A stretch of DNA of 64,000 nucleotides, from NCBI GenBank assembly GCA_019635875.1, contig JAHBYP010000007.1, positions 1-64,000 on the forward strand, read 5' to 3'. This DNA comes from Alphaproteobacteria bacterium (GTDB lineage Bacteria > Pseudomonadota > Alphaproteobacteria > Reyranellales > Reyranellaceae). Below the pieces are notes generated by a model. The model ran no database searches and was not told the DNA's origin. It saw only the letters and a list, made by a program, of their open reading frames with translations. Shown in pieces: positions 1-64,000 of this stretch (its first letter is position 1; each line of letters opens with the position of its first letter). Made by a program: the position numbers and the translations under genes.

Positions 1-2022
1 CCACTCGGAGTTAGGATAAAAAACATAGTTCTCAATCGATCCAATTTGGCCATCTCTAATATTCTCATTCTCAAGAACGGGTCGAAACCATTGCTGCTCC
101 TCTCGGGGCAAATCCTTCATTTGCTCGGTCGAAAGGATAAAAGCTTCCCTCGGCGCAGGCAGGGCGCCTTGCTTGACATCAAAAGTATCCCCGACCCTAG
201 ACCGTACGCTCTTGGTCACCTTTTCGAGCAAATCAACGGCTCGCCCGGGCCAAGGCTGCCAATCCATTTGCCGCGCAAGTGTTGTTTGCGCGATTGTGCG
301 AATCGACCAACGTCCGTAGTCGTCGTCGGCGCGACCTGCGTCACCGAACTTCCTGAGGGCGCGAAGCCCACTCGACGACGCGCCTTGCGTCTCGCCGCAC
401 CACAACAAGCGAGTCAACCGACTTGAATCTAGCTGCTGCTCACCTCTTCGAAGAACAACAAATGCAGTATCAACAGTTGCATCTCTGAACAGCGTGAACT
501 CGCCAAGAGAGGCAAGGCTTCGAACGGCAAGGCGTTCGGAGATGCTTCGGCGCCAAGGATCTGCCGATTTGAGGCGCAAAACAGAAGAAGGAAGCAATGA
601 TCCTACTGTACCGTTCGCCCTTATGGATTGCGTCGCGCGCTCGACAAAGGCCATCGATAGATCAGGCCGACCTACTGCAAACTTCCCGAGCCAACTAGCA
701 GCAGACTTGCGCATTGAGTCGTCAAGCTCAACCAAGGGGATGAAGGGAGGGTTCATTACGATAAGGTCGGCAGGTTCCCAAGTTGCTTCGCTCAGTGCAT
801 CACGGCGCGTGATGGACACTTCAACCTTGTTAGAGCCGAGTGGCCATTCTTGAGCTACAACACTAAGTGCGAAGCGCGCCAACAACACCGCGCTCTCTGA
901 GATGTCGTAGCCAACTATGCGTAGACGACCGCTGTACCCAGCATCCGAGAATTTGCGCATTACCTCGATGAGGAAGGCGCCAGAACCACATGCAGGGTCG
1001 AGTACGGTAATCGATGTCGGCCACTGCGTATGAATATCGATGTCTTCAATGGCCTGCTCAACGACACTCCGCGCGATTCCTGGTGGTGTGAAATGAACGC
1101 CAGTTCCGCGGCGCTCGCCGAGGCTTGCTGGTTTCGCTCCGAACAAGTCGACCTCGCCGCGGGCCTCCATCTCCATGTGGACCTGCTGAAAAACAATGGG
1201 AGTTGCGTGCCTCAGTACTAGGCTTGGCCATGTCTTGAGGTCTATCGAAGAGCCGAAACGTGGTCGATCGACAACGTTTCGGAAATGGTTCTCGAAGGTA
1301 TTTGCAAGCCTTTGAACAGATCGATCTCGCAACGCCTCGATTTGGTACAACCGATCAAACGCGGGAAAGGACGAGGATTCGCTTGTGCTGCGAACGCGCC
1401 AGTTTGCAAGAAGGTAGAGCAGTGCAGCGAGCGCGCGATCGGTCTCGCCTGTTTCCTCGGCACTTCGAATCCGACGAAGCGTGTCGCCAATGAGCCGAGC
1501 AACGCTTACGAGATATTTTGGCTCTCGTTCAATTACTCGCTCGTAGAAGGCTTCGAGCTGATCCGATACTCGATTCAGTGAGTACTGTGTTGGACGAACC
1601 TCGTCCCAGCGCGAAACCACCACATGCGCCTGATAGATGTGGACATGACATGCGACATCGGCCGACCACGCCCAGCTCGCCGCCTCATCGAAGCGCAACT
1701 CGTCGTCGGGTATCGACATGCCAAAGCTGCCGCGCGCACCATTAAGCATGAGCGCGTGTTCGCCTGAAGGATGATCTTCGCCAGCGAAGATTCGCGTGCG
1801 AACCATCCCAAGTTGCGCGGCCCAGCGATCAATCTTGCCGTCAGCAGCCACTACCCACCTCGGTTCGACATCCCAAGAGTCGCCTTCTGAGAACAAATAT
1901 AGAACACATGGGGTGAATCGTAACAGACTCCTATATCTAGTGCGAGAACCTTCAGATTTTGCGAAGCCCTTGTGTCGAACCGGCCAAGCACGCGCTTCAA
2001 GCTTGTTGCTGGCTCTAAGCAA
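1..2022 (-). CDS. N6-adenine DNA methyltransferase, C-terminus beyond window
   Basis: An unbroken minus-strand frame runs from about 2022 off the left edge (674 visible residues). It holds the two hallmarks of amino-methyltransferases that modify adenine: the SAM-binding motif DPACGSGAFLIEV (from about residue 342) and the catalytic motif NPPF (about residue 424). The segment GTGVHFTP just before motif I is typical of Type I/Type IIG-like N-6 DNA methylases. The region after NPPF ends in a sequence resembling a target-recognition domain (TFDVKQGALPA). The first 300 residues are a family-specific N-terminal domain I do not recognise. The frame is closed upstream by TGA at 2035-2037; TTG 2020-2022 is the first possible start, ATG 1804-1806 the first ATG. 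Base composition is clearly lower in GC than the rest of the window. Function is DNA modification, probably in a restriction-modification or phage-defence island; partner genes would lie beyond the left edge. Confidence 0.85.
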   Translation of the reverse strand, partial: MLRASNKLEARAWPVRHKGFAKSEGSRTRYRSLLRFTPCVLYLFSEGDSWDVEPRWVVAADGKIDRWAAQLGMVRTRIFAGEDHPSGEHALMLNGARGSFGMSIPDDELRFDEAASWAWSADVACHVHIYQAHVVVSRWDEVRPTQYSLNRVSDQLEAFYERVIEREPKYLVSVARLIGDTLRRIRSAEETGETDRALAALLYLLANWRVRSTSESSSFPAFDRLYQIEALRDRSVQRLANTFENHFRNVVDRPRFGSSIDLKTWPSLVLRHATPIVFQQVHMEMEARGEVDLFGAKPASLGERRGTGVHFTPPGIARSVVEQAIEDIDIHTQWPTSITVLDPACGSGAFLIEVMRKFSDAGYSGRLRIVGYDISESAVLLARFALSVVAQEWPLGSNKVEVSITRRDALSEATWEPADLIVMNPPFIPLVELDDSMRKSAASWLGKFAVGRPDLSMAFVERATQSIRANGTVGSLLPSSVLRLKSADPWRRSISERLAVRSLASLGEFTLFRDATVDTAFVVLRRGEQQLDSSRLTRLLWCGETQGASSSGLRALRKFGDAGRADDDYGRWSIRTIAQTTLARQMDWQPWPGRAVDLLEKVTKSVRSRVGDTFDVKQGALPAPREAFILSTEQMKDLPREEQQWFRPVLENENIRDGQIGSIENYVFYPNSEW

Positions 2023-2343
2023 CCATTCCGATCCTCAATTGTCGATGCCCTCTTGGCAGGCACAAAGCCTTCTCGACCATCGCCAGCGGCGGGCCGGCAG
2101 AGCCGCATATGCTATCCCAACAGGGAGGTCGGGCATGAAACTCGGACATCGTTGGCAGTTCGAGCTCTCCAGCACTGCGCTGGGTGGAGTCGCGGCGAGA
2201 CCGCGTGTTAGCCGTTGAACGCGTACACGGCTAGGCGATGGCGAGGAATCTGCTCCGTAGTCGTGTGGTCGTTTTCACCGCATACCTTACGACAGGTGCT
2301 GACCTGAGCCCGAACGGCGCCGGAGCCAGAACAGGAAACAGAC
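2023..2343. other. intergenic junction, no gene seen
   Basis: About 320 bases between the methyltransferase and the monooxygenase remnant. Composition changes here from the lower-GC left edge to the high-GC chromosome. I see no tRNA, integrase, direct-repeat attachment site or convincing small gene. It may carry the methyltransferase promoter, but no clear -35/-10 pair stands out. Confidence 0.4.
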
Positions 2344-3239
2344 GTGATCAACCAACTCCGCTTCTCCGTCCTCGTGCTGCCCAACGTGCCGTGGCCCGAG
2401 TTCCTGCGCCGCTGTCGCGAAGTCGAGGCGCTCGGGTTCGACTCTATCGGCCTCGCCGACCACCTCGTCGACTGGGCCGGCAACAAAGGCCCTTGGTTCG
2501 AGCTGTGGACGCAGGTCGCGGCCGTCGCCCAGGCGACCACCCGTATTCGCCTGACGACTTTGGTCGCGCAGAATCCCGCTGCGCAACCCGGTCCACTTCG
2601 CGCTGCAGGCGCTGACCGCCGATCACATTTCCGGTGGCCGGCTCGACGTTGGCCTCGGAACCGGCCTGACGATCGACCCGTCGTACCGGATGATGGGCAT
2701 CGAGAACTGGAGCGCGAAGGAACGCGTCGCGCGCTTCGGCGAATATGTCGAGATCGTCGACCGGGTGCTGTCGCAGGAGGAGACGCATTTCAAGGGGCGC
2801 TACTACCAGGTCGATGGCGCGGCGCTCGGTCCGCGTCCCGTCCAGTCACCGCGCCCACCCATCATGATCGCCGCGATGGGGCCGCTCATGCTGGGGCATA
2901 CCGCGCGGCATGCCGACATCTGGAACAGCATCAGCTTCGCCAGAACCTTCGAGGCCCAGCTCGAGGAGACACGCGGCCGCGTCGCCGCGCTCGACGCAAG
3001 GTGCGCCGCGATCGGCCGCGAACCGGCGACGCTGCGGCGCTCCTATCTCATGTTCGACGCGATGGCGCGGCAGAGCGGCGGCAGGGTCAACTACTACGAC
3101 TCGGAAGAGGCCTTCACGCGGACGGTCGGGCAGGTGATCGCGCTTGGCATCACGGAGATCGCGCTCTACTACCCGATCGCCGACGAGCAGACGCATCGCG
3201 CGCAACGTCCTGCCGGCGATGAAGGCGGCGCACACGTAA
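2344..3239 (+). pseudogene. LLM-class flavin-dependent oxidoreductase, two frameshifts
   Basis: Three reading frames together give one complete F420/FMN luciferase-like monooxygenase of about 298 residues. Frame 1 (2344 to about 2572) covers the N-terminal barrel strand with LGFDSIGLADH. Frame 2 (about 2573 to 3193) carries LRNPVHFALQALTADHISGG, the substrate/flavin region and most of the C-terminal half. Frame 3 (about 3195 to 3239) supplies the family-like end IARNVLPAMKAAHT and the TAA. At the first break the DNA reads cagaatcccgctgcgc where cagatcccgctgcgc would keep frame, so one extra A is the simplest explanation. The second break near 3192 is also one added base (or two lost). Either this is a decaying gene next to acquired DNA, or the assembly has two indel errors. 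The substrate cannot be told. Confidence 0.75.
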
Positions 3240-3242
3240 CGG

Positions 3243-3385
3243 CCCTTCAGGGCCCCGCGAAGGCGGGGAGAAGGTGCCGAGCGCCAGCGAGGCGGATCAA
3301 GGGTTCGTGCGCTGACCGCGGCTGGGCTCAACGATCGGGAGCCCCTCACCAACCCTCTCCCCGCAGGCGGAGGAAGGGTGTGATC
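3243..3385. repeat. family C palindromic repeat, degenerate copy
   Basis: Begins with the CGCGAAGGCGGGGAGAAGG arm shared with copies at 57878-58030 and about 62531-62563, continues with the GAGGCGGAT and GCCCCTCA blocks, and ends near CTCTCCCCGCAGGCGG. It is less symmetrical than the 57878 copy. It fills most of the gap after the monooxygenase remnant. Confidence 0.55.
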
Positions 3386-3401
3386 GCCATCAAGCGTGCT
3401 A

Positions 3402-3521
3402 CTTTTCCACCGAGGGAAGGTGCCCGAAGGGCGGAAGGGGGATGTTGAAGACGAACGCGGGAGTCCGTCTTCGACATCCCCCATCCGGCGCTGCGCGCCA
3501 CCTTCCTCCTCCGGGGGAAGA
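3402..3521. repeat. family A palindromic repeat, copy 1
   Basis: Contains GGTGCCCGAAGGGCGGAAGG, then GGGGGATGTTGAAGACG and the complementary GTCTTCGACATCCCCC, and closes with CTCCGGGGGAAG. The left outer arm is degraded compared with the other copies. It ends about 21 bases before the start codon of the hydrolase at 3543. Confidence 0.8.
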
Positions 3522-3542
3522 TCAAGAGTAGGGGAGACGCTC

Positions 3543-5363
3543 ATGCCCGATCGCGACGACCTTGGTGCGGCCTGGAAGGTGACGCCGAGCGCCTATCTCG
3601 CCGGGCGGCCGGCCGAGCACGCGGTGCCGCGGCCGTTCTCGCTCTACGTCGCCATGGCCGACGGCTGCCGCATCGCGCTCGACGTGCATCTGCCCGGCGG
3701 CGATGCGGGCAGGCGCTGGCCCACGGTGCTGATCCTCACGCCCTATGTGCGGCGCTTCGCGCTGGCCGAGGGCGCCAACGATGTCGAGGCCTCGCCCAAC
3801 ACCTACCGCTACCGCGACATGTTCTGCGCGCGCGGATATGCGGTGGTCGTGGTCGACGCGCGCGGCACCGGCGCCAGCTTCGGGACGCGCGATTCCTTCC
3901 GCTCGCCGCGCGAGCGCGAGGATTACCGTGCCATCGCCGACTGGATCGTGGCGCAGCCGTGGAGCGACGGCGCGATCGGCGCCACCGGCATCTCCTATCT
4001 CGGCGCGGCGTGCGATTTCCTCGCCAGCACCGGGCACAAGGCGGTCAAGGCGATCGCGCCGCTTTTTGCCGTCTGGGATACCTGGAGCGACAACTACTAT
4101 CCCGGCGGCCTGCTGATCAAGCGGCTGGCGCTGGTCTATGACGAGCTGATGCTGGCGCTCGATCACGACCGGCGCGACCTGCGCGGCCAGTTCTCCTACT
4201 TCAGCAATCCGGCGCTGCAGGGCCCGCAGCCGGTCGACGACGATCGCGACGGCGCGCTGGCGCGCGCGGCGGTGCGCGAGCATCTGGCGAATTTCCGCAT
4301 GCCCGACTTCATGACGGAGTTCAAGTTCCGCGACGATTCGCTGCCCTACGATGCCTCGTTCACGCCTGCCTCGTTCAGCCCGTGCAATTATCTCGACCAG
4401 ATTCCGAAGGACGTCGCGGTCTACGCCATCTCCGGCTGGATGGATGGCGCCGGCTACGCCAACGGCACGCTGGCGCGCTACCTCACCCTGCCCAACGCCG
4501 AGCGCCGCGTCATGCTGGGGCCGTGGGATCACGGCGCGCGGGTGAACGCCTCGCCGTGGCGCGCGCGGGTCGAGCCCGAGCTGCCGGTGCTCGGCGAGGT
4601 GCTGCGCTTCTTCGACCAGCATCTCGCCGGCCGCGACGCCGGGCTGAAGGACGAGGCGCCGATCCATTACTTCACCGTGCACGCCGAGGAGTGGCGCGCC
4701 GCCGCCGAATGGCCGCCGGTGAAGGGCAAGGCCGAGCTCTACACCGCGCCCGACGGCCGGCTCGCGACGGCGCAGCCCAATGCACCCAGCACGGTGACCT
4801 ATCAGGCCAGCTTCGCGGCGGGCACCGGCTTCCAGACGCGCTACGAGCGCATCGCCGGCGTCGAGGCCGTCAACTACTATGCCGACTGGTCGCAGCGGCA
4901 GGACCAGCTGCTGAGCTTCACCGGCGCGGCGCTGGAGCGCGACCTGGAGATCGCCGGCCATCCCGTGGCGTCGCTGTGGCTGGCCTCGAGCGAGCCCGAC
5001 GCGGCGGTCTTCGTCTATCTCAGCGAGATCGAGGCCGACGGCACCGCGCGCTACGTCACCGAGGGATTGCTGCGCGCCATCCATCGCGCCGAGGCGGCCG
5101 CACCGCGCAACTACCGCGCCGCCTGGCCGTGGCGCAGCTTCAGCCGTGCGGCGGCGAAGCCGATGCCGGCGGGCGAGCCGCAGCTGCTGCGCTTCGCGCT
5201 GCTGCCGGTGGCGTGGCGCTTCGCCCAGGGCAGCCGCATCCGCGTCTCGATCGCCGGCGGCGATGCCGATCATTTCGTGCAGACGCCGCACGGCCGCCCG
5301 CCGCTGCTCACCGTGCTGAGCGGCGGCGAGAAGGCGAGTATGATCGAGCTGCCGGTGGCGTAG
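3543..5363 (+). CDS. CocE/NonD family serine hydrolase (S15-like)
   Basis: 606-residue protein of the X-Pro dipeptidyl-peptidase/CocE fold, which hydrolyses acyl esters or amides. The alpha/beta-hydrolase core shows VVVVDARGTGASFG and the nucleophile elbow GISYLG, with the catalytic Ser at about residue 151. The likely catalytic His lies in LGPWDHG near residue 330. The remaining ~270 residues form the family's C-terminal jelly-roll domain. Length matches characterised CocE-like enzymes (about 570-650 residues). No signal peptide is visible, so it is probably cytoplasmic. ATG 3543 is chosen because it follows GGGGAGACGCTC and begins the conserved part; the open frame upstream runs through a repeat. 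The substrate (ester, beta-lactam-like amide or peptide) is not predictable. It stands alone, followed by another family A repeat. Confidence 0.88.
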   Translation: MPDRDDLGAAWKVTPSAYLAGRPAEHAVPRPFSLYVAMADGCRIALDVHLPGGDAGRRWPTVLILTPYVRRFALAEGANDVEASPNTYRYRDMFCARGYAVVVVDARGTGASFGTRDSFRSPREREDYRAIADWIVAQPWSDGAIGATGISYLGAACDFLASTGHKAVKAIAPLFAVWDTWSDNYYPGGLLIKRLALVYDELMLALDHDRRDLRGQFSYFSNPALQGPQPVDDDRDGALARAAVREHLANFRMPDFMTEFKFRDDSLPYDASFTPASFSPCNYLDQIPKDVAVYAISGWMDGAGYANGTLARYLTLPNAERRVMLGPWDHGARVNASPWRARVEPELPVLGEVLRFFDQHLAGRDAGLKDEAPIHYFTVHAEEWRAAAEWPPVKGKAELYTAPDGRLATAQPNAPSTVTYQASFAAGTGFQTRYERIAGVEAVNYYADWSQRQDQLLSFTGAALERDLEIAGHPVASLWLASSEPDAAVFVYLSEIEADGTARYVTEGLLRAIHRAEAAAPRNYRAAWPWRSFSRAAAKPMPAGEPQLLRFALLPVAWRFAQGSRIRVSIAGGDADHFVQTPHGRPPLLTVLSGGEKASMIELPVA

Positions 5364-5371
5364 AGTCATTT

Positions 5372-5493
5372 CCTTCCCCCGGAGGGGGAAGGTGCCCGAA
5401 GGGCGGAAGGGGGATGTCGAAGCCGGACACCGGTTTCGTTGAGGCATCCCCCATCCGGCGCTGCGCGCCACCTTCCCCCTCCGGGGGAAGGGG
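5372..5493. repeat. family A palindromic repeat, copy 2
   Basis: Full element with terminal hairpins (arms CCTTCCCCC and GGGGGAAGG). The central loop differs from other copies: after GGGGGATGTCGAAG it reads CCGGACACCGG and TTTCGTTGAGGCATCCCCC. It fills the gap between the hydrolase and the membrane-protein gene and ends 19 bases before ATG 5513. Confidence 0.85.
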
Positions 5494-5512
5494 AAGAAGA
5501 AGGGAGATCATC

Positions 5513-6067
5513 ATGCGCAGCCCGTTGTGGTTCGTGCTCGCGGCCATCATCGGCGTCGGCGGCTTCGTCGCCGGCGGCTTCCATCTGTTCTCCGGCATCG
5601 GCGGGATGGAGGACCGGCTGATGCAGGTCGTGGTGCCCGGCAGCGCCACGCTGAACCTCAGCCAGCCCGGCACCTACACGATCTATCACGAAAGCCAGAG
5701 CGTGGTGGACGGGCGGGTCTATGCCGGCACCAACGTCGGTGGGCTCAGGGTCGCGATGCGCGGGCCGGATGGCAGCGAGGTGAAGCTGGTGCCCAACAGC
5801 GGCGGCATGACCTACAAGTTCGGCAGCCGCAAGGGCCACTCGATCTTCACTTTCGCCGTGAGCGCGCCGGGCGAGTACCGCATCACCGGCACGCTGCCCG
5901 ACGGCCGCAGCGAGCCCAAGGTGGTGCTGGCGATCGAGAGCGGGCTGATGGGCGGCATGGCGCGCATGATCGGCGGCGCGATCGGCCTGGTCTTCGGCGG
6001 CCTGGCGATCGCCGGCATCATCGTCGTGCTGACGCTGTGGCAGCGGCAGAAGGCGAGGCGCGCGTAA
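5513..6067 (+). CDS. small two-helix membrane protein, unknown function
   Basis: 184 residues. An N-terminal hydrophobic helix (about residues 5-22, LWFVLAAIIGVGGFVAGG) is followed by a beta-rich domain of about 110 residues with GTYTIYHESQS and GEYRITGTLPDG, then a C-terminal Gly-rich membrane segment (about residues 145-178) and a basic tail QRQKARRA. The central domain is thus probably periplasmic, with both ends anchored in the inner membrane. I do not recognise a characterised family; the layout suggests an envelope protein. ATG 5513 follows AGGGAGATCATC, a good ribosome-binding site. No operon partner: it is bracketed by repeats. Confidence 0.75.
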   Translation: MRSPLWFVLAAIIGVGGFVAGGFHLFSGIGGMEDRLMQVVVPGSATLNLSQPGTYTIYHESQSVVDGRVYAGTNVGGLRVAMRGPDGSEVKLVPNSGGMTYKFGSRKGHSIFTFAVSAPGEYRITGTLPDGRSEPKVVLAIESGLMGGMARMIGGAIGLVFGGLAIAGIIVVLTLWQRQKARRA

Positions 6068-6072
6068 TGCCA

Positions 6073-6141
6073 CTGTCATCCCGAGCGCAGCGAGGGATCC
6101 ATGGAAGCCGCCTGGATCCCTCGCTGCGCTCGGGATGACAG
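6073..6141. repeat. family B palindromic repeat, copy 1
   Basis: Near-perfect long inverted repeat: CTGTCATCCCGAGCGCAGCG followed by AGGGATCC, a short loop, and the reverse complement ending CTCGGGATGACAG. It lies between convergent genes ending at 6067 and 6150, a position suited to a bidirectional transcript end. Confidence 0.85.
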
Positions 6142-6149
6142 CGAGGCGC

Positions 6150-6896
6150 TCAGGTCGCGGCGCCACCGTTGATCTGCAGCATCTGGCCGTTGATGAACGC
6201 GCCGTCGTCGCCGACCAGCAGGCGCAGCGCGCCGGCGATCTCGCCCGCCGTGCCCATACGGCCCAGCGGCACGTTGCGCACGCTGTCCTGGCGATGCGTC
6301 ACCGAGGCCGGGTCGTCATTGTCGCGATCGCCGGCGATCGGGCCGGGTGAGATGGCGTTCACCGTGACGCCCCTGGCGCCGAACTCGCGCGCCAGCGCCT
6401 TGGTCAGGCCCCAGATGCCGTGCTTGGCCACGGTAACGGAGGGCCGGCCGCCGGTGCCCTGCATGGCGTTCATGCCGGTGAAGTTGACGATGCGGCCCCA
6501 GCCGCGCTCGATCATCTTCGGCAGGCAGGCGCGCGACAGCCACACCGCGGCGTCGAGATCGACCGCCATCACGCGGCGCCATTCCTCGTCGCTGGTCTCG
6601 AGGAACGGCTTGCCGGGCCGGATCGCGGCGTTGTTGACCAGCACGTCGATCGCGCCAAAGCGGGCGATACCTTCGAAGGCGATGCGCGCGGCGTCGCGGG
6701 GCTCGCCGACATCGCCCATCGCCACCAGCGCCTCGACGCCGTGCGCGGTGCATTCCTGCGCCACCTTCTCGCAGGCCGCGCGGTCGGACGAGCCGTTGAC
6801 GACGACGTTGTAGCCGTCCTGCGCGAGGTACAGCGCGCAGGCGCGGCCGATGTTGCGGCCGGCGCCGGTGATCAGCGCGGTGCGGCGTGGGGGCAT
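6150..6896 (-). CDS. SDR-family protein lacking the catalytic tyrosine
   Basis: 248 residues with a classical SDR Rossmann fold: nucleotide motif TGAGRNIG at residues 10-17, NNAA in the middle, and a C-terminal GQMLQINGG. The usual catalytic Ser and Tyr-x-x-x-Lys are changed: the region reads FTGMNAMQGTGG and then SVTVAKHG, so Val occupies the Tyr position while the Lys is kept. It may be an SDR subfamily with altered chemistry or a non-catalytic homologue. It is downstream of and co-directional with a CoA-transferase and an enoyl-CoA hydratase (7051-9029), separated by a family A repeat, so a role in acyl-CoA metabolism is a reasonable guess. Cofactor preference is not clear. Confidence 0.82.
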   Translation of the reverse strand: MPPRRTALITGAGRNIGRACALYLAQDGYNVVVNGSSDRAACEKVAQECTAHGVEALVAMGDVGEPRDAARIAFEGIARFGAIDVLVNNAAIRPGKPFLETSDEEWRRVMAVDLDAAVWLSRACLPKMIERGWGRIVNFTGMNAMQGTGGRPSVTVAKHGIWGLTKALAREFGARGVTVNAISPGPIAGDRDNDDPASVTHRQDSVRNVPLGRMGTAGEIAGALRLLVGDDGAFINGQMLQINGGAAT

Positions 6897-6911
6897 CGCA
6901 ATCTCCTCTTA

Positions 6912-7040
6912 CCTTCCCCCGGAGGGGGAAGGTGCCCGAAGGGCGGATGGGGGATGTCGAAGACGAACGCAGGAGTTCGTCTTCGACATCCCCCATCCGT
7001 CAGCGCTACGCGCTGCCACCTTCCCCCTCCGGGGGAAGGT
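6912..7040. repeat. family A palindromic repeat, copy 3
   Basis: Complete copy with both terminal hairpins, the block GGGGGATGTCGAAGACG and its complement. Between two co-directional minus-strand genes. Confidence 0.88.
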
Positions 7041-7050
7041 AAGAAGCACG

Positions 7051-8232
7051 CTACACCACACCCCCGGCGCGCAGCCTGTCGATCGCGGCGCCGTCGTAGC
7101 CGAGGCCGGCCAGCACCTCCTCGGTGTCCTGGCCGAGCTCGGGCGTCGGCTTCAGCTCCTTGGGCTGCGGCGCGGCGCTCATGTTGATCGGCTGGCCGAC
7201 GACCTTGATGTCGCCGAGCCTGGGATGCTTCACCGGCCGCGCGATGCCGAGATGCTGCACCTGCGGCTCGGCGAAGGTCCGGTCGATGGTGTTGATCGGC
7301 CCGCAGGGCACGCCGGCCTTGTTCAGCGCCTCGATCCAGTGCGCGCTGGTGTTGGTCTTCGTCACCTCGCCGATGCGCTGGTTCAGCGCCTTGCGGTTCT
7401 GCGAGCGCAGGGCCGGCGTGGCGTGCTCGGGATGCTCGATCAGCTGCGGCGCGCCCACCGCCAGCGCAAACCGCTTCCACATCTTGTCGCCCGAGGCGGC
7501 GATGTTGATGTAGCCGTCGCTGGTCGGGAACACGCCGGTGGGAATCGAGGTCGGATGGTCGTTGCCCGCCTGCTTTGCGACCTCGCCCTTCATCAGCCAG
7601 CGCGCGGCCTGGAAGTCGAGCATGAAGATCTGCGCCTCGATCAGCGAGGTGTGCACCCACTGGCCCTTGCCGGTGCGCTCGCGGTCGTACAGCGCGAGGA
7701 TGATCGCCTGCGCCAGCAACAGGCCCGACGTCAGGTCGGCGATCGGGATGCCGACGCGCATCGGCCCGTTGCCGGGCTCGCCGGTGATCGACATCAGCCC
7801 GCCCATGCCCTGGGCGATCTGGTCGACGCCGGGCCGTGCGGCGTCGGGGCCGCTCTGGCCGAAGCCGGCGATCGAACCGTAGACGATGCGCGGGTTGACC
7901 TTCGAGACCGCGTCGTAGTCGATGTTCAGGCGATGCTTCACGTCGGAGCGGTAGTTCTCGACGATGACGTCGGCCTTTTCCGCCAGCTTCATGAAGATGG
8001 CGTGGCCTTCGGGGCTCTTGAGGTTGAGCGTCATCGCCTTCTTGTTGCGATGCAGGTTCTGGAAGTCGAAGCCGTGCCGCGCGCCGCCCATCGAGTCCAT
8101 CTTGCCGTCGCTGGGCTGCTCGATCTTGATCACCGTCGCGCCCCAGTCGGCGAGCTGGCGCACCGCCGTGGGGCCGGCGCGATGCGCCGTCAGGTCGAGC
8201 ACGAAGAGATGCGAAAGCGGCAGACCGGTCAT
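7051..8232 (-). CDS. CaiB/BaiF (class III) CoA-transferase
   Basis: 393 residues, the normal size for a family III CoA-transferase, which moves CoA between acyl-CoA and a free carboxylic acid through an Asp-linked mixed anhydride. Features: N-terminal LDLTAHRAGPTAVRQLADWG with GATVIKIEQP, the segment NLHRNKKAMTLNLKSPEG, VIVENYRSDV, and the catalytic-Asp region GVDQIAQGMGGLMSITG. The C-terminal part carries AGVPCGPINTI. Start ATG 8232 lies 6 bases after the stop of the enoyl-CoA hydratase gene at 8238, so the two are co-transcribed; together they suggest activation and beta-oxidation-like handling of an unknown carboxylic acid. CoA donor and acceptor cannot be read from sequence. Confidence 0.9.
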   Translation of the reverse strand: MTGLPLSHLFVLDLTAHRAGPTAVRQLADWGATVIKIEQPSDGKMDSMGGARHGFDFQNLHRNKKAMTLNLKSPEGHAIFMKLAEKADVIVENYRSDVKHRLNIDYDAVSKVNPRIVYGSIAGFGQSGPDAARPGVDQIAQGMGGLMSITGEPGNGPMRVGIPIADLTSGLLLAQAIILALYDRERTGKGQWVHTSLIEAQIFMLDFQAARWLMKGEVAKQAGNDHPTSIPTGVFPTSDGYINIAASGDKMWKRFALAVGAPQLIEHPEHATPALRSQNRKALNQRIGEVTKTNTSAHWIEALNKAGVPCGPINTIDRTFAEPQVQHLGIARPVKHPRLGDIKVVGQPINMSAAPQPKELKPTPELGQDTEEVLAGLGYDGAAIDRLRAGGVV

Positions 8233-8237
8233 GACAC

Positions 8238-9029
8238 TCACCTCCCCTTGAAGACAGGCTTGCGCTTCTCCATGAAGGCGCGGCGGCCTTCCTGGTAGTC
8301 CTCGCTGTCGAAGCATTCCACCGCCATGCGCTCGAGCCTGGCGTGATCCTGCTTCGACTCGGGCTTGGCGATCTCGCGCGCGGATGCTTTCGCGAGCGCG
8401 ATGGTCAGCGGCGCGTTCTCGCCGATCGCCTGGGTGATCCTGCCGACCATGGCGTCGAGCTCGGCGTCGGTCGCGGCGACGCCGTGCACCAGGCCCATCT
8501 CGGCGGCTTCCCTGCTGGAGTACTGCTTGGCGGTGAACAGGAACTCCATCGCCCGCGGCAGGCCGACGATGCGCGACAGCCGTTCGATGCGCAGGAAGCC
8601 GTAGCCCAGCCCGAGCTTCGCCGCCGGCACGCCGAAGCGCGCCGCCTCGTTGCAGTAGCGCAGGTCGCAGCAGGCGGCGAGGTTCATGCCGCCGCCGATG
8701 CAGTAGCCGTTGATCTTGGCGATGGTCGGCTTGGGGAAGTTGTAGAGCGCCTCGTAGCCGTCCTTGGAGATCGCGTCGTAGCGCACCTGCGCCTCGGCGT
8801 TGGCGCGCTCGCTCTCGAACTTCGAGATGTCGGCGCCCGACACGAAGGCCTTGCCGCCGGTGCCGCTGACCACGACGCAGCGGATCTCGGGATCCTGCGC
8901 GAAGTCGCCCAGCACGCCGACCATGCGCTCCCACATGTCGAGCGACACGGCGTTGAGCTTGGCCGGGTTGTTGAAGACCACGTGGCCGACATGGCCGTCG
9001 CGGTGTCCGAAAAGCTTCTGGTCCTGCAT
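8238..9029 (-). CDS. enoyl-CoA hydratase/isomerase family protein
   Basis: 263 residues with the crotonase fold. Visible signatures are the oxyanion-hole segment GKAFVSGADISKFES and the second CoA-binding/oxyanion segment AKINGYCIGGGMNLAACCDLR. The C-terminal SEDYQEGRRAFMEKRKPVFKG is the usual trimerisation tail. ATG 9029 is preferred over ATG 9044 because GGAGGAA lies 7-8 bases before it and inside the longer reading. First gene of a two-gene unit with the CoA-transferase. It starts divergently from the importer unit at 9128, leaving about 98 bases for both promoters. Confidence 0.9.
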   Translation of the reverse strand: MQDQKLFGHRDGHVGHVVFNNPAKLNAVSLDMWERMVGVLGDFAQDPEIRCVVVSGTGGKAFVSGADISKFESERANAEAQVRYDAISKDGYEALYNFPKPTIAKINGYCIGGGMNLAACCDLRYCNEAARFGVPAAKLGLGYGFLRIERLSRIVGLPRAMEFLFTAKQYSSREAAEMGLVHGVAATDAELDAMVGRITQAIGENAPLTIALAKASAREIAKPESKQDHARLERMAVECFDSEDYQEGRRAFMEKRKPVFKGR

Positions 9030-9127
9030 GCCGATTTCCTCCATCGGCGGCGGTTATAGCGCAGCCGGCGTGCTTTGGGCCGCCCAATCCTGATATGACA
9101 GGCTCAACGAGAGCGTGGGGAGGCGAC

Positions 9128-10192
9128 GTGGCATCCGTCGAGCTCAGGAACTTGACCCGGCGGTTCGGCGCCACGGCGGCGGTCGACGACGTCTCGCTGC
9201 GCATCGAGCACGGCCAGCTGGTCTGCCTGCTGGGCCCCTCGGGCTGCGGCAAGACCACCACCCTGCGCCTGATCGCCGGCTTCATCGAGCCGTCGGCCGG
9301 CGAGATCGTGGTGGGCGAGAAGGTGGTCTCCTCGGCGGCGCGCACCGTGCCGCCCGAGGGCCGCAACATGTCGATGATCTTCCAGAGCTACGCGCTGTGG
9401 CCGCACATGACGGTGGCGCAGAACGTCGCCTATGGCCTGAAGCTGCGCAAGTTCGATGCGGCCACCATCGCCGGCAAGCTCGACGCGATCCTGAGCACGA
9501 CCCGGCTCAAGCCGCTGGCCGAGCGCTATCCCGCCGAGCTCTCCGGCGGCCAGCAGCAGCGCGTCTCGCTGGCGCGCGCCCTGGTGGTCGAACCCGAGAC
9601 CCTGCTGCTCGACGAGCCGCTCAGCAACCTCGACGCCAACCTGCGCGAGGAGATGCGTTTCGAGATCCGCCGCCTGCACGACCAGTACCGCTACACCACG
9701 GTCTACGTCACCCACGACCAGGCCGAGGCGATGACCACCGCCGACCTGATCGCCGTGATGAATCAGGGCACGGTCGAGCAGCTGGGCTCGCCCGAGGAGG
9801 TCTATTACCGGCCGTCATCGGAGTTCGTCGCGCGGTTCATCGGCGGCAGCAACATCCTGCGCGGCCTTGCCGCCGACCAGGCGCGGGTGATGATCGCCGG
9901 GGTGGCGCTGCTCACCTCCGGCCTGGCGCTCGAGCCCGGCCGGGAGGTGCCGGTGTCGATCCGCCAGCACGCCATCCGTCTGCTGGGCGCGGCGCCCGAC
10001 GCCAGCCTCGGCAATGTCCTGCCGGCCACCGTGACGCGGCAGATCTTCCTCGGCGCGACGCGTGACTTCTTCCTGACATTGCAGGACGGCACCGAGCTGC
10101 GGGTGACGGCGCCGCCCGAGCCGGCCATTGCGCCGGGCACGGCGGTCTGGCTCCATCTGCCGGCGGAGCATTGCCGGGCGCTGGCAAGGTGA
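9128..10192 (+). CDS. ABC importer ATPase (Fbp/Pot type)
   Basis: 354 residues. Nucleotide-binding domain with Walker A GPSGCGKTT, Q-loop IFQSYALWPHM, signature LSGGQQQRVSLARAL, Walker [13 protein letters not shown] and H-loop YVTHDQAEA, followed by a TOBE-like C-terminal regulatory domain (about residues 240-354). GTG 9128 is chosen because GGGGAGG sits 4 bases upstream; an ATG at 9095 has no such site. This subfamily (FbpC/PotA/PhnT-like) energises uptake of iron, polyamines or small organic ions. It opens the operon-like run with the binding protein (10210) and the permease (11455). The repeat between binding protein and permease does not break the direction of transcription. Confidence 0.92.
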   Translation: MASVELRNLTRRFGATAAVDDVSLRIEHGQLVCLLGPSGCGKTTTLRLIAGFIEPSAGEIVVGEKVVSSAARTVPPEGRNMSMIFQSYALWPHMTVAQNVAYGLKLRKFDAATIAGKLDAILSTTRLKPLAERYPAELSGGQQQRVSLARALVVEPETLLLDEPLSNLDANLREEMRFEIRRLHDQYRYTTVYVTHDQAEAMTTADLIAVMNQGTVEQLGSPEEVYYRPSSEFVARFIGGSNILRGLAADQARVMIAGVALLTSGLALEPGREVPVSIRQHAIRLLGAAPDASLGNVLPATVTRQIFLGATRDFFLTLQDGTELRVTAPPEPAIAPGTAVWLHLPAEHCRALAR

Positions 10193-10209
10193 CGCGGGAG
10201 GATCAGGCC

Positions 10210-11274
10210 ATGACGAAGAAGACGTTGTCGCGGCGCAGCCTGCTGCAGGGCTCGGCGCTGCTTGCCGCTGGCGCGATCGCCACACCGGTACGCGGCGCGC
10301 CGCCCGAGGCGCAGAAGATCACGCCCGCCCTGATCGAGGCGGCGAAGAAGGAGGGCAAGCTCTCCTGGTACACCTCGGTCGACCTGCCGGTGGCGGAGCG
10401 GATCGGCAAGGCCTTCGAGGCGCGCTATCCCGGCATTGCCGTGCGCGTGCAGCGCTCCGGCGCCGAGCGCATCTACCAGCGCATCGGCCAGGAGTACGCG
10501 GCGAAGATCTACAACGTCGACGTGGTCAACAGCTCCGACGCCGCGCACCTGATCGTGTGGAAGCGCGACGAGCTGCTGGCGCCCTATTTGCCCGAGGACG
10601 TGGCGCAGCATTACCCGGCGGCCCATCGCGACGCCGACGGCATGTACGCGACCTGGCGCATCACGCTTTCGCCGATCGCCTACAACACCCGCCTGGTGAA
10701 GGCGGAGGACGCGCCCAAGGGTTTTAGCGACCTGCTCGACGCGAAGTGGACGGGCAAGATCGTCAAGGCGCATCCCGGCTACAGCGGCACGATCATGACC
10801 GCCACCCAGCAGCTTTCGCGCGACCTCGGCTGGGAGTTCTTCGAGCGCCTGGCCAAGCAGCGCATCATGCAGGTGCAGTCCGCCGCCGATCCGCCGAAGA
10901 AAGTTGTGCTGGGCGAGCGCGCGGTGATGGCCGACGGCACGGAATACGTCTGCTCGCTGATGAAGGCCAAGGGCGAGCCGATCGAGATCGTCTATGCCAG
11001 CGAGGGCACACCGCTGATCACCGGCCCGTCGGCGATCTTCAGGCGCGCACCCAATCCCAACGCGGCGCGGCTGTTCCATTCCTGGTCGATGTCGGCCGAG
11101 GCGCAGCAGCTCAACGTCGAGATCGGCGCGCTGCGCACGGTGCATCCGCAGGTCAAGGCCTTCCCCGGCCGGCCGGCGCTCAAGGACGTCAAGCTGCTGC
11201 GCGAGGACGCCGCGGCGGTGGCCAAGGATGCCGAGCGCATCAAGGAACGCTACGTCCAGCTGTTCAAGGTGTGA
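10210..11274 (+). CDS. Tat-exported extracellular solute-binding protein
   Basis: 354 residues. The N-terminus has a twin-arginine signal, LSRRSLLQGSALLAAGAIA, with a cleavage region around VRGAPPEAQ, implying export of a folded, possibly cofactor- or metal-loaded protein. The mature part is a type 2 periplasmic binding protein of the FbpA/spermidine family (KLSWYTSVDLPVAERIGKAFE; WSMSAEAQQLN near the end). ATG 10210 follows GGGAGGATCAGGCC, a good site. It sits between its ATPase (18 bases upstream) and permease. The ligand is unknown: FbpA-like proteins bind ferric ion, but members of this fold also bind thiamine, phosphonates and other small anions. Confidence 0.88.
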   Translation: MTKKTLSRRSLLQGSALLAAGAIATPVRGAPPEAQKITPALIEAAKKEGKLSWYTSVDLPVAERIGKAFEARYPGIAVRVQRSGAERIYQRIGQEYAAKIYNVDVVNSSDAAHLIVWKRDELLAPYLPEDVAQHYPAAHRDADGMYATWRITLSPIAYNTRLVKAEDAPKGFSDLLDAKWTGKIVKAHPGYSGTIMTATQQLSRDLGWEFFERLAKQRIMQVQSAADPPKKVVLGERAVMADGTEYVCSLMKAKGEPIEIVYASEGTPLITGPSAIFRRAPNPNAARLFHSWSMSAEAQQLNVEIGALRTVHPQVKAFPGRPALKDVKLLREDAAAVAKDAERIKERYVQLFKV

Positions 11275-11327
11275 GCATGGCCGCGCCACGCCAGCGCCGC
11301 TTCAGGGCATGAGGGCTGACGCTCTTG

Positions 11328-11452
11328 CCTTCCCCCGGAGGGGGAAGGTGCCCGAAGGGCGGAAGGGGGATGCTGAAGACGAACGCGAGAGTCCGTCTTC
11401 GACATCCCCCTTCCGTCGCGCGGCGCGCGCCACCTTCCCCCTCCGGGGGAAG
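11328..11452. repeat. family A palindromic repeat, copy 4
   Basis: Complete copy, including GGTGCCCGAAGGGCGGAAGG and the terminal arms. Its last arm, GGGGGAAG, ends 2 bases before ATG 11455 of the permease, or 14 before ATG 11467, so the repeat appears to provide ribosome-binding sequence. Confidence 0.88.
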
Positions 11453-11454
11453 CT

Positions 11455-13149
11455 ATGGGTCGTTCGATGACCCGCACGCTCGACTTCTCGCGCCCCGTGC
11501 TGATCGCGTTCATCGCGATCCTCTGCGTGCTGATCGTGCTGCCGCTGGCGTGGCTGGTGATCTTCAGCCTCGGCGACCGCCAGGGCGGCATGACGATCGA
11601 CAATTTCGTCACGCTGTTCGGCGATCCCAGCTTCGCCGGGCCGCTGATGACCACCCTGATCATCGCCACCTCGGTCGGCGCGATATGCTGCCTGGTCGCG
11701 GCACCGCTGGGCTGGCTGGTGGCGCGCACCGACATGCCGCTGCGGCGCACGGTGCGCGTGCTGGTCATGGCCTCGCTGGTGACGCCGCCCTTCGTCGGCG
11801 CCATCGCCTGGGAGATGCTGGCGGCGCCCAACAGCGGCCTGCTCAACCAGCTCTACCGCATCCTCACCGGCGCGCCGCCCGACCAGGCGCTGCTCGACAT
11901 CTACTCGCTCAGCGGCCTGATCTTCGTCATCGCCTGCTACACCTTCCCCTACGTCTTCATCCTCGTGTCCAACGCGCTCGACCGCATGCCCGGCGAGCTC
12001 GAGGACGCATCCTCGATGCTGGGCGGCGGGCGCTGGCAGACCGCCCGGCGCATCACCGTGCCACTGGCGCTGCCGACCCTCGTCGCCGGCGCGCTGGTCG
12101 CCTTCCTACAGGCGCTGAACCTCTTCGGCTCGCCGGCGATCCTCGCCCTGCCGGCCGGCTTCCACACGCTCACCACCAAGATCTGGAGCCTGTTCCAGTT
12201 CCCGCCCAAGCCCGAGCTGGCCGCCGCCGCGGCCCTGCCGCTGCTCGTGCTGACCATCGTGCTCCTGCGCACGCAATCCTGGATCCTCGGGCGGCGCGGC
12301 TACAGCGTCGTCGGCGGCAAGTACGGCGCGCCGCGCGTCGTGCGGCTGGGCGCGCTCAAATGGCCGGCGCTGGCCTTCGGCCTGACCGTGCTGATGATGC
12401 CTGTCGTGCTGCCCTACCTGGCATTGCTCAACACCGCATTCTCGCGCATCGCCTCGCGGCTGATCTCGTTCGACACCGTCACCCTGCACAACGTCCACTT
12501 CACCTTCTTCGAGCTCAGCTCGACCATGCCGGCGCTGAAGAACACCTTCCTGCTGGCGGTGCTGTCGGCGACGCTCTGCGCGCTGCTCGCGCTGGTGATT
12601 GCCTATGTCGTGGCGCGGCAGGCGGCGCGCGGCCATCGCGCGCTGGGCTTCCTCGCCACCGCGCCGCTGGCGATCCCCGGCATCGTGCTGGGCGTCGGCC
12701 TGTTCCTGAGCTACACGCGCCCGCCGCTGCAGCTCTACGGCACGCTGTGGATCCTGCTGCTGGCCTATATCACCATCGAGCTGCCGGCGGCCTATCAGCA
12801 GCTGCGCTCGGCCTTCCATGCCGTGCATCCCGAGCTCGAGGAGGCCAGCCGCATCCTCGGCGCCACGCGGCTGGGCGCGCTGCGCGACGTCACCGCGCCA
12901 TTGCTGCGCTCCGGCGTGATCGCCACCTGGTGCATCATCTTCGTCGCCGTGATACGCGAGCTGTCGGCGGCGGTGATCCTCTTCACGTCGGAGACCAAGG
13001 TGGTGTCGGTGCTGATCTTCGACCTCAAGGAAAGCGGCGACATCGGCGCCATCGCGGTGCTGAGCCTGGCCATGATCCTGACCACCACGGGCGTCATCGT
13101 CGTCGCCAACCGGGCGGGCGGCAGCTGGCGGGAGGCCGCGAGGGCATGA
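11455..13149 (+). CDS. ABC importer permease, duplicated (FbpB-like)
   Basis: 564 residues with two consecutive permease halves of about six membrane helices each. Each half has an EAA-type coupling loop: ELEDASSMLGGGRWQTARRI in the first, ELEEASRILGATRLGALRDV in the second. This tandem arrangement is typical of FbpB-type permeases. Together with the ATPase (9128) and the Tat-exported binding protein (10210) it forms a complete importer. ATG 11455 lies right behind a family A repeat; ATG 11467 (MTRTLDF) is an alternative start. The gene ends 7 bases before the flavoprotein at 13157, which strongly suggests co-transcription of transport and redox genes. Confidence 0.92.
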   Translation: MGRSMTRTLDFSRPVLIAFIAILCVLIVLPLAWLVIFSLGDRQGGMTIDNFVTLFGDPSFAGPLMTTLIIATSVGAICCLVAAPLGWLVARTDMPLRRTVRVLVMASLVTPPFVGAIAWEMLAAPNSGLLNQLYRILTGAPPDQALLDIYSLSGLIFVIACYTFPYVFILVSNALDRMPGELEDASSMLGGGRWQTARRITVPLALPTLVAGALVAFLQALNLFGSPAILALPAGFHTLTTKIWSLFQFPPKPELAAAAALPLLVLTIVLLRTQSWILGRRGYSVVGGKYGAPRVVRLGALKWPALAFGLTVLMMPVVLPYLALLNTAFSRIASRLISFDTVTLHNVHFTFFELSSTMPALKNTFLLAVLSATLCALLALVIAYVVARQAARGHRALGFLATAPLAIPGIVLGVGLFLSYTRPPLQLYGTLWILLLAYITIELPAAYQQLRSAFHAVHPELEEASRILGATRLGALRDVTAPLLRSGVIATWCIIFVAVIRELSAAVILFTSETKVVSVLIFDLKESGDIGAIAVLSLAMILTTTGVIVVANRAGGSWREAARA

Positions 13150-13156
13150 GCGAGAC

Positions 13157-14023
13157 ATGAGCGAGATCTGGGACGTCGTCGTGATCGGTGCCGGCCCGGC
13201 GGGCCTGCGGGCCGCCGCCGTCGCGGCCAGGGCCGGGGCGCGGGTGATGTGCATCGACAAGCTCGGGCCGGGCGGCCTGATGATGAATCTCGGCGAGATC
13301 CACGATGCGCCGGCGGAGGCCGCGGACATGACCGGGCCGGACTTCATCGCCGCGCTGCTCGACCAGGCCACCGAGGCCGGCGTCGAGATGGGCTTCGGCG
13401 AGGTCACGGCATTGAACCCCGGTGCGACCTGGTCGGTGATCGCCGACGAGACGCATGCCGCGCGCGCGGTGATCGTCGCCTCGGGTCTCAGCCATGGCAC
13501 GCTCGGTCTGGCCGAGGAGGAACGCTACCTCGGGCAGGGCATCTCGCACTGCGCCGCCTGCGACGGGCCGCTCTACGCCGGCCAGCCGGTGGTCGTGGTC
13601 GGCGGAGAGGGCTGGGCGGTGCAGGAAGCGCGCGAGCTCGCCGGCATGGTCGGCTCCGTCACGGTCATTGCCGAGGCGGCGCCGTCGCTGCCCAACGTCA
13701 CCGCCATGCCCGGCCGCATCATCGCGCTCGATGGCGACGACGGCCTGCGGGGGCTGGTGATCGAGCGCGGCGGGCAGACCATGCGGCTGGAGACGCGCGC
13801 GCTCTTTCCCTATGTCGGCCGCAAGCCGGCCTGCGGCTTCGTCGCCGCCGAGCGCGATGCCGCGGGCGCGCTGGTCGTCGGCGCCGATGGCGCGACCTCG
13901 GCGCCGGGCCTGTTCGCGGCCGGCGACGTGCGCTCGGGCGCGCCCGAAACCATCGCGCAGGCGCTGGCCGATGCGGAGAAGGCCGGCGCTGCCGCTGCCG
14001 CCTGGGCCGCTTCTCATCGCTGA
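13157..14023 (+). CDS. thioredoxin-reductase-like FAD/NAD(P)H disulfide reductase
   Basis: 288 residues, slightly shorter than bacterial TrxB (about 310-320). FAD motif VVVIGAGPAGLRAA near residues 7-20, redox-active pair Cys132-Ala-Ala-Cys135-Asp in SHCAACDGPLY, nucleotide motif VVVVGGEGWAVQEA near 145-158, and the final FAD-binding segment APGLFAAGDVRSG. The usual GxGxxxxE motif is altered to GGEGWAVQE. It reduces a disulfide or, given the neighbour, possibly a selenenylsulfide at NAD(P)H expense. Its position between an importer and the UGSC selenoprotein gene at 14257 makes that protein the natural candidate partner instead of thioredoxin; this is inference. Confidence 0.88.
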   Translation: MSEIWDVVVIGAGPAGLRAAAVAARAGARVMCIDKLGPGGLMMNLGEIHDAPAEAADMTGPDFIAALLDQATEAGVEMGFGEVTALNPGATWSVIADETHAARAVIVASGLSHGTLGLAEEERYLGQGISHCAACDGPLYAGQPVVVVGGEGWAVQEARELAGMVGSVTVIAEAAPSLPNVTAMPGRIIALDGDDGLRGLVIERGGQTMRLETRALFPYVGRKPACGFVAAERDAAGALVVGADGATSAPGLFAAGDVRSGAPETIAQALADAEKAGAAAAAWAASHR

Positions 14024-14031
14024 CAATCTTA

Positions 14032-14158
14032 CCTTCCCCCGGAGGGGGAAGGTGCCCAAAGGGCGGAAGGGGGATGTCGAAGACGAACGTAGGAGTCCAT
14101 CTTCGACATCCCCCTTCCGTCGCGCTGCGCGCGCCACCTTCCCCCTTCGGGGGAAGGG
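14032..14158. repeat. family A palindromic repeat, copy 5
   Basis: Complete copy between the flavoprotein and the selenoprotein gene, with both outer hairpins and the inner GTCTTCGACATCCCCC-type stem (here with one change, CATCTTCGAC). It ends about 100 bases before ATG 14257. Confidence 0.88.
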
Positions 14159-14256
14159 AAGACCTTGCGGGGCAGGGCTTCGCCGGGCGCACTTGTCAGG
14201 GCGCGCCGCAGGGTCGAAAGTCCCGGCACCACGAACCATCCGGGAGGAAGGTCGGC

Positions 14257-14778
14257 ATGAAGATCGTCAACCCCAGCTTCGGCCTGTCGGCCACCGGCGG
14301 CGAGAAGATGGCCACCGCGGCGGTCGACTGGCTGCGCGATCCGATCGCGCTGGTCACCAACGCCAAGCCCAACGCGCGCGAGCTGCTCGACGGCATCCGC
14401 ACCAAGCTCGGCGCGATCCGGCCGATCGACAATATCGACTTCCTCGGCAAGGACAGCGCCAGCCAGCCGGCGCCCTCCGCGCTGTATGACGAGGTCGCCA
14501 GGAACTACAAGGCGGCGCTCCTCGCCATAGCCGATTGAGGCTCCTGTTCATCGTGGAGTTTCCACGACAGCGTCGAACTGGAGAAGAAGGGCGTCACGGC
14601 CTACGTGATCGCCACCGAGACGTTCAAGTCGCTGGTTCTTGCGCAGGCCAAGGCGCGCAAGATCACCCCGCGGCTGATCGTCGTGAAGCATCCCATCGGC
14701 GGCCTCAATGCCCAGGAGCTCGCCGAGCGCATCGAGACCGCCACCGCCGGCCTGACCAAGGTCATGAGCGGCGGCTGA
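14257..14778 (+). CDS. UGSC-family selenoprotein (in-frame TGA = Sec94)
   Basis: Reading TGA 14536-14538 as selenocysteine gives one continuous protein of 173 residues; reading it as stop gives 93 residues and orphans a perfectly coding 79-residue continuation. The residues at and after the TGA are U-G-S-C (Sec94, Cys97) followed by SSWSFHDSVELEKKG, the diagnostic region of the UGSC (seleno)protein family, some of whose members carry Cys in place of Sec. The N-terminal half (MKIVNPSFGLSATGGEKM) precedes the motif; the C-terminal half is alpha/beta with VTAYVIATETF and PRLIVVKHPIGGLN. ATG 14257 follows GGGAGGAAG. No signal peptide, so cytoplasmic. UxxC motifs are normally redox or nucleophilic centres; the adjacent thioredoxin-reductase-like gene fits. 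The reaction is not known to me. Confidence 0.88.
14539..14570 (+). promoter_or_regulatory. SECIS-like selenocysteine insertion hairpin
   Basis: Directly 3' of the TGA the mRNA can fold into an upper stem CGUGG (14552-14556) / CCACG (14562-14566) closed by loop AGUUU, and a lower stem CUGU (14544-14547) / ACAG (14567-14570) separated by an unpaired UCAU on the 5' side. Counting the U of UGA as 1, loop bases G and U fall at positions 23 and 24, the same positions as the SelB-contacting loop G and U of the E. coli fdhF element. The unpaired UCAU includes a U next to the stem, comparable to the bulged U there. Confidence 0.78.
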
Positions 14779-14801
14779 CTTGAAGTGAGTGACGGAACGC
14801 C

Positions 14802-15860
14802 ATGACCGATACGTCCCAGGCCGATCCCGCCGACGCCGAACTCATCGACGTCGGCGACGTCGACGTCGCGGCGTTCAACGACTATGCGGTGCAGCAGGGC
14901 TGGAGCGACGGCATGCCGCTCTATATCCCCACCGAGGCGGCGGTCGAGAAGTTCGTCGCGGTCTGTCGCGGCGACAACCGGCCGTTCCTGCCGGTCTCGC
15001 CGCGCTCGGTGGTGCCGACCCTGCAGAGCCTCGCCGCCAACGCGGTGATGGCCGGCTGCAAGCCGGAATATTTCCCGGTGGTCACCGCGGCGCTGCACGC
15101 CGTGCTGAACCCGGACTACAACCTGCACGGCACGCTGGCGACGACGCATCCCTGCGCGCCGATGCTGCTGGTCAGCGGGCCGATGCGGCACACGCTGAAG
15201 ATCAATTGCGGCAGCAACTGCTTCGGCCAGGGCTGGCAGGCCAACGCCACCATCGGCCGCGCGCTGGGCCTGATCCTGCTCAACGTCGGCGGCGCCAAGC
15301 CGGGCGAGATGGATCGCTCGACCCAGGGTTCGCCGGCGAAGTTCACCTTCTGCTTCGGCGAGAACGAGGAAGAGAGCCCGTGGGAGCCCTACCACGTGCG
15401 CCGCGGCTTCAACGCGAAAGACAGCGTGGTGACGGCGATGGCCGGCGAGGCGCCGCACAACATCAACGACCACGGCAGCACCTCGGGCGACGGCATCATC
15501 ACGACCATGGCCGGCACGATCGGGCAGGTCGGCGCCAACACGATCTACGGCAAGGGTCCGTACTTCGTGGTGGTCGGACCGGAGCATGCCGCGACCCTGG
15601 CGCGCGACGGCTACACCATCGAGAGCATGCAGGCCGCGATCCACGAGCGGTCCAAGGTGCACGTCGACCGCGTCTCGAAGGAAAACCAGCGGGAGTACGC
15701 GGGGTCGAACCGCCCGCGGCAGGGCGACTACTACTACATCGCGCCCACCCCGCAGGACATCCACATCCTGGTGGCCGGCGGGCCGGGCAAGCACTCCGCC
15801 TTCATCCCGTCCTTCGGTGGCACCACCGTCAGCTCGGTGCGCGTCGCGCCGCCGACCTGA
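14802..15860 (+). CDS. UGSC-associated protein, paralogue 1, unknown function
   Basis: 352 residues, no signal peptide or membrane helix. I do not recognise a characterised family. It starts 23 bases after the selenoprotein stop and is clearly paralogous to the next gene: both carry VMAGCKPEYFPVV / VLAGCRPAELPLVV, a block around NCGSNCFGQG / NAGTNMLGPG, then IGRALGLILLNVGGA / IGRAVALVLRNIGGA, KFTFCFGE / KYTFCFAE, and the C-terminal DIHILVAGGPGK / DIHIIVAGGAGA. This copy has two extra cysteines (CGSNC) absent from the second. The Gly-rich C-terminus resembles a phosphate- or nucleotide-binding loop, but that is only a resemblance. Position suggests it works with the selenoprotein, for example as the enzyme whose catalytic cycle the UxxC centre restores. 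Confidence 0.85.
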   Translation: MTDTSQADPADAELIDVGDVDVAAFNDYAVQQGWSDGMPLYIPTEAAVEKFVAVCRGDNRPFLPVSPRSVVPTLQSLAANAVMAGCKPEYFPVVTAALHAVLNPDYNLHGTLATTHPCAPMLLVSGPMRHTLKINCGSNCFGQGWQANATIGRALGLILLNVGGAKPGEMDRSTQGSPAKFTFCFGENEEESPWEPYHVRRGFNAKDSVVTAMAGEAPHNINDHGSTSGDGIITTMAGTIGQVGANTIYGKGPYFVVVGPEHAATLARDGYTIESMQAAIHERSKVHVDRVSKENQREYAGSNRPRQGDYYYIAPTPQDIHILVAGGPGKHSAFIPSFGGTTVSSVRVAPPT

Positions 15861-15877
15861 ACGATGGCCACTTCCTG

Positions 15878-16879
15878 ATGGAATGGGGCAACCTGCCGGT
15901 CTTCGACGACGGCACCGTCTTCGAGGACGTGCAGGCCGCGCTGGCCGAGGCCGAGCAGGCCGACGGCCTGCCCATGGTGCCGCCCACCCGCCGTCGTCTC
16001 GAGGCGATGATCGAGGGCGTCGGCGCGCCCGAGAGTTCCTACGGTCCGATGCCGCCTTTGTTCGGCGAGGTCACGCCGGCCGCTGTGGCCTATCAATGCG
16101 TGCTGGCGGGTTGCCGGCCGGCGGAGTTGCCGCTGGTGGTGACGGCGGCGGCCTCGTGCCTGATGCCGGATTTCAACCTGCTGGGCATCTCGACCACGAC
16201 AGGCACGGCCTGCGTCGTCACCATCGTGCATGGGCCTGTGGCGCAGAGACTCGAGATGAACGCCGGCACCAACATGCTGGGCCCGGGCAACCGCGCCAAT
16301 GCCTGCATCGGTCGCGCCGTGGCGCTGGTGTTGCGCAACATCGGCGGCGCGCGGCCGCTGATCGGCGACATGGCGACCATGGGCCAGCCCGGCAAGTACA
16401 CCTTCTGCTTCGCCGAGGCCGATGCCGAGGACCCGGCGGCCGAGGCGGCATTCCCATCCTTCGCCACGCGCCACGGCGTTCCCGGCGGCGCAGACGCCGT
16501 CACGGTCCTCGGTGTATCCGGCACCATGGAGGTGCTGATCACGCCGCCCGGCGACACGCCTGAATCATCGCTCGCCGCCGTGCCGCATATCATGTGCGCC
16601 GGCGCGCTTGCCGGCGGCGCGTCGCGCAAGCCGGAGCGCGGCGAGCAAGCGTTGCTGCTGCCGCCCGAGCTGGCGCGGCTGCTGGGCAAGCGCGACTGGG
16701 ATCTGGCGCGCACGCAGCGATGGCTGTTCCAGCGCTGCAGCGAGCTGGGCACCGAGGTCGCGCGCCAGCCCGAGGACATCCACATCATCGTCGCCGGCGG
16801 CGCCGGCGCGAAAATGACCTACATGCCGCTATGGGGCGGCAGCACGGTGCCGGTCACCAGCCGGGTGGTGGAGCTGTAG
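15878..16879 (+). CDS. UGSC-associated protein, paralogue 2, unknown function
   Basis: 333 residues beginning at ATG 15878 (MEWGNLPVF), 17 bases after the stop of paralogue 1. Same fold by sequence as its neighbour (shared AGC(K/R)P, the IGRA helix, K(F/Y)TFCF, and DIHI(L/I)VAGG near the end). It lacks the CGSNC pair, having AGTNM at that place, but keeps Cys in VLAGCRP and in YTFCF. Two diverged copies side by side suggest a heterodimeric enzyme with one catalytic and one structural chain, as seen in many alpha/beta systems; this is inference. It closes the run of genes on this strand; an 80-base gap follows. Confidence 0.83.
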   Translation: MEWGNLPVFDDGTVFEDVQAALAEAEQADGLPMVPPTRRRLEAMIEGVGAPESSYGPMPPLFGEVTPAAVAYQCVLAGCRPAELPLVVTAAASCLMPDFNLLGISTTTGTACVVTIVHGPVAQRLEMNAGTNMLGPGNRANACIGRAVALVLRNIGGARPLIGDMATMGQPGKYTFCFAEADAEDPAAEAAFPSFATRHGVPGGADAVTVLGVSGTMEVLITPPGDTPESSLAAVPHIMCAGALAGGASRKPERGEQALLLPPELARLLGKRDWDLARTQRWLFQRCSELGTEVARQPEDIHIIVAGGAGAKMTYMPLWGGSTVPVTSRVVEL

Positions 16880-16962
16880 GGCGCGCCGCCGCCATTCGGT
16901 TTGCGGCCAAGGCGAGATCTTCATAGTCTGCCTTCGAGGCACAACGTCGGAGCGCTCGGCCA

Positions 16963-17652
16963 TTGGGCAGCATCTCGATTCCGGCACGGCCATTCCCTTA
17001 CCCCTATGACGGCAGGTTGATTGCTGCGGCAACGGCTCTGCTCGTCATCGACCTGCAGCGCGACTTCCTCTCGCCGGACGGCTACTTCGCCCGCAAGGGC
17101 TACGATCCGGCTCCGCTGCGCGCCATCCTGCCGGCGGTCAATCGGCTGATCGAGGCCGCGCGGGCGGCCGGCCTCCTCATCGTTCACACGCGTCAGGGTT
17201 ACCGGGCCGATCTCGCCGACATGACGCCCTACGAGCGCTGGCGGCGTCGGCGCGCCGGTCTTGAAGGCACCGACATCCTGCTGCGCTCGTCTCCAGGCTA
17301 CGAGATTGTGCCCGAGCTCAGCCGCGCCGACACCGACGTCGTCATCGACAAGACGGCGAACGGAGCCTTCACGCACACCGACCTTGAGCACGTTCTGCGG
17401 GCCAAAGGCGTAACGCATCTCTTTTTCACCGGATGCACCACGGATGTCTGCGTGCACACGACGCTCCGCGAAGCGCATGACCGCAATTTCCAGTGTTGTC
17501 TTGTCGAGGACGCCTGCGCCAGCGGCGACGCCTACGCCCACGAGGCCGCCATTCACATGGTGACGGTCGAGGACGGCATCTTCGGCACCGTCGCCAGGAC
17601 GGACGATGTCGTCGCCGCCCTCCGGCTGCTGGCTTCGAGCGAGCCTTCTTGA
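16963..17652 (+). CDS. isochorismatase-fold cysteine hydrolase
   Basis: 229 residues. Catalytic triad of the cysteine-hydrolase/isochorismatase superfamily is complete: Asp30 in LLVIDLQRDF, Lys130 in VIDKTANGAF, and Cys163 in FTGCTTDVCVHTTLREA. The pattern TDVCVHTTLREAHDRNF is like that of ureidoacrylate and biuret amidohydrolases (RutB/BiuH side of the family) more than true isochorismatases. Only TTG 16963 is available as start in this frame after the upstream TAG at 16924, and conserved-looking residues (PARPFPYPYDG) precede the first Asp, so the TTG start is plausible though no ribosome site is seen. If it is a biuret hydrolase it would feed the AtzF/AtzEG locus 30 kb downstream, but they are not linked in an operon. 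Confidence 0.82.
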   Translation: MGSISIPARPFPYPYDGRLIAAATALLVIDLQRDFLSPDGYFARKGYDPAPLRAILPAVNRLIEAARAAGLLIVHTRQGYRADLADMTPYERWRRRRAGLEGTDILLRSSPGYEIVPELSRADTDVVIDKTANGAFTHTDLEHVLRAKGVTHLFFTGCTTDVCVHTTLREAHDRNFQCCLVEDACASGDAYAHEAAIHMVTVEDGIFGTVARTDDVVAALRLLASSEPS

Positions 17653-17720
17653 ATCGCAAGGCGGCCCTCGATGCGAGATCGAGAGCCTCGTCGTACGCGG
17701 GATGACAGGTTGGACCCGGG

Positions 17721-18884
17721 TTACGCTACCGTCGCCGTCCTGAACGCCGCGACGAAGCGGTCGACGTCCTCCTCGTCGTTGTAGACATGCGGGCTGATGC
17801 GCAGGCGGCCCAGGCGCGGCGCGGCGTAGACCTTCTGCGCCGCCAGCTTCTTCGGCAGGTCCGCCGGCATGCCCTGCGGGAAGCCGAGGCAGAGCACGTG
17901 CGGCGCGCGCAATTTCTCGTCCAGCACGGTGGCGCCGGCGTTGGTGCGATCGCCGGCGAGGCCGGCGGCCAGTCGCCTGGTCAGCATCGACAGGCGCTCG
18001 ACGATCGGCTCGTTGCCCCAGGCGGCCATCATCTCCATGCCGATCGCCGCCATCTCCATCGAGATGAAGTGATCGCGCTCGCCCATGTCGAAGCGCTTGG
18101 CGCTGTCGACGTAGGAGGGATCGGTGAAATACACCGGATCCTCGGCCACCACGCGCTTGCGGCCGAAGGCGGTCTGCTCGACCGGGATGCCGCCCTGGTG
18201 GCGCTTCGCCACATAGGCGAAGGCGCGGCCGTACGGCCCGAGCACCCATTTGTAGGTCGGGAAGATCAGGATGTCGGGATCGAGCGTCTTGACGTCGATG
18301 CGGCGCACGCCGGCGTCATGCGTGGCGTCGACCAGCAGCATCGCGCCCGCCTTGCGCAGCGCGGCGGCGATGCGCGGCATGTCGAGCGCGCCGCCGTCGG
18401 ACCAGTGCACCGAGGAGATCGAGGCCAGCGCCACCGGCTCGGCGCCCGACCGCTCGATCGCCGCCAGCACCGCCGAGGTCCAGTCGCCGTCGCCGCCATG
18501 CGCCACCGGCTCGACGCGGAAACCGCCGGCCTCGGCGCGGCTCATCCACTCCAGCACCGGCGAGGTGTGGTCATCCTTCAAGGTCAGCACGCGCGATCCG
18601 CGCGCGATGCTCAGCACCTTGCCGGCGATCGCCACGCCGTAGCCGACCGACGAGACCAGCGCGATGTCGGCGGCATCGGCGCCGATCAGCGCCGCCGCCG
18701 CCTTGCGCGCGCGCTCGTGCATGGCGTTGGCGAAGGCCGGATCGAGCTCCCACGGCCGGCCCTTGCGGCCGACGCCGACGCGGCCGGCCTCCTGCGAGGC
18801 CAGCGGCAGCGGGCTCCAGGCGGCAGCGTTGAGGTAGCAGACGTCGCGCGGCAGATCGAACAGCGCGCGTTGCGAGGGCAGCAT
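17721..18884 (-). CDS. class V aminotransferase-fold PLP enzyme
   Basis: 387 residues with the fold-type I PLP architecture of the NifS/SelA-like aminotransferase class V group. YLNAAAWSPLP begins the substrate lobe, LLVDATHDAG gives the Asp that binds the pyridine nitrogen, and FPTYKWVLGPYG contains the Schiff-base Lys. The conserved His stacking on PLP is in the DHTSP segment. There is no C-terminal active-site Cys loop typical of cysteine desulfurases, so an aminotransferase, kynureninase-like or epimerase/lyase reaction is more likely. Monocistronic and convergent with the hydrolase. Substrate not predictable. Confidence 0.85.
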   Translation of the reverse strand: MLPSQRALFDLPRDVCYLNAAAWSPLPLASQEAGRVGVGRKGRPWELDPAFANAMHERARKAAAALIGADAADIALVSSVGYGVAIAGKVLSIARGSRVLTLKDDHTSPVLEWMSRAEAGGFRVEPVAHGGDGDWTSAVLAAIERSGAEPVALASISSVHWSDGGALDMPRIAAALRKAGAMLLVDATHDAGVRRIDVKTLDPDILIFPTYKWVLGPYGRAFAYVAKRHQGGIPVEQTAFGRKRVVAEDPVYFTDPSYVDSAKRFDMGERDHFISMEMAAIGMEMMAAWGNEPIVERLSMLTRRLAAGLAGDRTNAGATVLDEKLRAPHVLCLGFPQGMPADLPKKLAAQKVYAAPRLGRLRISPHVYNDEEDVDRFVAAFRTATVA

Positions 18885-19044
18885 GGGCGGGCTCCGACGA
18901 ATGAGGCCCGCAGCCTAGGCCATCGCGCGCCGCAGTTCAGCCCCGCTCTTGTCGGCAGACAATGTCGTCAGTCCGGCGGCTTGCAGGGCTGGTCGAAGGC
19001 GAAGATCCGGACGTCCGCGTCATAGGTGCCGAGTCGATCATCAG

Positions 19045-19437
19045 CTACCACAGGCGCTCGATGGCGTACTGTTCGAACGCGCGATCGTTCGACACCAGTA
19101 CAAGGTTCTCGAGCAGCGCCTGGGCGGCCAGCATCCGGTCGAACGGATCCTGGTGCTTGCCGCCCATGCTGCCGGCGCGCTGAGCGTGCGCCACCGAGAG
19201 GGCCAGCTCGGTGAATCCTTCGCCGGCAATAGCTCCGACGATGTCGTTCGCGACCACGGACGCCTCCGGCAGCTTGCCGATGCGATACCTGGTGGCGATC
19301 TCCCAGGCCGTCACGGCGCTGATGATCGCCTCGTTCTGCTCATCGAGGATCGCCTCGCGCGCGCGCCGCGACAGCTTGCTGTCGGCGAAGACCCACCACA
19401 GGAAGGTGTGCGTATCGAGGAGCAGCCGCACGCTCAC
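19045..19437 (-). CDS. VapC-family PIN-domain toxin (ribonuclease)
   Basis: 130 residues. N-terminal LLLDTHTFLWWVFADSKL provides the first acidic PIN residue (Asp8) and the family's TH-F-LWW pattern. SAVTAWEIATRY carries the conserved Glu, and DPFDRMLAAQAL supplies the C-terminal Asp pair. VapC toxins cleave RNA, commonly tRNA, when released from antitoxin. Its ATG overlaps the antitoxin stop by 4 bases (ATGA at 19434-19437), the standard translational coupling of these modules. Confidence 0.92.
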   Translation of the reverse strand: MSVRLLLDTHTFLWWVFADSKLSRRAREAILDEQNEAIISAVTAWEIATRYRIGKLPEASVVANDIVGAIAGEGFTELALSVAHAQRAGSMGGKHQDPFDRMLAAQALLENLVLVSNDRAFEQYAIERLW

Positions 19438-19661
19438 TCCCAGAGCTTCAGCTCTTCCTCGGGCAACGGCTCGAAGAACTCCGGCCCGACGCGGCCCTTG
19501 CCCTTGAGACGCCCGAACACGCGCTTTGGCTTGGGCGGCAGCGGCACGATCTTCGCCACCGGCTCCTTGCCGCGCGCCAGCACGATCTCCTCGCCGGCCT
19601 CGGCGCGGGCGACGAGCTTCGAGAGGTTGGTCTTGGCGGCGTGGATCGTGTAGGTGGGCAT
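19434..19661 (-). CDS. Phd/VapB-type antitoxin
   Basis: 75 residues. The first 42 form a Phd/YefM DNA-binding domain (TIHAAKTNLSKLVARAEAGE, then PVAKIVPL). The tail, PLPEEELKLWE, is acidic and would occupy the toxin active site. The gene comes first in the pair as usual, and two identical 8-bp palindromes lie directly upstream as likely autoregulatory operators. Confidence 0.9.
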   Translation of the reverse strand: MPTYTIHAAKTNLSKLVARAEAGEEIVLARGKEPVAKIVPLPPKPKRVFGRLKGKGRVGPEFFEPLPEEELKLWE

Positions 19662-19670
19662 GCTGAGATG

Positions 19671-19691
19671 TTAGCTAATCTGCTTAGCTAA
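19671..19691. promoter_or_regulatory. twin TTAGCTAA operator of the antitoxin gene
   Basis: TTAGCTAA occurs twice (19671-19678 and 19684-19691), each copy a perfect palindrome, centres 13 bases apart, 10 bases before the antitoxin ATG. Phd-type antitoxins bind paired short palindromes over their own promoter, so this is the expected autorepression site. The A/T-rich sequence is conspicuous in a GC-rich region. Confidence 0.7.
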
Positions 19692-19706
19692 ACCAAGATT
19701 GCCGCT

Positions 19707-20318
19707 TCACCACATCGTCTTCGCCGCGCGACCGGGCCATTCCCTGTCATAAACTTCTCCGCCTACCCGGCCCTTGCTGAGCGAGGCGAGGATGTCGCCG
19801 GCGCTGGGCAACTCGCGGGCCGAGCGGTGGCGCGCGGGGTTCCACAGCTCGGAGCGCACCAGGGCGCGGGCGCACTGGAAGTAGATCGCGTCGACCGTCA
19901 GCACCGTCACCGAGCGCGGCGGCTTGCCCTCGACGGCGAAGGACTCGAGCAGCGCCGGCGCGATGCTGAGCCGCGCGCGACCGTTGACGCGCAGGGTGTT
20001 GCCGATGCCGGGGATCAGGAACAGCAGCGCGACGCGCGGGTCGCGCACGATGTTGCGCAGGGAGTCGACGCGGTTGTTGCCCCTGCGGTCGGGCAGCATC
20101 AGGGTGCGCTCGTCGTGGATGCGCACGAAGCCGGCGAGGTCGCCGCGCGGCGAGCAGTCCAGGCCTTCCGGGCCCGCGGTCGCCAGCGCCAGGAACGGCG
20201 AGGCTTCGATATAGGCGCGGTACTGCGGCGTGATCCGGTCGACCTCCTTCACCGTGGAGGTCTCGCCGGGCAGGCCGTAGAGGGCTTCGAGCTGTTCGAT
20301 GCTGGATATGATGGACAC
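19707..20318 (-). CDS. pyridoxamine 5'-phosphate oxidase-family FMN protein
   Basis: About 203 residues from GTG 20318, which has GAAGAGG upstream; ATG 20351 is an alternative adding 11 residues. Split-barrel flavin-binding fold: SPFLALATAGPEGLDCSPRGD, TLMLPDRRGNNRVDSLRNI and VALLFLIPGIGNTLRVNGRA are the beta-strands that hold FMN in this family. Members reduce or oxidise diverse small molecules or act as flavin/haem sequestering proteins, so the substrate is open. No operon partner. Confidence 0.83.
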   Translation of the reverse strand: MSIISSIEQLEALYGLPGETSTVKEVDRITPQYRAYIEASPFLALATAGPEGLDCSPRGDLAGFVRIHDERTLMLPDRRGNNRVDSLRNIVRDPRVALLFLIPGIGNTLRVNGRARLSIAPALLESFAVEGKPPRSVTVLTVDAIYFQCARALVRSELWNPARHRSARELPSAGDILASLSKGRVGGEVYDREWPGRAAKTMW

Positions 20319-20516
20319 GGCAACCTCTTCGGCGTGCTGGCAGCGCTTCATACAGGCATTGACCCGGCCGCGTCATGCGGCGCGGCGTATCGCGCAGGTG
20401 CGCAGGCTGTCGGGGACAATGGCGACATCGAAGGCCCATGTCGCGGGCCCGTGTCTTGCAAGGCCGGGGGAGAGCGGCGTAGCGTCCGCCCAGTTGCCTT
20501 TCCCGGGAGACCCAGA

Positions 20517-22109
20517 ATGTCCAACCTGATGCGAAGCGCCCGTCTGGCGCTCGGCGCGGCCGTGCTGTCGACGGCGGCGGCGCTGCCCGCCTTCTCGCCG
20601 GCCTCGGCGCAGGTCACCCTGCGCGCGGCGATGCATTCGGACCTTAAGATCATCGATCCGGTCTGGACGACGGCGCTGATCTCGACCCATCACGGCTACA
20701 TGATCTACGACACGCTGTTCGCGCTCGACGGCGCCCTCACCGTCAAGCCGCAGATGGTCGACAAGTACACGCTGAGCGACGATCGCGTGACGTGGACCTT
20801 CACCCTGCGCGATGGCCTCGCCTTCCACGACGGCGCGCCGGTGACGTCCGACGACGTCATCGCCTCGCTCAAGCGCTGGGGCGCGCGCGACTCGGTGGGC
20901 CAGAAGCTGCTGTCCTTCGTGGCCGCGATGGAGGCGGTCGATCCCAAGACCTTCCGCCTGAAGATGAAGGAGCCCTACGGCCTGGTGCTGCAGAGCCTCG
21001 CCAAGTCGGGCTCCAACGCGCCCTTCATCATGCCCAAGCGCGTCGCCGACACCGATCCGCAGCAGCAGATCACCGACACCACCGGCTCCGGCCCCTTCAT
21101 CTTCGTCAAGGACCAGTGGAAGGCGGGCGAGAAGGCGGTCTACGTCAAGAATCCCAAATACGTGCCGCGCGCCGAGCCCGCCTCGGGCCTGGCCGGCGGC
21201 AAGGTCGCCAAGGTCGATCGTGTCGAGTGGCTGGCGATCCCCGACCTGCAGACCCAGGTCAACGCCCTGCTGAACGGCGAGATCGACCTGATCGAGATCG
21301 TTCCGGCCGACCTGCTGCCGCTGCTGGCCAAGGACAGCAACATCGAGCTGACGGTGACCAACACGGCGGGCCGCCAGTACGCGATGCGCTTCAACACGCT
21401 GCACAAGCCGTTCGACAATCCCAAGATCCGCGCCGCCGCGATGGTGGCGCTGAGCCAGCGCGAGTTCCTCGAGGCCAATGTCGGTGATCCCAAGTGGTTC
21501 AAGGAGTGCAAGTCCCTGTTCCCCTGCGGCACGCCGCTGGAATCGATCAAGGGCTGGGACGGCGTGATCAACGGCGACATCGCCAAGGCCAAGGCGATGC
21601 TGGCCGAGGCCAAGTATGACGGCACGCCGATCGTCTTCCTGCACCAGACCGACACCGCGGGACACAACAACCTCGCCACCGTCGGCAAGGCGCAGCTCGA
21701 GCGCGCCGGCTTCAAGATCGACCTGCAGCCGATGGACTGGCAGACCCTGGTGTCGCGGCGCGCCAAGAAGGACGCGCCGGACAAGGGCGGCTGGGGCGCC
21801 TTCTTCACGTCGTGGGGCTCGGTCGACGTGATCAACCCGGTGAGCGCGGCGTTTCTCAACGCCGGCTGCGAGAAGGCGACCTTCGGCTGGCCGTGCGACC
21901 CCGAGCTGGAGAAGCTGCGCGACGCCTATTCCAAGGAGACCGACGCGGCCAAGCAGAAGGCGATCGCCGAGCAGGTGCAGCTGCGCGTGCTGGAGTATCC
22001 GACGCACGTGCCGCTGGGCCAGTTCACCACGCCGACGGCGATCCGCAAGAGCCTCTCCGGCCTGGTGAAGGCGCCGTCCTTCGCCTTCTGGAACCTGGAG
22101 AAGAAGTGA
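20517..22109 (+). CDS. peptide/nickel-type ABC solute-binding protein
   Basis: 530 residues of the DppA/OppA cluster. A Sec signal peptide is visible (MSNLMRSARLALGAAVLSTA, cleavage near ASAQVTL). The mature part shows RDGLAFHDGAPVTSDDVIAS, the classic peptide-binding-protein motif, and later RFNTLHKPFDNPKIRAAAM. ATG 20517 follows CGGGAGACCCAGA. No permease or ATPase genes adjoin it; instead an SDR gene overlaps its stop by 4 bases. The rest of the transporter must be elsewhere, possibly shared with other systems. Ligand unknown: homologues bind peptides, opines, glutathione or metal chelates. Confidence 0.9.
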   Translation: MSNLMRSARLALGAAVLSTAAALPAFSPASAQVTLRAAMHSDLKIIDPVWTTALISTHHGYMIYDTLFALDGALTVKPQMVDKYTLSDDRVTWTFTLRDGLAFHDGAPVTSDDVIASLKRWGARDSVGQKLLSFVAAMEAVDPKTFRLKMKEPYGLVLQSLAKSGSNAPFIMPKRVADTDPQQQITDTTGSGPFIFVKDQWKAGEKAVYVKNPKYVPRAEPASGLAGGKVAKVDRVEWLAIPDLQTQVNALLNGEIDLIEIVPADLLPLLAKDSNIELTVTNTAGRQYAMRFNTLHKPFDNPKIRAAAMVALSQREFLEANVGDPKWFKECKSLFPCGTPLESIKGWDGVINGDIAKAKAMLAEAKYDGTPIVFLHQTDTAGHNNLATVGKAQLERAGFKIDLQPMDWQTLVSRRAKKDAPDKGGWGAFFTSWGSVDVINPVSAAFLNAGCEKATFGWPCDPELEKLRDAYSKETDAAKQKAIAEQVQLRVLEYPTHVPLGQFTTPTAIRKSLSGLVKAPSFAFWNLEKK

Positions 22110-22837
22110 CCGATCTCGCCGATCGCGTGGCGCTCGTCACGGGCGCCTCGCGCGGCATCGGCCGGGCGATCGCGCTGGCGCTGGGCGATGCGGGCGCGGC
22201 GGTCGCGGTGAATTATGTCGAGCGGGCGGCCGACGCGGAGACCGTCGTCGGCGCCATCCGCCAGGCCGGCCACGCCGCGCTGGCGGTGAAGGCCGATGTC
22301 TCGGACTCGCGCTCCGTGACCAGGATGGTGCGCGAGGTCGAGGCCGCGCTCGGCCCGATCGACGTGCTGGTGAACAACGCCGGCATCGGCATCATGCGCG
22401 GCCTCGACGATCTCACCGAGGCCGATTTCGACCGCACCATCGCGGTCAACCTGAAATCGGCGTTCCTCTGCACGCAGGCGGTCCTGCCGGGCATGCGTGC
22501 GCGGCGCTGGGGTCGCATCGTCAACATCAGCTCGGGCGCGGCGCGTGGCGCCGGCATGGTCGGCGCGCACTACAACGCCTCGAAGGCCGGCATGGAAGGC
22601 CTGACGCGGGGCTACGCCGCGCGGCTGGCGAAGGAGGGCATCACCGTCAACAACGTGGCGCCCTCGCTGATCGACACCGACATGATCGGCGCGCGCCGCG
22701 CCGACGCCATGGCGCGCATTCCCGTGGGCCGTCTGGGCACGTCGGAGGAAGTGGCGCAGGCCGCGCTCATGGTGATCGGCAACGCCTACATGACCGGCCA
22801 GACCGTACAGACCAACGGCGGCCTGCACTTCAACTGA
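22106..22837 (+). CDS. SDR-family NAD(P)-dependent oxidoreductase
   Basis: 243 residues from GTG 22106, whose GTGA overlaps the stop of the binding-protein gene; GGAGAAGAA precedes it. Complete classical SDR: TGASRGIG at residues 13-20, NNAG, catalytic Ser in NISSGAARG, Tyr and Lys in HYNASKAG, and the C-terminal TGQTVQTNGG. Resembles 3-oxoacyl-ACP reductase (FabG) relatives. Translational coupling to a substrate-binding protein suggests it oxidises or reduces the imported compound. Confidence 0.92.
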   Translation: MTDLADRVALVTGASRGIGRAIALALGDAGAAVAVNYVERAADAETVVGAIRQAGHAALAVKADVSDSRSVTRMVREVEAALGPIDVLVNNAGIGIMRGLDDLTEADFDRTIAVNLKSAFLCTQAVLPGMRARRWGRIVNISSGAARGAGMVGAHYNASKAGMEGLTRGYAARLAKEGITVNNVAPSLIDTDMIGARRADAMARIPVGRLGTSEEVAQAALMVIGNAYMTGQTVQTNGGLHFN

Positions 22838-22845
22838 GCGGCACG

Positions 22846-24023
22846 ATGGCGAAGTACATTCTCGATGGAGCGTTGCGCTGGCTGAATCGCGATGACTGGG
22901 CGATGCAGTTCGAAGTCCTTTATCATCAGCATACGAGCTCGGCGGCACGGGCACTGGAGCTCGATGTCGAGGACATCGCGGATATCCTGGGCCCGAATCA
23001 CTTCTCGCAGATCTCGGGTTGGGTCTTCGAAGATCTGCTGACCCGCACGCTGGAGGATGGGCGAAATCTCGCCAATGACTACCTCAAGCGTCGCAGCTGG
23101 AAGGAAACCGCCCGAACCAGGGCCTATATCGCGGCGCTGCGCGACTCGGTGGTCAGCATCTACGAGGTCAGTGAGCTGGTGCCGGGTGAATCGTTTCTCG
23201 CGCGCGATCTGATTCGCGGCGGCGAACCGATCCGCGTCCTGGAGCGCAGCGGCTCACGCTCGGTGCGGCCGTGGGACCGCCTGGCGACCCGTATCATGCC
23301 AAGAGGCGACGCCTTCGAGATGAGCGGGGGCACGCTGCTGTTCACCTACGACGCAGCCGAGACGCTGATCGTGCCATTGCGCAGCGTCGCTGCGGATGCG
23401 ACTGCGCAGGAGTGGACGACGATACTCGCCAAGGCCGCGCCGGCCTTCACAGAGGCGTGGCTGCTGGCGTCCATTCCTCCTCTGACCGGCAGGCTCCCCG
23501 CGCTGACCAACACCGACGGCGATGAACTGGCGCCGAGCACGACGCTCTATCCGCTGCGCACCGACGTGCCCAGAGAGGACCTCATCGCTGCGCTTGGACG
23601 CGAGGACTCCTTGCCTTCGGCTGGAACCGATGTGTGGAAGTGGATGGGCGTACGCTCATCGAGCCGGTGATCGCCGGGCTTGTCGGAGCGCCGTTCTCGG
23701 AAGTCCAGTCGACCGACGAGGCAACGTTAGCGTTGCCGACCGGGAGCGATCCGCCCCCCGATATGTCAGCGGCAGAACAACAAGAGATGACTCGAAAAAT
23801 GTTCGATCGCCACTATACCGCTGTGCTCGACGAGCCTGTGCCGTTTCTCGGCGGCTTGGCTCCTCGTGCCGCCGTGGGCACCGACGAAGGTCGCGCGAAG
23901 GCCGCTGACTGGCTGAAGTACCTGGAGAATCAGACGTCGAAGGTCAGGCCCGGAGAACCCGGGTACCGCTACGACTTCACATGGATGTGGGAACGCCTGG
24001 GCATCGCCCATCTGCGCCACTGA
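22846..24023 (+). pseudogene. hypothetical protein gene with one frameshift
   Basis: Two overlapping frames read as one protein of about 390 residues. Frame 1 from ATG 22846 gives YILDGALRWLNRDDWAMQFE and, in the middle, TLLFTYDAAETLIVPL. Near 23600 the coding frame shifts: frame 1 drifts into GREDSLPSAGT, while the alternative frame reads RGLLAFGWNRCVEVDGRTLI and then the conserved-looking C-terminus LKYLENQTSKV...YDFTWMWERLGI, ending at 24023. One base lost near 23600 explains it. The C-terminal block resembles uncharacterised SEC-C-associated bacterial proteins; no function assigned. Composition is a little less GC-rich than its neighbours. Its 3' end overlaps the convergent gene by 55 bases. 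Confidence 0.7.
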
Positions 24024-24808
24024 TCTGATACGAAAACGCAGATGGCCACGCCAGCGCCGGCCAGCAGCACGATGTGCGCCGGGCGCGGGAGTAGCAGTGG
24101 ATCGAGGCTGGCCTCGACGATGCGCATCGGCGGCACGTTCTTGCTGCCCCAATACCACAGAGCCTCGACGATCACGGTGAGGATCGGTGCGGCGATGGAA
24201 AGGCCGGCGAGCGTCAGCGGCCTGTTCCTGATGTCGCGCGGCAGGGCGCGCCACAGCATCAGCCAGAGGAACAGGCCCGAGGCCACCACCGCATCCGAGA
24301 CGTTCGCCTTGGACTGCAGAAAGAAATGGACCAGCGCCAGCACCGCCAGCGGATAGACGAGATAGTGCAGGCGCTTCCAGCTGCGCCGCAGCCGGCGCTG
24401 CCAGCCATCGGTCGAGGTGATCGACAGCGCGATGAAGATCAGCACCGCGACGAAGCCGATGGTGAGATAGAAGCGCTTCACGATCTCCAGCGCGACCTCG
24501 ACCAGGTTCCATTTCTGGTCGAAGACGTAGAGCGTGAAGTGCAGGAGGGCATAGCCGGCGGCGGCCAGGCCGAGGCGACGGCGCAGGGTGACGAGCGGTG
24601 GCCAGTCGAAGAGCGCGCGCGCCGGCGTGATCGCCAGGGTGATCAGCAGGAAGGCGACCGCCCAGTCGCCGGTCCACAACAACGCCGCGGTGGTCGGCCG
24701 GGCGCCCAGGCGGCCGGTCTGCCAGCGCAGCACCAGCTCGACCGCCGGCAACAGCGACAAGATGAGGACGGCGAGCTTGATCAGGGACAGGCGGCGGGCG
24801 GACGACAC
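23969..24808 (-). CDS. MsrQ/YedZ-like haem b membrane protein
   Basis: 279 residues with a ferric-reductase-like transmembrane core: helices at about residues 10-26, 47-63, 76-93, 117-135 and 150-165, with candidate haem-ligand histidines in LHFTLYVFDQK, KRLHYLVYPLA and ALVHFFLQ. MsrQ passes electrons from the respiratory chain to the periplasmic methionine-sulfoxide reductase MsrP. Two points are unusual: no msrP gene adjoins, and about 70 extra C-terminal residues add two hydrophobic segments (APILTVIVEALWYWG and AHIVLLAGAGVAICVFV), giving more than the normal ~210 residues. It may serve another periplasmic partner. Confidence 0.8.
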   Translation of the reverse strand: MSSARRLSLIKLAVLILSLLPAVELVLRWQTGRLGARPTTAALLWTGDWAVAFLLITLAITPARALFDWPPLVTLRRRLGLAAAGYALLHFTLYVFDQKWNLVEVALEIVKRFYLTIGFVAVLIFIALSITSTDGWQRRLRRSWKRLHYLVYPLAVLALVHFFLQSKANVSDAVVASGLFLWLMLWRALPRDIRNRPLTLAGLSIAAPILTVIVEALWYWGSKNVPPMRIVEASLDPLLLPRPAHIVLLAGAGVAICVFVSDQWRRWAMPRRSHIHVKS

Positions 24809-24855
24809 GGGCCCAAGCCTAACCCGTCGTGGGCTCGCATGCGCTCACACCGGCG

Positions 24856-25671
24856 TCAGGTGCCGGTGAAGAGCGGCGCCCGCTTGGCGATGAAGGCACG
24901 CACAGCCTCCTTGTGGTCCTCGGTCTGCTGGCCTCTCACCATCCGCTCGGCCTCCTGATCGGCCGCCGTGCGGTAGTCGACCAGCGGCGCGAGGTCGAGA
25001 TTGTCCTTCATCAGGCCAAGCGCGATCGCCGGGCCGGCGGCCAGCTCGCGCGCCATGGCCAAGGCGCTGTCGCGCAGTTCGGCGTCGGCCACGACGCGGT
25101 TGACCAGGCCGATCCGCTCGGCGCTCGCGGCATCGACGCGGGCATTGGTGAACATCAGCTCGCGCGCCCGGCCGGTGCCGACCAGCCGCGTCAGCAGCCA
25201 GGCGATGCCGTAGTCGCCGCTCAGCGCCACGCGCGAATAGCCGGTGCTGATGAAGGCCGAGGCGGCGGCGATGCGGATGTCGCAGCTCAGCGCCAGCGCC
25301 AGGCCGGCGCCGACCGCCGGGCCGGGCAGCGCGGCAATGGTCGGCTTGCGCAGCGCCAGGATGGCGCCGGTCGAGGCCATCTGGCGGAACTTCAGGTCGG
25401 CCAGCCGCTCCTCGGGCGTCATGGTCGTCCTGCGGTTCTCGCCCATGCCCTTGACGTCGCCGCCGGCGCAGAAGGCGTTGCCGGCTCCGGTCAGCATGAC
25501 CGCACGAATCGCGGGGTCTTCGCCGGCCAACTTGATCATGGCGCGTAGCGCGGTGCTGAGCTCGACCGACAGCGTATTGCGCGCCTCGGGCCGATTCAGG
25601 GTGACCACCAGCACGCCTTCGCGCAGCACCGCCAGCAACTGGCCGGTGCCGGTGTCGATCTGCCGTTCCAT
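24856..25671 (-). CDS. enoyl-CoA hydratase/isomerase family protein
   Basis: 271 residues from ATG 25671, preceded by GGAGGAAGACCAA; ATG 25710 is less likely. Crotonase signatures: GAGNAFCAGGDVKGMGENR for the first oxyanion-hole strand and AALPGPAVGAGLALALSCD for the second. The C-terminus EAVRAFIAKRAPLFTG is the usual tail. The residues equivalent to the two catalytic Glu of true hydratases are not obviously conserved (the active-site loop has STGYSRVALSGDYG), so isomerase or other crotonase chemistry is possible. Monocistronic. Confidence 0.88.
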   Translation of the reverse strand: MERQIDTGTGQLLAVLREGVLVVTLNRPEARNTLSVELSTALRAMIKLAGEDPAIRAVMLTGAGNAFCAGGDVKGMGENRRTTMTPEERLADLKFRQMASTGAILALRKPTIAALPGPAVGAGLALALSCDIRIAAASAFISTGYSRVALSGDYGIAWLLTRLVGTGRARELMFTNARVDAASAERIGLVNRVVADAELRDSALAMARELAAGPAIALGLMKDNLDLAPLVDYRTAADQEAERMVRGQQTEDHKEAVRAFIAKRAPLFTGT

Positions 25672-25831
25672 TTGGTCTTCCTCCGCGCGCTGGCAGGGGC
25701 ATATCGGCATGCCGGCGGGGCCATCGGCAAGACCCCATCGGGGCTAGCGGCGGCGCCGTCGCTCATGGCATGGTGGAGGGGTGACGGTCCGACCGCGCGA
25801 GACGGCCGAGCCGCAGAGGAGGGGGTTTGCG

Positions 25832-26191
25832 ATGAAGACTGGTATGTTGCTGGGGCTGGCCCTGGGTGCGCTGGCGCTGGGCGCCTGCACCGCCACCACC
25901 ACCAAGCAGGCCGGCACACCGCTGGGCGGCGATCCGGAGTTGCGCCGCCAGAACTACGCCTGCGCCAACGGCGTGAACATCATCGTCACCTTTGACGGGC
26001 GCGCGCAGACCGCCTCGGTGCAGACGGTGGCCGACGGTCCGTCGACGACCCTCTCGCAGGTGCCGTCGACCACGGGCTTCTCCTACGCCACCGACACGCA
26101 CTCGCTGCGCAGCTTCGAAGGCGCTGGCGAGGTGATGTACGGGGCCGGCCGCGCCGGCGCCCCGACCCGCTGCCGCCCCGCCGCGGCCTGA
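25832..26191 (+). CDS. small lipoprotein, MliC-like
   Basis: 119 residues. The signal peptide ends in a lipobox, LALGAC, so Cys19 would be lipid-modified and the protein membrane-anchored on the periplasmic side. The mature domain has YACANGVNIIVTFDGRAQTASV, the Cys-containing beta pattern of C-type lysozyme inhibitors (MliC/PliC), and a second Cys near the end (TRCRP) that could pair with it. Start ATG 25832 follows GAGGAGGGGG. Likely role is cell-envelope protection, but the MliC assignment rests on a short pattern. Confidence 0.7.
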   Translation: MKTGMLLGLALGALALGACTATTTKQAGTPLGGDPELRRQNYACANGVNIIVTFDGRAQTASVQTVADGPSTTLSQVPSTTGFSYATDTHSLRSFEGAGEVMYGAGRAGAPTRCRPAAA

Positions 26192-26292
26192 TCCATATCG
26201 CCGCCGCCGTTCCGATTTCGGGGCGGCGGTCACCGGCAAGTGCCTTGCGCCGCCCCGTCGCCCGCCTCATATGCCGGGCAATGGAGGACGGC

Positions 26293-26679
26293 ATGAGCGT
26301 TCAACTCAACCACACCATCGTCTGGAGCCGCGACCAGAAGAAGGCGGCCGCCTTTCTCACGGATATCCTCGGCCTGCCGCCGGCGACGCAGTTCAGCATT
26401 TTCGACGTCGTCGAGCTCAGCAACGGCGTGTCGCTCGATTTCCATACCGATCCCGACAACCTCGTGCTGCAGCACTACGCCTTCCTGATCAGCGAGGCGG
26501 AGTTCGACGGCGTCTTTCAGCGCATCAAGGACCGTTCGCTGAAATACTGGGCCGATCCCGGCCGCAAGAAGGAAGGCGAGATCAACCGCCACGATGGCGG
26601 CCGCGGCATGTATTTCGAGAGCCCCGACGGCCACCTGCTCGAGGTCCTGACGCGTCCCTACGGCAGCGGCAGCGCCTGA
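26293..26679 (+). CDS. VOC (glyoxalase/bleomycin resistance fold) protein
   Basis: 128 residues from ATG 26293, which has GGAGG 5 bases upstream. Two beta-alpha-beta-beta-beta modules: NHTIVWSRDQKKAAAFLTDI at the start with the first potential metal-binding His, HTDPDNLVLQHYAFL in the middle, and GRGMYFESPDGHLLEVLTRP at the end with the usual metal-binding Glu. Members are metal-dependent dioxygenases, isomerases or binding proteins. It lies 58 bases before the next gene. Substrate unknown. Confidence 0.85.
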   Translation: MSVQLNHTIVWSRDQKKAAAFLTDILGLPPATQFSIFDVVELSNGVSLDFHTDPDNLVLQHYAFLISEAEFDGVFQRIKDRSLKYWADPGRKKEGEINRHDGGRGMYFESPDGHLLEVLTRPYGSGSA

Positions 26680-26737
26680 GGAACGTCGTGCGCGCCGCTC
26701 ACGTTGTGGATCCATGCTTCAAGCGAAGGTGGATCCG

Positions 26738-27232
26738 ATGGCCAGCGCCCATTCCGACCGTCGGCATCTGATCGAGATCATCAAGCGCTTCGACGCCGCG
26801 ATCCTGTTGACGCGCGATCCCGCGGGCGGACGGCATGGCCGGCCGATGGCGGTTGTGGCCGTCGAGGACAACGGCGACATCTACTTCGTCAGCGATCTCG
26901 GCTCACCCAAGGTGGGCGAGATCGGCCGCGACGACGACGTTGTCGTGACCTTCCAGAGCGGCCACCGCTTCGCCATCGTCGAAGGCCCGGCCGACGTCAT
27001 CGTCGACCAGGCGCTGGTCGACAAGTACTGGCGGGAATCCTGGCGTCTGTGGTTCCCGGAGGGCAGGCAGGACTGGCGCCTGTGCCTGATCCGCGTGGCG
27101 CCGGCGCGCGGCGAGTACTGGGATCGCGGCGGTCTGGAAAGCGTGCGCTTTGTCTTCGACGCGGCCAAGGCGATCGCCACCCGTACCATCCCCGAAGAAC
27201 GGCCGGGCACCCACGGCAAGGTGCGGCTGTAG
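26738..27232 (+). CDS. PPOX-family flavin protein (general-stress-26-like)
   Basis: About 164 residues from ATG 26738, with AAGGTGG five bases upstream; ATG 26714 would add 8 residues. Split-barrel FMN-binding fold of the pyridoxamine-phosphate-oxidase group: FDAAILLTRD, GRPMAVVAVEDNGDIYFVSD, and a Trp-rich region KYWRESWRLWFPEG typical of the general stress protein 26 branch. This branch binds FMN or FAD and is often induced by stress, with no agreed reaction. It ends 2 bases before the convergent nasA stop. Confidence 0.84.
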   Translation: MASAHSDRRHLIEIIKRFDAAILLTRDPAGGRHGRPMAVVAVEDNGDIYFVSDLGSPKVGEIGRDDDVVVTFQSGHRFAIVEGPADVIVDQALVDKYWRESWRLWFPEGRQDWRLCLIRVAPARGEYWDRGGLESVRFVFDAAKAIATRTIPEERPGTHGKVRL

Positions 27233-27234
27233 GG

Positions 27235-29934
27235 CTATTCGGCCGCGAGCCGGGGGCGCATCGCCGCCAGCAGTGCACGCAATTCGGGCAGGCACGAGCC
27301 GCAATTGGTGCCGGCCTTCGTGCGCTCGCCGATCGCCGCGGTCGTGCCGCAGCCATCGGCGATCGCCGCCTCGATCGCGGTGCGGCCGACGGCATGGCAG
27401 CTGCAGACCAGCGGCCCCTGATCGACCGCCTGGCCGGGCGCGCGTCCGCCCAGCAGCGAGCGGCGCTCTTCTGGCGTGATCGTGCGGCGTCCGCACAGCG
27501 CGCCGAGCCACTCGCGCGGCGGCAATCCCTCGGCGTCACGCGCCACGAAGGCGGCGAACTCGACGCGGCCAAAGGCGATGGCGGCGGCGCGGAAGCGGCC
27601 GATGCCGGGATCGCGATACTGCAGCCATTCCGCGCCCGAGGCGGTCGCGACGCCGAGCGCGCTCAGCCGGGCCCAGGCCTGCTGCGGCGGCTCGGCTCCG
27701 GCCAGTTCGTAGCGCCAGTGATCCTCGCCGCGCACTGCCACCCAATAGTCGAACCCACCAAGCTCCAGCGCCCGGCGCGAGAGCACGAAACCCTCCCAGC
27801 CGGTGGCGACGGGCGAGACCCGTACCGGCGTTGCCTTCAGCTCGGGTTGGCCGGACAGCGGATCGGTCTCGGGGTTGACCGCCTCGTTGACGCGCGCCGT
27901 GCCCGAGAGCACGGCGGTCCAGTGCATGGGTGCGAAGCAGGTGCCGGTCAGCTGGTCCGTCGTGATCCGCGCGCGCAGCGTCGCGGCGCCCCAGCGGCTC
28001 TCGATGCGCGCCAGCGCGCCATCGCGAACGCCCAGCCGTTGGGCATCGGCGGGGTTGAGCGCAAGAAGCGGCTCGGGCAGGTGGTTCGACAGGCGCGGCG
28101 CGCGACCGGTGCGGGTCATCGTGTGCCACTGGTCGCGATAGCGGCCGGTGTTCAGCGACAGCGGATAGTCGGCATCGGGCGCATTGCGCGGCGCGCGCGG
28201 CGTCAGGGGCACCACGCGGGCGCGCCGGTCGGGGGTGAAGAAGCCGCCCTCGGCGAACAGCCGTCGCGTCGGCTCGGCCTCGCCCGAGCGCCACGGCCAG
28301 TGGAACGGCGTCATCGCCTCGTAGCCGGCGTCGCCGATGTCTGCCATGGCGCCGATGTCGAAGTCGCGCCGGCCATCATTCTCGAAGGCCGACAGCGCAG
28401 CGTGCTCGCGGAAGATGTCGGCCGGGCCGGCGTAGTCGAAGGCCTTGGCGAAGCCCATGCGCCTGCCGACCTCGCTCACCACCCACCAATCCGGCTTCGC
28501 CAGGCCCGGCGCCGGCAGGAAGCCGCGCTGGCGCGAGATGCGCCGTTCGGAATTGGTGACCGTGCCGCTCTTCTCGCCCCAGGCCATCACCGGCAGCCGC
28601 ACATGGGCGTGGCGCGCCGTGTCGGTGTCGCGCACGAACTCGCTGACCACGACCAGCTCGGCCGCCTGAAGCGCGCGCACGACCTGCGCCGCGTCGGGCA
28701 GGCTGACGGCCGGGTTGGTGGCCATCACCCAGACCGCCTTGATCTCGCCGGCCTCGACAGCGCGGAAGAACTCCACCGCCTTGTACCCGGCCGACGTGGC
28801 GGTGCGCGGCGCCTTCCAGAAGCGGCGCACGCGATCGATGTCGGCCGGATCGTCGTAGCCCATGTGGGCGGCGAGCTGGTTGGCGAGCGCGCCGACCTCG
28901 CGGCCGCCCATGGCGTTGGGCTGGCCGGTGACCGAGAACGGTCCCATGCCCGGCCGGCCGATGCGTCCGGTCAGCAGGTGGCTGTTGATGATGGCGTTGA
29001 CCTTGTCGCTGCCCGACGACGACTGGTTGACGCCCTGCGAGTAGACGGTGACCGTGCGCTCGGTGCGCGCGACCAGGTCGTAGAAGGCCCGCAACTGCCT
29101 GACAGGCAGCGCGGTGATCCTGGCGACAGCGTCGATGTCCGGCGTGCCGGCGCGCGCGGCATCGAGCGCGGCATCGAGTCCGCTGGTATGGGCGGCGGTC
29201 CAGTTGTCGGCGCGCGCGCCCGAGGACTCGAGCGCCAGAAGCAGGCCGTTGAACAGCGCGACATCGGAGCCGGCGGCCAGTGGCAGATGCAGATCGGCGA
29301 TGTCGCAGGTGGCGGTGCGCCGCGGATCGATCACCACGACCTTGAGCTCGGGCCGCTTCTCGCGTGCCGCGACGATGCGCTGGAACAGGATCGGGTGGCA
29401 CCAGGCGAGGTTGGAGCCGGTCAGCACCACGAGGTCGGCCTGATCGAGATCCTCGTAGGTGCCCGGCACGGTGTCGGCGCCGAAGGCGCGACGATGGCCG
29501 GCGACCGACGAGGCCATGCACAGGCGTGAGTTCGTATCCAGGTGGCGCGAGCCGATGAAGCCCTTCAGCAGCTTGTTGGCGACGTAGTAGTCCTCGGTCA
29601 GCAGCTGGCCGGAAACATAGAAGCCGATCGAGTCGGGACCATGCTGCTCGATCAGCGCGGTGAAGCGCCGCGCGACATGGTCGAGCGCCTCGTCCCAGCC
29701 GGCGGCGCGGCCGTCGATCTCCGGCGCCAGCAGGCGGCCTTCCATCCCCAGCGTCTCGCCCAACGCCGAGCCCTTGGAGCACAGGCGGCCGAGATTGGCG
29801 GGGTGCTTGGGATCGCCGGCGATTCGCGCGCCGCCATTGCCGTCGGGAGTAGCCCACACGCCGCAGCCGACGCCGCAATAGGGACAGGTGGTGCGGATCG
29901 TCTCGGCGATCCGTGGACGCGGCGCGATGTCCAT
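27235..29934 (-). CDS. nasA: assimilatory nitrate reductase, catalytic subunit
   Basis: 899-residue Mo-bis-MGD enzyme that reduces nitrate to nitrite in the cytoplasm. The N-terminus has a [4Fe-4S] site (CPYCGVGCGV, with the fourth Cys in GRLCSKGSA). The Mo-ligand Cys lies in TNSRLCMASS. Molybdopterin-binding segments follow (SGTVTNSERRISRQ; then GTCFAPMHW in the C-terminal domain). The last 60 residues form a BFD-type [2Fe-2S] domain (CSCHAVGR and CGSC), as in Klebsiella-type NasA. No signal peptide. It is the last gene of the nasS-nrt operon, 3 bases after the flavoprotein stop, so electrons most likely come from that flavoprotein. Length equals the family norm for BFD-containing enzymes. 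Confidence 0.95.
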   Translation of the reverse strand: MDIAPRPRIAETIRTTCPYCGVGCGVWATPDGNGGARIAGDPKHPANLGRLCSKGSALGETLGMEGRLLAPEIDGRAAGWDEALDHVARRFTALIEQHGPDSIGFYVSGQLLTEDYYVANKLLKGFIGSRHLDTNSRLCMASSVAGHRRAFGADTVPGTYEDLDQADLVVLTGSNLAWCHPILFQRIVAAREKRPELKVVVIDPRRTATCDIADLHLPLAAGSDVALFNGLLLALESSGARADNWTAAHTSGLDAALDAARAGTPDIDAVARITALPVRQLRAFYDLVARTERTVTVYSQGVNQSSSGSDKVNAIINSHLLTGRIGRPGMGPFSVTGQPNAMGGREVGALANQLAAHMGYDDPADIDRVRRFWKAPRTATSAGYKAVEFFRAVEAGEIKAVWVMATNPAVSLPDAAQVVRALQAAELVVVSEFVRDTDTARHAHVRLPVMAWGEKSGTVTNSERRISRQRGFLPAPGLAKPDWWVVSEVGRRMGFAKAFDYAGPADIFREHAALSAFENDGRRDFDIGAMADIGDAGYEAMTPFHWPWRSGEAEPTRRLFAEGGFFTPDRRARVVPLTPRAPRNAPDADYPLSLNTGRYRDQWHTMTRTGRAPRLSNHLPEPLLALNPADAQRLGVRDGALARIESRWGAATLRARITTDQLTGTCFAPMHWTAVLSGTARVNEAVNPETDPLSGQPELKATPVRVSPVATGWEGFVLSRRALELGGFDYWVAVRGEDHWRYELAGAEPPQQAWARLSALGVATASGAEWLQYRDPGIGRFRAAAIAFGRVEFAAFVARDAEGLPPREWLGALCGRRTITPEERRSLLGGRAPGQAVDQGPLVCSCHAVGRTAIEAAIADGCGTTAAIGERTKAGTNCGSCLPELRALLAAMRPRLAAE

Positions 29935-29937
29935 GGC

Positions 29938-31149
29938 TTACGCCGCCGCGCGGGCGAGATCGCGGCCCAGCGCGACAGCCTCGCGCAGCGCGCCGACCGG
30001 CCGTCCCTCGCGCATCAGGTCGAACAGCCAGCCGCCGTCGCGCGCATCGCCGACCAGGATCGCGCCGACCACCCTGCCGTCGCGCAGGATGACCCGGCGA
30101 TAGAGCGCGCCCGAGGGATCGACGCAGAGCAGGTCCTCGTCGTCCGCCGCGGCCTCGATGATGCCGGCCGAGAACACCGAGACGCCGGCGACCTTCAGGT
30201 TGGTGCCGACGATCGAGCCCGGATAGCGCGCGGGCTCGCCGGCAAGGTGTGCAGCGAGAACCGCGGCCTGCTCCCAGGCCGGCGCGACGAGACCATAGGT
30301 CAGGCCGCGATGCTCGGCGCATTCGCCCAGTGCGAAGATGTGGGGATCGCTGGTGACGAGCGTGTCGTCGACGATCACGCCGCGACCGACGGCAAGGCCG
30401 GCCTCGAGCGCCAGGGCGGTGTTGGGCCGGATGCCGACGGCCATGACGACGAGGTCGGCCGGCAGGACGCGGCCATCCTGCAACCGCACGCCGCTGACAT
30501 GGCCGTCGCCTTCGATCGCGGCCGTACTGGCCGACAGCGCGAAGGCGATGCCGCGACGCTCGAGATCGTGGCGCAGATAGGCGCCGGCGTCGGCGTCGAG
30601 CTGGCGCTCCATCAGGTGGCCCATCAGGTGCACGACCGTGACTTCGAGCCCGCGTCGCTGCAGGCCCGAGGCCGCTTCGAGGCCCAGCAGCCCGCCGCCG
30701 ATGACGACGGCGGAGCGCGCCGTCCTCGTCGCCGCGATCAGGCGGTCGACGTCGTCCAGGTCGCGGAAGGTCATGACCTCCGGCAGGTTCGCGCCGGGCA
30801 AGGGCAACAGAACGGGATCGGAGCCGGTCGCCAGCACGAGGCGGTCATAGGGCGTCTCGCCGCCGCATTCGTCGATCACGACGCGACGTGCGCGATTGAT
30901 GCGTGTGATCCGGCAACCGGCGGACAACGCGACGCCGCGTTCGGCGAACCACGCTGCGTCGCTTTCCATGATTGCCTCGGCACTCTTGTCGCCGGCCAGC
31001 ACCGCCGAGAGCAGGATGCGGTTGTAGTTGGCTCGCGGCTCGGCGCCGAGCACGGTGATCGACCAGCGATCCGGCGCGCGCGCATGCAGGCGCTCCAGCA
31101 GCCTGTGCGCCGCCATGCCGTTGCCGACGACGACGAGGCGCTGGCGCAT
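29938..31149 (-). CDS. NirB/NasC-like FAD-NAD(P)H electron-transfer flavoprotein
   Basis: 403 residues. FAD motif VVVGNGMAAHRLLERL at the N-terminus, ATGSDP, NAD(P)H motif VVIGGGLLGLEAASGL around residue 145, and FALGECAEHRG. It matches the first ~400 residues of the nitrite reductase large subunit NirB and of NasC-type nitrate reductase subunits, but stops before any BFD or sirohaem/[4Fe-4S] domain. It is therefore an NAD(P)H:acceptor module, not a nitrite reductase. Encoded between the transporter ATPase (gap 2 bases) and nasA (gap 3 bases), it most likely supplies electrons to the [2Fe-2S] domain of NasA. Confidence 0.88.
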   Translation of the reverse strand: MRQRLVVVGNGMAAHRLLERLHARAPDRWSITVLGAEPRANYNRILLSAVLAGDKSAEAIMESDAAWFAERGVALSAGCRITRINRARRVVIDECGGETPYDRLVLATGSDPVLLPLPGANLPEVMTFRDLDDVDRLIAATRTARSAVVIGGGLLGLEAASGLQRRGLEVTVVHLMGHLMERQLDADAGAYLRHDLERRGIAFALSASTAAIEGDGHVSGVRLQDGRVLPADLVVMAVGIRPNTALALEAGLAVGRGVIVDDTLVTSDPHIFALGECAEHRGLTYGLVAPAWEQAAVLAAHLAGEPARYPGSIVGTNLKVAGVSVFSAGIIEAAADDEDLLCVDPSGALYRRVILRDGRVVGAILVGDARDGGWLFDLMREGRPVGALREAVALGRDLARAAA

Positions 31150-31151
31150 GC

Positions 31152-32846
31152 TCAGGCGGCCTTCTCGCGCGGCGCGGCGTCGCGCGGCTTGCCGCCGGCC
31201 TCGTGCTCCTCGAGGAAGGTCAGCAGCTCCTCGCGATACTCGTAGTAGCGGGCGTGCTCGAGCAGCGCCTTGCGCGTGCGCGGTCGCGGCAGGTCGACCT
31301 CCATGATCTTGCCGATGCGGGCGTTGGGCCCGTTGGTCATCATCACCACGCGGTCGGCCATCAGGATCGCCTCGTCGACATCGTGGGTGACGCAGATCGC
31401 GGTGACCTGCGTGCGCCGCCAGACGTCCATCAGGACCTCCTGCAGCTCCCAGCGCGTGAGGCTGTCGAGCATGCCGAACGGCTCGTCGAGCAGCAGGAGC
31501 TTGGGCGACAGGGCGAAAGCGCGCGCGATGCCGACCCGTTGCCGCATGCCGTTCGACAGGTCGGACGCCAGCTTGTCGCGGGAATCGGCGAGCCCGACGC
31601 GGCCGAGATAGTACTCGCAGACCTCCTGTCGCTCGGCGACAGTGGCCTGCGGATAGACCCGATCGACGCCCAGCGCCACGTTCTCGATCGCCGTCAGCCA
31701 GGGGAAGAGGGACGGCGCCTGGAACACGACGGCGCGCTCCGGGCCGGCGCCGTCGACCTCGCGGCCGTCGAGGATGATGCCGCCGGTCGTCGTCTCGTTC
31801 AGGCCGGCCGCCATCGACAGCACCGTGGACTTGCCGCAGCCGGAATGGCCGATCAGCGACACGAACTCGCCGCGGCGCATCTTCATGTCGAAGCCGTCGA
31901 CGACCACGAGCGGCCCCTTCGGCGTCGGGTAGGCCTTTCTCACCTGGCTGAACTCGACGTAGCGCTCCTCGATCTTGGCGCGCGCGGCGTCGGTGTAGGC
32001 CTTTGGCGGCGGCAGTTGCGTGATCGGCACGACCTTCGGCGGCTGACGTCCCTCGTCCGCGGGCGAGCGGCGCTCGGTGCCGATGTCCATCAGGTAACGC
32101 GTTACCTCGGCGCGCAGGGCCTTGTAGGTCGGATTGTGGTTCATCGCCGCGCGATCGCGCGGACGCGGCAGGTCGACCTTGAACGACGGACCCAGCGTGG
32201 CGTCCGGGCCCGGCGTCAGCGGGATGATCCGATCGGCCAGGATGATGGCCTCGTCGACGTCGTTGGTGATCATCACCACGGTCTTGCGCGCCTGCGACCA
32301 GATGCGTTCGAGCTCGTCCTGCAGCTTGGCGCGCGTCAGCGCGTCCAGCGCCGACAGCGGCTCGTCGAGCAGCAGGATCTCGGGGTTCATGGCCAGCGCC
32401 CGGGCGACCGCCACGCGCTGACGCATGCCGCCGGACAGCTCGGCCGGTCGACGATCGATGGCGTGCCCCAGACCGACCATGTCGATGTAGCGGCGCGTGC
32501 GCGCGTCGCGCGCGCGCCGCGACTCGCCGGCGAATATCGCATCGACGGCCAGGGCGACATTGCCGTAGACCGTCATCCACGGCATCAGCGAGTAGTTCTG
32601 GAAGACCACGCCGCGATCGGGCCCCGGGCCGGTGATCGGCTGGCCGTTGAGCAGAATGTCGCCGGAATCCGGCTGGGTCAGCCCGGCGATGGACGAGATC
32701 AGCGTCGTCTTGCCTGAGCCCGAGAAGCCGACGATGGCGATGAACTCGCCTTCGCGCACCTCGAGGTTGATGTCGTGCAGCACGACCGAGCGGCGATCGC
32801 CTTCGCCGTAGCTCTTGCGCACGCCGCGCAGCTCGAGAAACGCCAT
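31152..32846 (-). CDS. nitrate/nitrite-type ABC importer, fused double ATPase
   Basis: 564 residues, two complete nucleotide-binding domains in one chain. Domain 1 (about 1-255): Walker [10 protein letters not shown], signature LSGGMRQR, Walker [14 protein letters not shown], but the H-loop reads ITNDVDEA, so the switch His is replaced by Asn. Domain 2 (about 300-540): Walker [10 protein letters not shown], signature LSNGMRQR with Gly replaced by Asn, Walker [13 protein letters not shown], normal H-loop VTHDVDEA. In the head-to-tail dimer both changes fall in the same composite ATP site, leaving one canonical and one degenerate site. It pairs with the NrtB-type permease 14 bases upstream and the NrtA-type binding protein. 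Confidence 0.9.
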
Positions 32847-32860
32847 GACGGTGCTCCGGA

Positions 32861-33949
32861 TCAGCGCTGGGCGGAGTGGGTGAACGCGGCCTGGATGGCG
32901 AGCATCAGGCGATCGAGCATGAAGCCGATGATGCCGATGGTGAGCACCGCCACCATGATCTTGGCGAGGGACGCCGAGGAGCCGTTCTGGAACTCGTCCC
33001 ACACGAACTTCCCGAGGCCCGGGTTCTGCGCCAGCATCTCGGCGGCAATCAGGACCATCCAGCCGACGCCCAGAGACAGCCGCAGGCCGGTGAAGATCAG
33101 GGGCAGCGACGACGGCAGCACCAGCCGGAACACCTTGGTCGTCCATTTGAGCTGCAGCACGCGGCCGACATTCACCAGGTCGCGGTCGATCGACGCCACG
33201 CCCACGGCGGTGTTGATCAGCGTCGGCCACAGCGAGCACAGGGTCACGGTGATCGCCGAGTTGAGGAACGACTTCTCGAACATCGGATCGTCGCTGACAT
33301 AGACCGCGCTCACCACCATGGTGACGATCGGCAGCCACGCCAGGGGCGAAACCGGCTTGAATATCTGGATCAGCGGATTGAGCGCCGCGTTGACGCTGGA
33401 GCTCAGCCCGCACAGGATTCCCAGCGGCACGGCGATCAGCGTGGCGAGCAGGAAGCCGAGGAACACGGTCTTCAGGCTGGTCAGGATCTGGTCGAAGTAG
33501 GTCGGCTTGCCGGTGTACGGGCGCCACCTGATCTCGGCGGCGGGATTGGCCGCCAGGCGCTCGGCGTTGCGCTTCTCCTGGCGGGCGTGGAAATCGTCCG
33601 CCTTGCGCCGCTCGGCCTTGTGGTCGAGGTACAGGCCGACGGCCTGATCCCAGACCTCGACGGGACCGGGCACGGCGCCCAGGCTGGTGCGCACGGTCGG
33701 CGCCACCTGATGCCAGGCGCCGAGGAAGAGCAGGATGGCCAGCAGCGGGACACCCAGCAACCGCCAGAGGTGGCGGCTCTGCACGCGGATGTCGTCGCCC
33801 GCGGCCATGCGCAGGATCGGCGAGACCCAGCCGATCCCGACCAGGTCGAGATAGCCGGCGATCTTGCTGATCCGGGCGTGCAGCCGCTCGCGCCGGATCG
33901 CCGCCGATGCCGATGGTGTCGCCATCGCCTGTTCCGCCATTGCGCTCAT
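32861..33949 (-). CDS. nrtB: nitrate-type ABC importer permease
   Basis: 362 residues, about six to seven membrane helices. The EAA-like coupling loop is visible in [32 protein letters not shown] long hydrophilic stretch after the first helix ([20 protein letters not shown]) is a feature of NrtB/CmpB-type proteins of proteobacteria. Follows nrtA by 43 bases and precedes the ATPase by 14, in the same operon. Confidence 0.9.
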
Positions 33950-33992
33950 CGCCGGGTCTCGCTTTCGGTTGATGCGGTCTGGTGCCGCAATG

Positions 33993-35411
33993 TCAGTTGC
34001 TGACGACCTTGGCGCCGTCGACGCGCTGCATGCCCTTGAGGCCGATCTTCAGCGAGTCGATGTAGGCGTTGGGCGTGCGGCCGTCGTAGGCGACGCCGTC
34101 GATGTTGTCCGAGGTCGGCGCGCGGTAGCCGTCGGTCTTCCAGGGGAAGTCCGCTTCCTTCGCCTTGCCCTCGGTGACCAGCTGCCGGGCGGCCGCGAGA
34201 TAGATGTCCGGCCGGTACACCTTCCTGGCGACGTCGTGGTACCAGGAGTCCGGCTTGCCCTCGGTAATCTGGCCCCAGCGGCGCATCTGGCTCAGGTACC
34301 AGATTGCGTCGGAGTAGTAGGGATAGGTCGCGAAGTAGCGGAAGAAGACGTTGAAGTCGGGAACCGGACGCTTGTCGCCCTTCTCGTACTCGAACGTGCC
34401 GGTCATCGAGTTGGCGATGACGTTGTAGTCGGCGCCGACATACTCGGCCTTCGAGATGATCCTGGCCGCTTCGGGCCGGTTCTTGTCATTGTCGGCATCG
34501 AGCCACATGCCGGCGCGAATCAGCGCCTTGACCACCGCGAGATGGGTGTTCGGGTGCTTCTCGGCCCAGGCACGGGTGACACCGAAGACCTTCTCGGGGT
34601 TGTTCTTCCAGATCTCGTAGTCGGTGATCACCGGCACGCCGATGCCCTTGAACACCGCCTGCTGATTCCATGGCTCGCCGACGCAGTAGCCATTGATCGT
34701 GCCGGCCTCCAGGGTCGCCGGCATCTGCGGCGGCGGCGTCACCGACAGCAGGGCGTCGGCCATGATGTTGCCGGTGATGTCGGTGCTCGAATAATAGCCG
34801 GGATGGATGCCGCCCGAGGCCAGCCAGTAGCGCAGCTCGTAGTTGTGGGTCGACACCGGAAAGACCATGCCCATCTTGAAGGCGCGGCCCTTGGCGCGGA
34901 ACGCCTCGATCACCGGCTTGAGATACTCGGCCTTGATCGGCCGCACCGGCTTGCCGTCGGGCTGCCGGGGCACGACGGCCTTCATGATGTCCCATACCTC
35001 GTTCGACACCGTGGTGGCGTTGCCGTTGAGGTCCATGCTGAACGCGGTGATGACATCCGCCTTGGTACCGAAGCCGATGGTGGCACCCAGCGGCTGGCCG
35101 GCGAGCATGTGGGCACCGTCGAGCGCGCCGTCGATCGTGCGGTCGAGGAGCACCTTCCAGTTGGCTTGCGGCTCCAGGCTGACGAACAGGCCCTCGTCCT
35201 CGAAGAACCCCTTCTCCTGGGCGATGGCCAACGGGACCATGTCGGTCAGCTTGATGAAGCCGAGCTTCAGCGTGTCCTTCTCGAGCTTCGCCGCCTGCGC
35301 GCGCCGGCTCGCGGCCTGGCCGATGGTGAGGGCGGAGGCGGCGGCGCCGAGCAGCGTGCGCCTGCGGGTGGTTCCCGACAGGCTGCCGGCGGTGACGTGT
35401 CGCTTGGTCAT
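33993..35411 (-). CDS. nrtA: nitrate-binding protein of the ABC importer
   Basis: 472 residues, NrtA/CmpA family. A twin-arginine signal is present ([18 protein letters not shown], cleavage near RAQAAKLEK), so the protein is exported folded. The mature part contains [38 protein letters not shown], and [18 protein letters not shown], the anion-pocket regions conserved in nitrate- and bicarbonate-binding members. ATG 35411 overlaps the nasS stop (35408-35410). It delivers nitrate to NrtB and the fused ATPase. Confidence 0.93.
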
Positions 35412-36691
35412 GTCGATCTGGCCTCCCGGGCCGCTGATGGTTCTGCGTCTCTTCCCGGATGGCTTTCAGTGGCCGGCCGACCTGCGTCGAAACCGGCGAG
35501 ATACGCATCGACACGCATCGGATCAAAATGGCGACCGTCACAGAACAGGTCGGCACCCAGGGTGACGGCCCCACCCTTGGCGGCGGCGGCGCTCCACGGC
35601 GCCGCATGCACGCCCTCGCGCTTGAAGTCGTCGGCCGGCACAGGCTGGCCGAGATCCGAGGCGGCCAGGCGGAACGGTTCGGGGCGGTAGACCGTGTCGG
35701 CGATCGCCGCGATATCGACATCGTCGCCCATCTGGCCCCAGCGCCGCATCTGGCTCAGCGTCCAGCGCGCGTGCGAACGCCAGGGGAGGCTGGCGGCGTA
35801 GCGATCGAAGGTCGGTCCGATGCCGTCGGTGTCGGCGCCGGTGGCCAGCGCGTCCTCGATCGCGTCGGCGGGCGCGTTGACGGCCTCCGGATTGGACAGC
35901 CAATACGCCGCCTCCGCGTGGTTGGCCGGCGAGCGCAGCCAGGCCGCGGCGCGAATCAGGGCGCGCAGCAGCGCGCGCATCGCGACGGGATGGCGCTCCG
36001 CCCAGTCGGTCGTGACGGCGAGGACCTTCTCGGGGGCGTTGTTCCAGATGTCGTAGCCGTTGACCACGACGCGACCGACACCCAGGCGCTCGGCGAGGCT
36101 GTTCCACGGCGCGCCGACGCAATAGCCGTCGATGCGCCGCGCCGTGAGGTAGGTGATCATCTGCGGCGGCGGCACGACCAGCAGGCGCACGTCGCGATCG
36201 GGGTCGATGCCACCGGCGGCCAGCCAGTAGCGCAGCATGTAGTTGTGGCTGGAGTAGGGGAAGACGACGCCGAAGGTCGGTGGCGGCAGGCCGTCGGCGC
36301 GCCGCTTCGCCAGCGCCGCGCGCAGCGCGCGCGCCGTGGCAAGCGGGCCGCTCCCGCCCCTCGTGCGCGCGGCCTCGACGTCCTCGGCCAGGGCCGTCGA
36401 CAGCGTCACGCCATTGCCGTTGACGTTGAGCGACATGGGTACGGTCATCGGCACGCGCCGCCCGCTCAGGCCCAGCGCGCTGGCCAGCGGCATGGCCGCC
36501 AGCATGTGTGCGCCATCGAGCACGCCCGACCCCACGAGATCGCGCACCGCCGCCCATGACGCCTGGCGCACGAGCCGCACCGACAGGCCCTCGTCGGCGA
36601 AGAAGCCGCGCTCGCGCGCCACGATCAGCGGCGCGCCGTCGACCAGCGCCACGAAGCCAAGATCCAGCTCGGTCTTTTCCAGGGAACGCAC
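35408..36691 (-). CDS. nasS: nitrate/nitrite sensor protein NasS
   Basis: 427 residues, homologous to the adjacent NrtA (shared [43 protein letters not shown]) but without a signal peptide, so cytoplasmic. That combination next to nasT defines NasS, which binds nitrate or nitrite and in their absence holds the antiterminator NasT inactive (known for Azotobacter, Paracoccus and Bradyrhizobium systems). The start is GTG 36691; no strong ribosome-binding site is seen. Unusually it is not paired tightly with nasT: a 194-base gap with a sigma-54-like promoter separates them and nasS heads the structural operon. Confidence 0.88.
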
Positions 36692-36778
36692 GGCGCGAAC
36701 GACTCCAGATCGTCGGAGGTCGAGCCGCCATTGGCCCGGTCACGGGAGTCGCCCGCCGTTGGGCAACGCCGCTCTCTA
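36692..36778 (-). promoter_or_regulatory. structured leader RNA of the nasS-nrt-nasA operon
   Basis: The stretch between the predicted start point (about 36767) and GTG 36691 can form three hairpins: CGUU/AACG around 36761-36772, CCCG/CGGG around 36737-36750, and CUCC/GGAG flanked by CGA/TCG near 36698-36722. NasT-type ANTAR proteins act on paired hairpins in leaders of nitrate genes, so this is the place to expect them. None of the three shows the usual six-base loop with A1 and G4, so the match is positional only. Confidence 0.35.
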
Positions 36779-36794
36779 TTCAAGGAGCGTGCCA
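36779..36794 (-). promoter_or_regulatory. sigma-54 (-24/-12) promoter before nasS
   Basis: On the minus strand the sequence TGGCACGCTCCTTGAA matches the RpoN consensus TGGCACG-N4-TTGCW with a perfect -24 block, exact spacing, and TTGA for TTGC at -12. It lies in the gap between nasT and nasS, about 88 bases before GTG 36691. RpoN/NtrC control of nitrate assimilation under nitrogen limitation is well known. Confidence 0.62.
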
Positions 36795-36885
36795 AGCCTG
36801 AAACGCCGCGTTTGCGCTGGGTCGGCCTTGCACGAGCCGACGCGTGCTGCCCAAAGCGCGCGCGGCTGCCGAAGTTTCGTCCAGC

Positions 36886-37494
36886 TCAGCTCTTGCCGCT
36901 GCCGAGCAGCTCGCTCACCGAGATCACCTGCTCGGCGATCTCGACCAGCCGCTTGCCCTTGTCCATCGCCAGCTTGCGCAGCGCCTTGTAGGCCTCATCC
37001 TCGGTGATGCCGCGCTGGCTCATCAGGATGCCCTTGGCGCGGTCGATCTGGCGGCGCTCGACCAGCGTCGCCTTGGTGCGCGCCAGCTCGTCGCGCAGTT
37101 CCTGCACGGCGCGAAAGCGCGCGATCGCCACGTCCATGATCGGTTTGACGCGCGCCGGGCTCAGCCCGTCGACCACGTAGGACGTCACGCCGGCGCGCAC
37201 GGCCTCGACGGCCAGCGTCTCGTCGGTCTCATCGACGAACATCACGATCGGCTGGGCGCGTTCGCGCGACACCGAGCGCATCTGCTCAAGCATGTCGCGG
37301 TTGGGCGAGGTGACGTCGACGATGATCATGTCCGGCGTATGGGTGCGCACGCGCTCGAGCAGGTCGTCGGCGCCCGGCACGCGCGCCACGACCTGATGCC
37401 CGGCATCCGCCAGGGTGCGCTCCAGCATCGCCGCGCGTTCGCTGTCCGCGTCGACGAGCAGGATGCGCAGCGGTGCATCGCAGGTGCCCTTCAT
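36886..37494 (-). CDS. nasT: NasT-type response regulator/antiterminator (ANTAR)
   Basis: 202 residues from ATG 37494, chosen because AAGGAAG precedes it. Receiver-like domain (residues about 10-125: ILLVDADSERAAML, MIIVDVTSPNRDM) with a Ser/Thr-rich replacement after the acceptor Asp, and a C-terminal ANTAR RNA-binding domain (LVERRQIDRAKGILMSQRGITEDEAYKAL region). NasT binds leader RNA of nitrate genes and prevents termination; NasS restrains it until nitrate or nitrite is present. It is transcribed toward nasS but from its own promoter, divergent from cysG. Confidence 0.92.
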   Translation of the reverse strand: MKGTCDAPLRILLVDADSERAAMLERTLADAGHQVVARVPGADDLLERVRTHTPDMIIVDVTSPNRDMLEQMRSVSRERAQPIVMFVDETDETLAVEAVRAGVTSYVVDGLSPARVKPIMDVAIARFRAVQELRDELARTKATLVERRQIDRAKGILMSQRGITEDEAYKALRKLAMDKGKRLVEIAEQVISVSELLGSGKS

Positions 37495-37606
37495 GCCCGC
37501 TTCCTTAGCAATCGCCATGCCGCGCCGCACCATTGTGCGCTGCATTGCACAAATTTCGCTCAGATGGGGCTATCGACGAAGCCATAACCCATTGGAATCG
37601 CAGGGC

Positions 37607-37622
37607 TGGCATGCCGGTTGCT
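37607..37622 (+). promoter_or_regulatory. sigma-54 (-24/-12) promoter before cysG
   Basis: TGGCATGCCGGTTGCT matches TGGCAYG-N4-TTGCW at every specified position. It points toward cysG, 85 bases before ATG 37707. About 70 bases upstream (37527-37538) is GCAC-N4-GTGC, followed by TGCATTGCA; these are dyads with the half-sites of NtrC boxes but the wrong spacing, so an activator site is suggested and not proven. Confidence 0.68.
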
Positions 37623-37706
37623 TATATTGGGTCACCGGGGCGGCAACGATGTCGCACGGTCCCTGCGGCACAGTTGTCGTGCATCGTCGTGATCGGCGGG
37701 CTGTTC

Positions 37707-39032
37707 ATGCGCGCGTTGCCGCTCTTCCACGATCTGCGTGACCGCCTCTGCCTCGTGATCGGCGGCGGCGAGGCCGCGCTACGCAAGGCGGCGGTGCTGG
37801 AGTCGCTCGGCGCGCGGGTGGTCCACCGCGCGACGGCCGATGACCTGGACGATGTCGCACTGGTCGTTGTCGCGGGGGCCGACGAGGACGCTGCCCGGCG
37901 CGCCTTCGAGCTGTGCAGGGCGCGCGGCGTTCCCGTCAACGCGGTCGATCGGCCGCGCTACTGCACGGTGACCTGGCCGGCGATCGTCGATCGTGATCCG
38001 ATCACCATCGCCATCGGCACCGCGGGTGCCGCGCCGACGCTCGCGCGCCTGCTGCGTGCGCGCATCGAACGGGCCGTGCCGGCGCAGATGGCCGCTCTCG
38101 CCCGTCTCGCCGAGTCATGGCGCGCGCGGGTGAAGGCCGCGTTGCCGCTTCCCGCGTCGCGGCTGCGGTTCTGGGAGCGCTTCTTCGAGGGCGCCGTCGC
38201 CGAGGCGGCGCTGGACGGCGATGTCGCGGAGGCGGATCGGCGTGCGCGGGCACTGCTGAGCGGCGCCGAGGCTCAGCCGCGCGGTGTCGTGCACCTCGTC
38301 GGCGCGGGACCGGGCGATCCCGAGCTGCTGACCTTGCGCGCTCTGCGCCTGATCCAGTCGGCCGACGTGATCGTGCATGACCGGCTGGTCGGTGAGGAGA
38401 TCCTGGCCTTCGCGCGGGTCGACGCCCAGCGCATCTATGTCGGCAAGCGCCGCGCCCATCACTGCGTGCCGCAGCCCGACATCAATACCCTGCTGATCGA
38501 GCATGCCCGCGCCGGCAGGCGCGTCGTGCGGCTGAAGGGTGGCGATCCGTTCGTCTTCGGCCGCGGCGGCGAGGAGATCGAGGCGCTGCTCGAGGCCGGC
38601 ATCGCCTGCGACGTGACGCCGGGCATCACCGCGGCCACCGGCTGCGCCGCCTATGCCGGCATCCCGCTGACCCACCGCGATCACGCCCATACCTGCCTGT
38701 TCGTCACCGGCCATCTCAAGGACGGCATCCTCGATCTGAACTGGGACGTGCTCGCCCGACCGCGCCAGACGCTGGCGGTATACATGGGTCTCGTCTCCTT
38801 GCCGCAGCTCTCGCGTCAGCTCATCGCCCATCGCCTGCCGGGCAGCACGCCGGCGGCGGTGGTGATCGACGGCACGCGGCCGACGCAGCGTGTGATCGCC
38901 GGAACCCTGGCGAGCCTGCCGGGGCTTGCGGCATCGCTCGATGTTTCGCGGCCGGCGCTGGTGCTGATCGGTGACGCCGTGGGCGTCGCCGCACGCATGC
39001 CGGCCGATGCCTGGGCGATGGCGGCGGAGTGA
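37707..39032 (+). CDS. cysG: sirohaem synthase
   Basis: 441 residues, two functional parts. Residues about 1-200: precorrin-2 dehydrogenase/ferrochelatase module with the NAD site [20 protein letters not shown]. Residues about 205-441: uroporphyrinogen-III methyltransferase with [31 protein letters not shown] and [15 protein letters not shown]. CysG converts uroporphyrinogen III to sirohaem, the prosthetic group of assimilatory nitrite and sulfite reductases. Divergent from nasT and behind a sigma-54-like promoter, which ties it to nitrogen limitation; the sirohaem nitrite reductase itself is not in this window. Confidence 0.94.
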
Positions 39033-39035
39033 ACG

Positions 39036-40028
39036 CTATGGCCGGCGCGACCAGCTCGACGCGTTGACCGCGCCGGGCGGGATCTCGCCGCGCAGCAGCG
39101 CCCGCACCTGGCCCACCGTGTCCATCGCCTGGCTCTCGCTCGCGGGCGGCGTCAGGCCGCCGATATGCGGCGTGGCGATCACGTTGGGCAGGCGCGCCAG
39201 CTCGGGCGAGGGCATCTGGTCGGGTGCGCGGCCGACATCCATCGCCGCACCGGCGATGCGGCCCTCGGCCAGGGCCGCCGCCAGCGCGGCCTCGTCGACG
39301 AGATTGCCGCGCGAGAGGTTGATGAAGAAGGCCTCCGGCCGCATGCGCGCGAAGGCGGTCGCGTCGAGCAGGTTCTCGGTCTCCTCGTTGGCGATGGCGA
39401 GGCAGACGACATAGTCGGCGCGGCCCAGCAGCTCCTCCATGGGCAGCTTGATGAAGCGCGGGTCGTCGACCTGGGCGTAGGGGTCCGACACCAGCACCGT
39501 CATGCCGATGGCCGTGAGCAGCGGCGCGAGATCACGCGCGATGCGGCCATAGCCGATGATGCCCACCGTGCTGCCCGCGAGCTGGCGACCGACGCGGATC
39601 TCCGGCTTCTGTCCGGCATGGTACGAGGCCGCGGCGCGCGAGACGCCGCGCGAGAGATCGACCAGGAAGCCCAACGCCAGCTCGACGACGGATTTCACGA
39701 AACCCGGCTCGGCGCGCGTCACCAGGATGCCGGCCTTCGAGGCGGCCTCGACGTCGATGTTGCGGATGTCGACGGCGGTGCGCATCACGGCGCGTAGCTT
39801 CGGCAGGGCGGCAAAGACCTCCGCCGGCACCGGCGTCGAGCGATCGACGATGACCAGCTCAACGTCCTGCGCCGCGGCGATCAGGCCTGCGGCATCGAGC
39901 GGCGTGTCTGCCTCATGCGTGCTGAGCTCGACCAGGCCGCGCAGCAGCTCGAGCGGCCTGGCGCCGTAGTATTGGCGGCGCGATTGCGGTGTATGCGTCA
40001 GCAGCAGCTTCACGGTTGGCGACTTCAC
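39036..40028 (-). CDS. D-isomer-specific 2-hydroxyacid dehydrogenase
   Basis: 330 residues from GTG 40028, overlapping the AtzH-like stop by 4 bases (GTGA). NAD-binding Rossmann motif GIIGYGRIARDLAPL around residue 145 and the catalytic residues of the family: Arg in NLSRGNLVDEAAL, Glu in the following strand, and His in ATPHIGGLTPPAS. It oxidises a 2-hydroxyacid or reduces a 2-oxoacid with NAD(P)H. It is the last gene of the long minus-strand operon running from the peptide-type importer through atzG-atzE, so its substrate is probably the carbon skeleton released there. Confidence 0.9.
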   Translation of the reverse strand: MKSPTVKLLLTHTPQSRRQYYGARPLELLRGLVELSTHEADTPLDAAGLIAAAQDVELVIVDRSTPVPAEVFAALPKLRAVMRTAVDIRNIDVEAASKAGILVTRAEPGFVKSVVELALGFLVDLSRGVSRAAASYHAGQKPEIRVGRQLAGSTVGIIGYGRIARDLAPLLTAIGMTVLVSDPYAQVDDPRFIKLPMEELLGRADYVVCLAIANEETENLLDATAFARMRPEAFFINLSRGNLVDEAALAAALAEGRIAGAAMDVGRAPDQMPSPELARLPNVIATPHIGGLTPPASESQAMDTVGQVRALLRGEIPPGAVNASSWSRRP

Positions 40029-40429
40029 GGGCGCATCGGCGTCGCTTCGCCGAGCAGGGAGACATGCGCGGTGACGATGCGCCAGCCTTCGGGCGTGCGC
40101 ATCCAGGTATGGCTCTGCCGGCCGGTGCGCGTCATGCCGTGGCGCCGGAACTCGACATTGGCGGTACCGAAATCGCGACCGTAGGTGACGATCCACACCT
40201 TCAGAAGGTCGCGGCTCAGCACGAAGGCCGGGTCGCGGCCGGACCGGAAGGCGGCGATCTCGTCATGGCCGTAAAGCTGCTCGCCAATGCCGTAGCGCAG
40301 CGTGTGCGGGCTCTTCCAGAACAGCGCGTCGAGCGTCTCGACATCGTTGGTGTTGAGCGCCGTCTCGTAGCGATAGAACGCATCGGTGACCTCCCGGACG
40401 ATCTCCGGGATGTTGATCTCGTGGCTCAT
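40025..40429 (-). CDS. AtzH/HpxZ-like SnoaL-fold protein (DUF3225)
   Basis: 134 residues from ATG 40429, with AAGGAAG upstream. The cone-shaped NTF2/SnoaL fold is recognisable (VTDAFYRYETALNTNDVETL; LFWKSPHTLRYGIGEQLYGH; AHVSLLGEATP). This small family accompanies AtzE/AtzG or HpxX/HpxY amidases: as AtzH in cyanuric-acid catabolism it removes an amino group from dicarboxyurea to give allophanate, as HpxZ it belongs to oxalurate breakdown. Its place directly downstream of atzE supports one of these roles. Confidence 0.85.
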   Translation of the reverse strand: MSHEINIPEIVREVTDAFYRYETALNTNDVETLDALFWKSPHTLRYGIGEQLYGHDEIAAFRSGRDPAFVLSRDLLKVWIVTYGRDFGTANVEFRRHGMTRTGRQSHTWMRTPEGWRIVTAHVSLLGEATPMRP

Positions 40430-40468
40430 CGGCGTCTTCCTTAGCACAGAATGCGGCAGTGCTGCCCC

Positions 40469-40536
40469 GTCATCCCGAGCGCAGCGAGGGATCCAGGGCC
40501 GCCATCCTGGATCCCTCGCTGCGCTCGGGATGACAG
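40469..40536. repeat. family B palindromic repeat, copy 2
   Basis: CGTCATCCCGAGCGCAGCGA, AGGGATCC-type core, and the reverse-complement arm ending CTCGGGATGACAG. Unlike copies at convergent gene ends it sits inside an operon, between atzE and the AtzH-like gene, where it could attenuate or stabilise the transcript. Confidence 0.85.
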
Positions 40537-40553
40537 AGTGATGGGTTCAGCAT

Positions 40554-41951
40554 TCACGCCGGCGGCGCGGTGCAAATTCCTTCCCTCTCGAGCCAGGCGG
40601 CGACACGCAGCGCCGCCTGCTCGTTGAACGGCCGCGCGATCACCTGCACCGCGATCGGCAGTCCCCCAGGTCGTTGCACCGGCACCGCCACGACGGGCAG
40701 ACCGATGAACGAGATCGGCTGGGTGAAGATGCCGAGATTGGCGCGCACCGGCATCTCGACTCCGGCGATGCTCATCGTCTTCTGGCCGAGCGACGGCGCG
40801 GTGGTCGGCGTCGCCGGCGCGAGGATCACGTCGACTTCGTCGAACAGCCTCAGCGTCTGGCTGCGGAAGACGCGGCGGAAGCGTTGCGCCTTGATGTACC
40901 AGGCAGCCGGAATCAGCGCACCGGCCATGAAGCGCTCGCGCGTGTCGGGGTCGAAATCCTGCGGCTGGGCGCGCAGCCGGTCGAGATGCAGCGCGGCGCC
41001 CTCGGAGGCGGTGATGATGTAGGCGCAGCCGCGTGCGCGCGCGGCGTCGACGATCGCAACCCTGCGTGTCGCGCCCAGAGCCCGCGCGACGGTGGCGACG
41101 GCTTCGGCGGCCACGGGCTCGAGCTGGCGCTCGAAGTAGTCGCCCGCGACGGCGATACGCAGACCGCCGATGCCCTCCCCGAGCAGCGGCATGGTCGCCA
41201 TCGCCGGTCGCCCGGTGCAGACCGGGTCGTCCTCGTCGGCCCCCTGCATGGCGTCGAACGACAGCGCGAGATCCGCCGCCGAACGCGCCAGCGGGCCGAG
41301 ATGGTCGAGGCTGTCGACGAAGGGAAAGCTGCGCGCGCGGCTCAGCCTTCCATAGGTCGGCTTCAGGCCGAACAGGCCGCAGAGCGACGACGGCACGCGG
41401 ATCGAGCCGTTGGTGTCGGAGCCCAGCGCGATCGGCACCAGCCCGCCGGCCGCCGCGGCGCCCGAGCCGCCCGACGAGCCGCCGGTCATGCGCGACGGAT
41501 CGCGGGGATTGCGCGAAGGGCCGTAGTGGCTGTTCTCGCCGGTGAAGTCGTAGGCGTATTCGCCCATGTTCAGGCCGCCCAGCAGGACGGCGCCGGCTTC
41601 CTCCATGCGCTCGATCAGGGCCGCGTCGCGCGGCGCCGGCGGCAGGTCGGCGTTGATCTTCGCGCCGGCCAGGGTCGGCACGCCCGAGATGTCGAACAGG
41701 TTCTTCACCGCGAAGGGTGTGCCGGCGAGCGGGCCGGGATCGCCGCCCGCCGCGATCATCGCGTCGATCGCCGCCGCCTTCCTGCGCGCGCGTTCCGTCG
41801 TCACGATGGTGAAGGCGTTGAGGGCGCCGTCGCGCGCGGCGATGCGCGCCAACGCCGCTTCGGTCACGGCCGACGCGGTGACGCGCTTCGCCCTGACCGC
41901 CAGCGCGATGTCGCTGGCCGTCGCCTGCGCCGAGGTCGGATCGAGGCTCAT
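40554..41951 (-). CDS. atzE: amidase-signature hydrolase AtzE (1-carboxybiuret hydrolase)
   Basis: 465 residues, amidase-signature family. The Ser-cisSer-Lys machinery is visible: Lys in FAVKNLFDISGVPTLAG, and the Gly/Ser-rich segment MTGGSSGGSGAAAAGG followed by GSDTNGSIRVPSS with the nucleophile. Its ATG overlaps the atzG stop (ATGA), mirroring the obligate AtzE-AtzG complex, which hydrolyses 1-carboxybiuret to dicarboxyurea and ammonia. A homologous role in oxalurate or related ureide breakdown (HpxY) is the main alternative. Linked transport genes upstream and allophanate hydrolase divergently nearby support a ureide pathway. Confidence 0.85.
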   Translation of the reverse strand: MSLDPTSAQATASDIALAVRAKRVTASAVTEAALARIAARDGALNAFTIVTTERARRKAAAIDAMIAAGGDPGPLAGTPFAVKNLFDISGVPTLAGAKINADLPPAPRDAALIERMEEAGAVLLGGLNMGEYAYDFTGENSHYGPSRNPRDPSRMTGGSSGGSGAAAAGGLVPIALGSDTNGSIRVPSSLCGLFGLKPTYGRLSRARSFPFVDSLDHLGPLARSAADLALSFDAMQGADEDDPVCTGRPAMATMPLLGEGIGGLRIAVAGDYFERQLEPVAAEAVATVARALGATRRVAIVDAARARGCAYIITASEGAALHLDRLRAQPQDFDPDTRERFMAGALIPAAWYIKAQRFRRVFRSQTLRLFDEVDVILAPATPTTAPSLGQKTMSIAGVEMPVRANLGIFTQPISFIGLPVVAVPVQRPGGLPIAVQVIARPFNEQAALRVAAWLEREGICTAPPA

Positions 41952-42133
41952 GGCTCGAACACGGGCGCGCTCTCGGTGGCGTCGGGCAGCGGCGCGGCGA
42001 GCGCCAGCCCGGCGATGGTGCGCGCGATATCGAAACTGGCGATCACCTTGTCGCGCAAGGCCGGATCGATCGGCAGGCCGATGATCCTTGCCATGGCGTC
42101 GACATAGGTGCCGGTATCGTCCTCGGGCTGCAT
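41948..42133 (-). CDS. atzG: AtzG-like small partner subunit (DUF4089)
   Basis: 61 residues: YVDAMARIIGLPIDPALRDK near the start and SFDIARTIAGLAL in the second half, the helical pattern of AtzG/HpxX proteins that complete the AtzE/HpxY amidase. It is too short to be noticed by length alone; the call rests on position (2 bases after the ATPase gene, 4-base overlap with atzE) and on this pattern. AtzG is needed for solubility and activity of AtzE. Confidence 0.83.
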   Translation of the reverse strand: MQPEDDTGTYVDAMARIIGLPIDPALRDKVIASFDIARTIAGLALAAPLPDATESAPVFEP

Positions 42134-42135
42134 GC

Positions 42136-43157
<1,022 letters not shown>

Positions 43158-43161
<4 letters not shown>

Positions 43162-44126
43162 AGCGGATTCCGGCAGGCCACGATGTGCGTCTCGGCCAGC
43201 GCGGTGCGCGGCAGCGGCCCGGCACAGGCCTCGAGGCGGCGCTCGCAACGCTCGCTGTAGCGGCAGCTCGGCAGGTCGGCGCGGCGAAGGTCGGGCAGCG
43301 AGCCGGGAATCGAGGCAAGCGAGGCCAGCGCACCGCTCTCGCCGGGCGTCGCCGCCAGCAGCCGGGCGGAATAGGGATGGCGCGCGGCGTTGAACAGCGT
43401 GGCGCTGCGCGCGCTCTCGACGATGTGGCCGGCATGCATGACGACGATGCGGTCGCAGTACTCCGCCGCGAGCGTCAGGTCGTGGGTGATGAAGATCGTC
43501 GCGGTGCCGGTCTCCCGTGCCAGCTCGGCGATCAGGTCCATGATCACCGCCTGGGTCGTGACGTCGAGACCGGTCGTGGGCTCGTCGGCGATCAGCAGGC
43601 TGGGCCGGCAGGCGATGGCGATGGCGATCATGACGCGCTGGCACATGCCGCCGGAGAGCTCGAAGGGATAGGCCTTGGCGCGGCGTTCCGGGTCGGGGAT
43701 GCGCACCTTCTTCAGCATCTCGATCGCCAGCTTCGGCGCCTGCGCGCGCGTGGCGCCGCCGTGGCGCACCAGCACGTCGGCGATCTGCTCGCCGACGCGG
43801 CGGATCGGATTGAGCGCCGTGCGCGGGTTCTGGAAGATCATCGACAGCTCGCGACCGCGCAGCTCGGCCAGCTCACGCTCGGGCAGGCTCAGCAGATCGG
43901 AGCCGCCGAACATCGCCGTCCCTGACGTGACGCGGCCGGCGGGATCGAGGATGCCCATGACGGCGAAGGCGGTGACCGACTTGCCCGAGCCGCTTTCACC
44001 GACCAGCGCCACCGTCTCGCCCTTGGCGATGCTGAAGCCGACCTGGTCGAGCACCTTGACCACGCCGGAGCGGGTACGGAACTCGACGCTGAGATCCTCG
44101 ACGGCGAGCGCGGGCGCGGCGCTCAT
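43158..44126 (-). CDS. peptide/nickel-type ABC importer ATPase (DppD-like)
   Basis: 322 residues. Walker A GESGSGKSV, Q-loop MIFQNPRTALNP, signature LSGGMCQRVMIAIAI, Walker B LLIADEPTTGLD, H-loop FITHDLTLA, and the C-terminal Cys cluster (CRYSERCERRLEAC). The atypical Met-Cys after SGG in the signature is common in this subfamily. Its start codon lies in a 14-bp tandem duplication shared with the end of the permease gene. Confidence 0.92.
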
Positions 44127-44151
44127 GTGCGCTTCCTCATGTGCGCTTCCT
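44124..44151. repeat. 14-bp perfect tandem duplication at the dppC-dppD junction
   Basis: Minus-strand AGGAAGCGCACATG occurs twice head to tail. Removing one copy would restore an ATGA overlap between the permease stop and the ATPase start; with both, the stop (44137-44139) and start (44124-44126) are 10 bases apart. Confidence 0.85.
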
Positions 44152-44982
44152 CGGGTCGATGATGTCGCGCAGCCCGTCGCCCAGCAGGTTGAAGCAGAAC
44201 ACCGCCAGCATCAGCGTCGCGCCGGGAAACAGCGCGATCCACCATTCGCCCGACTGGATGAAGTTGGCGCCCTCGGCGACCATGATGCCCCATTCCGGGG
44301 CCGGCGGGCGCACGCCCAGGCCGATGAACGACAGGCCCGCGGCATTGAGGATGGCGTAGCCCATGGTCAGCGACATCTGCACCATCATGATCGGCATGAT
44401 GTTGGGCAGGATGTGGCCGAACAGCACGCGCGCCTCGCCGTTGCCCGATAGTCGCGCGGCTTCGACGAAGCCGGCCTCGCGGCGGATATTGGCCTCGGCG
44501 CGCGCCACGCGGACATAGAGCGGGAAGTTGATGATCGCCGTGGCGATGATGATGTTGGTGACCTTGTTGCCGAGCGCCGCGACGATACCCATGGCGAGCA
44601 CGAAGAGCGGGAAGGCCATGATGGTGTCGGCGAGCCGGCCGACGATCCTGTCCGGCCATCCCCCGAAATAGCCGGCGGCGACGCCGGAGACCGCGCCGAG
44701 CAGGAAGGCCAGGATCACCGAGGCGAAGGCGATGGTGAGATCGAGCCGTGTCGCCACCAGCACGCGGCTGAAGATGTCGCGGCCGAGCTGGTCGGTGCCG
44801 AACCAGTGCGCCGCCGAGGGCGGCTTCAGGGCGAGGCTGGTGTTGGTCGCCAGCGGATCATGGGGCGCGATCACGGGTCCGAAGATCGCCGCCAGCAGGA
44901 ACAGGGCGAACAGGCCGAAGGCGAAGGCCGTAACCGGATTCTCCGACAGCACGTAGCGGGCGTGGCGCAGCAGGGGGAGCAT
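44137..44982 (-). CDS. peptide/nickel-type ABC importer permease (DppC-like)
   Basis: 281 residues from ATG 44982, which follows a family A repeat. N-terminal helix NPVTAFAFGLFALFLLAAIF, then HWFGTDQLGRDIFSRVLVATR, the hallmark of DppC/OppC, and the coupling loop EAARLSGNGEARVLFGHILP. About six membrane helices. Forms the channel with the DppB-like protein. Confidence 0.92.
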   Translation of the reverse strand: MLPLLRHARYVLSENPVTAFAFGLFALFLLAAIFGPVIAPHDPLATNTSLALKPPSAAHWFGTDQLGRDIFSRVLVATRLDLTIAFASVILAFLLGAVSGVAAGYFGGWPDRIVGRLADTIMAFPLFVLAMGIVAALGNKVTNIIIATAIINFPLYVRVARAEANIRREAGFVEAARLSGNGEARVLFGHILPNIMPIMMVQMSLTMGYAILNAAGLSFIGLGVRPPAPEWGIMVAEGANFIQSGEWWIALFPGATLMLAVFCFNLLGDGLRDIIDPRKRT

Positions 44983-44991
44983 GGCTAACTC

Positions 44992-45118
44992 CCTTCCCCC
45001 GGAGGGGGAAGGTGGCGCGCGCAGCACGACGGAAGGGGGATGTCGAAGACGAACGCAAGAGTCCGTCTTCGACATCCCCCTTCCGCCCTTCGGGCACCTT
45101 CCCCCTTCGGGGGAAGGT
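44992..45118. repeat. family A palindromic repeat, copy 6, inverted
   Basis: Complete element in the opposite orientation to the other copies relative to the + strand: the GCGCGCGCAGCACGACGG block comes first and CCGCCCTTCGGGCACC last. Relative to transcription of the flanking minus-strand permease genes it therefore has the same orientation as the copies before plus-strand genes. Confidence 0.88.
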
Positions 45119-45136
45119 AAAGGTGCGTGGCCTCCC

Positions 45137-46150
45137 TCACGCGTCGAGCCTCACGCGCGGATCGACCAAGCCGTAGAGGATGTCGATCACCAGATTCAGG
45201 GCGATGTAGAGCACCGCCATGGTCAGCACGAAGCCCTGCACCGGTGCGTAGTCCGAGGTGATCAGTGCGTTGACGGCATACAGGCCGATGCCCGGCCAGG
45301 CGAACACCGTCTCGACCAGCACGTTGGCGCCCAGCAGGAAGGAGAACACCATGCCAAGCGTGGTGATCACCGGCAGCACGGCGTTGCGGAAGGCGTAGGT
45401 GAAGATCACGGTGCGCGGCGCCAGGCCGCTGGCGCGCGCGGTGCGGATGAAGTCGCTGCCCAGCACCGACAGCATCGAGCCGCGCGTCATGCGGGCCAGC
45501 GGCGCCAGCGAGAAGATCGCCATCGCCGAGGCGGGCAGCGCCAGCTGCCGCAGGCTGCCCCAGAAGGCCTCGCCGTTGCCGGTCAGCAGGCTGTCGATCA
45601 GGTAGAAACCGGTGATGTGCGTCGGCGGCGAGACGAAGATGTCGAGCCGGCCGGTGGGCGCCGGCGCGATCTGCAGCAGGTAATAGAAGACATAGGCGAA
45701 GAGCAGGCCGGTGAAGAACACCGGCAAGGACACGCCGGCGGTGGTGACGATTCGGCAGAGATGGTCGATCCACGAGCCCTGCTTCACCGCCGCCAGCACA
45801 CCCAGCGGGATGGCGATCCCCGCTGAGACGAAAAGCGCCACCAGCGTCAGCTCGGCCGAGGCGGGCAGGCGGGTGGCGATCTCGCTGACGACGGGTTGGC
45901 CGGTCGACAGCGAGGTGCCGAGATTGCCGCTCAGCAGGTCGCCGACATAGACGACGAACTGCTCGGGCAGCGATTTGTCGAGCCCGAGCTTGGCGCGGAT
46001 CTCGGCGATCGCCTGCGGCGTGGCGGCGAGCCCGGCGAAATACGCTGCCGGATCGCCCGGCAGCAGGCGGGTGAGCATGAAGGTGACGATCACCACGCCG
46101 ATGACGCTCGGCACGGCCGTCGCCAGGCGCGACAGGATCTGGCCGAGCAT
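45137..46150 (-). CDS. peptide/nickel-type ABC importer permease (DppB-like)
   Basis: 337 residues. N-terminal helix GQILSRLATAVPSVIGVVIV, the periplasmic segment RLLPGDPAAYFAG, several helices, and the coupling loop RTARASGLAPRTVIFTYAFR. DppB-type permeases are recognised by LPGDPA and by this loop. Starts 12 bases after the binding-protein stop. Confidence 0.92.
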   Translation of the reverse strand: MLGQILSRLATAVPSVIGVVIVTFMLTRLLPGDPAAYFAGLAATPQAIAEIRAKLGLDKSLPEQFVVYVGDLLSGNLGTSLSTGQPVVSEIATRLPASAELTLVALFVSAGIAIPLGVLAAVKQGSWIDHLCRIVTTAGVSLPVFFTGLLFAYVFYYLLQIAPAPTGRLDIFVSPPTHITGFYLIDSLLTGNGEAFWGSLRQLALPASAMAIFSLAPLARMTRGSMLSVLGSDFIRTARASGLAPRTVIFTYAFRNAVLPVITTLGMVFSFLLGANVLVETVFAWPGIGLYAVNALITSDYAPVQGFVLTMAVLYIALNLVIDILYGLVDPRVRLDA

Positions 46151-46162
46151 CGCCGATGTACC

Positions 46163-47764
46163 TCAGCCCTTGACGAGCTGGCGGTAGTCGAGCTGGCGAT
46201 GGAACCAGTAGCGGTAGCCGGTGACGTTCTTCTGCATCGCCACGTTGAGCAGCGGCTGGAACAGCGGGATGCGCGGCACGTCCTCGAACGCCGTGTCGAC
46301 GAAGCCCTTTACCGCCGCCTCGTATTCCGGTCCCGTGCTGAAACGCGCCTTGTCGATCAGCGCGTCCATGGCGGGGTTCTGGTAGCTCATGGTGTTGAAG
46401 ACGGCGTTCTGGCCGTGATAGCACCAGAAGAAGAAGTACTCGGCGTAGTTCAGCCAGCCGCCGAAGGTGTTGGTGATCATCGGCATCTGCTTCTTCAAGA
46501 GCTCCGCACGCCAGTTGGCGCCGGGGATCTTGTTGATCGTCGCCTTGATGCCGATCTGGCCGAGGGCCTCCTGCACCAGCACGCTGAGCGGTTCGTTGAT
46601 GCCGGCGAGACCGAGGTCGAAGCTCAGCGTCGTCTCGAAGCCGTTGGCATGGCCGGCCTCGGCCAGCAGCGCCTTGGCCTTGGCGATGTCCGTTGTGTAG
46701 CCGTGCTTCTGCGGCCAGCTCGTGCCCTTGGCCTTGTTGTCGGCGCCGCCGTAGAGCGGGATCGACTGGCCGTACATCACGGCCTCGTGGATCTTCTGGT
46801 AGGGGATGGCATAGGCCACCGCCTGGCGCACCTTGACGTTGTCGAACGGCTTCTGCTTCACGTTCATGCCGATGTACTGCATGGCGTTCTCGACCGGCGT
46901 GCCGACGATGCTGAGCTTGGGCGAGGCCTTGAGCTCGGCGAAATCCTTCGAGCCGAGATCGAATGAGATGTCGGCGTCGCCGCGCTCCAAAAGCGCGCGC
47001 CGGTTGCCGGCGCTGGGAATGATGCGCAGGATCACGCGGCGGATCTTGGGCAGCGTGCCGTTCTTCCAGTCCTCGTTGCGCGCGTAGACGACCTCCTGGC
47101 CGGGCTGCCAGCGCTCGACCTTGTAGGCGCCGCCGCCGGCGAGGTTGTTCTTGGTCCACTCCATCGCCCAGGGGTCCGTGGCGGTCGCGTGCTTCTTGCA
47201 GAGCTCGGAATGCATGACGACTGGCACCGGCACGGCGAGGTCGGGCATGGTGAGCTTGTCGGCGCGCAGGAAATCGACGCGGAAAGTGTGATCGTCGACG
47301 GCGACGAACTGCTCGGGCTTCTCCAGCGAGCCCGCCCGCATCTGGAAGGTCGGGAAGCCGCCCACCTTGACGGCGCGGTCGAACGACCACTTCACGTCCT
47401 TCGCCGTGATCGGCGTGCCGTCGTGGAACTTGGCATCCTTGCGCAGCTTGAAGGTCGCCGAGGTCGCGGTGACGTTGAAGTCGGTCGCCAGTTCGGGCTC
47501 GAGCTTGGAATAGTCGTAGTGGTCGTGACCGCTGGAATCCTTCTTCACGCCATAGGTCATCAGCCGGTCATGCGTGTTCCACGACACCTCGTAGGACGGC
47601 CGGTTGGCGCCCACGCCGTGGATGTCCATCATGTTGGGCGTGTTCTCGGCGACGATCAGCAGCGTCTCCTGCCGGGACTGCGCCTTCAGCGGCGAGAACA
47701 CCGCCGGCGCCGCCATTGACGTGGCCAAGGCGCTCGAAGATGCGAGAAAGGTGCGGCGCTTCAT
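46163..47764 (-). CDS. peptide/nickel-type ABC solute-binding protein (DppA-like)
   Basis: 533 residues, first gene of the importer-atz operon. Exported: MKRRTFLASSSALATSMAAP has a twin-arginine-like basic region (KRRTFL) and a cleavage site near VFSPLKAQS. Mature features: KLRKDAKFHDGTPITAKDVK, the family motif, and NVKVRQAVAYAIPYQKIHE. Because atzG, atzE and the AtzH-like gene follow in the same direction with overlaps, the ligand may be a ureide or an amide-containing compound rather than a peptide; this is inference from linkage only. Confidence 0.92.
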   Translation of the reverse strand: MKRRTFLASSSALATSMAAPAVFSPLKAQSRQETLLIVAENTPNMMDIHGVGANRPSYEVSWNTHDRLMTYGVKKDSSGHDHYDYSKLEPELATDFNVTATSATFKLRKDAKFHDGTPITAKDVKWSFDRAVKVGGFPTFQMRAGSLEKPEQFVAVDDHTFRVDFLRADKLTMPDLAVPVPVVMHSELCKKHATATDPWAMEWTKNNLAGGGAYKVERWQPGQEVVYARNEDWKNGTLPKIRRVILRIIPSAGNRRALLERGDADISFDLGSKDFAELKASPKLSIVGTPVENAMQYIGMNVKQKPFDNVKVRQAVAYAIPYQKIHEAVMYGQSIPLYGGADNKAKGTSWPQKHGYTTDIAKAKALLAEAGHANGFETTLSFDLGLAGINEPLSVLVQEALGQIGIKATINKIPGANWRAELLKKQMPMITNTFGGWLNYAEYFFFWCYHGQNAVFNTMSYQNPAMDALIDKARFSTGPEYEAAVKGFVDTAFEDVPRIPLFQPLLNVAMQKNVTGYRYWFHRQLDYRQLVKG

Positions 47765-47862
47765 GATGGATCTCCCCGTCTGCCCCGACGCACAGGCAGC
47801 AAGGGGTGTGCCAGCGGCTTTCCCATGGATTCACGGGGTTGTCTGACGAGGGGGGAGCCACT

Positions 47863-47900
47863 TTGCATACAATAAGTCGCTTCATGCCTACTAATTAGGC
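47863..47900. promoter_or_regulatory. operator-like dyads in the divergent importer/atzF promoter
   Basis: Two A/T-rich symmetrical sequences lie in the 211-base gap between divergent genes. TTGCATACAA (47863-47872) resembles the TTGTATACAA-type sites bound by many GntR/FCD regulators, and a GntR gene lies at the end of atzF. GCCTACTAATTAGGC (47886-47900) has arms GCCTA/TAGGC. Either could control both transcription units. Confidence 0.5.
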
Positions 47901-47975
47901 AAGCTGGAACTGATCCGGCGTTCTACGCGTGGCACAGGCCTTGATTAGAAGGGGATCATGCGAGGGGGAGGCGTG

Positions 47976-49814
47976 ATGGCGTCGGCATCTGACAGTCTGG
48001 ATATCCAGCGCCTGCGTCAGGACTACTGCGCGGGCCGCCGCAGGCCGTCGGCTGTCATCGAAACGGTGCTGGCGCGCATCGCCGCCGCCGGCGATGACGC
48101 GGTGTGGATCAGCCGCTTCCCCGACGACGCATTGCGCTCGCAGGCCGTCGGGCTCGACCGGGCATGGGCTGACGACCCGACGGTCCTCGATCGCCTGCCA
48201 CTGTTCGGCGTGCCCTTCGCGGTGAAGGACAATATCGACGTTGCGGGGCTACCGACGACGGCGGCCTGCCCGGCCTTCGCCTACACACCCGGGAAGTCGG
48301 CAACCGTCGTCGATCGGCTCACGGCAGCGGGCGCGATCGTCGTCGGCAAGACCAACCTCGATCAGTTCGCCACGGGTCTTGTCGGCGTGCGCTCGCCCTA
48401 TGGCGTGGCGCGCAATCCGTTCGATGCCGCCTATCTGCCCGGCGGCTCGAGCTCGGGCTCGGCGGTCGCCGTGTCCTCGGGACTGGTGAGCTTCGCGCTG
48501 GGCACCGACACCGCTGGCTCGGGCCGCGTGCCGGCGGGCTTCAACAACATCGTCGGGCTGAAACCCAGCATCGGCCTGCTCTCGACCTCGGGCGTGGTGC
48601 CGGCCTGTCGCGCGCTCGACGTGGTCTCGATCTTCGCGCTCGGCGTCGGCGACAGCCTCGCCGTGCTGCGCGCGGCGATGGGCTTCGATGCGGCCGACAT
48701 CTATTCGCGTGCCGCGCCGGCCGGCTTCGTCGCCGATCTCACCGCGCCGCCGGCGCGGTTCCGTTGCGCCGTGCCACGGCCCGACCAACGCGCGTTCTTC
48801 GGCGATGCGCAGGCCGCTTCGATCTATGCGCGATCGCTCGACCGCCTGCGGCACCTCGGCGCGACCCTGGTCGAGGTCGACTATGCGCCGCTCGCCGAAG
48901 CCGCCGCCGTGCTCTACAGCCCGGCCGGCGCCGCCGAGCGCACCACGGCGATCGACGCCTTCATCGCCGAGCGCGGTGCGGACATGCACCCGGTGACGCG
49001 CGCCATCATCGACAGCGGCCGCACGGCCACCGCCGTCGACGTCTATCGCGCGCGCGACCGGCTGCGCGCCTTGCGCCGCCACGCCGAAGCGATCTTCGCC
49101 GACTGCGACGTGCTGGCGGTGCCGACCTCGGGCACGATCTACCGTGTCGAGGAGGTGCTCGCCGATCCGGTGCGGCTCAACAGCAATCTCGGCCATTACA
49201 CCAATTTCGTGAACCAGCTCGACCTCTCGGCCATCGCCGTGCCGGCCGGCTTGCGTGCCGATGGACTGCCCGCCGGGCTGACGCTGATCGCGCCGGCTTT
49301 CCGCGAGGGTCGCCTGGCGGCGCTCGGCGAGGCCTTCCATCGCGATGTCGGTGGCACGATGGGCGCGACCGGCGTCGCGCTGCCGCCGGCGGAAGTGGCG
49401 GGCGCCGCGCCGGACTATCCCGACATGCCGATCGTCGTGGTCGGCGCGCACATGCGCGACCTGCCGCTCAATCGCGAGCTTAAGGCATTGGGCGCGCGCT
49501 TCGAGTCGGCCTGCGCGACGGCGCCGACCTATCGCTTCTACCGCCTGCCCGGAGCGGGCGTGGCGCGACCGGGGTTGGTCCGGGTCGCCACGGAAGGCGT
49601 GGCGATCGACGGCGAGATTTGGCGCCTGCCGACGGAAGCGGTCGGCGCGCTGCTGGCCCGCGTTCCCTCGCCGCTGGGGCTGGGCGACATCACGCTCGCC
49701 GACGGTCGCAAGGTGAAGGGCTTCCTCTGCGAAGCGGCGGCCGTCGAGGGCGCCGAGGACATCTCCTCCTGCGGCGGCTGGCGCGGCTACCTCGCGCGCG
49801 CCGCCGCGACATAG
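47976..49814 (+). CDS. atzF: allophanate hydrolase
   Basis: 612 residues, full length for AtzF. The N-terminal amidase-signature domain (about 1-440) shows Lys in FAVKDNIDVAGLPTTAACPAF, and LPGGSSSGSAVAVSSGLV with GTDTAGSGRVPAG containing the catalytic Ser pair. The C-terminal ~130 residues (PIVVVGAHMRDLPLNREL; EDISSCGGWRGYLA) form the extra domain found only in allophanate hydrolases. The enzyme converts allophanate to ammonia and carbon dioxide, the last step of urea-amidolyase-type, biuret and cyanuric acid breakdown. ATG 47976 is preferred over ATG 47958 because GGGGGAGG lies just before it. Divergent from the importer-atzGE operon and overlapping the GntR gene end by 28 bases. Confidence 0.93.
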   Translation: MASASDSLDIQRLRQDYCAGRRRPSAVIETVLARIAAAGDDAVWISRFPDDALRSQAVGLDRAWADDPTVLDRLPLFGVPFAVKDNIDVAGLPTTAACPAFAYTPGKSATVVDRLTAAGAIVVGKTNLDQFATGLVGVRSPYGVARNPFDAAYLPGGSSSGSAVAVSSGLVSFALGTDTAGSGRVPAGFNNIVGLKPSIGLLSTSGVVPACRALDVVSIFALGVGDSLAVLRAAMGFDAADIYSRAAPAGFVADLTAPPARFRCAVPRPDQRAFFGDAQAASIYARSLDRLRHLGATLVEVDYAPLAEAAAVLYSPAGAAERTTAIDAFIAERGADMHPVTRAIIDSGRTATAVDVYRARDRLRALRRHAEAIFADCDVLAVPTSGTIYRVEEVLADPVRLNSNLGHYTNFVNQLDLSAIAVPAGLRADGLPAGLTLIAPAFREGRLAALGEAFHRDVGGTMGATGVALPPAEVAGAAPDYPDMPIVVVGAHMRDLPLNRELKALGARFESACATAPTYRFYRLPGAGVARPGLVRVATEGVAIDGEIWRLPTEAVGALLARVPSPLGLGDITLADGRKVKGFLCEAAAVEGAEDISSCGGWRGYLARAAAT

Positions 49815-50473
49815 GTCAGCGACGCGTCGCTCACCGTGTGGACATGGGCGCGCACATGGGCGGCGGCCCGGGCCGCCTCGCCGCGCTGGATCGCCTCGAC
49901 CACCAGCGCGTGCTCGCCGAAGGACCTCGCCAGCCGGCCCGAAACGTTGAACTGCCCGGTGCGATAGGGCGCGACGCGCCGTCGCGCGGCGTGCGCGGCG
50001 TCCTCGAGCGGGCGATTGTGGCTGCCGCGGTAGATCGCGGCATGGAATTCGGTGTTCAGCGCATCGTAGTCCTCGCGCACGCCGTGCCGCATTGCCTCGC
50101 CCGCGCGCTCGTGGATCTGCGCCAGCAGGCGCCGCTCGACCGGCGTCATGCGCTGCGCCGCGTAGTGGGCGCACAGCGCCTCCAGGTCGGCCATCAGCTC
50201 GAAGGCTTCCGTGACCATGGCCGGCGCCAGCTGGGCGACCACCAGGCCGCGGCCCTGGCGCTGGGCCAGGCCGATGCCGACCAGCTGGTTCAGCGCCTCG
50301 CGCACCGGGGTGCGCGACACGGCGAAGCGCTCGGCCGTGCCGACCTCGTCCAGCCGCGTGCCGGGCGCCAGGCGGCCGGTGATGATCTCGTCGGCCAGGC
50401 TCCGACGGATGCTCTCGGCGCGCGTGGCGGCCTCGACATCGGCAATCGGCACGATCGGACTGGCGATCGACAT
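49787..50473 (-). CDS. GntR-family regulator (FCD type)
   Basis: 228 residues from ATG 50473. Winged helix-turn-helix at the N-terminus (ESIRRSLADEIITGRLAPGT, RFAVSRTPVREALNQLVGIG) and an all-helical FCD ligand-binding domain with the metal-binding pattern (Asp in DYDALNTEFHAAIYRGSHN, then the His of FGEHALVVEAI). FCD regulators respond to small carboxylates or related metabolites. It is convergent with atzF and overlaps it by 28 bases, and is the obvious candidate to act on the dyad at 47863. Confidence 0.9.
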   Translation of the reverse strand: MSIASPIVPIADVEAATRAESIRRSLADEIITGRLAPGTRLDEVGTAERFAVSRTPVREALNQLVGIGLAQRQGRGLVVAQLAPAMVTEAFELMADLEALCAHYAAQRMTPVERRLLAQIHERAGEAMRHGVREDYDALNTEFHAAIYRGSHNRPLEDAAHAARRRVAPYRTGQFNVSGRLARSFGEHALVVEAIQRGEAARAAAHVRAHVHTVSDASLTYVAAARAR

Positions 50474-50606
50474 CGAACCCCGTGGTGTTTCCGTCCCGGG
50501 ACGATCATACGCAAGACGCGGGCCGTTGGCTCCCATGCGCTGCCGGACCTTGGATGGGCCGCCGGTCCGGGCAAGAATGGCGCGACAAGACATGCGGGAG
50601 AGACGT

Positions 50607-51773
50607 GTGGACGGCGTGGTCAACATCGAGGATCTGCGCAAGGCGGCCAAGCGACGGCTGCCCAGGATCGCCTTCGACTTCATCGAGGGCGGCGTCGAGG
50701 ACGAGCACGGCCTTGACGGCTGCGAGAACGCCTTCCGCCGCCGCGAGCTGGTGCCGCGCTACATGGTCGACGTCAGCAAGCGTGACCAGAGCGCGGTGCT
50801 GTTCGGGCGCAGCTATTCGAGCCCCTTCGGGATTGCCCCCACCGGGCTGGCCGGCCTGTTCCGCCCCGGCGCCGATCTGATGCTGGCCCAGGCGGCGCGC
50901 GACGCCAACGTGCCGTTCATCATGTCGGGCGCCAGCACCGCCTCGATCGAGGATCTCGGCAAGCTGGCGCCGGACCACGGCTGGTACCAGCTCTACACGG
51001 CCAAGGACCGCGGCATCTCCGAGGACATGATCCGCCGGGTGAAGGACGCCGGTCTGAAGACCTTGGCGATGACCGTCGACGTGCCGGTCGGCTCGAACCG
51101 CGAGCGCAACGTGCGCAACGGCTTCTCGCGTCCCTTGCGCATGACCTGGGCGGTGAAGTTCGAGGCGCTGCGCCATCCCGGCTGGATGATGGAGTACTTG
51201 CGCACCGGTACGCCGATGTTCTCCAACTGGCAGCCCTACGCGCCCAAGGGCGCCAGCGCCGACGACGTCGCCGCCTTCGTTGCCACCCAGACGCCGACCT
51301 CGGTGACCTGGAAGGACGTCGAGAATTTCCGCCGCCTGTGGCCCGGCAAGTTCGTCATCAAGGGCATCATGCATCCCGACGACGCGCTGCGCGCCCAGTC
51401 GATCGGCGTCGACGGCATCATGGTGTCCAACCACGGCGCCCGGCAGCTCGACCGCGCGCCCTCGCCGCTCGACGTGCTGCCGGCGGTGGTCGAGGCGGTC
51501 GGCGACAAGATGACGTTGATGCTCGACGGCGGCGTGCGCCGCGGCGCCGACGTGATCACCGCCTTGTGCCTGGGCGCGAAGTTCATCTTCATGGGTCGCC
51601 CGACGCTCTACGGTGCCGCCGCCGGCGGCCTGGCCGGCGCCACCAAGGCGCTGGGCATCTTCCGCCGCGAGGTCGACCTGGTGATGGCCCAGATCGGCGC
51701 GCCCGATCTCGCCGCGCTGGGGCCGCACTACCTGATGTGGGACGAGGATCGGCGGCGCAACGCGCGGGTGTAG
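50607..51773 (+). CDS. FMN-dependent alpha-hydroxyacid oxidase/dehydrogenase
   Basis: About 388 residues from GTG 50607, with GGGAGA upstream; ATG 50592 would add 5 residues. (beta/alpha)8 barrel of the lactate/glycolate oxidase family: AFDFIEGGVEDE at the start, SSPFGIAPTGLAGLFRPG, TMTVDVPVGSNRERN, and the catalytic stretch VSNHGARQLDRAPSPLDVLP with base His and substrate Arg. It then shows LMLDGGVRRGADVITALCLG for FMN phosphate. It oxidises an L-2-hydroxyacid such as lactate or mandelate to the 2-oxoacid. Ends just before a strong terminator. Confidence 0.92.
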   Translation: MDGVVNIEDLRKAAKRRLPRIAFDFIEGGVEDEHGLDGCENAFRRRELVPRYMVDVSKRDQSAVLFGRSYSSPFGIAPTGLAGLFRPGADLMLAQAARDANVPFIMSGASTASIEDLGKLAPDHGWYQLYTAKDRGISEDMIRRVKDAGLKTLAMTVDVPVGSNRERNVRNGFSRPLRMTWAVKFEALRHPGWMMEYLRTGTPMFSNWQPYAPKGASADDVAAFVATQTPTSVTWKDVENFRRLWPGKFVIKGIMHPDDALRAQSIGVDGIMVSNHGARQLDRAPSPLDVLPAVVEAVGDKMTLMLDGGVRRGADVITALCLGAKFIFMGRPTLYGAAAGGLAGATKALGIFRREVDLVMAQIGAPDLAALGPHYLMWDEDRRRNARV

Positions 51774-51788
51774 CGGGCCCGGAACGAC

Positions 51789-51823
51789 AAGAGGCCGGCA
51801 CCATCGCGTGGTGCCGGCCTCTT
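51789..51823. terminator. intrinsic terminator, bidirectional
   Basis: Perfect 15-bp stem AAGAGGCCGGCACCA / TGGTGCCGGCCTCTT around loop TCGCG, followed on the plus strand by TTTGC and on the minus strand by a T-containing run. It separates the oxidase gene from the convergent Flp pilin gene and would serve both. Confidence 0.85.
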
Positions 51824-51875
51824 TGCTGACGCTGTTGAGATCCCCAGACTCTCCGGAGCGGTGTTCCGCGTCCGA

Positions 51876-52037
51876 CTACTGCAGGCTGTTGGAGGTGTTC
51901 ATCATCATGCCGCTGAGCTTGGTGCCCACCGTGCTGAACGCGGTGATGGCGGCGACCGAGATCAGGGCGGCGATCAGACCGTACTCGATGGCGGTGGCGC
52001 CGGACTCGTCACGCAGAAGGTTCTGAAGAAAACGCAT
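51876..52037 (-). CDS. Flp/Fap-family type IVb pilin, orphan
   Basis: 53 residues from ATG 52037 (MRFLQNLLRDESG). The prepilin signature SG-ATAIEYGLIAALISVAA is complete: cleavage by prepilin peptidase after Gly, Glu at +5 and Tyr at +6, then a hydrophobic helix. The C-terminal part is short, as in Flp pilins. Tad-system genes are not nearby, so the assembly machinery must lie elsewhere. The upstream region is very A/T-rich, in contrast to the rest of the window. Confidence 0.92.
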   Translation of the reverse strand: MRFLQNLLRDESGATAIEYGLIAALISVAAITAFSTVGTKLSGMMMNTSNSLQ

Positions 52038-52208
52038 AGCGGAAATCCCCCATATCAATGTGTATTAATAATTAAACGTTAACGATCCATCTTTTATCGT
52101 GATTTGATCGTGAACGCAAGGGAATTGTTTTAAGTCCTGCCGATTCTTTGGAGAATCGGGATTCTCGTTGTCCTGTCACCACTTAAGGTCAGATCGGAGG
52201 TTGACCGC
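52038..52208. promoter_or_regulatory. A/T-rich promoter region of the pilin gene with one hairpin
   Basis: About 60 bases upstream of the pilin ATG are unusually A/T-rich (TTAATAATTAAACGTTAAC on the plus strand), likely a strong promoter, with GGGGGAT as ribosome-binding sequence. A perfect hairpin CCGATTCT / AGAATCGG (52140-52159, loop TTGG) lies further out. It has no T-tract on either side, so it may mark an operator or the end of an unrelated transcript. Confidence 0.5.
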
Positions 52209-52688
52209 CTAGCGCAGGGCTTCATCGAGCAGGGTCAATGCCTCCAGCGCGAACCGGCGCATGTTGTCGACGCGGTCCGTCTTGCCGGTTTCGATGGTGA
52301 TGCTGCGCTCCGCAGGCCCGCTGATGCCGACGCAGGCGTGGCCGGCGGCATCGCCATAGCGATTGCCGGTGGGGCCGCTGGCGCCGGTCTCGGAGATGCC
52401 CCAGGTGGTGCCCAGCCGCTGACGGATGGTGCGCGCCATCAGCATGGCATAGGGCTCGGTCGACGCGCGCAGACCGACGCGGGCTTCGGGCGGGATCATC
52501 AGCAACGCGTCGCCGGCGGCGCGGGTGTAGATCACCGCGCCGCCGACGTAGTAGGCCGAAGCGCCGGGCACCGCGAGCAGGGCGGCGGAGACGAGACCGC
52601 CGATCGAGGACTCGGCGACCGATATCGTCTCGCCGCGCGCCTTGAGCCGCTCGCCGATGCGCGCCGCGATGGGCAGCAGGTCCTGCAT
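52209..52688 (-). CDS. CinA-family nicotinamide-nucleotide amidohydrolase-like protein
   Basis: 159 residues from ATG 52688, following GGGAGACTTCACC. Corresponds to the C-terminal (PncC) domain of CinA alone: TISVAESSIGGLVSAALLAVPGAS is the family hallmark, followed by AYYVGGAVIYTRAAG and WGISETGASGPTGNRYGD. PncC hydrolyses nicotinamide mononucleotide to nicotinate mononucleotide in NAD salvage. The normal AES-(T/C)-GG segment has Ser-Ile here (AESSIGG), a conservative change. Confidence 0.88.
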   Translation of the reverse strand: MQDLLPIAARIGERLKARGETISVAESSIGGLVSAALLAVPGASAYYVGGAVIYTRAAGDALLMIPPEARVGLRASTEPYAMLMARTIRQRLGTTWGISETGASGPTGNRYGDAAGHACVGISGPAERSITIETGKTDRVDNMRRFALEALTLLDEALR

Positions 52689-52742
52689 GGTGAAGTCTCC
52701 CGTTCGCGTCATCGCGTGCGCCGCGAAGGATGACGCGTCGCG

Positions 52743-53087
52743 TCAGTCCTTCAGGATGGACAGCTCGAGGTCGACCTTCTCGCCCAGCCACAGGGCGCGG
52801 TCGCGGTGGTCGGTGAGGTCGTGGCCGGTGTTGGGATGCACCAGCACCACCAGATCGCCGCGGTTCAGCGCCAGCCACGGCACGAACTCGGCGAACATCG
52901 CGGGCGGGAAGGCGACCTGGTAGCTCCAGCGCGGATGCGGGCCGATCGGCCTGCTATGCACGCGGCCCATCTCGGCGACGAAGCGCGCGACGATGGTGGC
53001 GCGCAGCTTCAGCGCCGCGTCCTTGCTGTCGGCGTCGAAATAGACATGGGCGTGCCAGTCCTTGATGTCGCCGACCTCGGCCGCCAT
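52743..53087 (-). CDS. DOPA 4,5-dioxygenase-family protein
   Basis: 114 residues. DWHAHVYFDADSKDAALKLR carries the HxH-like metal-binding start of the family, GPHPRWSYQVAFPP the second part, and VVLVHPNTGHDLTDHRDRALW the C-terminal His-rich region. This fold occurs as ring-cleaving DOPA dioxygenase in plants and fungi and as uncharacterised small proteins in bacteria. It lies 12 bases downstream of the SDR gene and is probably co-transcribed with it. Confidence 0.88.
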   Translation of the reverse strand: MAAEVGDIKDWHAHVYFDADSKDAALKLRATIVARFVAEMGRVHSRPIGPHPRWSYQVAFPPAMFAEFVPWLALNRGDLVVLVHPNTGHDLTDHRDRALWLGEKVDLELSILKD

Positions 53088-53099
53088 GACGTGCTCTCC

Positions 53100-53888
53100 T
53101 TACAGGCGGCGCCAGGGGTTCCCGGCCATCATGCCGCCATCGATCACCATCTCCATGCCGGTAACATAGCGCGAAGCGTCGGAGGCCAGCCACAAAACGC
53201 CGTTGGCGATATCCTGCGCCTCACCAGCGAAGCCCAGGGGAACCGCGAGCCTGGCGCGCTCGTAGGGATCGACCGGCGCGTTGTGGCCCATGCCGCGCGC
53301 ACCCGTCGGGATCTTGCCCCAGATCGGCGTGGCGATGATGCCGGGATGCATGGTGTTGACGCGGATCTTCTCGTTGGTCAGCTCCAGCGCCACCGACTTG
53401 CCGAACAGCCGCACGCCGCCCTTGGTCGCGGCATAGGCCGCCAGCCCCGGCGCGCCGCGCAGGCCGGCGACCGACGACATCAGCACGATCGAGCCGCCGC
53501 CGCCCCTGCGCATCAGCGGCACCGAATGCTTCACCGACAGGAACACGCCGTCGAGGTTGATCGCCTGCTGGCGCTGCCAGTCCTCCAGCGTCATGTCGAG
53601 GATCGGCGTGGCGATGCCGATGCCGGCGTTGGACACCAGCACGTCGAGCTTGCCGCATTGCTTCTCGATCTCGGCCACGACCTCGATCCAGCGCGGCTCC
53701 GAGACCACGTCCTGGTCGAGGTAGAGCGCGCCGCCGCCGATCTTCGCCGCCAGCGCCTTGCCGCGCGCATCGTCGATATCGGTGATGACCACGCGCGCGC
53801 CCTCGCGCGCCAGGGTGAGCGCACACGCCTCGCCGATACCCGACGCGCCGCCCGTGACAAGGGCGACCTTGCCGTCAACCTGACCCAT
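53100..53888 (-). CDS. SDR-family oxidoreductase
   Basis: 262 residues, classical SDR. VTGGASGIGEACALTLAREG for the cofactor, Asp in VVITDIDDARGKAL suggesting NAD preference, NAGIG, catalytic Ser in LMSSVAGLRG, Tyr and Lys in YAATKGG, and the C-terminal VTGMEMVIDGG. Probably a 3-hydroxyacyl-CoA or alcohol dehydrogenase type. Co-directional with the DOPA-dioxygenase-like gene downstream; a family B repeat lies upstream. Confidence 0.92.
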   Translation of the reverse strand: MGQVDGKVALVTGGASGIGEACALTLAREGARVVITDIDDARGKALAAKIGGGALYLDQDVVSEPRWIEVVAEIEKQCGKLDVLVSNAGIGIATPILDMTLEDWQRQQAINLDGVFLSVKHSVPLMRRGGGGSIVLMSSVAGLRGAPGLAAYAATKGGVRLFGKSVALELTNEKIRVNTMHPGIIATPIWGKIPTGARGMGHNAPVDPYERARLAVPLGFAGEAQDIANGVLWLASDASRYVTGMEMVIDGGMMAGNPWRRL

Positions 53889-53907
53889 GATGATGTCTCC
53901 CCGAACG

Positions 53908-53973
53908 CGTCATCCCGAGCGAAGGCGAGGGATCCAGGATGCCCTGGATCCCTCGCTACGCTCGGGATGACAG
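53908..53973. repeat. family B palindromic repeat, copy 3
   Basis: CGTCATCCCGAGCGAAGGCG, AGGGATCC core and the arm ending CTCGGGATGACAG. Left arm reads GAAGGCG where others have GCAGCG. Sits 3 bases from the enoyl-CoA hydratase stop. Confidence 0.85.
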
Positions 53974-53975
53974 AA

Positions 53976-54770
53976 TTACCGCTTCTGGAAATTGCCCGGC
54001 CGCCGCTCGGCCCAGGACTTCACGCCTTCCTTGAAGTCGGCGGTCTTGCGCGTCCAGTCCTGCTCGACCAGCTCGCGCTCGGTGGCGCGCTCGGCCTCGT
54101 CGGCGAAGCCGCGCCGCATGGTCTCGCGCGTCGACAGCACCGCCAGCGGCGCCGACTCGGCGATCTCCCTGGCCAGCGCCATCGCGCCCTTGCGCACGTC
54201 GGCCAACGGCACCAGGACGTCGGCCATGCCCATCGCGACGGCTTCGCTGCCGGTGACACGACGGCCCGTATAGAAGAGCAGATTGGCCTTCTGCTGGCCG
54301 ACCAGGCGCGGCAGGGTGAAGGTCAGGCTGAAGCCGGGGTGGAAACCCAGCCGCGTGAAGTTGGCGGAGAAGCGCGCCTCCTCGCAGGTGACGCGGAAAT
54401 CGGCCGACAGTGCCAGGCCGAGCCCGCCGCCGATCGCGGCGCCCTGCACGGCGGCGACCTGCGGCTTCTGGGCCCGGAAGATGCGCGTGGCCTCCTTGTA
54501 GAGGTGCTTGCCGGACTCGGCCGCGCCGGTCGCCGGGCGGTTGGCGAAATCGGCGCCGGCGCAGAACGACTTGCCCTGCGCGCACAGCACGATGGCGCGG
54601 ATGTTGTCGTCGCGGTCGAACGCCTCGTAGGCGTCGGCGATCTGGTTGATCAGCGCGTTGTCGAAATAATTGTGCGGCGGACGCTGGATCTCGACGATGC
54701 CGACATGGCCTTCGCTGCTGATGCCGATGTCCTGCTTGGCCGCACCTGATGCCACGGGTTCCGCGCTCAT
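53976..54770 (-). CDS. enoyl-CoA hydratase/isomerase family protein
   Basis: 264 residues. Crotonase fold: AQGKSFCAGADFANRP (first oxyanion strand) and AAVQGAAIGGGLGLALSAD (second), FTRLGFHPGFSLTFTLPRLVG in the active-site loop, and a C-terminal tail KTADFKEGVKSWAERRPG. Start ATG 54770. Together with the adjacent SDR gene and the acyl-CoA dehydrogenases further on it fits degradation of an acyl-CoA; specific substrate unknown. Confidence 0.9.
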   Translation of the reverse strand: MSAEPVASGAAKQDIGISSEGHVGIVEIQRPPHNYFDNALINQIADAYEAFDRDDNIRAIVLCAQGKSFCAGADFANRPATGAAESGKHLYKEATRIFRAQKPQVAAVQGAAIGGGLGLALSADFRVTCEEARFSANFTRLGFHPGFSLTFTLPRLVGQQKANLLFYTGRRVTGSEAVAMGMADVLVPLADVRKGAMALAREIAESAPLAVLSTRETMRRGFADEAERATERELVEQDWTRKTADFKEGVKSWAERRPGNFQKR

Positions 54771-54876
54771 GAGTTCCCTCCCGCTGGATGATCTGGCGTT
54801 CGGGCGCATCCTAGCCTGCCCCGGCGCGGGAGTCGCAAGCGCCCGCACCGCAATGCCGCTGTGCGGCAAGCCTGCA

Positions 54877-55470
54877 TCAGCCTCTGCGGCGCGGCCGGCG
54901 CAGCATGGGGAAGATCTCGGGTGAGCCGCCGACCTGGATCGTTCCGAGCAATTCGAAGCCGTGACGCCGATACAGCGGCACGTTGGCCGGATTGCTCGAT
55001 TCGAGATAGGCGAGGCTGCCCTCTCGATCGCATTCCGCCAGCGCATGTCGCATGAGCGCGCTGCCCAACCCCTTGCCCTGACAAGCGGGGTCGATACCGA
55101 TCAACGGCAGATACCAATGTGGTTCCGTCGGATGGTAGCTGGCCATCCGTTCGATCAACGCGCCGGCGTCGCTGAGCGCGTGCTGGTCGACGGTCTCCTG
55201 CATCAGCGCGCCCATGGCCGCCTCATCGGGTTCGGCGCCGGGCGGCAGCCAGAGTGCCGCGCCCTTGCAGCCCTCGATGACATGAGCCGTGCCACGCGGG
55301 AATGCCTGCCCGCCGAAGGCGCGGACAAAGCGCGGGAAGCTCGCGAGATAGCGTCGGGGATCCGACCAGCTCCAGCGCGCGGCGGGATCGGTGCAGAAGG
55401 CCAGCGTCAGGACGTCGGCGACGGCCGCCTCGTCCTGCGGTGTAGCGGACTTGATGGCATGATCTGTCAT
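54877..55470 (-). CDS. GNAT-family N-acetyltransferase
   Basis: 197 residues from ATG 55470, preceded by AGGGAAGCC. GNAT core with the acetyl-CoA motif LIGIDPACQGKGLGSALMRH around residue 130, then YLESSNPANVPLYRRHGFE, the usual end of the fold. The N-terminal half (VADVLTLAFCTDPAARWSW) resembles Streptomyces-type GNATs that act on small molecules. Substrate unknown. Confidence 0.9.
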   Translation of the reverse strand: MTDHAIKSATPQDEAAVADVLTLAFCTDPAARWSWSDPRRYLASFPRFVRAFGGQAFPRGTAHVIEGCKGAALWLPPGAEPDEAAMGALMQETVDQHALSDAGALIERMASYHPTEPHWYLPLIGIDPACQGKGLGSALMRHALAECDREGSLAYLESSNPANVPLYRRHGFELLGTIQVGGSPEIFPMLRRPRRRG

Positions 55471-55610
55471 GGCTTCCCTGGGGTTGCGGTCGTCTTCAAG
55501 ATGGCCCCGGGGGTGGCGCATGCAAGGGGAGTCGAGCGGAGGCTGCAACTGCGGCGTGGCCTCAAGGCCGCGTCGAGCAAATCCTGCGGCGATCCACTGG
55601 AGCTGAGCCG

Positions 55611-57836
55611 ATGGTTGCGCCGCTTACCGGTCTGCGCGTGCTGGAGATGCCCGGTGGCGTGGCCGCGCGCTATTGCGGCCGGCTGTTCGCCAGGCACGGA
55701 GCGACGGTGCTGCAGCTCGGCGCACCCGATCAGACCGGCGTCGGCTACGGCGGCAGGGCGAGCGAGGCGTACGCCGTCTGGCTCGACCACGGCAAGCGGC
55801 GCGTCGACAGCATCGTTTCGGCCGGCAAGCTCGACCTGATCATCGCCGGCCAGAGCATCGCCGAGATCGCGGCAGCCGATGCGGCGCGTGCCGCCGACAC
55901 GATCCGCGTCGGTCTCACCTGGTTCGCCCCGGATGGTCCCTATCGCAACCGGGTCGGCAGCGACGCGGTGATCCAGGCGATGAGCGGCGTGGCCTATGCC
56001 ACCGGCCCGAAGGACGGCCGGCCGATGCTGCCGCGTGGGCACGCGCCGCAGGTGGTGGCCGGCGCCACCGCCTTCATCGCCGCGCTGGGCGCGATCATCG
56101 GCCGCGACAACGGATGGACGGGAAGGCTTGTCGACGTCGACATCCTCACCGCCAATCTGTGCTTCTCCGAGGGTGGTGCGTCGACGCTGGCGCTGACCGG
56201 CGACAAGGTGGTGCGCCGCGGCGTCAACCGCTTCACGCCGACCTTTCCCGGCGGCATCTACCGGGCAAGCGACGGCTGGATCGGCGTCACCGCGCTGACG
56301 CCGCCGCAATGGGCGTCGTTCTGCGACATGATCGACCACCCGGAGCTGGCGCAGGACAGGCGCAACGCGATCTCGCTGCTGCGCCTTGAGCGCGCCGACG
56401 AGCTCGACCCCATCCTGGTGCCGGCGCTGCGCGCGAAATCGGCCAAATGGCTGCTGGAGGAGGGTCAGCGCCGGCGCATTCCCCTGGCGCCTGTGCCGAA
56501 CCTCGCCGATCTGCCGCGCACGTTGCACTGGCAGGGCCGCGCCAGCTTCGTGCCGGTGCCCGGTGTCCACGCCTTCGGACCGAGCATGCCTTTCCATATC
56601 GAGACAGGCGCGGCCGACCCTTCAACGCCGGAGCGACGCACGAGCACGCCGACGCTGCCGCTCGAGGGCATCCGCGTCCTCGATCTGACCATGGGCTGGG
56701 CCGGCCCGCTGGCGGCGCGGCACTTCGCCGATCTCGGCGCCGATGTCGTCAAGGTCGAGTCGTGCGCGCATTACGACTGGTGGCGCGGCTTCGATGGCAT
56801 CATCGACGGGGACCCGCCGCCCTACGAGACGCGCCATTCCTTCCTGATGGTCAATCGCAACAAGCGCGGCGTGACGCTCGACCTGAAGGCTGGGAGCGGC
56901 GTCGCGCTGGTGCGCCGGCTGGCGGCGCGCGCCGACGTGATGATCGAGAACTACGCGCCGGGCGTGCTCGACCGGCTGGGCATCGGTCCGAAAGCGATGA
57001 CAGAAGCCGTGCCCGGCCTGATCGGCATCTCGATGGGCGCCTTCGGCGCCAGCGGGCCATGGAGCGCCTTCCGCGCCTATGGCTCGACGGTCGAGCAGGC
57101 CTCGGGCCTGCCCTTCGCCAATGGCGAGGCCGACGATCCGCCGACCATGCAGCATGTCGCCTATGGCGATCCGATCGGCGGCATTTTCGGCGCCATCGCC
57201 TGCCTGATCGCGCTCCATGGCCGCAAGCACGGCCGCGCCAGCACGGTGATCGATCTCGGCCAGGTCGAGTGCCTGTTCCAGCTCGGCGCCGACGCCATCG
57301 TCGCGCAGTCGACGCAGGAGGTGCCGCTGGCGCGCGATGGCAGCCGTCATCCGCTGTCGAAGCTGCGCATGGTCGGCGGCGAGGCCGGTGCATGGTGGGC
57401 GGTATCGGCCGAGACGGAGGTGCAGTGGAACGCCGTCGCGCGCACTGTCGGTGCAGCCGCCACCCTGGATCAGCCCGCGATGGTGGAGGCGGTGCGCGCG
57501 TGGTCTGCCGGCAAAGCGCGCGACTCGATCGTCGCGGCATTCCAGGCGGCCGGCGTTCCATCGGGTCCGGTTCACGCGGCGCAGGATCTGCTGAGCGATC
57601 CGCAGCTCGTGACCTCGGGCTTCTGGCGCCGCGCCGATCGGCGCTTCATCGGCAGCCATGTGGTGCCGCTGGCGCCGTATCGCCTCGATGGCACGTCGCC
57701 GCCGATGCGGGCGCCGGCGCCGACATTGGGCGAGCACAACGACGCCGTGCTGGGCGGCGATCTCGGCCTGACGCGCGGCGAGCTCGACCAGCTGGTTGCC
57801 GAGGGCGTGATCGGCACGCGCGCGGTGGCGCCGTAG
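55611..57836 (+). CDS. tandem two-domain CaiB/BaiF CoA-transferase
   Basis: 741 residues, about twice the normal size, because two family III CoA-transferase units are fused: residues 1-340 and about 348-741. Domain 1 starts LTGLRVLEMPGGVAARYCGR and keeps Asp118 in GSDAVIQAMSG, at the catalytic-Asp position. Domain 2 has a better-conserved N-terminus (IRVLDLTMGWAGPLAARHFA, MVNRNKRGVTLDLKAG, ENYAPGVLDRLG) but Ser/Thr where the Asp should be (YGSTVEQASG). The two halves seem to have split the roles of catalysis and binding, an intramolecular version of the intertwined dimer. Acyl substrate unknown. Confidence 0.88.
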   Translation: MVAPLTGLRVLEMPGGVAARYCGRLFARHGATVLQLGAPDQTGVGYGGRASEAYAVWLDHGKRRVDSIVSAGKLDLIIAGQSIAEIAAADAARAADTIRVGLTWFAPDGPYRNRVGSDAVIQAMSGVAYATGPKDGRPMLPRGHAPQVVAGATAFIAALGAIIGRDNGWTGRLVDVDILTANLCFSEGGASTLALTGDKVVRRGVNRFTPTFPGGIYRASDGWIGVTALTPPQWASFCDMIDHPELAQDRRNAISLLRLERADELDPILVPALRAKSAKWLLEEGQRRRIPLAPVPNLADLPRTLHWQGRASFVPVPGVHAFGPSMPFHIETGAADPSTPERRTSTPTLPLEGIRVLDLTMGWAGPLAARHFADLGADVVKVESCAHYDWWRGFDGIIDGDPPPYETRHSFLMVNRNKRGVTLDLKAGSGVALVRRLAARADVMIENYAPGVLDRLGIGPKAMTEAVPGLIGISMGAFGASGPWSAFRAYGSTVEQASGLPFANGEADDPPTMQHVAYGDPIGGIFGAIACLIALHGRKHGRASTVIDLGQVECLFQLGADAIVAQSTQEVPLARDGSRHPLSKLRMVGGEAGAWWAVSAETEVQWNAVARTVGAAATLDQPAMVEAVRAWSAGKARDSIVAAFQAAGVPSGPVHAAQDLLSDPQLVTSGFWRRADRRFIGSHVVPLAPYRLDGTSPPMRAPAPTLGEHNDAVLGGDLGLTRGELDQLVAEGVIGTRAVAP

Positions 57837-57877
57837 AGGACATCCGCGCCATCACCCAATGGCTTGCAGCCGTCTTC

Positions 57878-58030
57878 CTTCTCCCTGCGAAGGCGGGGAG
57901 AAGGTGCCCGAAGGGCGGATGAGGGGCTTCGCGGCGGGTCAATGGCGACACTGGCGGTCGTTGCACGCGGAAGCCCCTCATCCGCCTCGCTGACGCTCGG
58001 CACCTTCTCCCCGCCTTCGCGGGGAGAAGG
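57878..58030. repeat. family C palindromic repeat, full copy
   Basis: Long near-palindrome bounded by CCTTCTCCCTGCGAAGGCGG and its complement CCGCCTTCGCGGGGAGAAGG. Inside are GGCGGATGAGGGGCTTC and its inverted partner GGAAGCCCCTCATCCGCC. It fills the gap between two convergent genes (57836 and 58036). Confidence 0.88.
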
Positions 58031-58035
58031 AGGAC

Positions 58036-58866
58036 CTACTTGATCGCCAGCCAGATCTCGAAGCCGCCCAGCCCCGTGCGGCTGTCGAACTCGGGACCGT
58101 AGCGCTCGAAGAACGGCGCGTCGGCGGCCTGGAAGCCGGAGGCGGGCAGCCACTTGCTCCAGATCGTCGTCACCGTGCTGCGGATGGTCGAGATGTGCTC
58201 GCGGTGGGCGAATACGGCGTAGCGCTGCGGCGGGATACGAACGCGCATGTACTCTTTCGGCACCTCCGAGAAGTCGCGCACCTGCACCCCGGCGATGTAG
58301 TCGAAATTGCCGGCATCGTCGGTGTTGCAGCACACGCCATAGGCGACGTCGCCGATCTTGCCCGGCATGAGGTCGACCTCGGCGTTGAAGCGCTGCCACA
58401 GCCCCGGGATGCCGCCGGAGCTGTCGTGGCTGAAGCGGTCGCCGCGGCCGGCGATCAGCAGGGCCGGCGTAGTCTCGAAGCGCGGCGGCGCGAGCGTGGC
58501 GGTGGCGGTCTCGGTCATGCGGATGGCCTCCATCGGCTTGATGCTGCACAGGCTGCCCTTGGTTCGCACCGCCTCGGGCGTGGTGCCGAACTGGTCGCGG
58601 AAGGCGCGGGTGAAGGCTTCGTGCGAGCCGTAGCCGGCGTCGAGCGCCACCATGAGGATGTCCGGCGCGCCGCCGGCCAAGGCGCGCGCGGCATGACTCA
58701 GGCGCCGGCCGCGGACATAGCGCATCACCGAGGTCCCCGTGGCGTACCCGAAGGCGCGCACGAGCTGGAAGCGCGACACGCCGGCGATCGCGGCGATGTC
58801 GTCGAGCGTCAGCTCCTCAGCGAAGTGGCTCTCGATGAACCACAGGGCCTTGTCGACGGGATCCAT
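58036..58866 (-). CDS. AraC-family regulator with GyrI-like effector domain
   Basis: 276 residues. N-terminal AraC DNA-binding domain with two helix-turn-helix units (LDDIAAIAGVSRFQLVRAFG; LMVALDAGYGSHEAFTRAFR). The C-terminal ~150 residues form a GyrI/AraE-type SHS2 ligand-binding domain (FDYIAGVQVRDFSEVPKEYM; FFERYGPEFDSRTGLGGFEIW). This is the Rob/SoxS-effector arrangement used to sense small hydrophobic or cationic molecules. Target genes are not evident; the divergent SDR gene (58995) is nearest. Confidence 0.9.
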   Translation of the reverse strand: MDPVDKALWFIESHFAEELTLDDIAAIAGVSRFQLVRAFGYATGTSVMRYVRGRRLSHAARALAGGAPDILMVALDAGYGSHEAFTRAFRDQFGTTPEAVRTKGSLCSIKPMEAIRMTETATATLAPPRFETTPALLIAGRGDRFSHDSSGGIPGLWQRFNAEVDLMPGKIGDVAYGVCCNTDDAGNFDYIAGVQVRDFSEVPKEYMRVRIPPQRYAVFAHREHISTIRSTVTTIWSKWLPASGFQAADAPFFERYGPEFDSRTGLGGFEIWLAIK

Positions 58867-58994
58867 GGCGCTGGTATAGGCCGGGCCGCAAGCGCGCGCT
58901 TGATCGGTCTTGCGTTCGCAGGCCGGAAAGTGGCGGTTGAAAGGCCCCGCCCGTCCGCGCCAGTCTGTGGTCCACCAATCAATGGAGGGGACCC

Positions 58995-59894
58995 ATGGCG
59001 AGGTTGTGCGAGGGGCGCGTGGCGCTGGTCACCGGTGCGGCGCGCGGCGTCGGGCGCGAGCACGCGCTGTTGCTGGCGAAGCATGGCGCCAAGGTCGTGG
59101 TCAACGATCTCGGCGGCGAGCGCGACGGCAAGGGCGCCGACCTGACGCCGGCGCAGAAGGTCGTCGAGGAGATCAAGGCCATGGGTGGCGAGGCCGCGGT
59201 CAACGGCGACGACGTCTCTGACTGGAACGGCGCCAAGCGCATGGTCGACCAGGCGATCTCGACCTTCGGCAAGCTCGACATCGTGCTCTCCAACGCCGGC
59301 ATCCTGCGCGACCGCATGCTGACCAACATGACCGAGGAAGAGTGGGACGCGGTGATCAAGGTGCACCTCAAGGGCACCTTCGCGCCGGCGCGGCACGCCT
59401 GCGCCTATTGGCGCGACAAGTTCAAGGAGACCGGCCAGCCTGTAAACGGAAGGCTGATCACCACGACCTCGGTTTCGGGCATCTACGGCAATGTCGGCCA
59501 GACCAATTACGGCGCCGCCAAGGCCGCCATCGCCGCCTTCACCGTGATCGCCGCGCGCGAGATGCGACGCTACGGCGTGACCTCGAACTCGATCTCGCCT
59601 TCGGCCTACACCCGCATGACCGCCGACCTGCGGCAGTACTCACCCGAGGATCTGGAGAGGCGTGACCCGAAATGGGTGGCGCCGATCGCGGTGTGGCTGG
59701 CGAGCGAGGAGTCCGGCGACATCACCGGCCGCGTCTTTCAGGCCGGCGGCGGCCAGATCGCCGTCGCCGAGGGCTGGCACAAGGGCCCGACCATCGCCCA
59801 GGTGGCCGATCCGACGACGCTCGGCCCGATCGTCAAGGACATGGTCGCCAAGGCGCGCAAGAACGCCGGCATGGACGGCATGGATCTGGATTAA
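58995..59894 (+). CDS. SDR-family 3-hydroxyacyl-CoA dehydrogenase type
   Basis: 299 residues, longer than simple SDRs. VTGAARGVGREHALLLAKHG with VVVNDLGGERDGKG for the cofactor, SNAGILRDRMLTNMTEEEWD, catalytic Ser in TTSVSGIYG, Tyr and Lys in NYGAAKAA, and a C-terminal extension. The pattern RDRMLTNM with NDLGG is typical of the dehydrogenase part of peroxisomal multifunctional enzyme 2 and its bacterial relatives, acting on (R)-3-hydroxyacyl-CoA. ATG 58995 follows GGAGGGGACCC. It precedes two acyl-CoA dehydrogenase genes on the same strand, so beta-oxidation of one substrate is likely. Confidence 0.92.
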   Translation: MARLCEGRVALVTGAARGVGREHALLLAKHGAKVVVNDLGGERDGKGADLTPAQKVVEEIKAMGGEAAVNGDDVSDWNGAKRMVDQAISTFGKLDIVLSNAGILRDRMLTNMTEEEWDAVIKVHLKGTFAPARHACAYWRDKFKETGQPVNGRLITTTSVSGIYGNVGQTNYGAAKAAIAAFTVIAAREMRRYGVTSNSISPSAYTRMTADLRQYSPEDLERRDPKWVAPIAVWLASEESGDITGRVFQAGGGQIAVAEGWHKGPTIAQVADPTTLGPIVKDMVAKARKNAGMDGMDLD

Positions 59895-59902
59895 GTCTCG
59901 AG

Positions 59903-59958
59903 TGTCATCCCGAGCGTAAGCGAGGGATCCAGATTCCTCGCTGCGCTCGGAATGACAG
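59903..59958. repeat. family B palindromic repeat, copy 4, short
   Basis: TGTCATCCCGAGCGTAAGCG, shortened core and CTCGGAATGACAG. The loop and half of the inner stem are missing compared with the other copies. Located between the SDR and an acyl-CoA dehydrogenase gene of the same operon-like run. Confidence 0.83.
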
Positions 59959-59971
59959 GGTGGGTGTTCCC

Positions 59972-61096
59972 ATGAACTTCGATTTCTCCGACGACCAGAA
60001 GATGCTGCAGGAGCAGGTGCGCAAGTTCCTGGCGGACAAGAGTCCGTACAAGACGACGCGCCGCGTGCTGGAGAGCGACGAGGCCTATGCCGGGGAGGTC
60101 TGGAAGGGCCTGGTCGAGCTCGGCGTCACCGCCGCGACCATCCCTGAGGAGTACGGTGGCTCGGGCATGGGCGCGCTGGAGCTCTGCGTCGTCGCCGAGG
60201 AGCTGGGACGCGCCTGCGCCGCGGTGCCCTTCGCCTCGTCGGTCTATCTCGCCACCGAGGCGCTGAAGCTGTTCGGCAGCGAGGCGCAGAAGAAGGCCTG
60301 GCTGCCGAAGCTGGCCGGCGGCGAGGCGATCGGCACCATCGCGACCGGCGAAGGCCCGCAGGCGCCGACGCCGCGCAACGTGCGTACCAGCTTCGGCGGC
60401 GGCAAGGTGACGGGCCAGAAGCTGCCGGTGGCCGACGGCACCGCGGCGACCTTCGCCATCGTGCTGGTCAACACCGGCGGCGCCGGCGATCGCGCTCTCT
60501 CCATGGCGATCGTCGACCTCACGGCGTCGGGCGTGACGCGCGTGACGGTGCAGACCGTCGATCCGGCGCGCAAGCACGCGCACATCACCTTCAACGGCGC
60601 GTCGGGCGAATTGCTGGGTGCCGAGGGCGCCGGCTGGAGCCAGCTCGAGACGTTGTACGACGCCGCCGCCGTGCCGATGGCCTTCGAGCAGATCGGCGGC
60701 GCGGAAGCCGCGATGTGGATGGCGCGCGACTACGCGCTGCAGCGCCAGGCCTTCGGCCGGCAGATCGGTTCCTACCAGGCGATCAAGCACAAGCTCGCCG
60801 ACATGTACGTCAAGCTCGAGCTGGCGCGGTCGAACGCCTATTACGGCGCGATGATGCTGTCGGAGGGCGGCGCCGACCTGCCGATCGCCGCCGCCGCCGC
60901 GCGCATCGCCGCCACCGAGGCCTACGACTTCGCCGCCAAGGAGAACATCCAGACGCATGGCGGCATCGGCTTCACCTGGGAGGCCGACACGCAGTTCCAC
61001 TATCGCCGCTCGCGCCTGCTGTCGCTGGCGCTGGGCGGGCCGCTGGCATGGAAGGACAAGCTGGTCACGCGGCTGGAGCGCAAGAACGCCGCGTGA
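59972..61096 (+). CDS. acyl-CoA dehydrogenase, short form
   Basis: 374 residues. N-terminal helical domain (FDFSDDQKMLQEQVRKFLAD; PEEYGGSGMGALELC), middle beta domain with weakly conserved FAD/substrate strand (ATGEGPQAPTPRN replaces the common TEPxxGSD), and C-terminal helices (RQAFGRQIGSYQAIKHKLAD; THGGIGFTWE). The missing TEPxxGSD and the Asp/Ala region replacing the usual catalytic Glu suggest it is the less active partner of a two-gene dehydrogenase with the protein at 61256, as in heteromeric steroid-type acyl-CoA dehydrogenases. Confidence 0.88.
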   Translation: MNFDFSDDQKMLQEQVRKFLADKSPYKTTRRVLESDEAYAGEVWKGLVELGVTAATIPEEYGGSGMGALELCVVAEELGRACAAVPFASSVYLATEALKLFGSEAQKKAWLPKLAGGEAIGTIATGEGPQAPTPRNVRTSFGGGKVTGQKLPVADGTAATFAIVLVNTGGAGDRALSMAIVDLTASGVTRVTVQTVDPARKHAHITFNGASGELLGAEGAGWSQLETLYDAAAVPMAFEQIGGAEAAMWMARDYALQRQAFGRQIGSYQAIKHKLADMYVKLELARSNAYYGAMMLSEGGADLPIAAAAARIAATEAYDFAAKENIQTHGGIGFTWEADTQFHYRRSRLLSLALGGPLAWKDKLVTRLERKNAA

Positions 61097-61114
61097 TGTG
61101 ACGCGCGTCCCCTA

Positions 61115-61234
61115 CCTTCCCCCGGAGGGGGAAGGTGCCCGAAGGGCGGATGGGGGATGCCGATGACGAACACCGATGTCGTTGAGACATCCCCCATCCG
61201 GCGCTACGCGCCACCTTCCCCCTCCGGGGGAAGG
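61115..61234. repeat. family A palindromic repeat, copy 7
   Basis: Complete outer hairpins and GGTGCCCGAAGGGCGGATGG, but the central block is of the copy-2 kind (ACACCGATGTCGTTGAG). It sits 21 bases before ATG 61256. Confidence 0.88.
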
Positions 61235-61255
61235 TAGAAGACAAGGGAGCGACAC

Positions 61256-62482
61256 ATGGACTTCAACGACGCCCCCGAGGAAGCCGCCTTCCGCGCCGAG
61301 GTGCGCAAGTGGCTCGAGGCCAACGCCAGGCGCAAGAGCGACGACAAGCAGGCCTATCGCGCGCGCAGCGACGATACGGCGCTGCTGAAGTCGGCCAAGG
61401 AGTGGCAGGCCAAGAAGGCCGCCGCCGGCTATGCGCGCATCACTTGGCCGAAGGAGTATGGCGGGCAGGGCGGCACGCCGATCCAGCAGGTGATCTACCA
61501 GCAGGAGGAATCGAACTTCCTCGTACCGCTGGGCTTCTTCGACATCGGCCTGGGCATGTGCATTCCCACGATGATGGCCTATGCGACGAAGGAGCAGCTC
61601 AAGCGCCACGTCAAGCCGGCGCTCTACGGCGAGGAGGTCTGGTGCCAGCTCTTCTCCGAGCCGGCCGCCGGCTCCGACGTCGCCGGCATCCGTACCCGGG
61701 CGGAGCGCGACGGCAACGACTGGATCATCAACGGACAGAAGGTCTGGACCTCGGGCGCGCATTACAGCGACTGGGGCATCATCATCACCCGCACCGATCC
61801 CAACGTCCCGAAGCACCAGGGCCTGACCATGTTCTTCCTGAACATGAAGAGCCCGGGCGTCGAGGCGCGGCCGATCAAGCAGATCTCCGGCGGCGCGAAC
61901 TTCAACGAGGTGTTCTTCACCAACGTGCGCGTGCCCGATGCGCAGCGCCTGGGCAAGGTCGGCGAGGGCTGGAAGGCGGCGCTGACCACGCTGATGAACG
62001 AGCGTCTCGCCGTCGGCATGCCCTCGGGCGGGCTCGACGTCGATGAGCTGCTCGAGCTGGCGCGCGGCACCGAGCTCGAGGACGGTCCGGCGATCCGCAA
62101 CGGCCATGTGCGCGCGAAGATCGCCGACTGGTACGTGCAGGCCCAGGGCCTGAAATACACGCGCTACCGCACGCTGACGGCGCTGTCGAAAGGCCAGACG
62201 CCGGGGCCGGAATCGTCGATCATCAAGGTGATCGCCGCGCCCAAGATGCAGGATCTCGGCGCCATGGCGATGGAGCTGATGGGGCCGGCCGGCATCATGA
62301 CGTCCGACGTGCCGGGCTCCGGCGGCTTCCAGGCGCAATGGATCGGCGGCGCCGGCTTCCGCATCGCCGGCGGCACCGACGAGATCCTGCGCAATATCGT
62401 GGCCGAGCGCGTGCTCGGCCTGCCGCAGGACGTGCGCGTCGACAAGGACGTGCCGTTCAACCAGCTCGGCAAGACGAAATAA
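61256..62482 (+). CDS. acyl-CoA dehydrogenase, full-length form
   Basis: 408 residues. FNDAPEEAAFRAEVRKWLEA at the start, WPKEYGGQGGTPIQQVIYQQ, the FAD strand LFSEPAAGSDVAGIRTRAER, WIINGQKVWTSGAHYSDWG, and the C-terminal IAGGTDEILRNIVAERVLG. All standard motifs are present. Start ATG 61256 with AGGGAGCGAC. Probably forms a complex with the shorter dehydrogenase upstream; both follow the 3-hydroxyacyl-CoA dehydrogenase gene. Confidence 0.93.
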   Translation: MDFNDAPEEAAFRAEVRKWLEANARRKSDDKQAYRARSDDTALLKSAKEWQAKKAAAGYARITWPKEYGGQGGTPIQQVIYQQEESNFLVPLGFFDIGLGMCIPTMMAYATKEQLKRHVKPALYGEEVWCQLFSEPAAGSDVAGIRTRAERDGNDWIINGQKVWTSGAHYSDWGIIITRTDPNVPKHQGLTMFFLNMKSPGVEARPIKQISGGANFNEVFFTNVRVPDAQRLGKVGEGWKAALTTLMNERLAVGMPSGGLDVDELLELARGTELEDGPAIRNGHVRAKIADWYVQAQGLKYTRYRTLTALSKGQTPGPESSIIKVIAAPKMQDLGAMAMELMGPAGIMTSDVPGSGGFQAQWIGGAGFRIAGGTDEILRNIVAERVLGLPQDVRVDKDVPFNQLGKTK

Positions 62483-62566
62483 TCATTGCCTTCCCCCGTA
62501 GGGGTGGGGCTATCGCATATGGCTTTCTTTCCTTCTCCCCGCGAAGGCGGGGAGAAGGAAAGAAAG

Positions 62567-64000
<1,434 letters not shown>

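Follow-up and report, generated by a model that had tools for sequence, protein, structure and literature searches.

A UGSC gene with an in-frame TGA and its neighborhood

The window (the whole 64,000-nucleotide stretch of alphaproteobacterial DNA analyzed here) carries a gene for a UGSC selenoprotein, preceded by an ABC transporter and a thioredoxin-reductase-like flavoprotein and followed by two paralogous genes, B1 and B2, and an isochorismatase-type hydrolase (Table 1). The UGSC frame opens with an ATG and runs through the internal TGA to the true stop, a second TGA at 14776-14778; its translation contains UGSC SSWSFHDSVELEKKG. The same start position, with the pattern M[RH]I-NP-[STA], is found in 11 orthologues, which indicates that this ATG is the correct start. 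As the preliminary description had it, the frame is open on either side of the TGA, and the translation is the one quoted there. Its assignment to the UGSC family also stands: PF24696 (‘UGSC’) matched the window protein with 111.2 bits (Pfam gathering cut-off 25), the U-G-S-C motif included, while the narrower NCBIfam equivalog NF041046 (UGSC_fam) fell short (106.5 bits, cut-off 125) because the window protein belongs to a divergent clade.

Table 1. Genes and other features of the UGSC locus, by position in the window.
Feature	Position	Strand	Remarks
ABC transporter ATPase	9095..10192	+	Possible substrate uptake; association weak
ABC transporter solute-binding protein	10171..11274	+	Association weak
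ABC transporter permease	11455..13149	+	Association weak
Thioredoxin-reductase-like flavoprotein, CxxC (CAAC)	13157..14023	+	TIGR01292 175 bits, cut-off 343; Pyr_redox_2
UGSC selenoprotein	14257..14778	+	173 residues, Sec at codon 94; translated with TGA=U; PF24696 E 7.5e-32; orthologues all TGA
Selenocysteine codon TGA	14536..14538	+	TGA in 113/113 family genes read with motif; TAG and matching tRNA-Sec anticodon in 3 Geodermatophilus genomes
SECIS-like hairpin UCGUGGA-GUU-UCCACGA	14551..14567	+	Loop G at 14558, U at 14559
B1	14802..15860	+	352 residues; no Pfam or NCBIfam family; AlphaFold2 pLDDT 92.7
B2	15878..16879	+	B1 paralogue, 28% identity
Isochorismatase-type hydrolase, biuret amidohydrolase-like	16963..17652	+	NF050097 237 bits, cut-off 370; UGSC association uncertain

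In the clade to which the window gene belongs (see below), a CxxC flavoprotein lies before or after the UGSC cluster at 20 loci, and the CxxC is kept in all 20; it is absent beside many other clade members and so cannot be universal. Counts of loci, here and below, are slightly inflated, since two routes sometimes led to loci of the same genome. The clade as a whole does not share the window's ABC transporter, which is nearest to the aminoethylphosphonate and polyamine types; a transporter of the branched-chain type is the common one there. When neighbors were clustered, with a codon-position filter applied, the variable neighbors in Reyranella-type genomes comprised this branched-chain-type transporter, an amidase, an amidohydrolase and a DHDPS-like enzyme. 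In several other genomes of the clade (five loci), UGSC is immediately preceded by a dimethylformamidase-beta-like protein (DMFA2_C).

A dispersed palindromic repeat of ~138 bases occurs in the window at 6899-7036, 11315-11452 and 14019-14156, with more copies near 5372, 44992 and 61115. Its arms, CTTCCCCC..GGGGGAAGG, surround CGGAAGGGGGATGTCGAAGACG, and the pattern matched 28 times versus 0.01 expected; in character it is REP- or MITE-like. One copy lies between the flavoprotein and UGSC genes, so that a single transcript is not certain.

Comparative evidence for selenocysteine at the TGA

With the U of UGA as position 1, the hairpin 3' of the TGA spans positions 16-32 and its loop includes G23 and U24, which by our count is where the preliminary description had placed the loop G and U. 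An Rfam scan of the window returned zero matches. Taken by itself, the window hairpin has ordinary stability (z about −1.5), and 470 of 2000 synonymous recodings fold equally well. Such a hairpin, not unusually stable, is what one might expect if the TGA were a real stop and the downstream part a decayed or separate frame. The stability of this single hairpin, which is not significant alone, was dropped as evidence in favor of a family-wide test. Among distinct sequences, a hairpin with G at the loop start in the correct place was present in 86 of 89 family members, versus 16.7 ± 3.3 in synonymous recodings (60 rounds, maximum 25). All 29 distinct clade members use AGT for the loop serine, a codon that accounts for one of 124 serine codons in neighboring window genes. 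Between paralogues, moreover, the G21-C27 pair is replaced by C21-G27 (TGG-AGT-TTC vs. TGC-AGT-CTG types), a compensatory change. By these comparisons, the hairpin is under selection beyond coding need, family-wide.

The genome itself (17 contigs, completeness given as 100%) possesses the full selenocysteine machinery that the preliminary description had named for look-up: selA (520.7 bits), selB (457 bits), selC (72.3 bits, anticodon TCA) and selD (266.4 bits) were all found. The first three lie within ~3.6 kb of one another on contig C2, with selD ~16 kb further. The selD frame (L019:295-2517) encodes a 741-residue fusion with a dinucleotide-binding-like N-terminal part, much like the Ndh-SelD fusions known from aquatic bacteria. 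The genome also encodes a further, PrdB-like selenoprotein (C12:123915-124271), which reads U-P-F-C through a TGA; a second match, at C2:452965-453402, is a further candidate.

The Sec codon can also change in step with its tRNA. At three Geodermatophilus loci, TAG replaces TGA and is followed by the same hairpin, and these three genomes encode a tRNA of the tRNA-Sec family with a CTA anticodon, which ARAGORN labels tRNA-Pyl because of that anticodon. As UAG-encoded Sec in UGSC-motif proteins from the bacterial family of Geodermatophilus has already been published (PMC5330540, which cites an earlier paper), we regard the TAG genes as confirmation rather than discovery. This joint change of codon and anticodon argues against a real stop at 14536, as do the family-wide selection on the hairpin and the retention of the downstream half in all orthologues, always with TGA, and we give that reading next to no weight. 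Close homologues that end at the TGA, the other possibility raised in the preliminary description, were not encountered either, as 12 of 12 orthologues read through it and conserve the downstream part. Sequence comparison thus indicates that the TGA encodes selenocysteine and that the window gene is a genuine UGSC-family selenoprotein. That claim was right yet is not new, because the family was already known (PF24696, named in 2008).

Cysteine was found at the Sec site in none of the 113 family genes read, so selenium chemistry appears to matter. The ocean survey counted 255 Sec forms vs. 21 Cys forms of UGSC (PMC2398784).

The window gene represents a distinct clade

Searching 385 genomes from the class recovered the gene itself and 12 orthologues, 60-76% identical (58-74% over the whole protein) and each with a single internal TGA; next come paralogues, clearly set apart with identities of about 30%. 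UGSC genes were found in 75 of 76 genomes of the order, with one TGA in each among the matches listed, and the source genome has four. In the tree, the window type forms one clade of 44 leaves with no intruders (support 0.92). Named relatives are Reyranella, Vineibacter and other Alphaproteobacteria, and Actinomycetota also contribute members; the locus is present in the cultured species Vineibacter terrae. Judged from the sequences, the window copy is a member of a distinct clade with the set CxxC flavoprotein, UGSC, B1 and B2.

Another UGSC subfamily is marked by motifs of the AUGSCMPAV or UG[SA]CTPA type and is fused to a distant B (seven loci); in actinomycetes, it lies ~2-3 kb upstream of the UGSC-B1-B2 type.

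UGSC is paired with a protein family of its own

The B family (~340 residues) accompanies UGSC almost everywhere. The source genome has exactly five B genes and four UGSC genes, all adjacent, the three other UGSC genes being adjoined by the same B family as the window gene. When loci were fetched from public genomes by B alone, UGSC was nearby at 76 of 80; at the remaining four, we looked for a UGSC remnant and found none. UGSC and B are also fused in a single frame in 29 cases, with one further case in which B comes first. One scan of public genomes yielded at least 583 members of the B family.

B matches neither described families nor solved structures. When 74 B proteins were compared with Pfam and NCBIfam, each family matched at most one of them, none significantly, and GrdE/PrdA models gave no match to any of the 74. 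We rejected B as a GrdE/PrdA relative for lack of family-model support; the pyruvoyl half of the glycine and proline reductases is thus not supported here. The AlphaFold2 model of B found nothing among solved structures at E ≤ 0.001 (best Z 5.8 over 89 residues), and sequence searches of the PDB with UGSC, B and PrdB-like proteins gave no usable match. The modeled B fold is possibly new, bearing in mind that a missing structural match does not prove a new fold.

In structure, B very weakly resembles class I fumarase and cyclic amide hydrolases (Foldseek E 0.004-0.1, TM <0.35). This would suit an enzyme in which the selenolate is a nucleophile but nothing is reduced overall, for instance a transferase or a hydrolase acting on amides or rings; amidase, amidohydrolase, dimethylformamidase-like and biuret-hydrolase-like neighbors in parts of the clade point the same way. 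The structural matches, however, are too weak to make B a relative of either enzyme, and the adjoining CxxC flavoprotein points to electron supply; we consider a purely nucleophilic role improbable. Less probable still is the binding or detoxification of a soft metal or metalloid (mercury, arsenic) by the Sec and Cys. Such a role has been proposed for some other Sec families (PMC13188914), but mercury- and arsenic-resistance genes do not recur among the annotated neighbors, and the invariant polar residues that B retains are of the kind usual in enzymes. The conserved residues of B include D36, R153, D171, K180 and E187.

The C-terminal tail of some canonical B proteins (nine loci) reads CVDGTC or CVDCE and might provide a mobile thiol pair. 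Neither B1 nor B2 of the window has such a tail; what their clade has instead is the CxxC flavoprotein.

The Sec domain of UGSC appears related to that of GrdB and PrdB

Proline and glycine reductases act through a selenol in an established manner (PMC13188914), and profile comparison links UGSC to their Sec subunits. An alignment of 103 UGSC sequences with 44 GrdB/PrdB-type sequences by hhalign, covering only about 83 columns, gave a probability of 91% (E 1.1e-6, score 46.6) and placed Sec against Sec and Cys against Cys. Null scores stayed well below this, at up to 23.4 in 150 column shuffles, up to 26.2 in 100 motif-preserving shuffles and 14.5 for the reversed profile. Earlier runs with smaller alignments were weak, and the GrdB HMM (PF07355) did not match the window UGSC at E 0.1. 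A search of the order with PF07355 found PrdB-like selenoproteins with U-P-x-C. An Entotheonella genome encodes a genuine GrdB reading U-G-S-C-N-R-C, UGSC's own motif. Taken together, the profiles and motifs are good evidence that the UGSC and GrdB/PrdB Sec domains share ancestry. The same Entotheonella genome has three full-length GrdB genes and a PrdB-like selenoprotein gene ~5 kb from UGSC and B genes.

In our predicted model of UGSC (pLDDT 89.6), five strands alternate with five helices, and Sec94 lies where the third strand ends and the next helix begins. Searches with this model (Foldseek and VIA) returned generic Rossmann- and flavodoxin-like chains, with no thioredoxin among the matches listed. 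UGSC has been assigned a likely Trx-like fold in print (PMC2398784 and PMC13188914); against this published assumption, the alternating α/β fold of the model does not look thioredoxin-like, bearing in mind that it is a prediction and not a solved structure. This bears on another view, in which UGSC would be a thioredoxin-like thiol-disulfide oxidoreductase with a general antioxidant role and B its protein substrate or redox partner. That view draws on the UxxC motif and the thioredoxin-reductase-like neighbor as well as on the published fold. The modeled fold and its structural matches speak against it, and the near-obligate pairing or fusion with B, together with the lack of Cys forms, fits a dedicated enzyme better, so we hold a general oxidoreductase to be unlikely.

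Discussion

We propose that UGSC is probably the Sec subunit of a two-component reductase, related to GrdB/PrdB, in which B is the other component and the flavoprotein the source of re-reduction. Our comparisons of genes and genomes support Sec insertion, the B partnership, the ancestry of the Sec domain and the frequent presence of the CxxC flavoprotein, and from these we infer the complex and its chemistry. On the comparative evidence, UGA is read as selenocysteine through the hairpin 3' of the codon. UGSC, with Sec in an alternating α/β domain apparently related to the GrdB/PrdB Sec domain, would pair with B as second subunit (here the paralogues B1 and B2), adjacency and fusion of the genes suggesting a physical complex. 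B would hold the substrate, and the selenolate would probably attack it, cleaving or reducing it as in the GrdB/PrdB enzymes. A selenenyl-sulfide would then form between the Sec and Cys of U-G-S-C, and in the window clade the adjacent CxxC flavoprotein would probably restore the selenol with NAD(P)H. The substrate is perhaps a small imported nitrogen compound, as the neighboring transporters and amide hydrolases weakly suggest.

In water samples, UGSC proteins rank with the most abundant selenoproteins (255 genes; PMC2398784), and a 2026 review lists the family without a function (PMC13188914). With the constant partner B and the link to the glycine and proline reductases, the ‘unknown redox protein’ becomes a concrete enzyme that can be tested. 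The interest thus lies in the B family and the GrdB/PrdB link of a long-uncharacterized selenoprotein, not in the selenoprotein itself; B, for all its size, has no model in Pfam or NCBIfam. More tentatively, and with the chances falling somewhat short of even, UGSC and B may form a widespread, unrecognized class of selenium-dependent reductases spanning many phyla, which would combine a GrdB/PrdB-type Sec domain with a substrate-binding subunit from no described family, possibly of a new fold, and, in the window clade, a dedicated flavoprotein reductase. In the literature, we found no report of the UGSC-B partnership, the GrdB/PrdB link or the window clade.

UGSC-B fusions recall an arrangement already in print. 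In the ocean survey (PMC2398784, Figure S1A), UGSC is fused to a conserved ‘Unknown_1’ domain, so that both are UGSC joined to a second conserved domain, and ‘Unknown_1’ may be B. The window flavoprotein and thioredoxin reductase (TIGR01292) are likewise comparable as flavoproteins with a CxxC, although the former scores under the TIGR01292 cut-off and forms its own group tied to UGSC loci. The window clade shares with the canonical UGSC family (PF24696; NF041046) the HMM match, the UGSC motif, Sec encoded by UGA and the SECIS. In contrast, it reads UGSCSSW where canonical UGSC has UGSC--C, its gene order is UGSC-B1-B2 rather than B-UGSC, and, unlike canonical UGSC, it often has the flavoprotein upstream. 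Compared with GrdB of glycine reductase and PrdB of D-proline reductase (PF07355), UGSC is without the N-terminal part of GrdB, and its partner B, unlike that of the glycine and proline reductases, is not GrdE/PrdA by any family model. The UxxC, however, is in the same place in all of them, and canonical UGSC and GrdB even have UxxCxxC in common.
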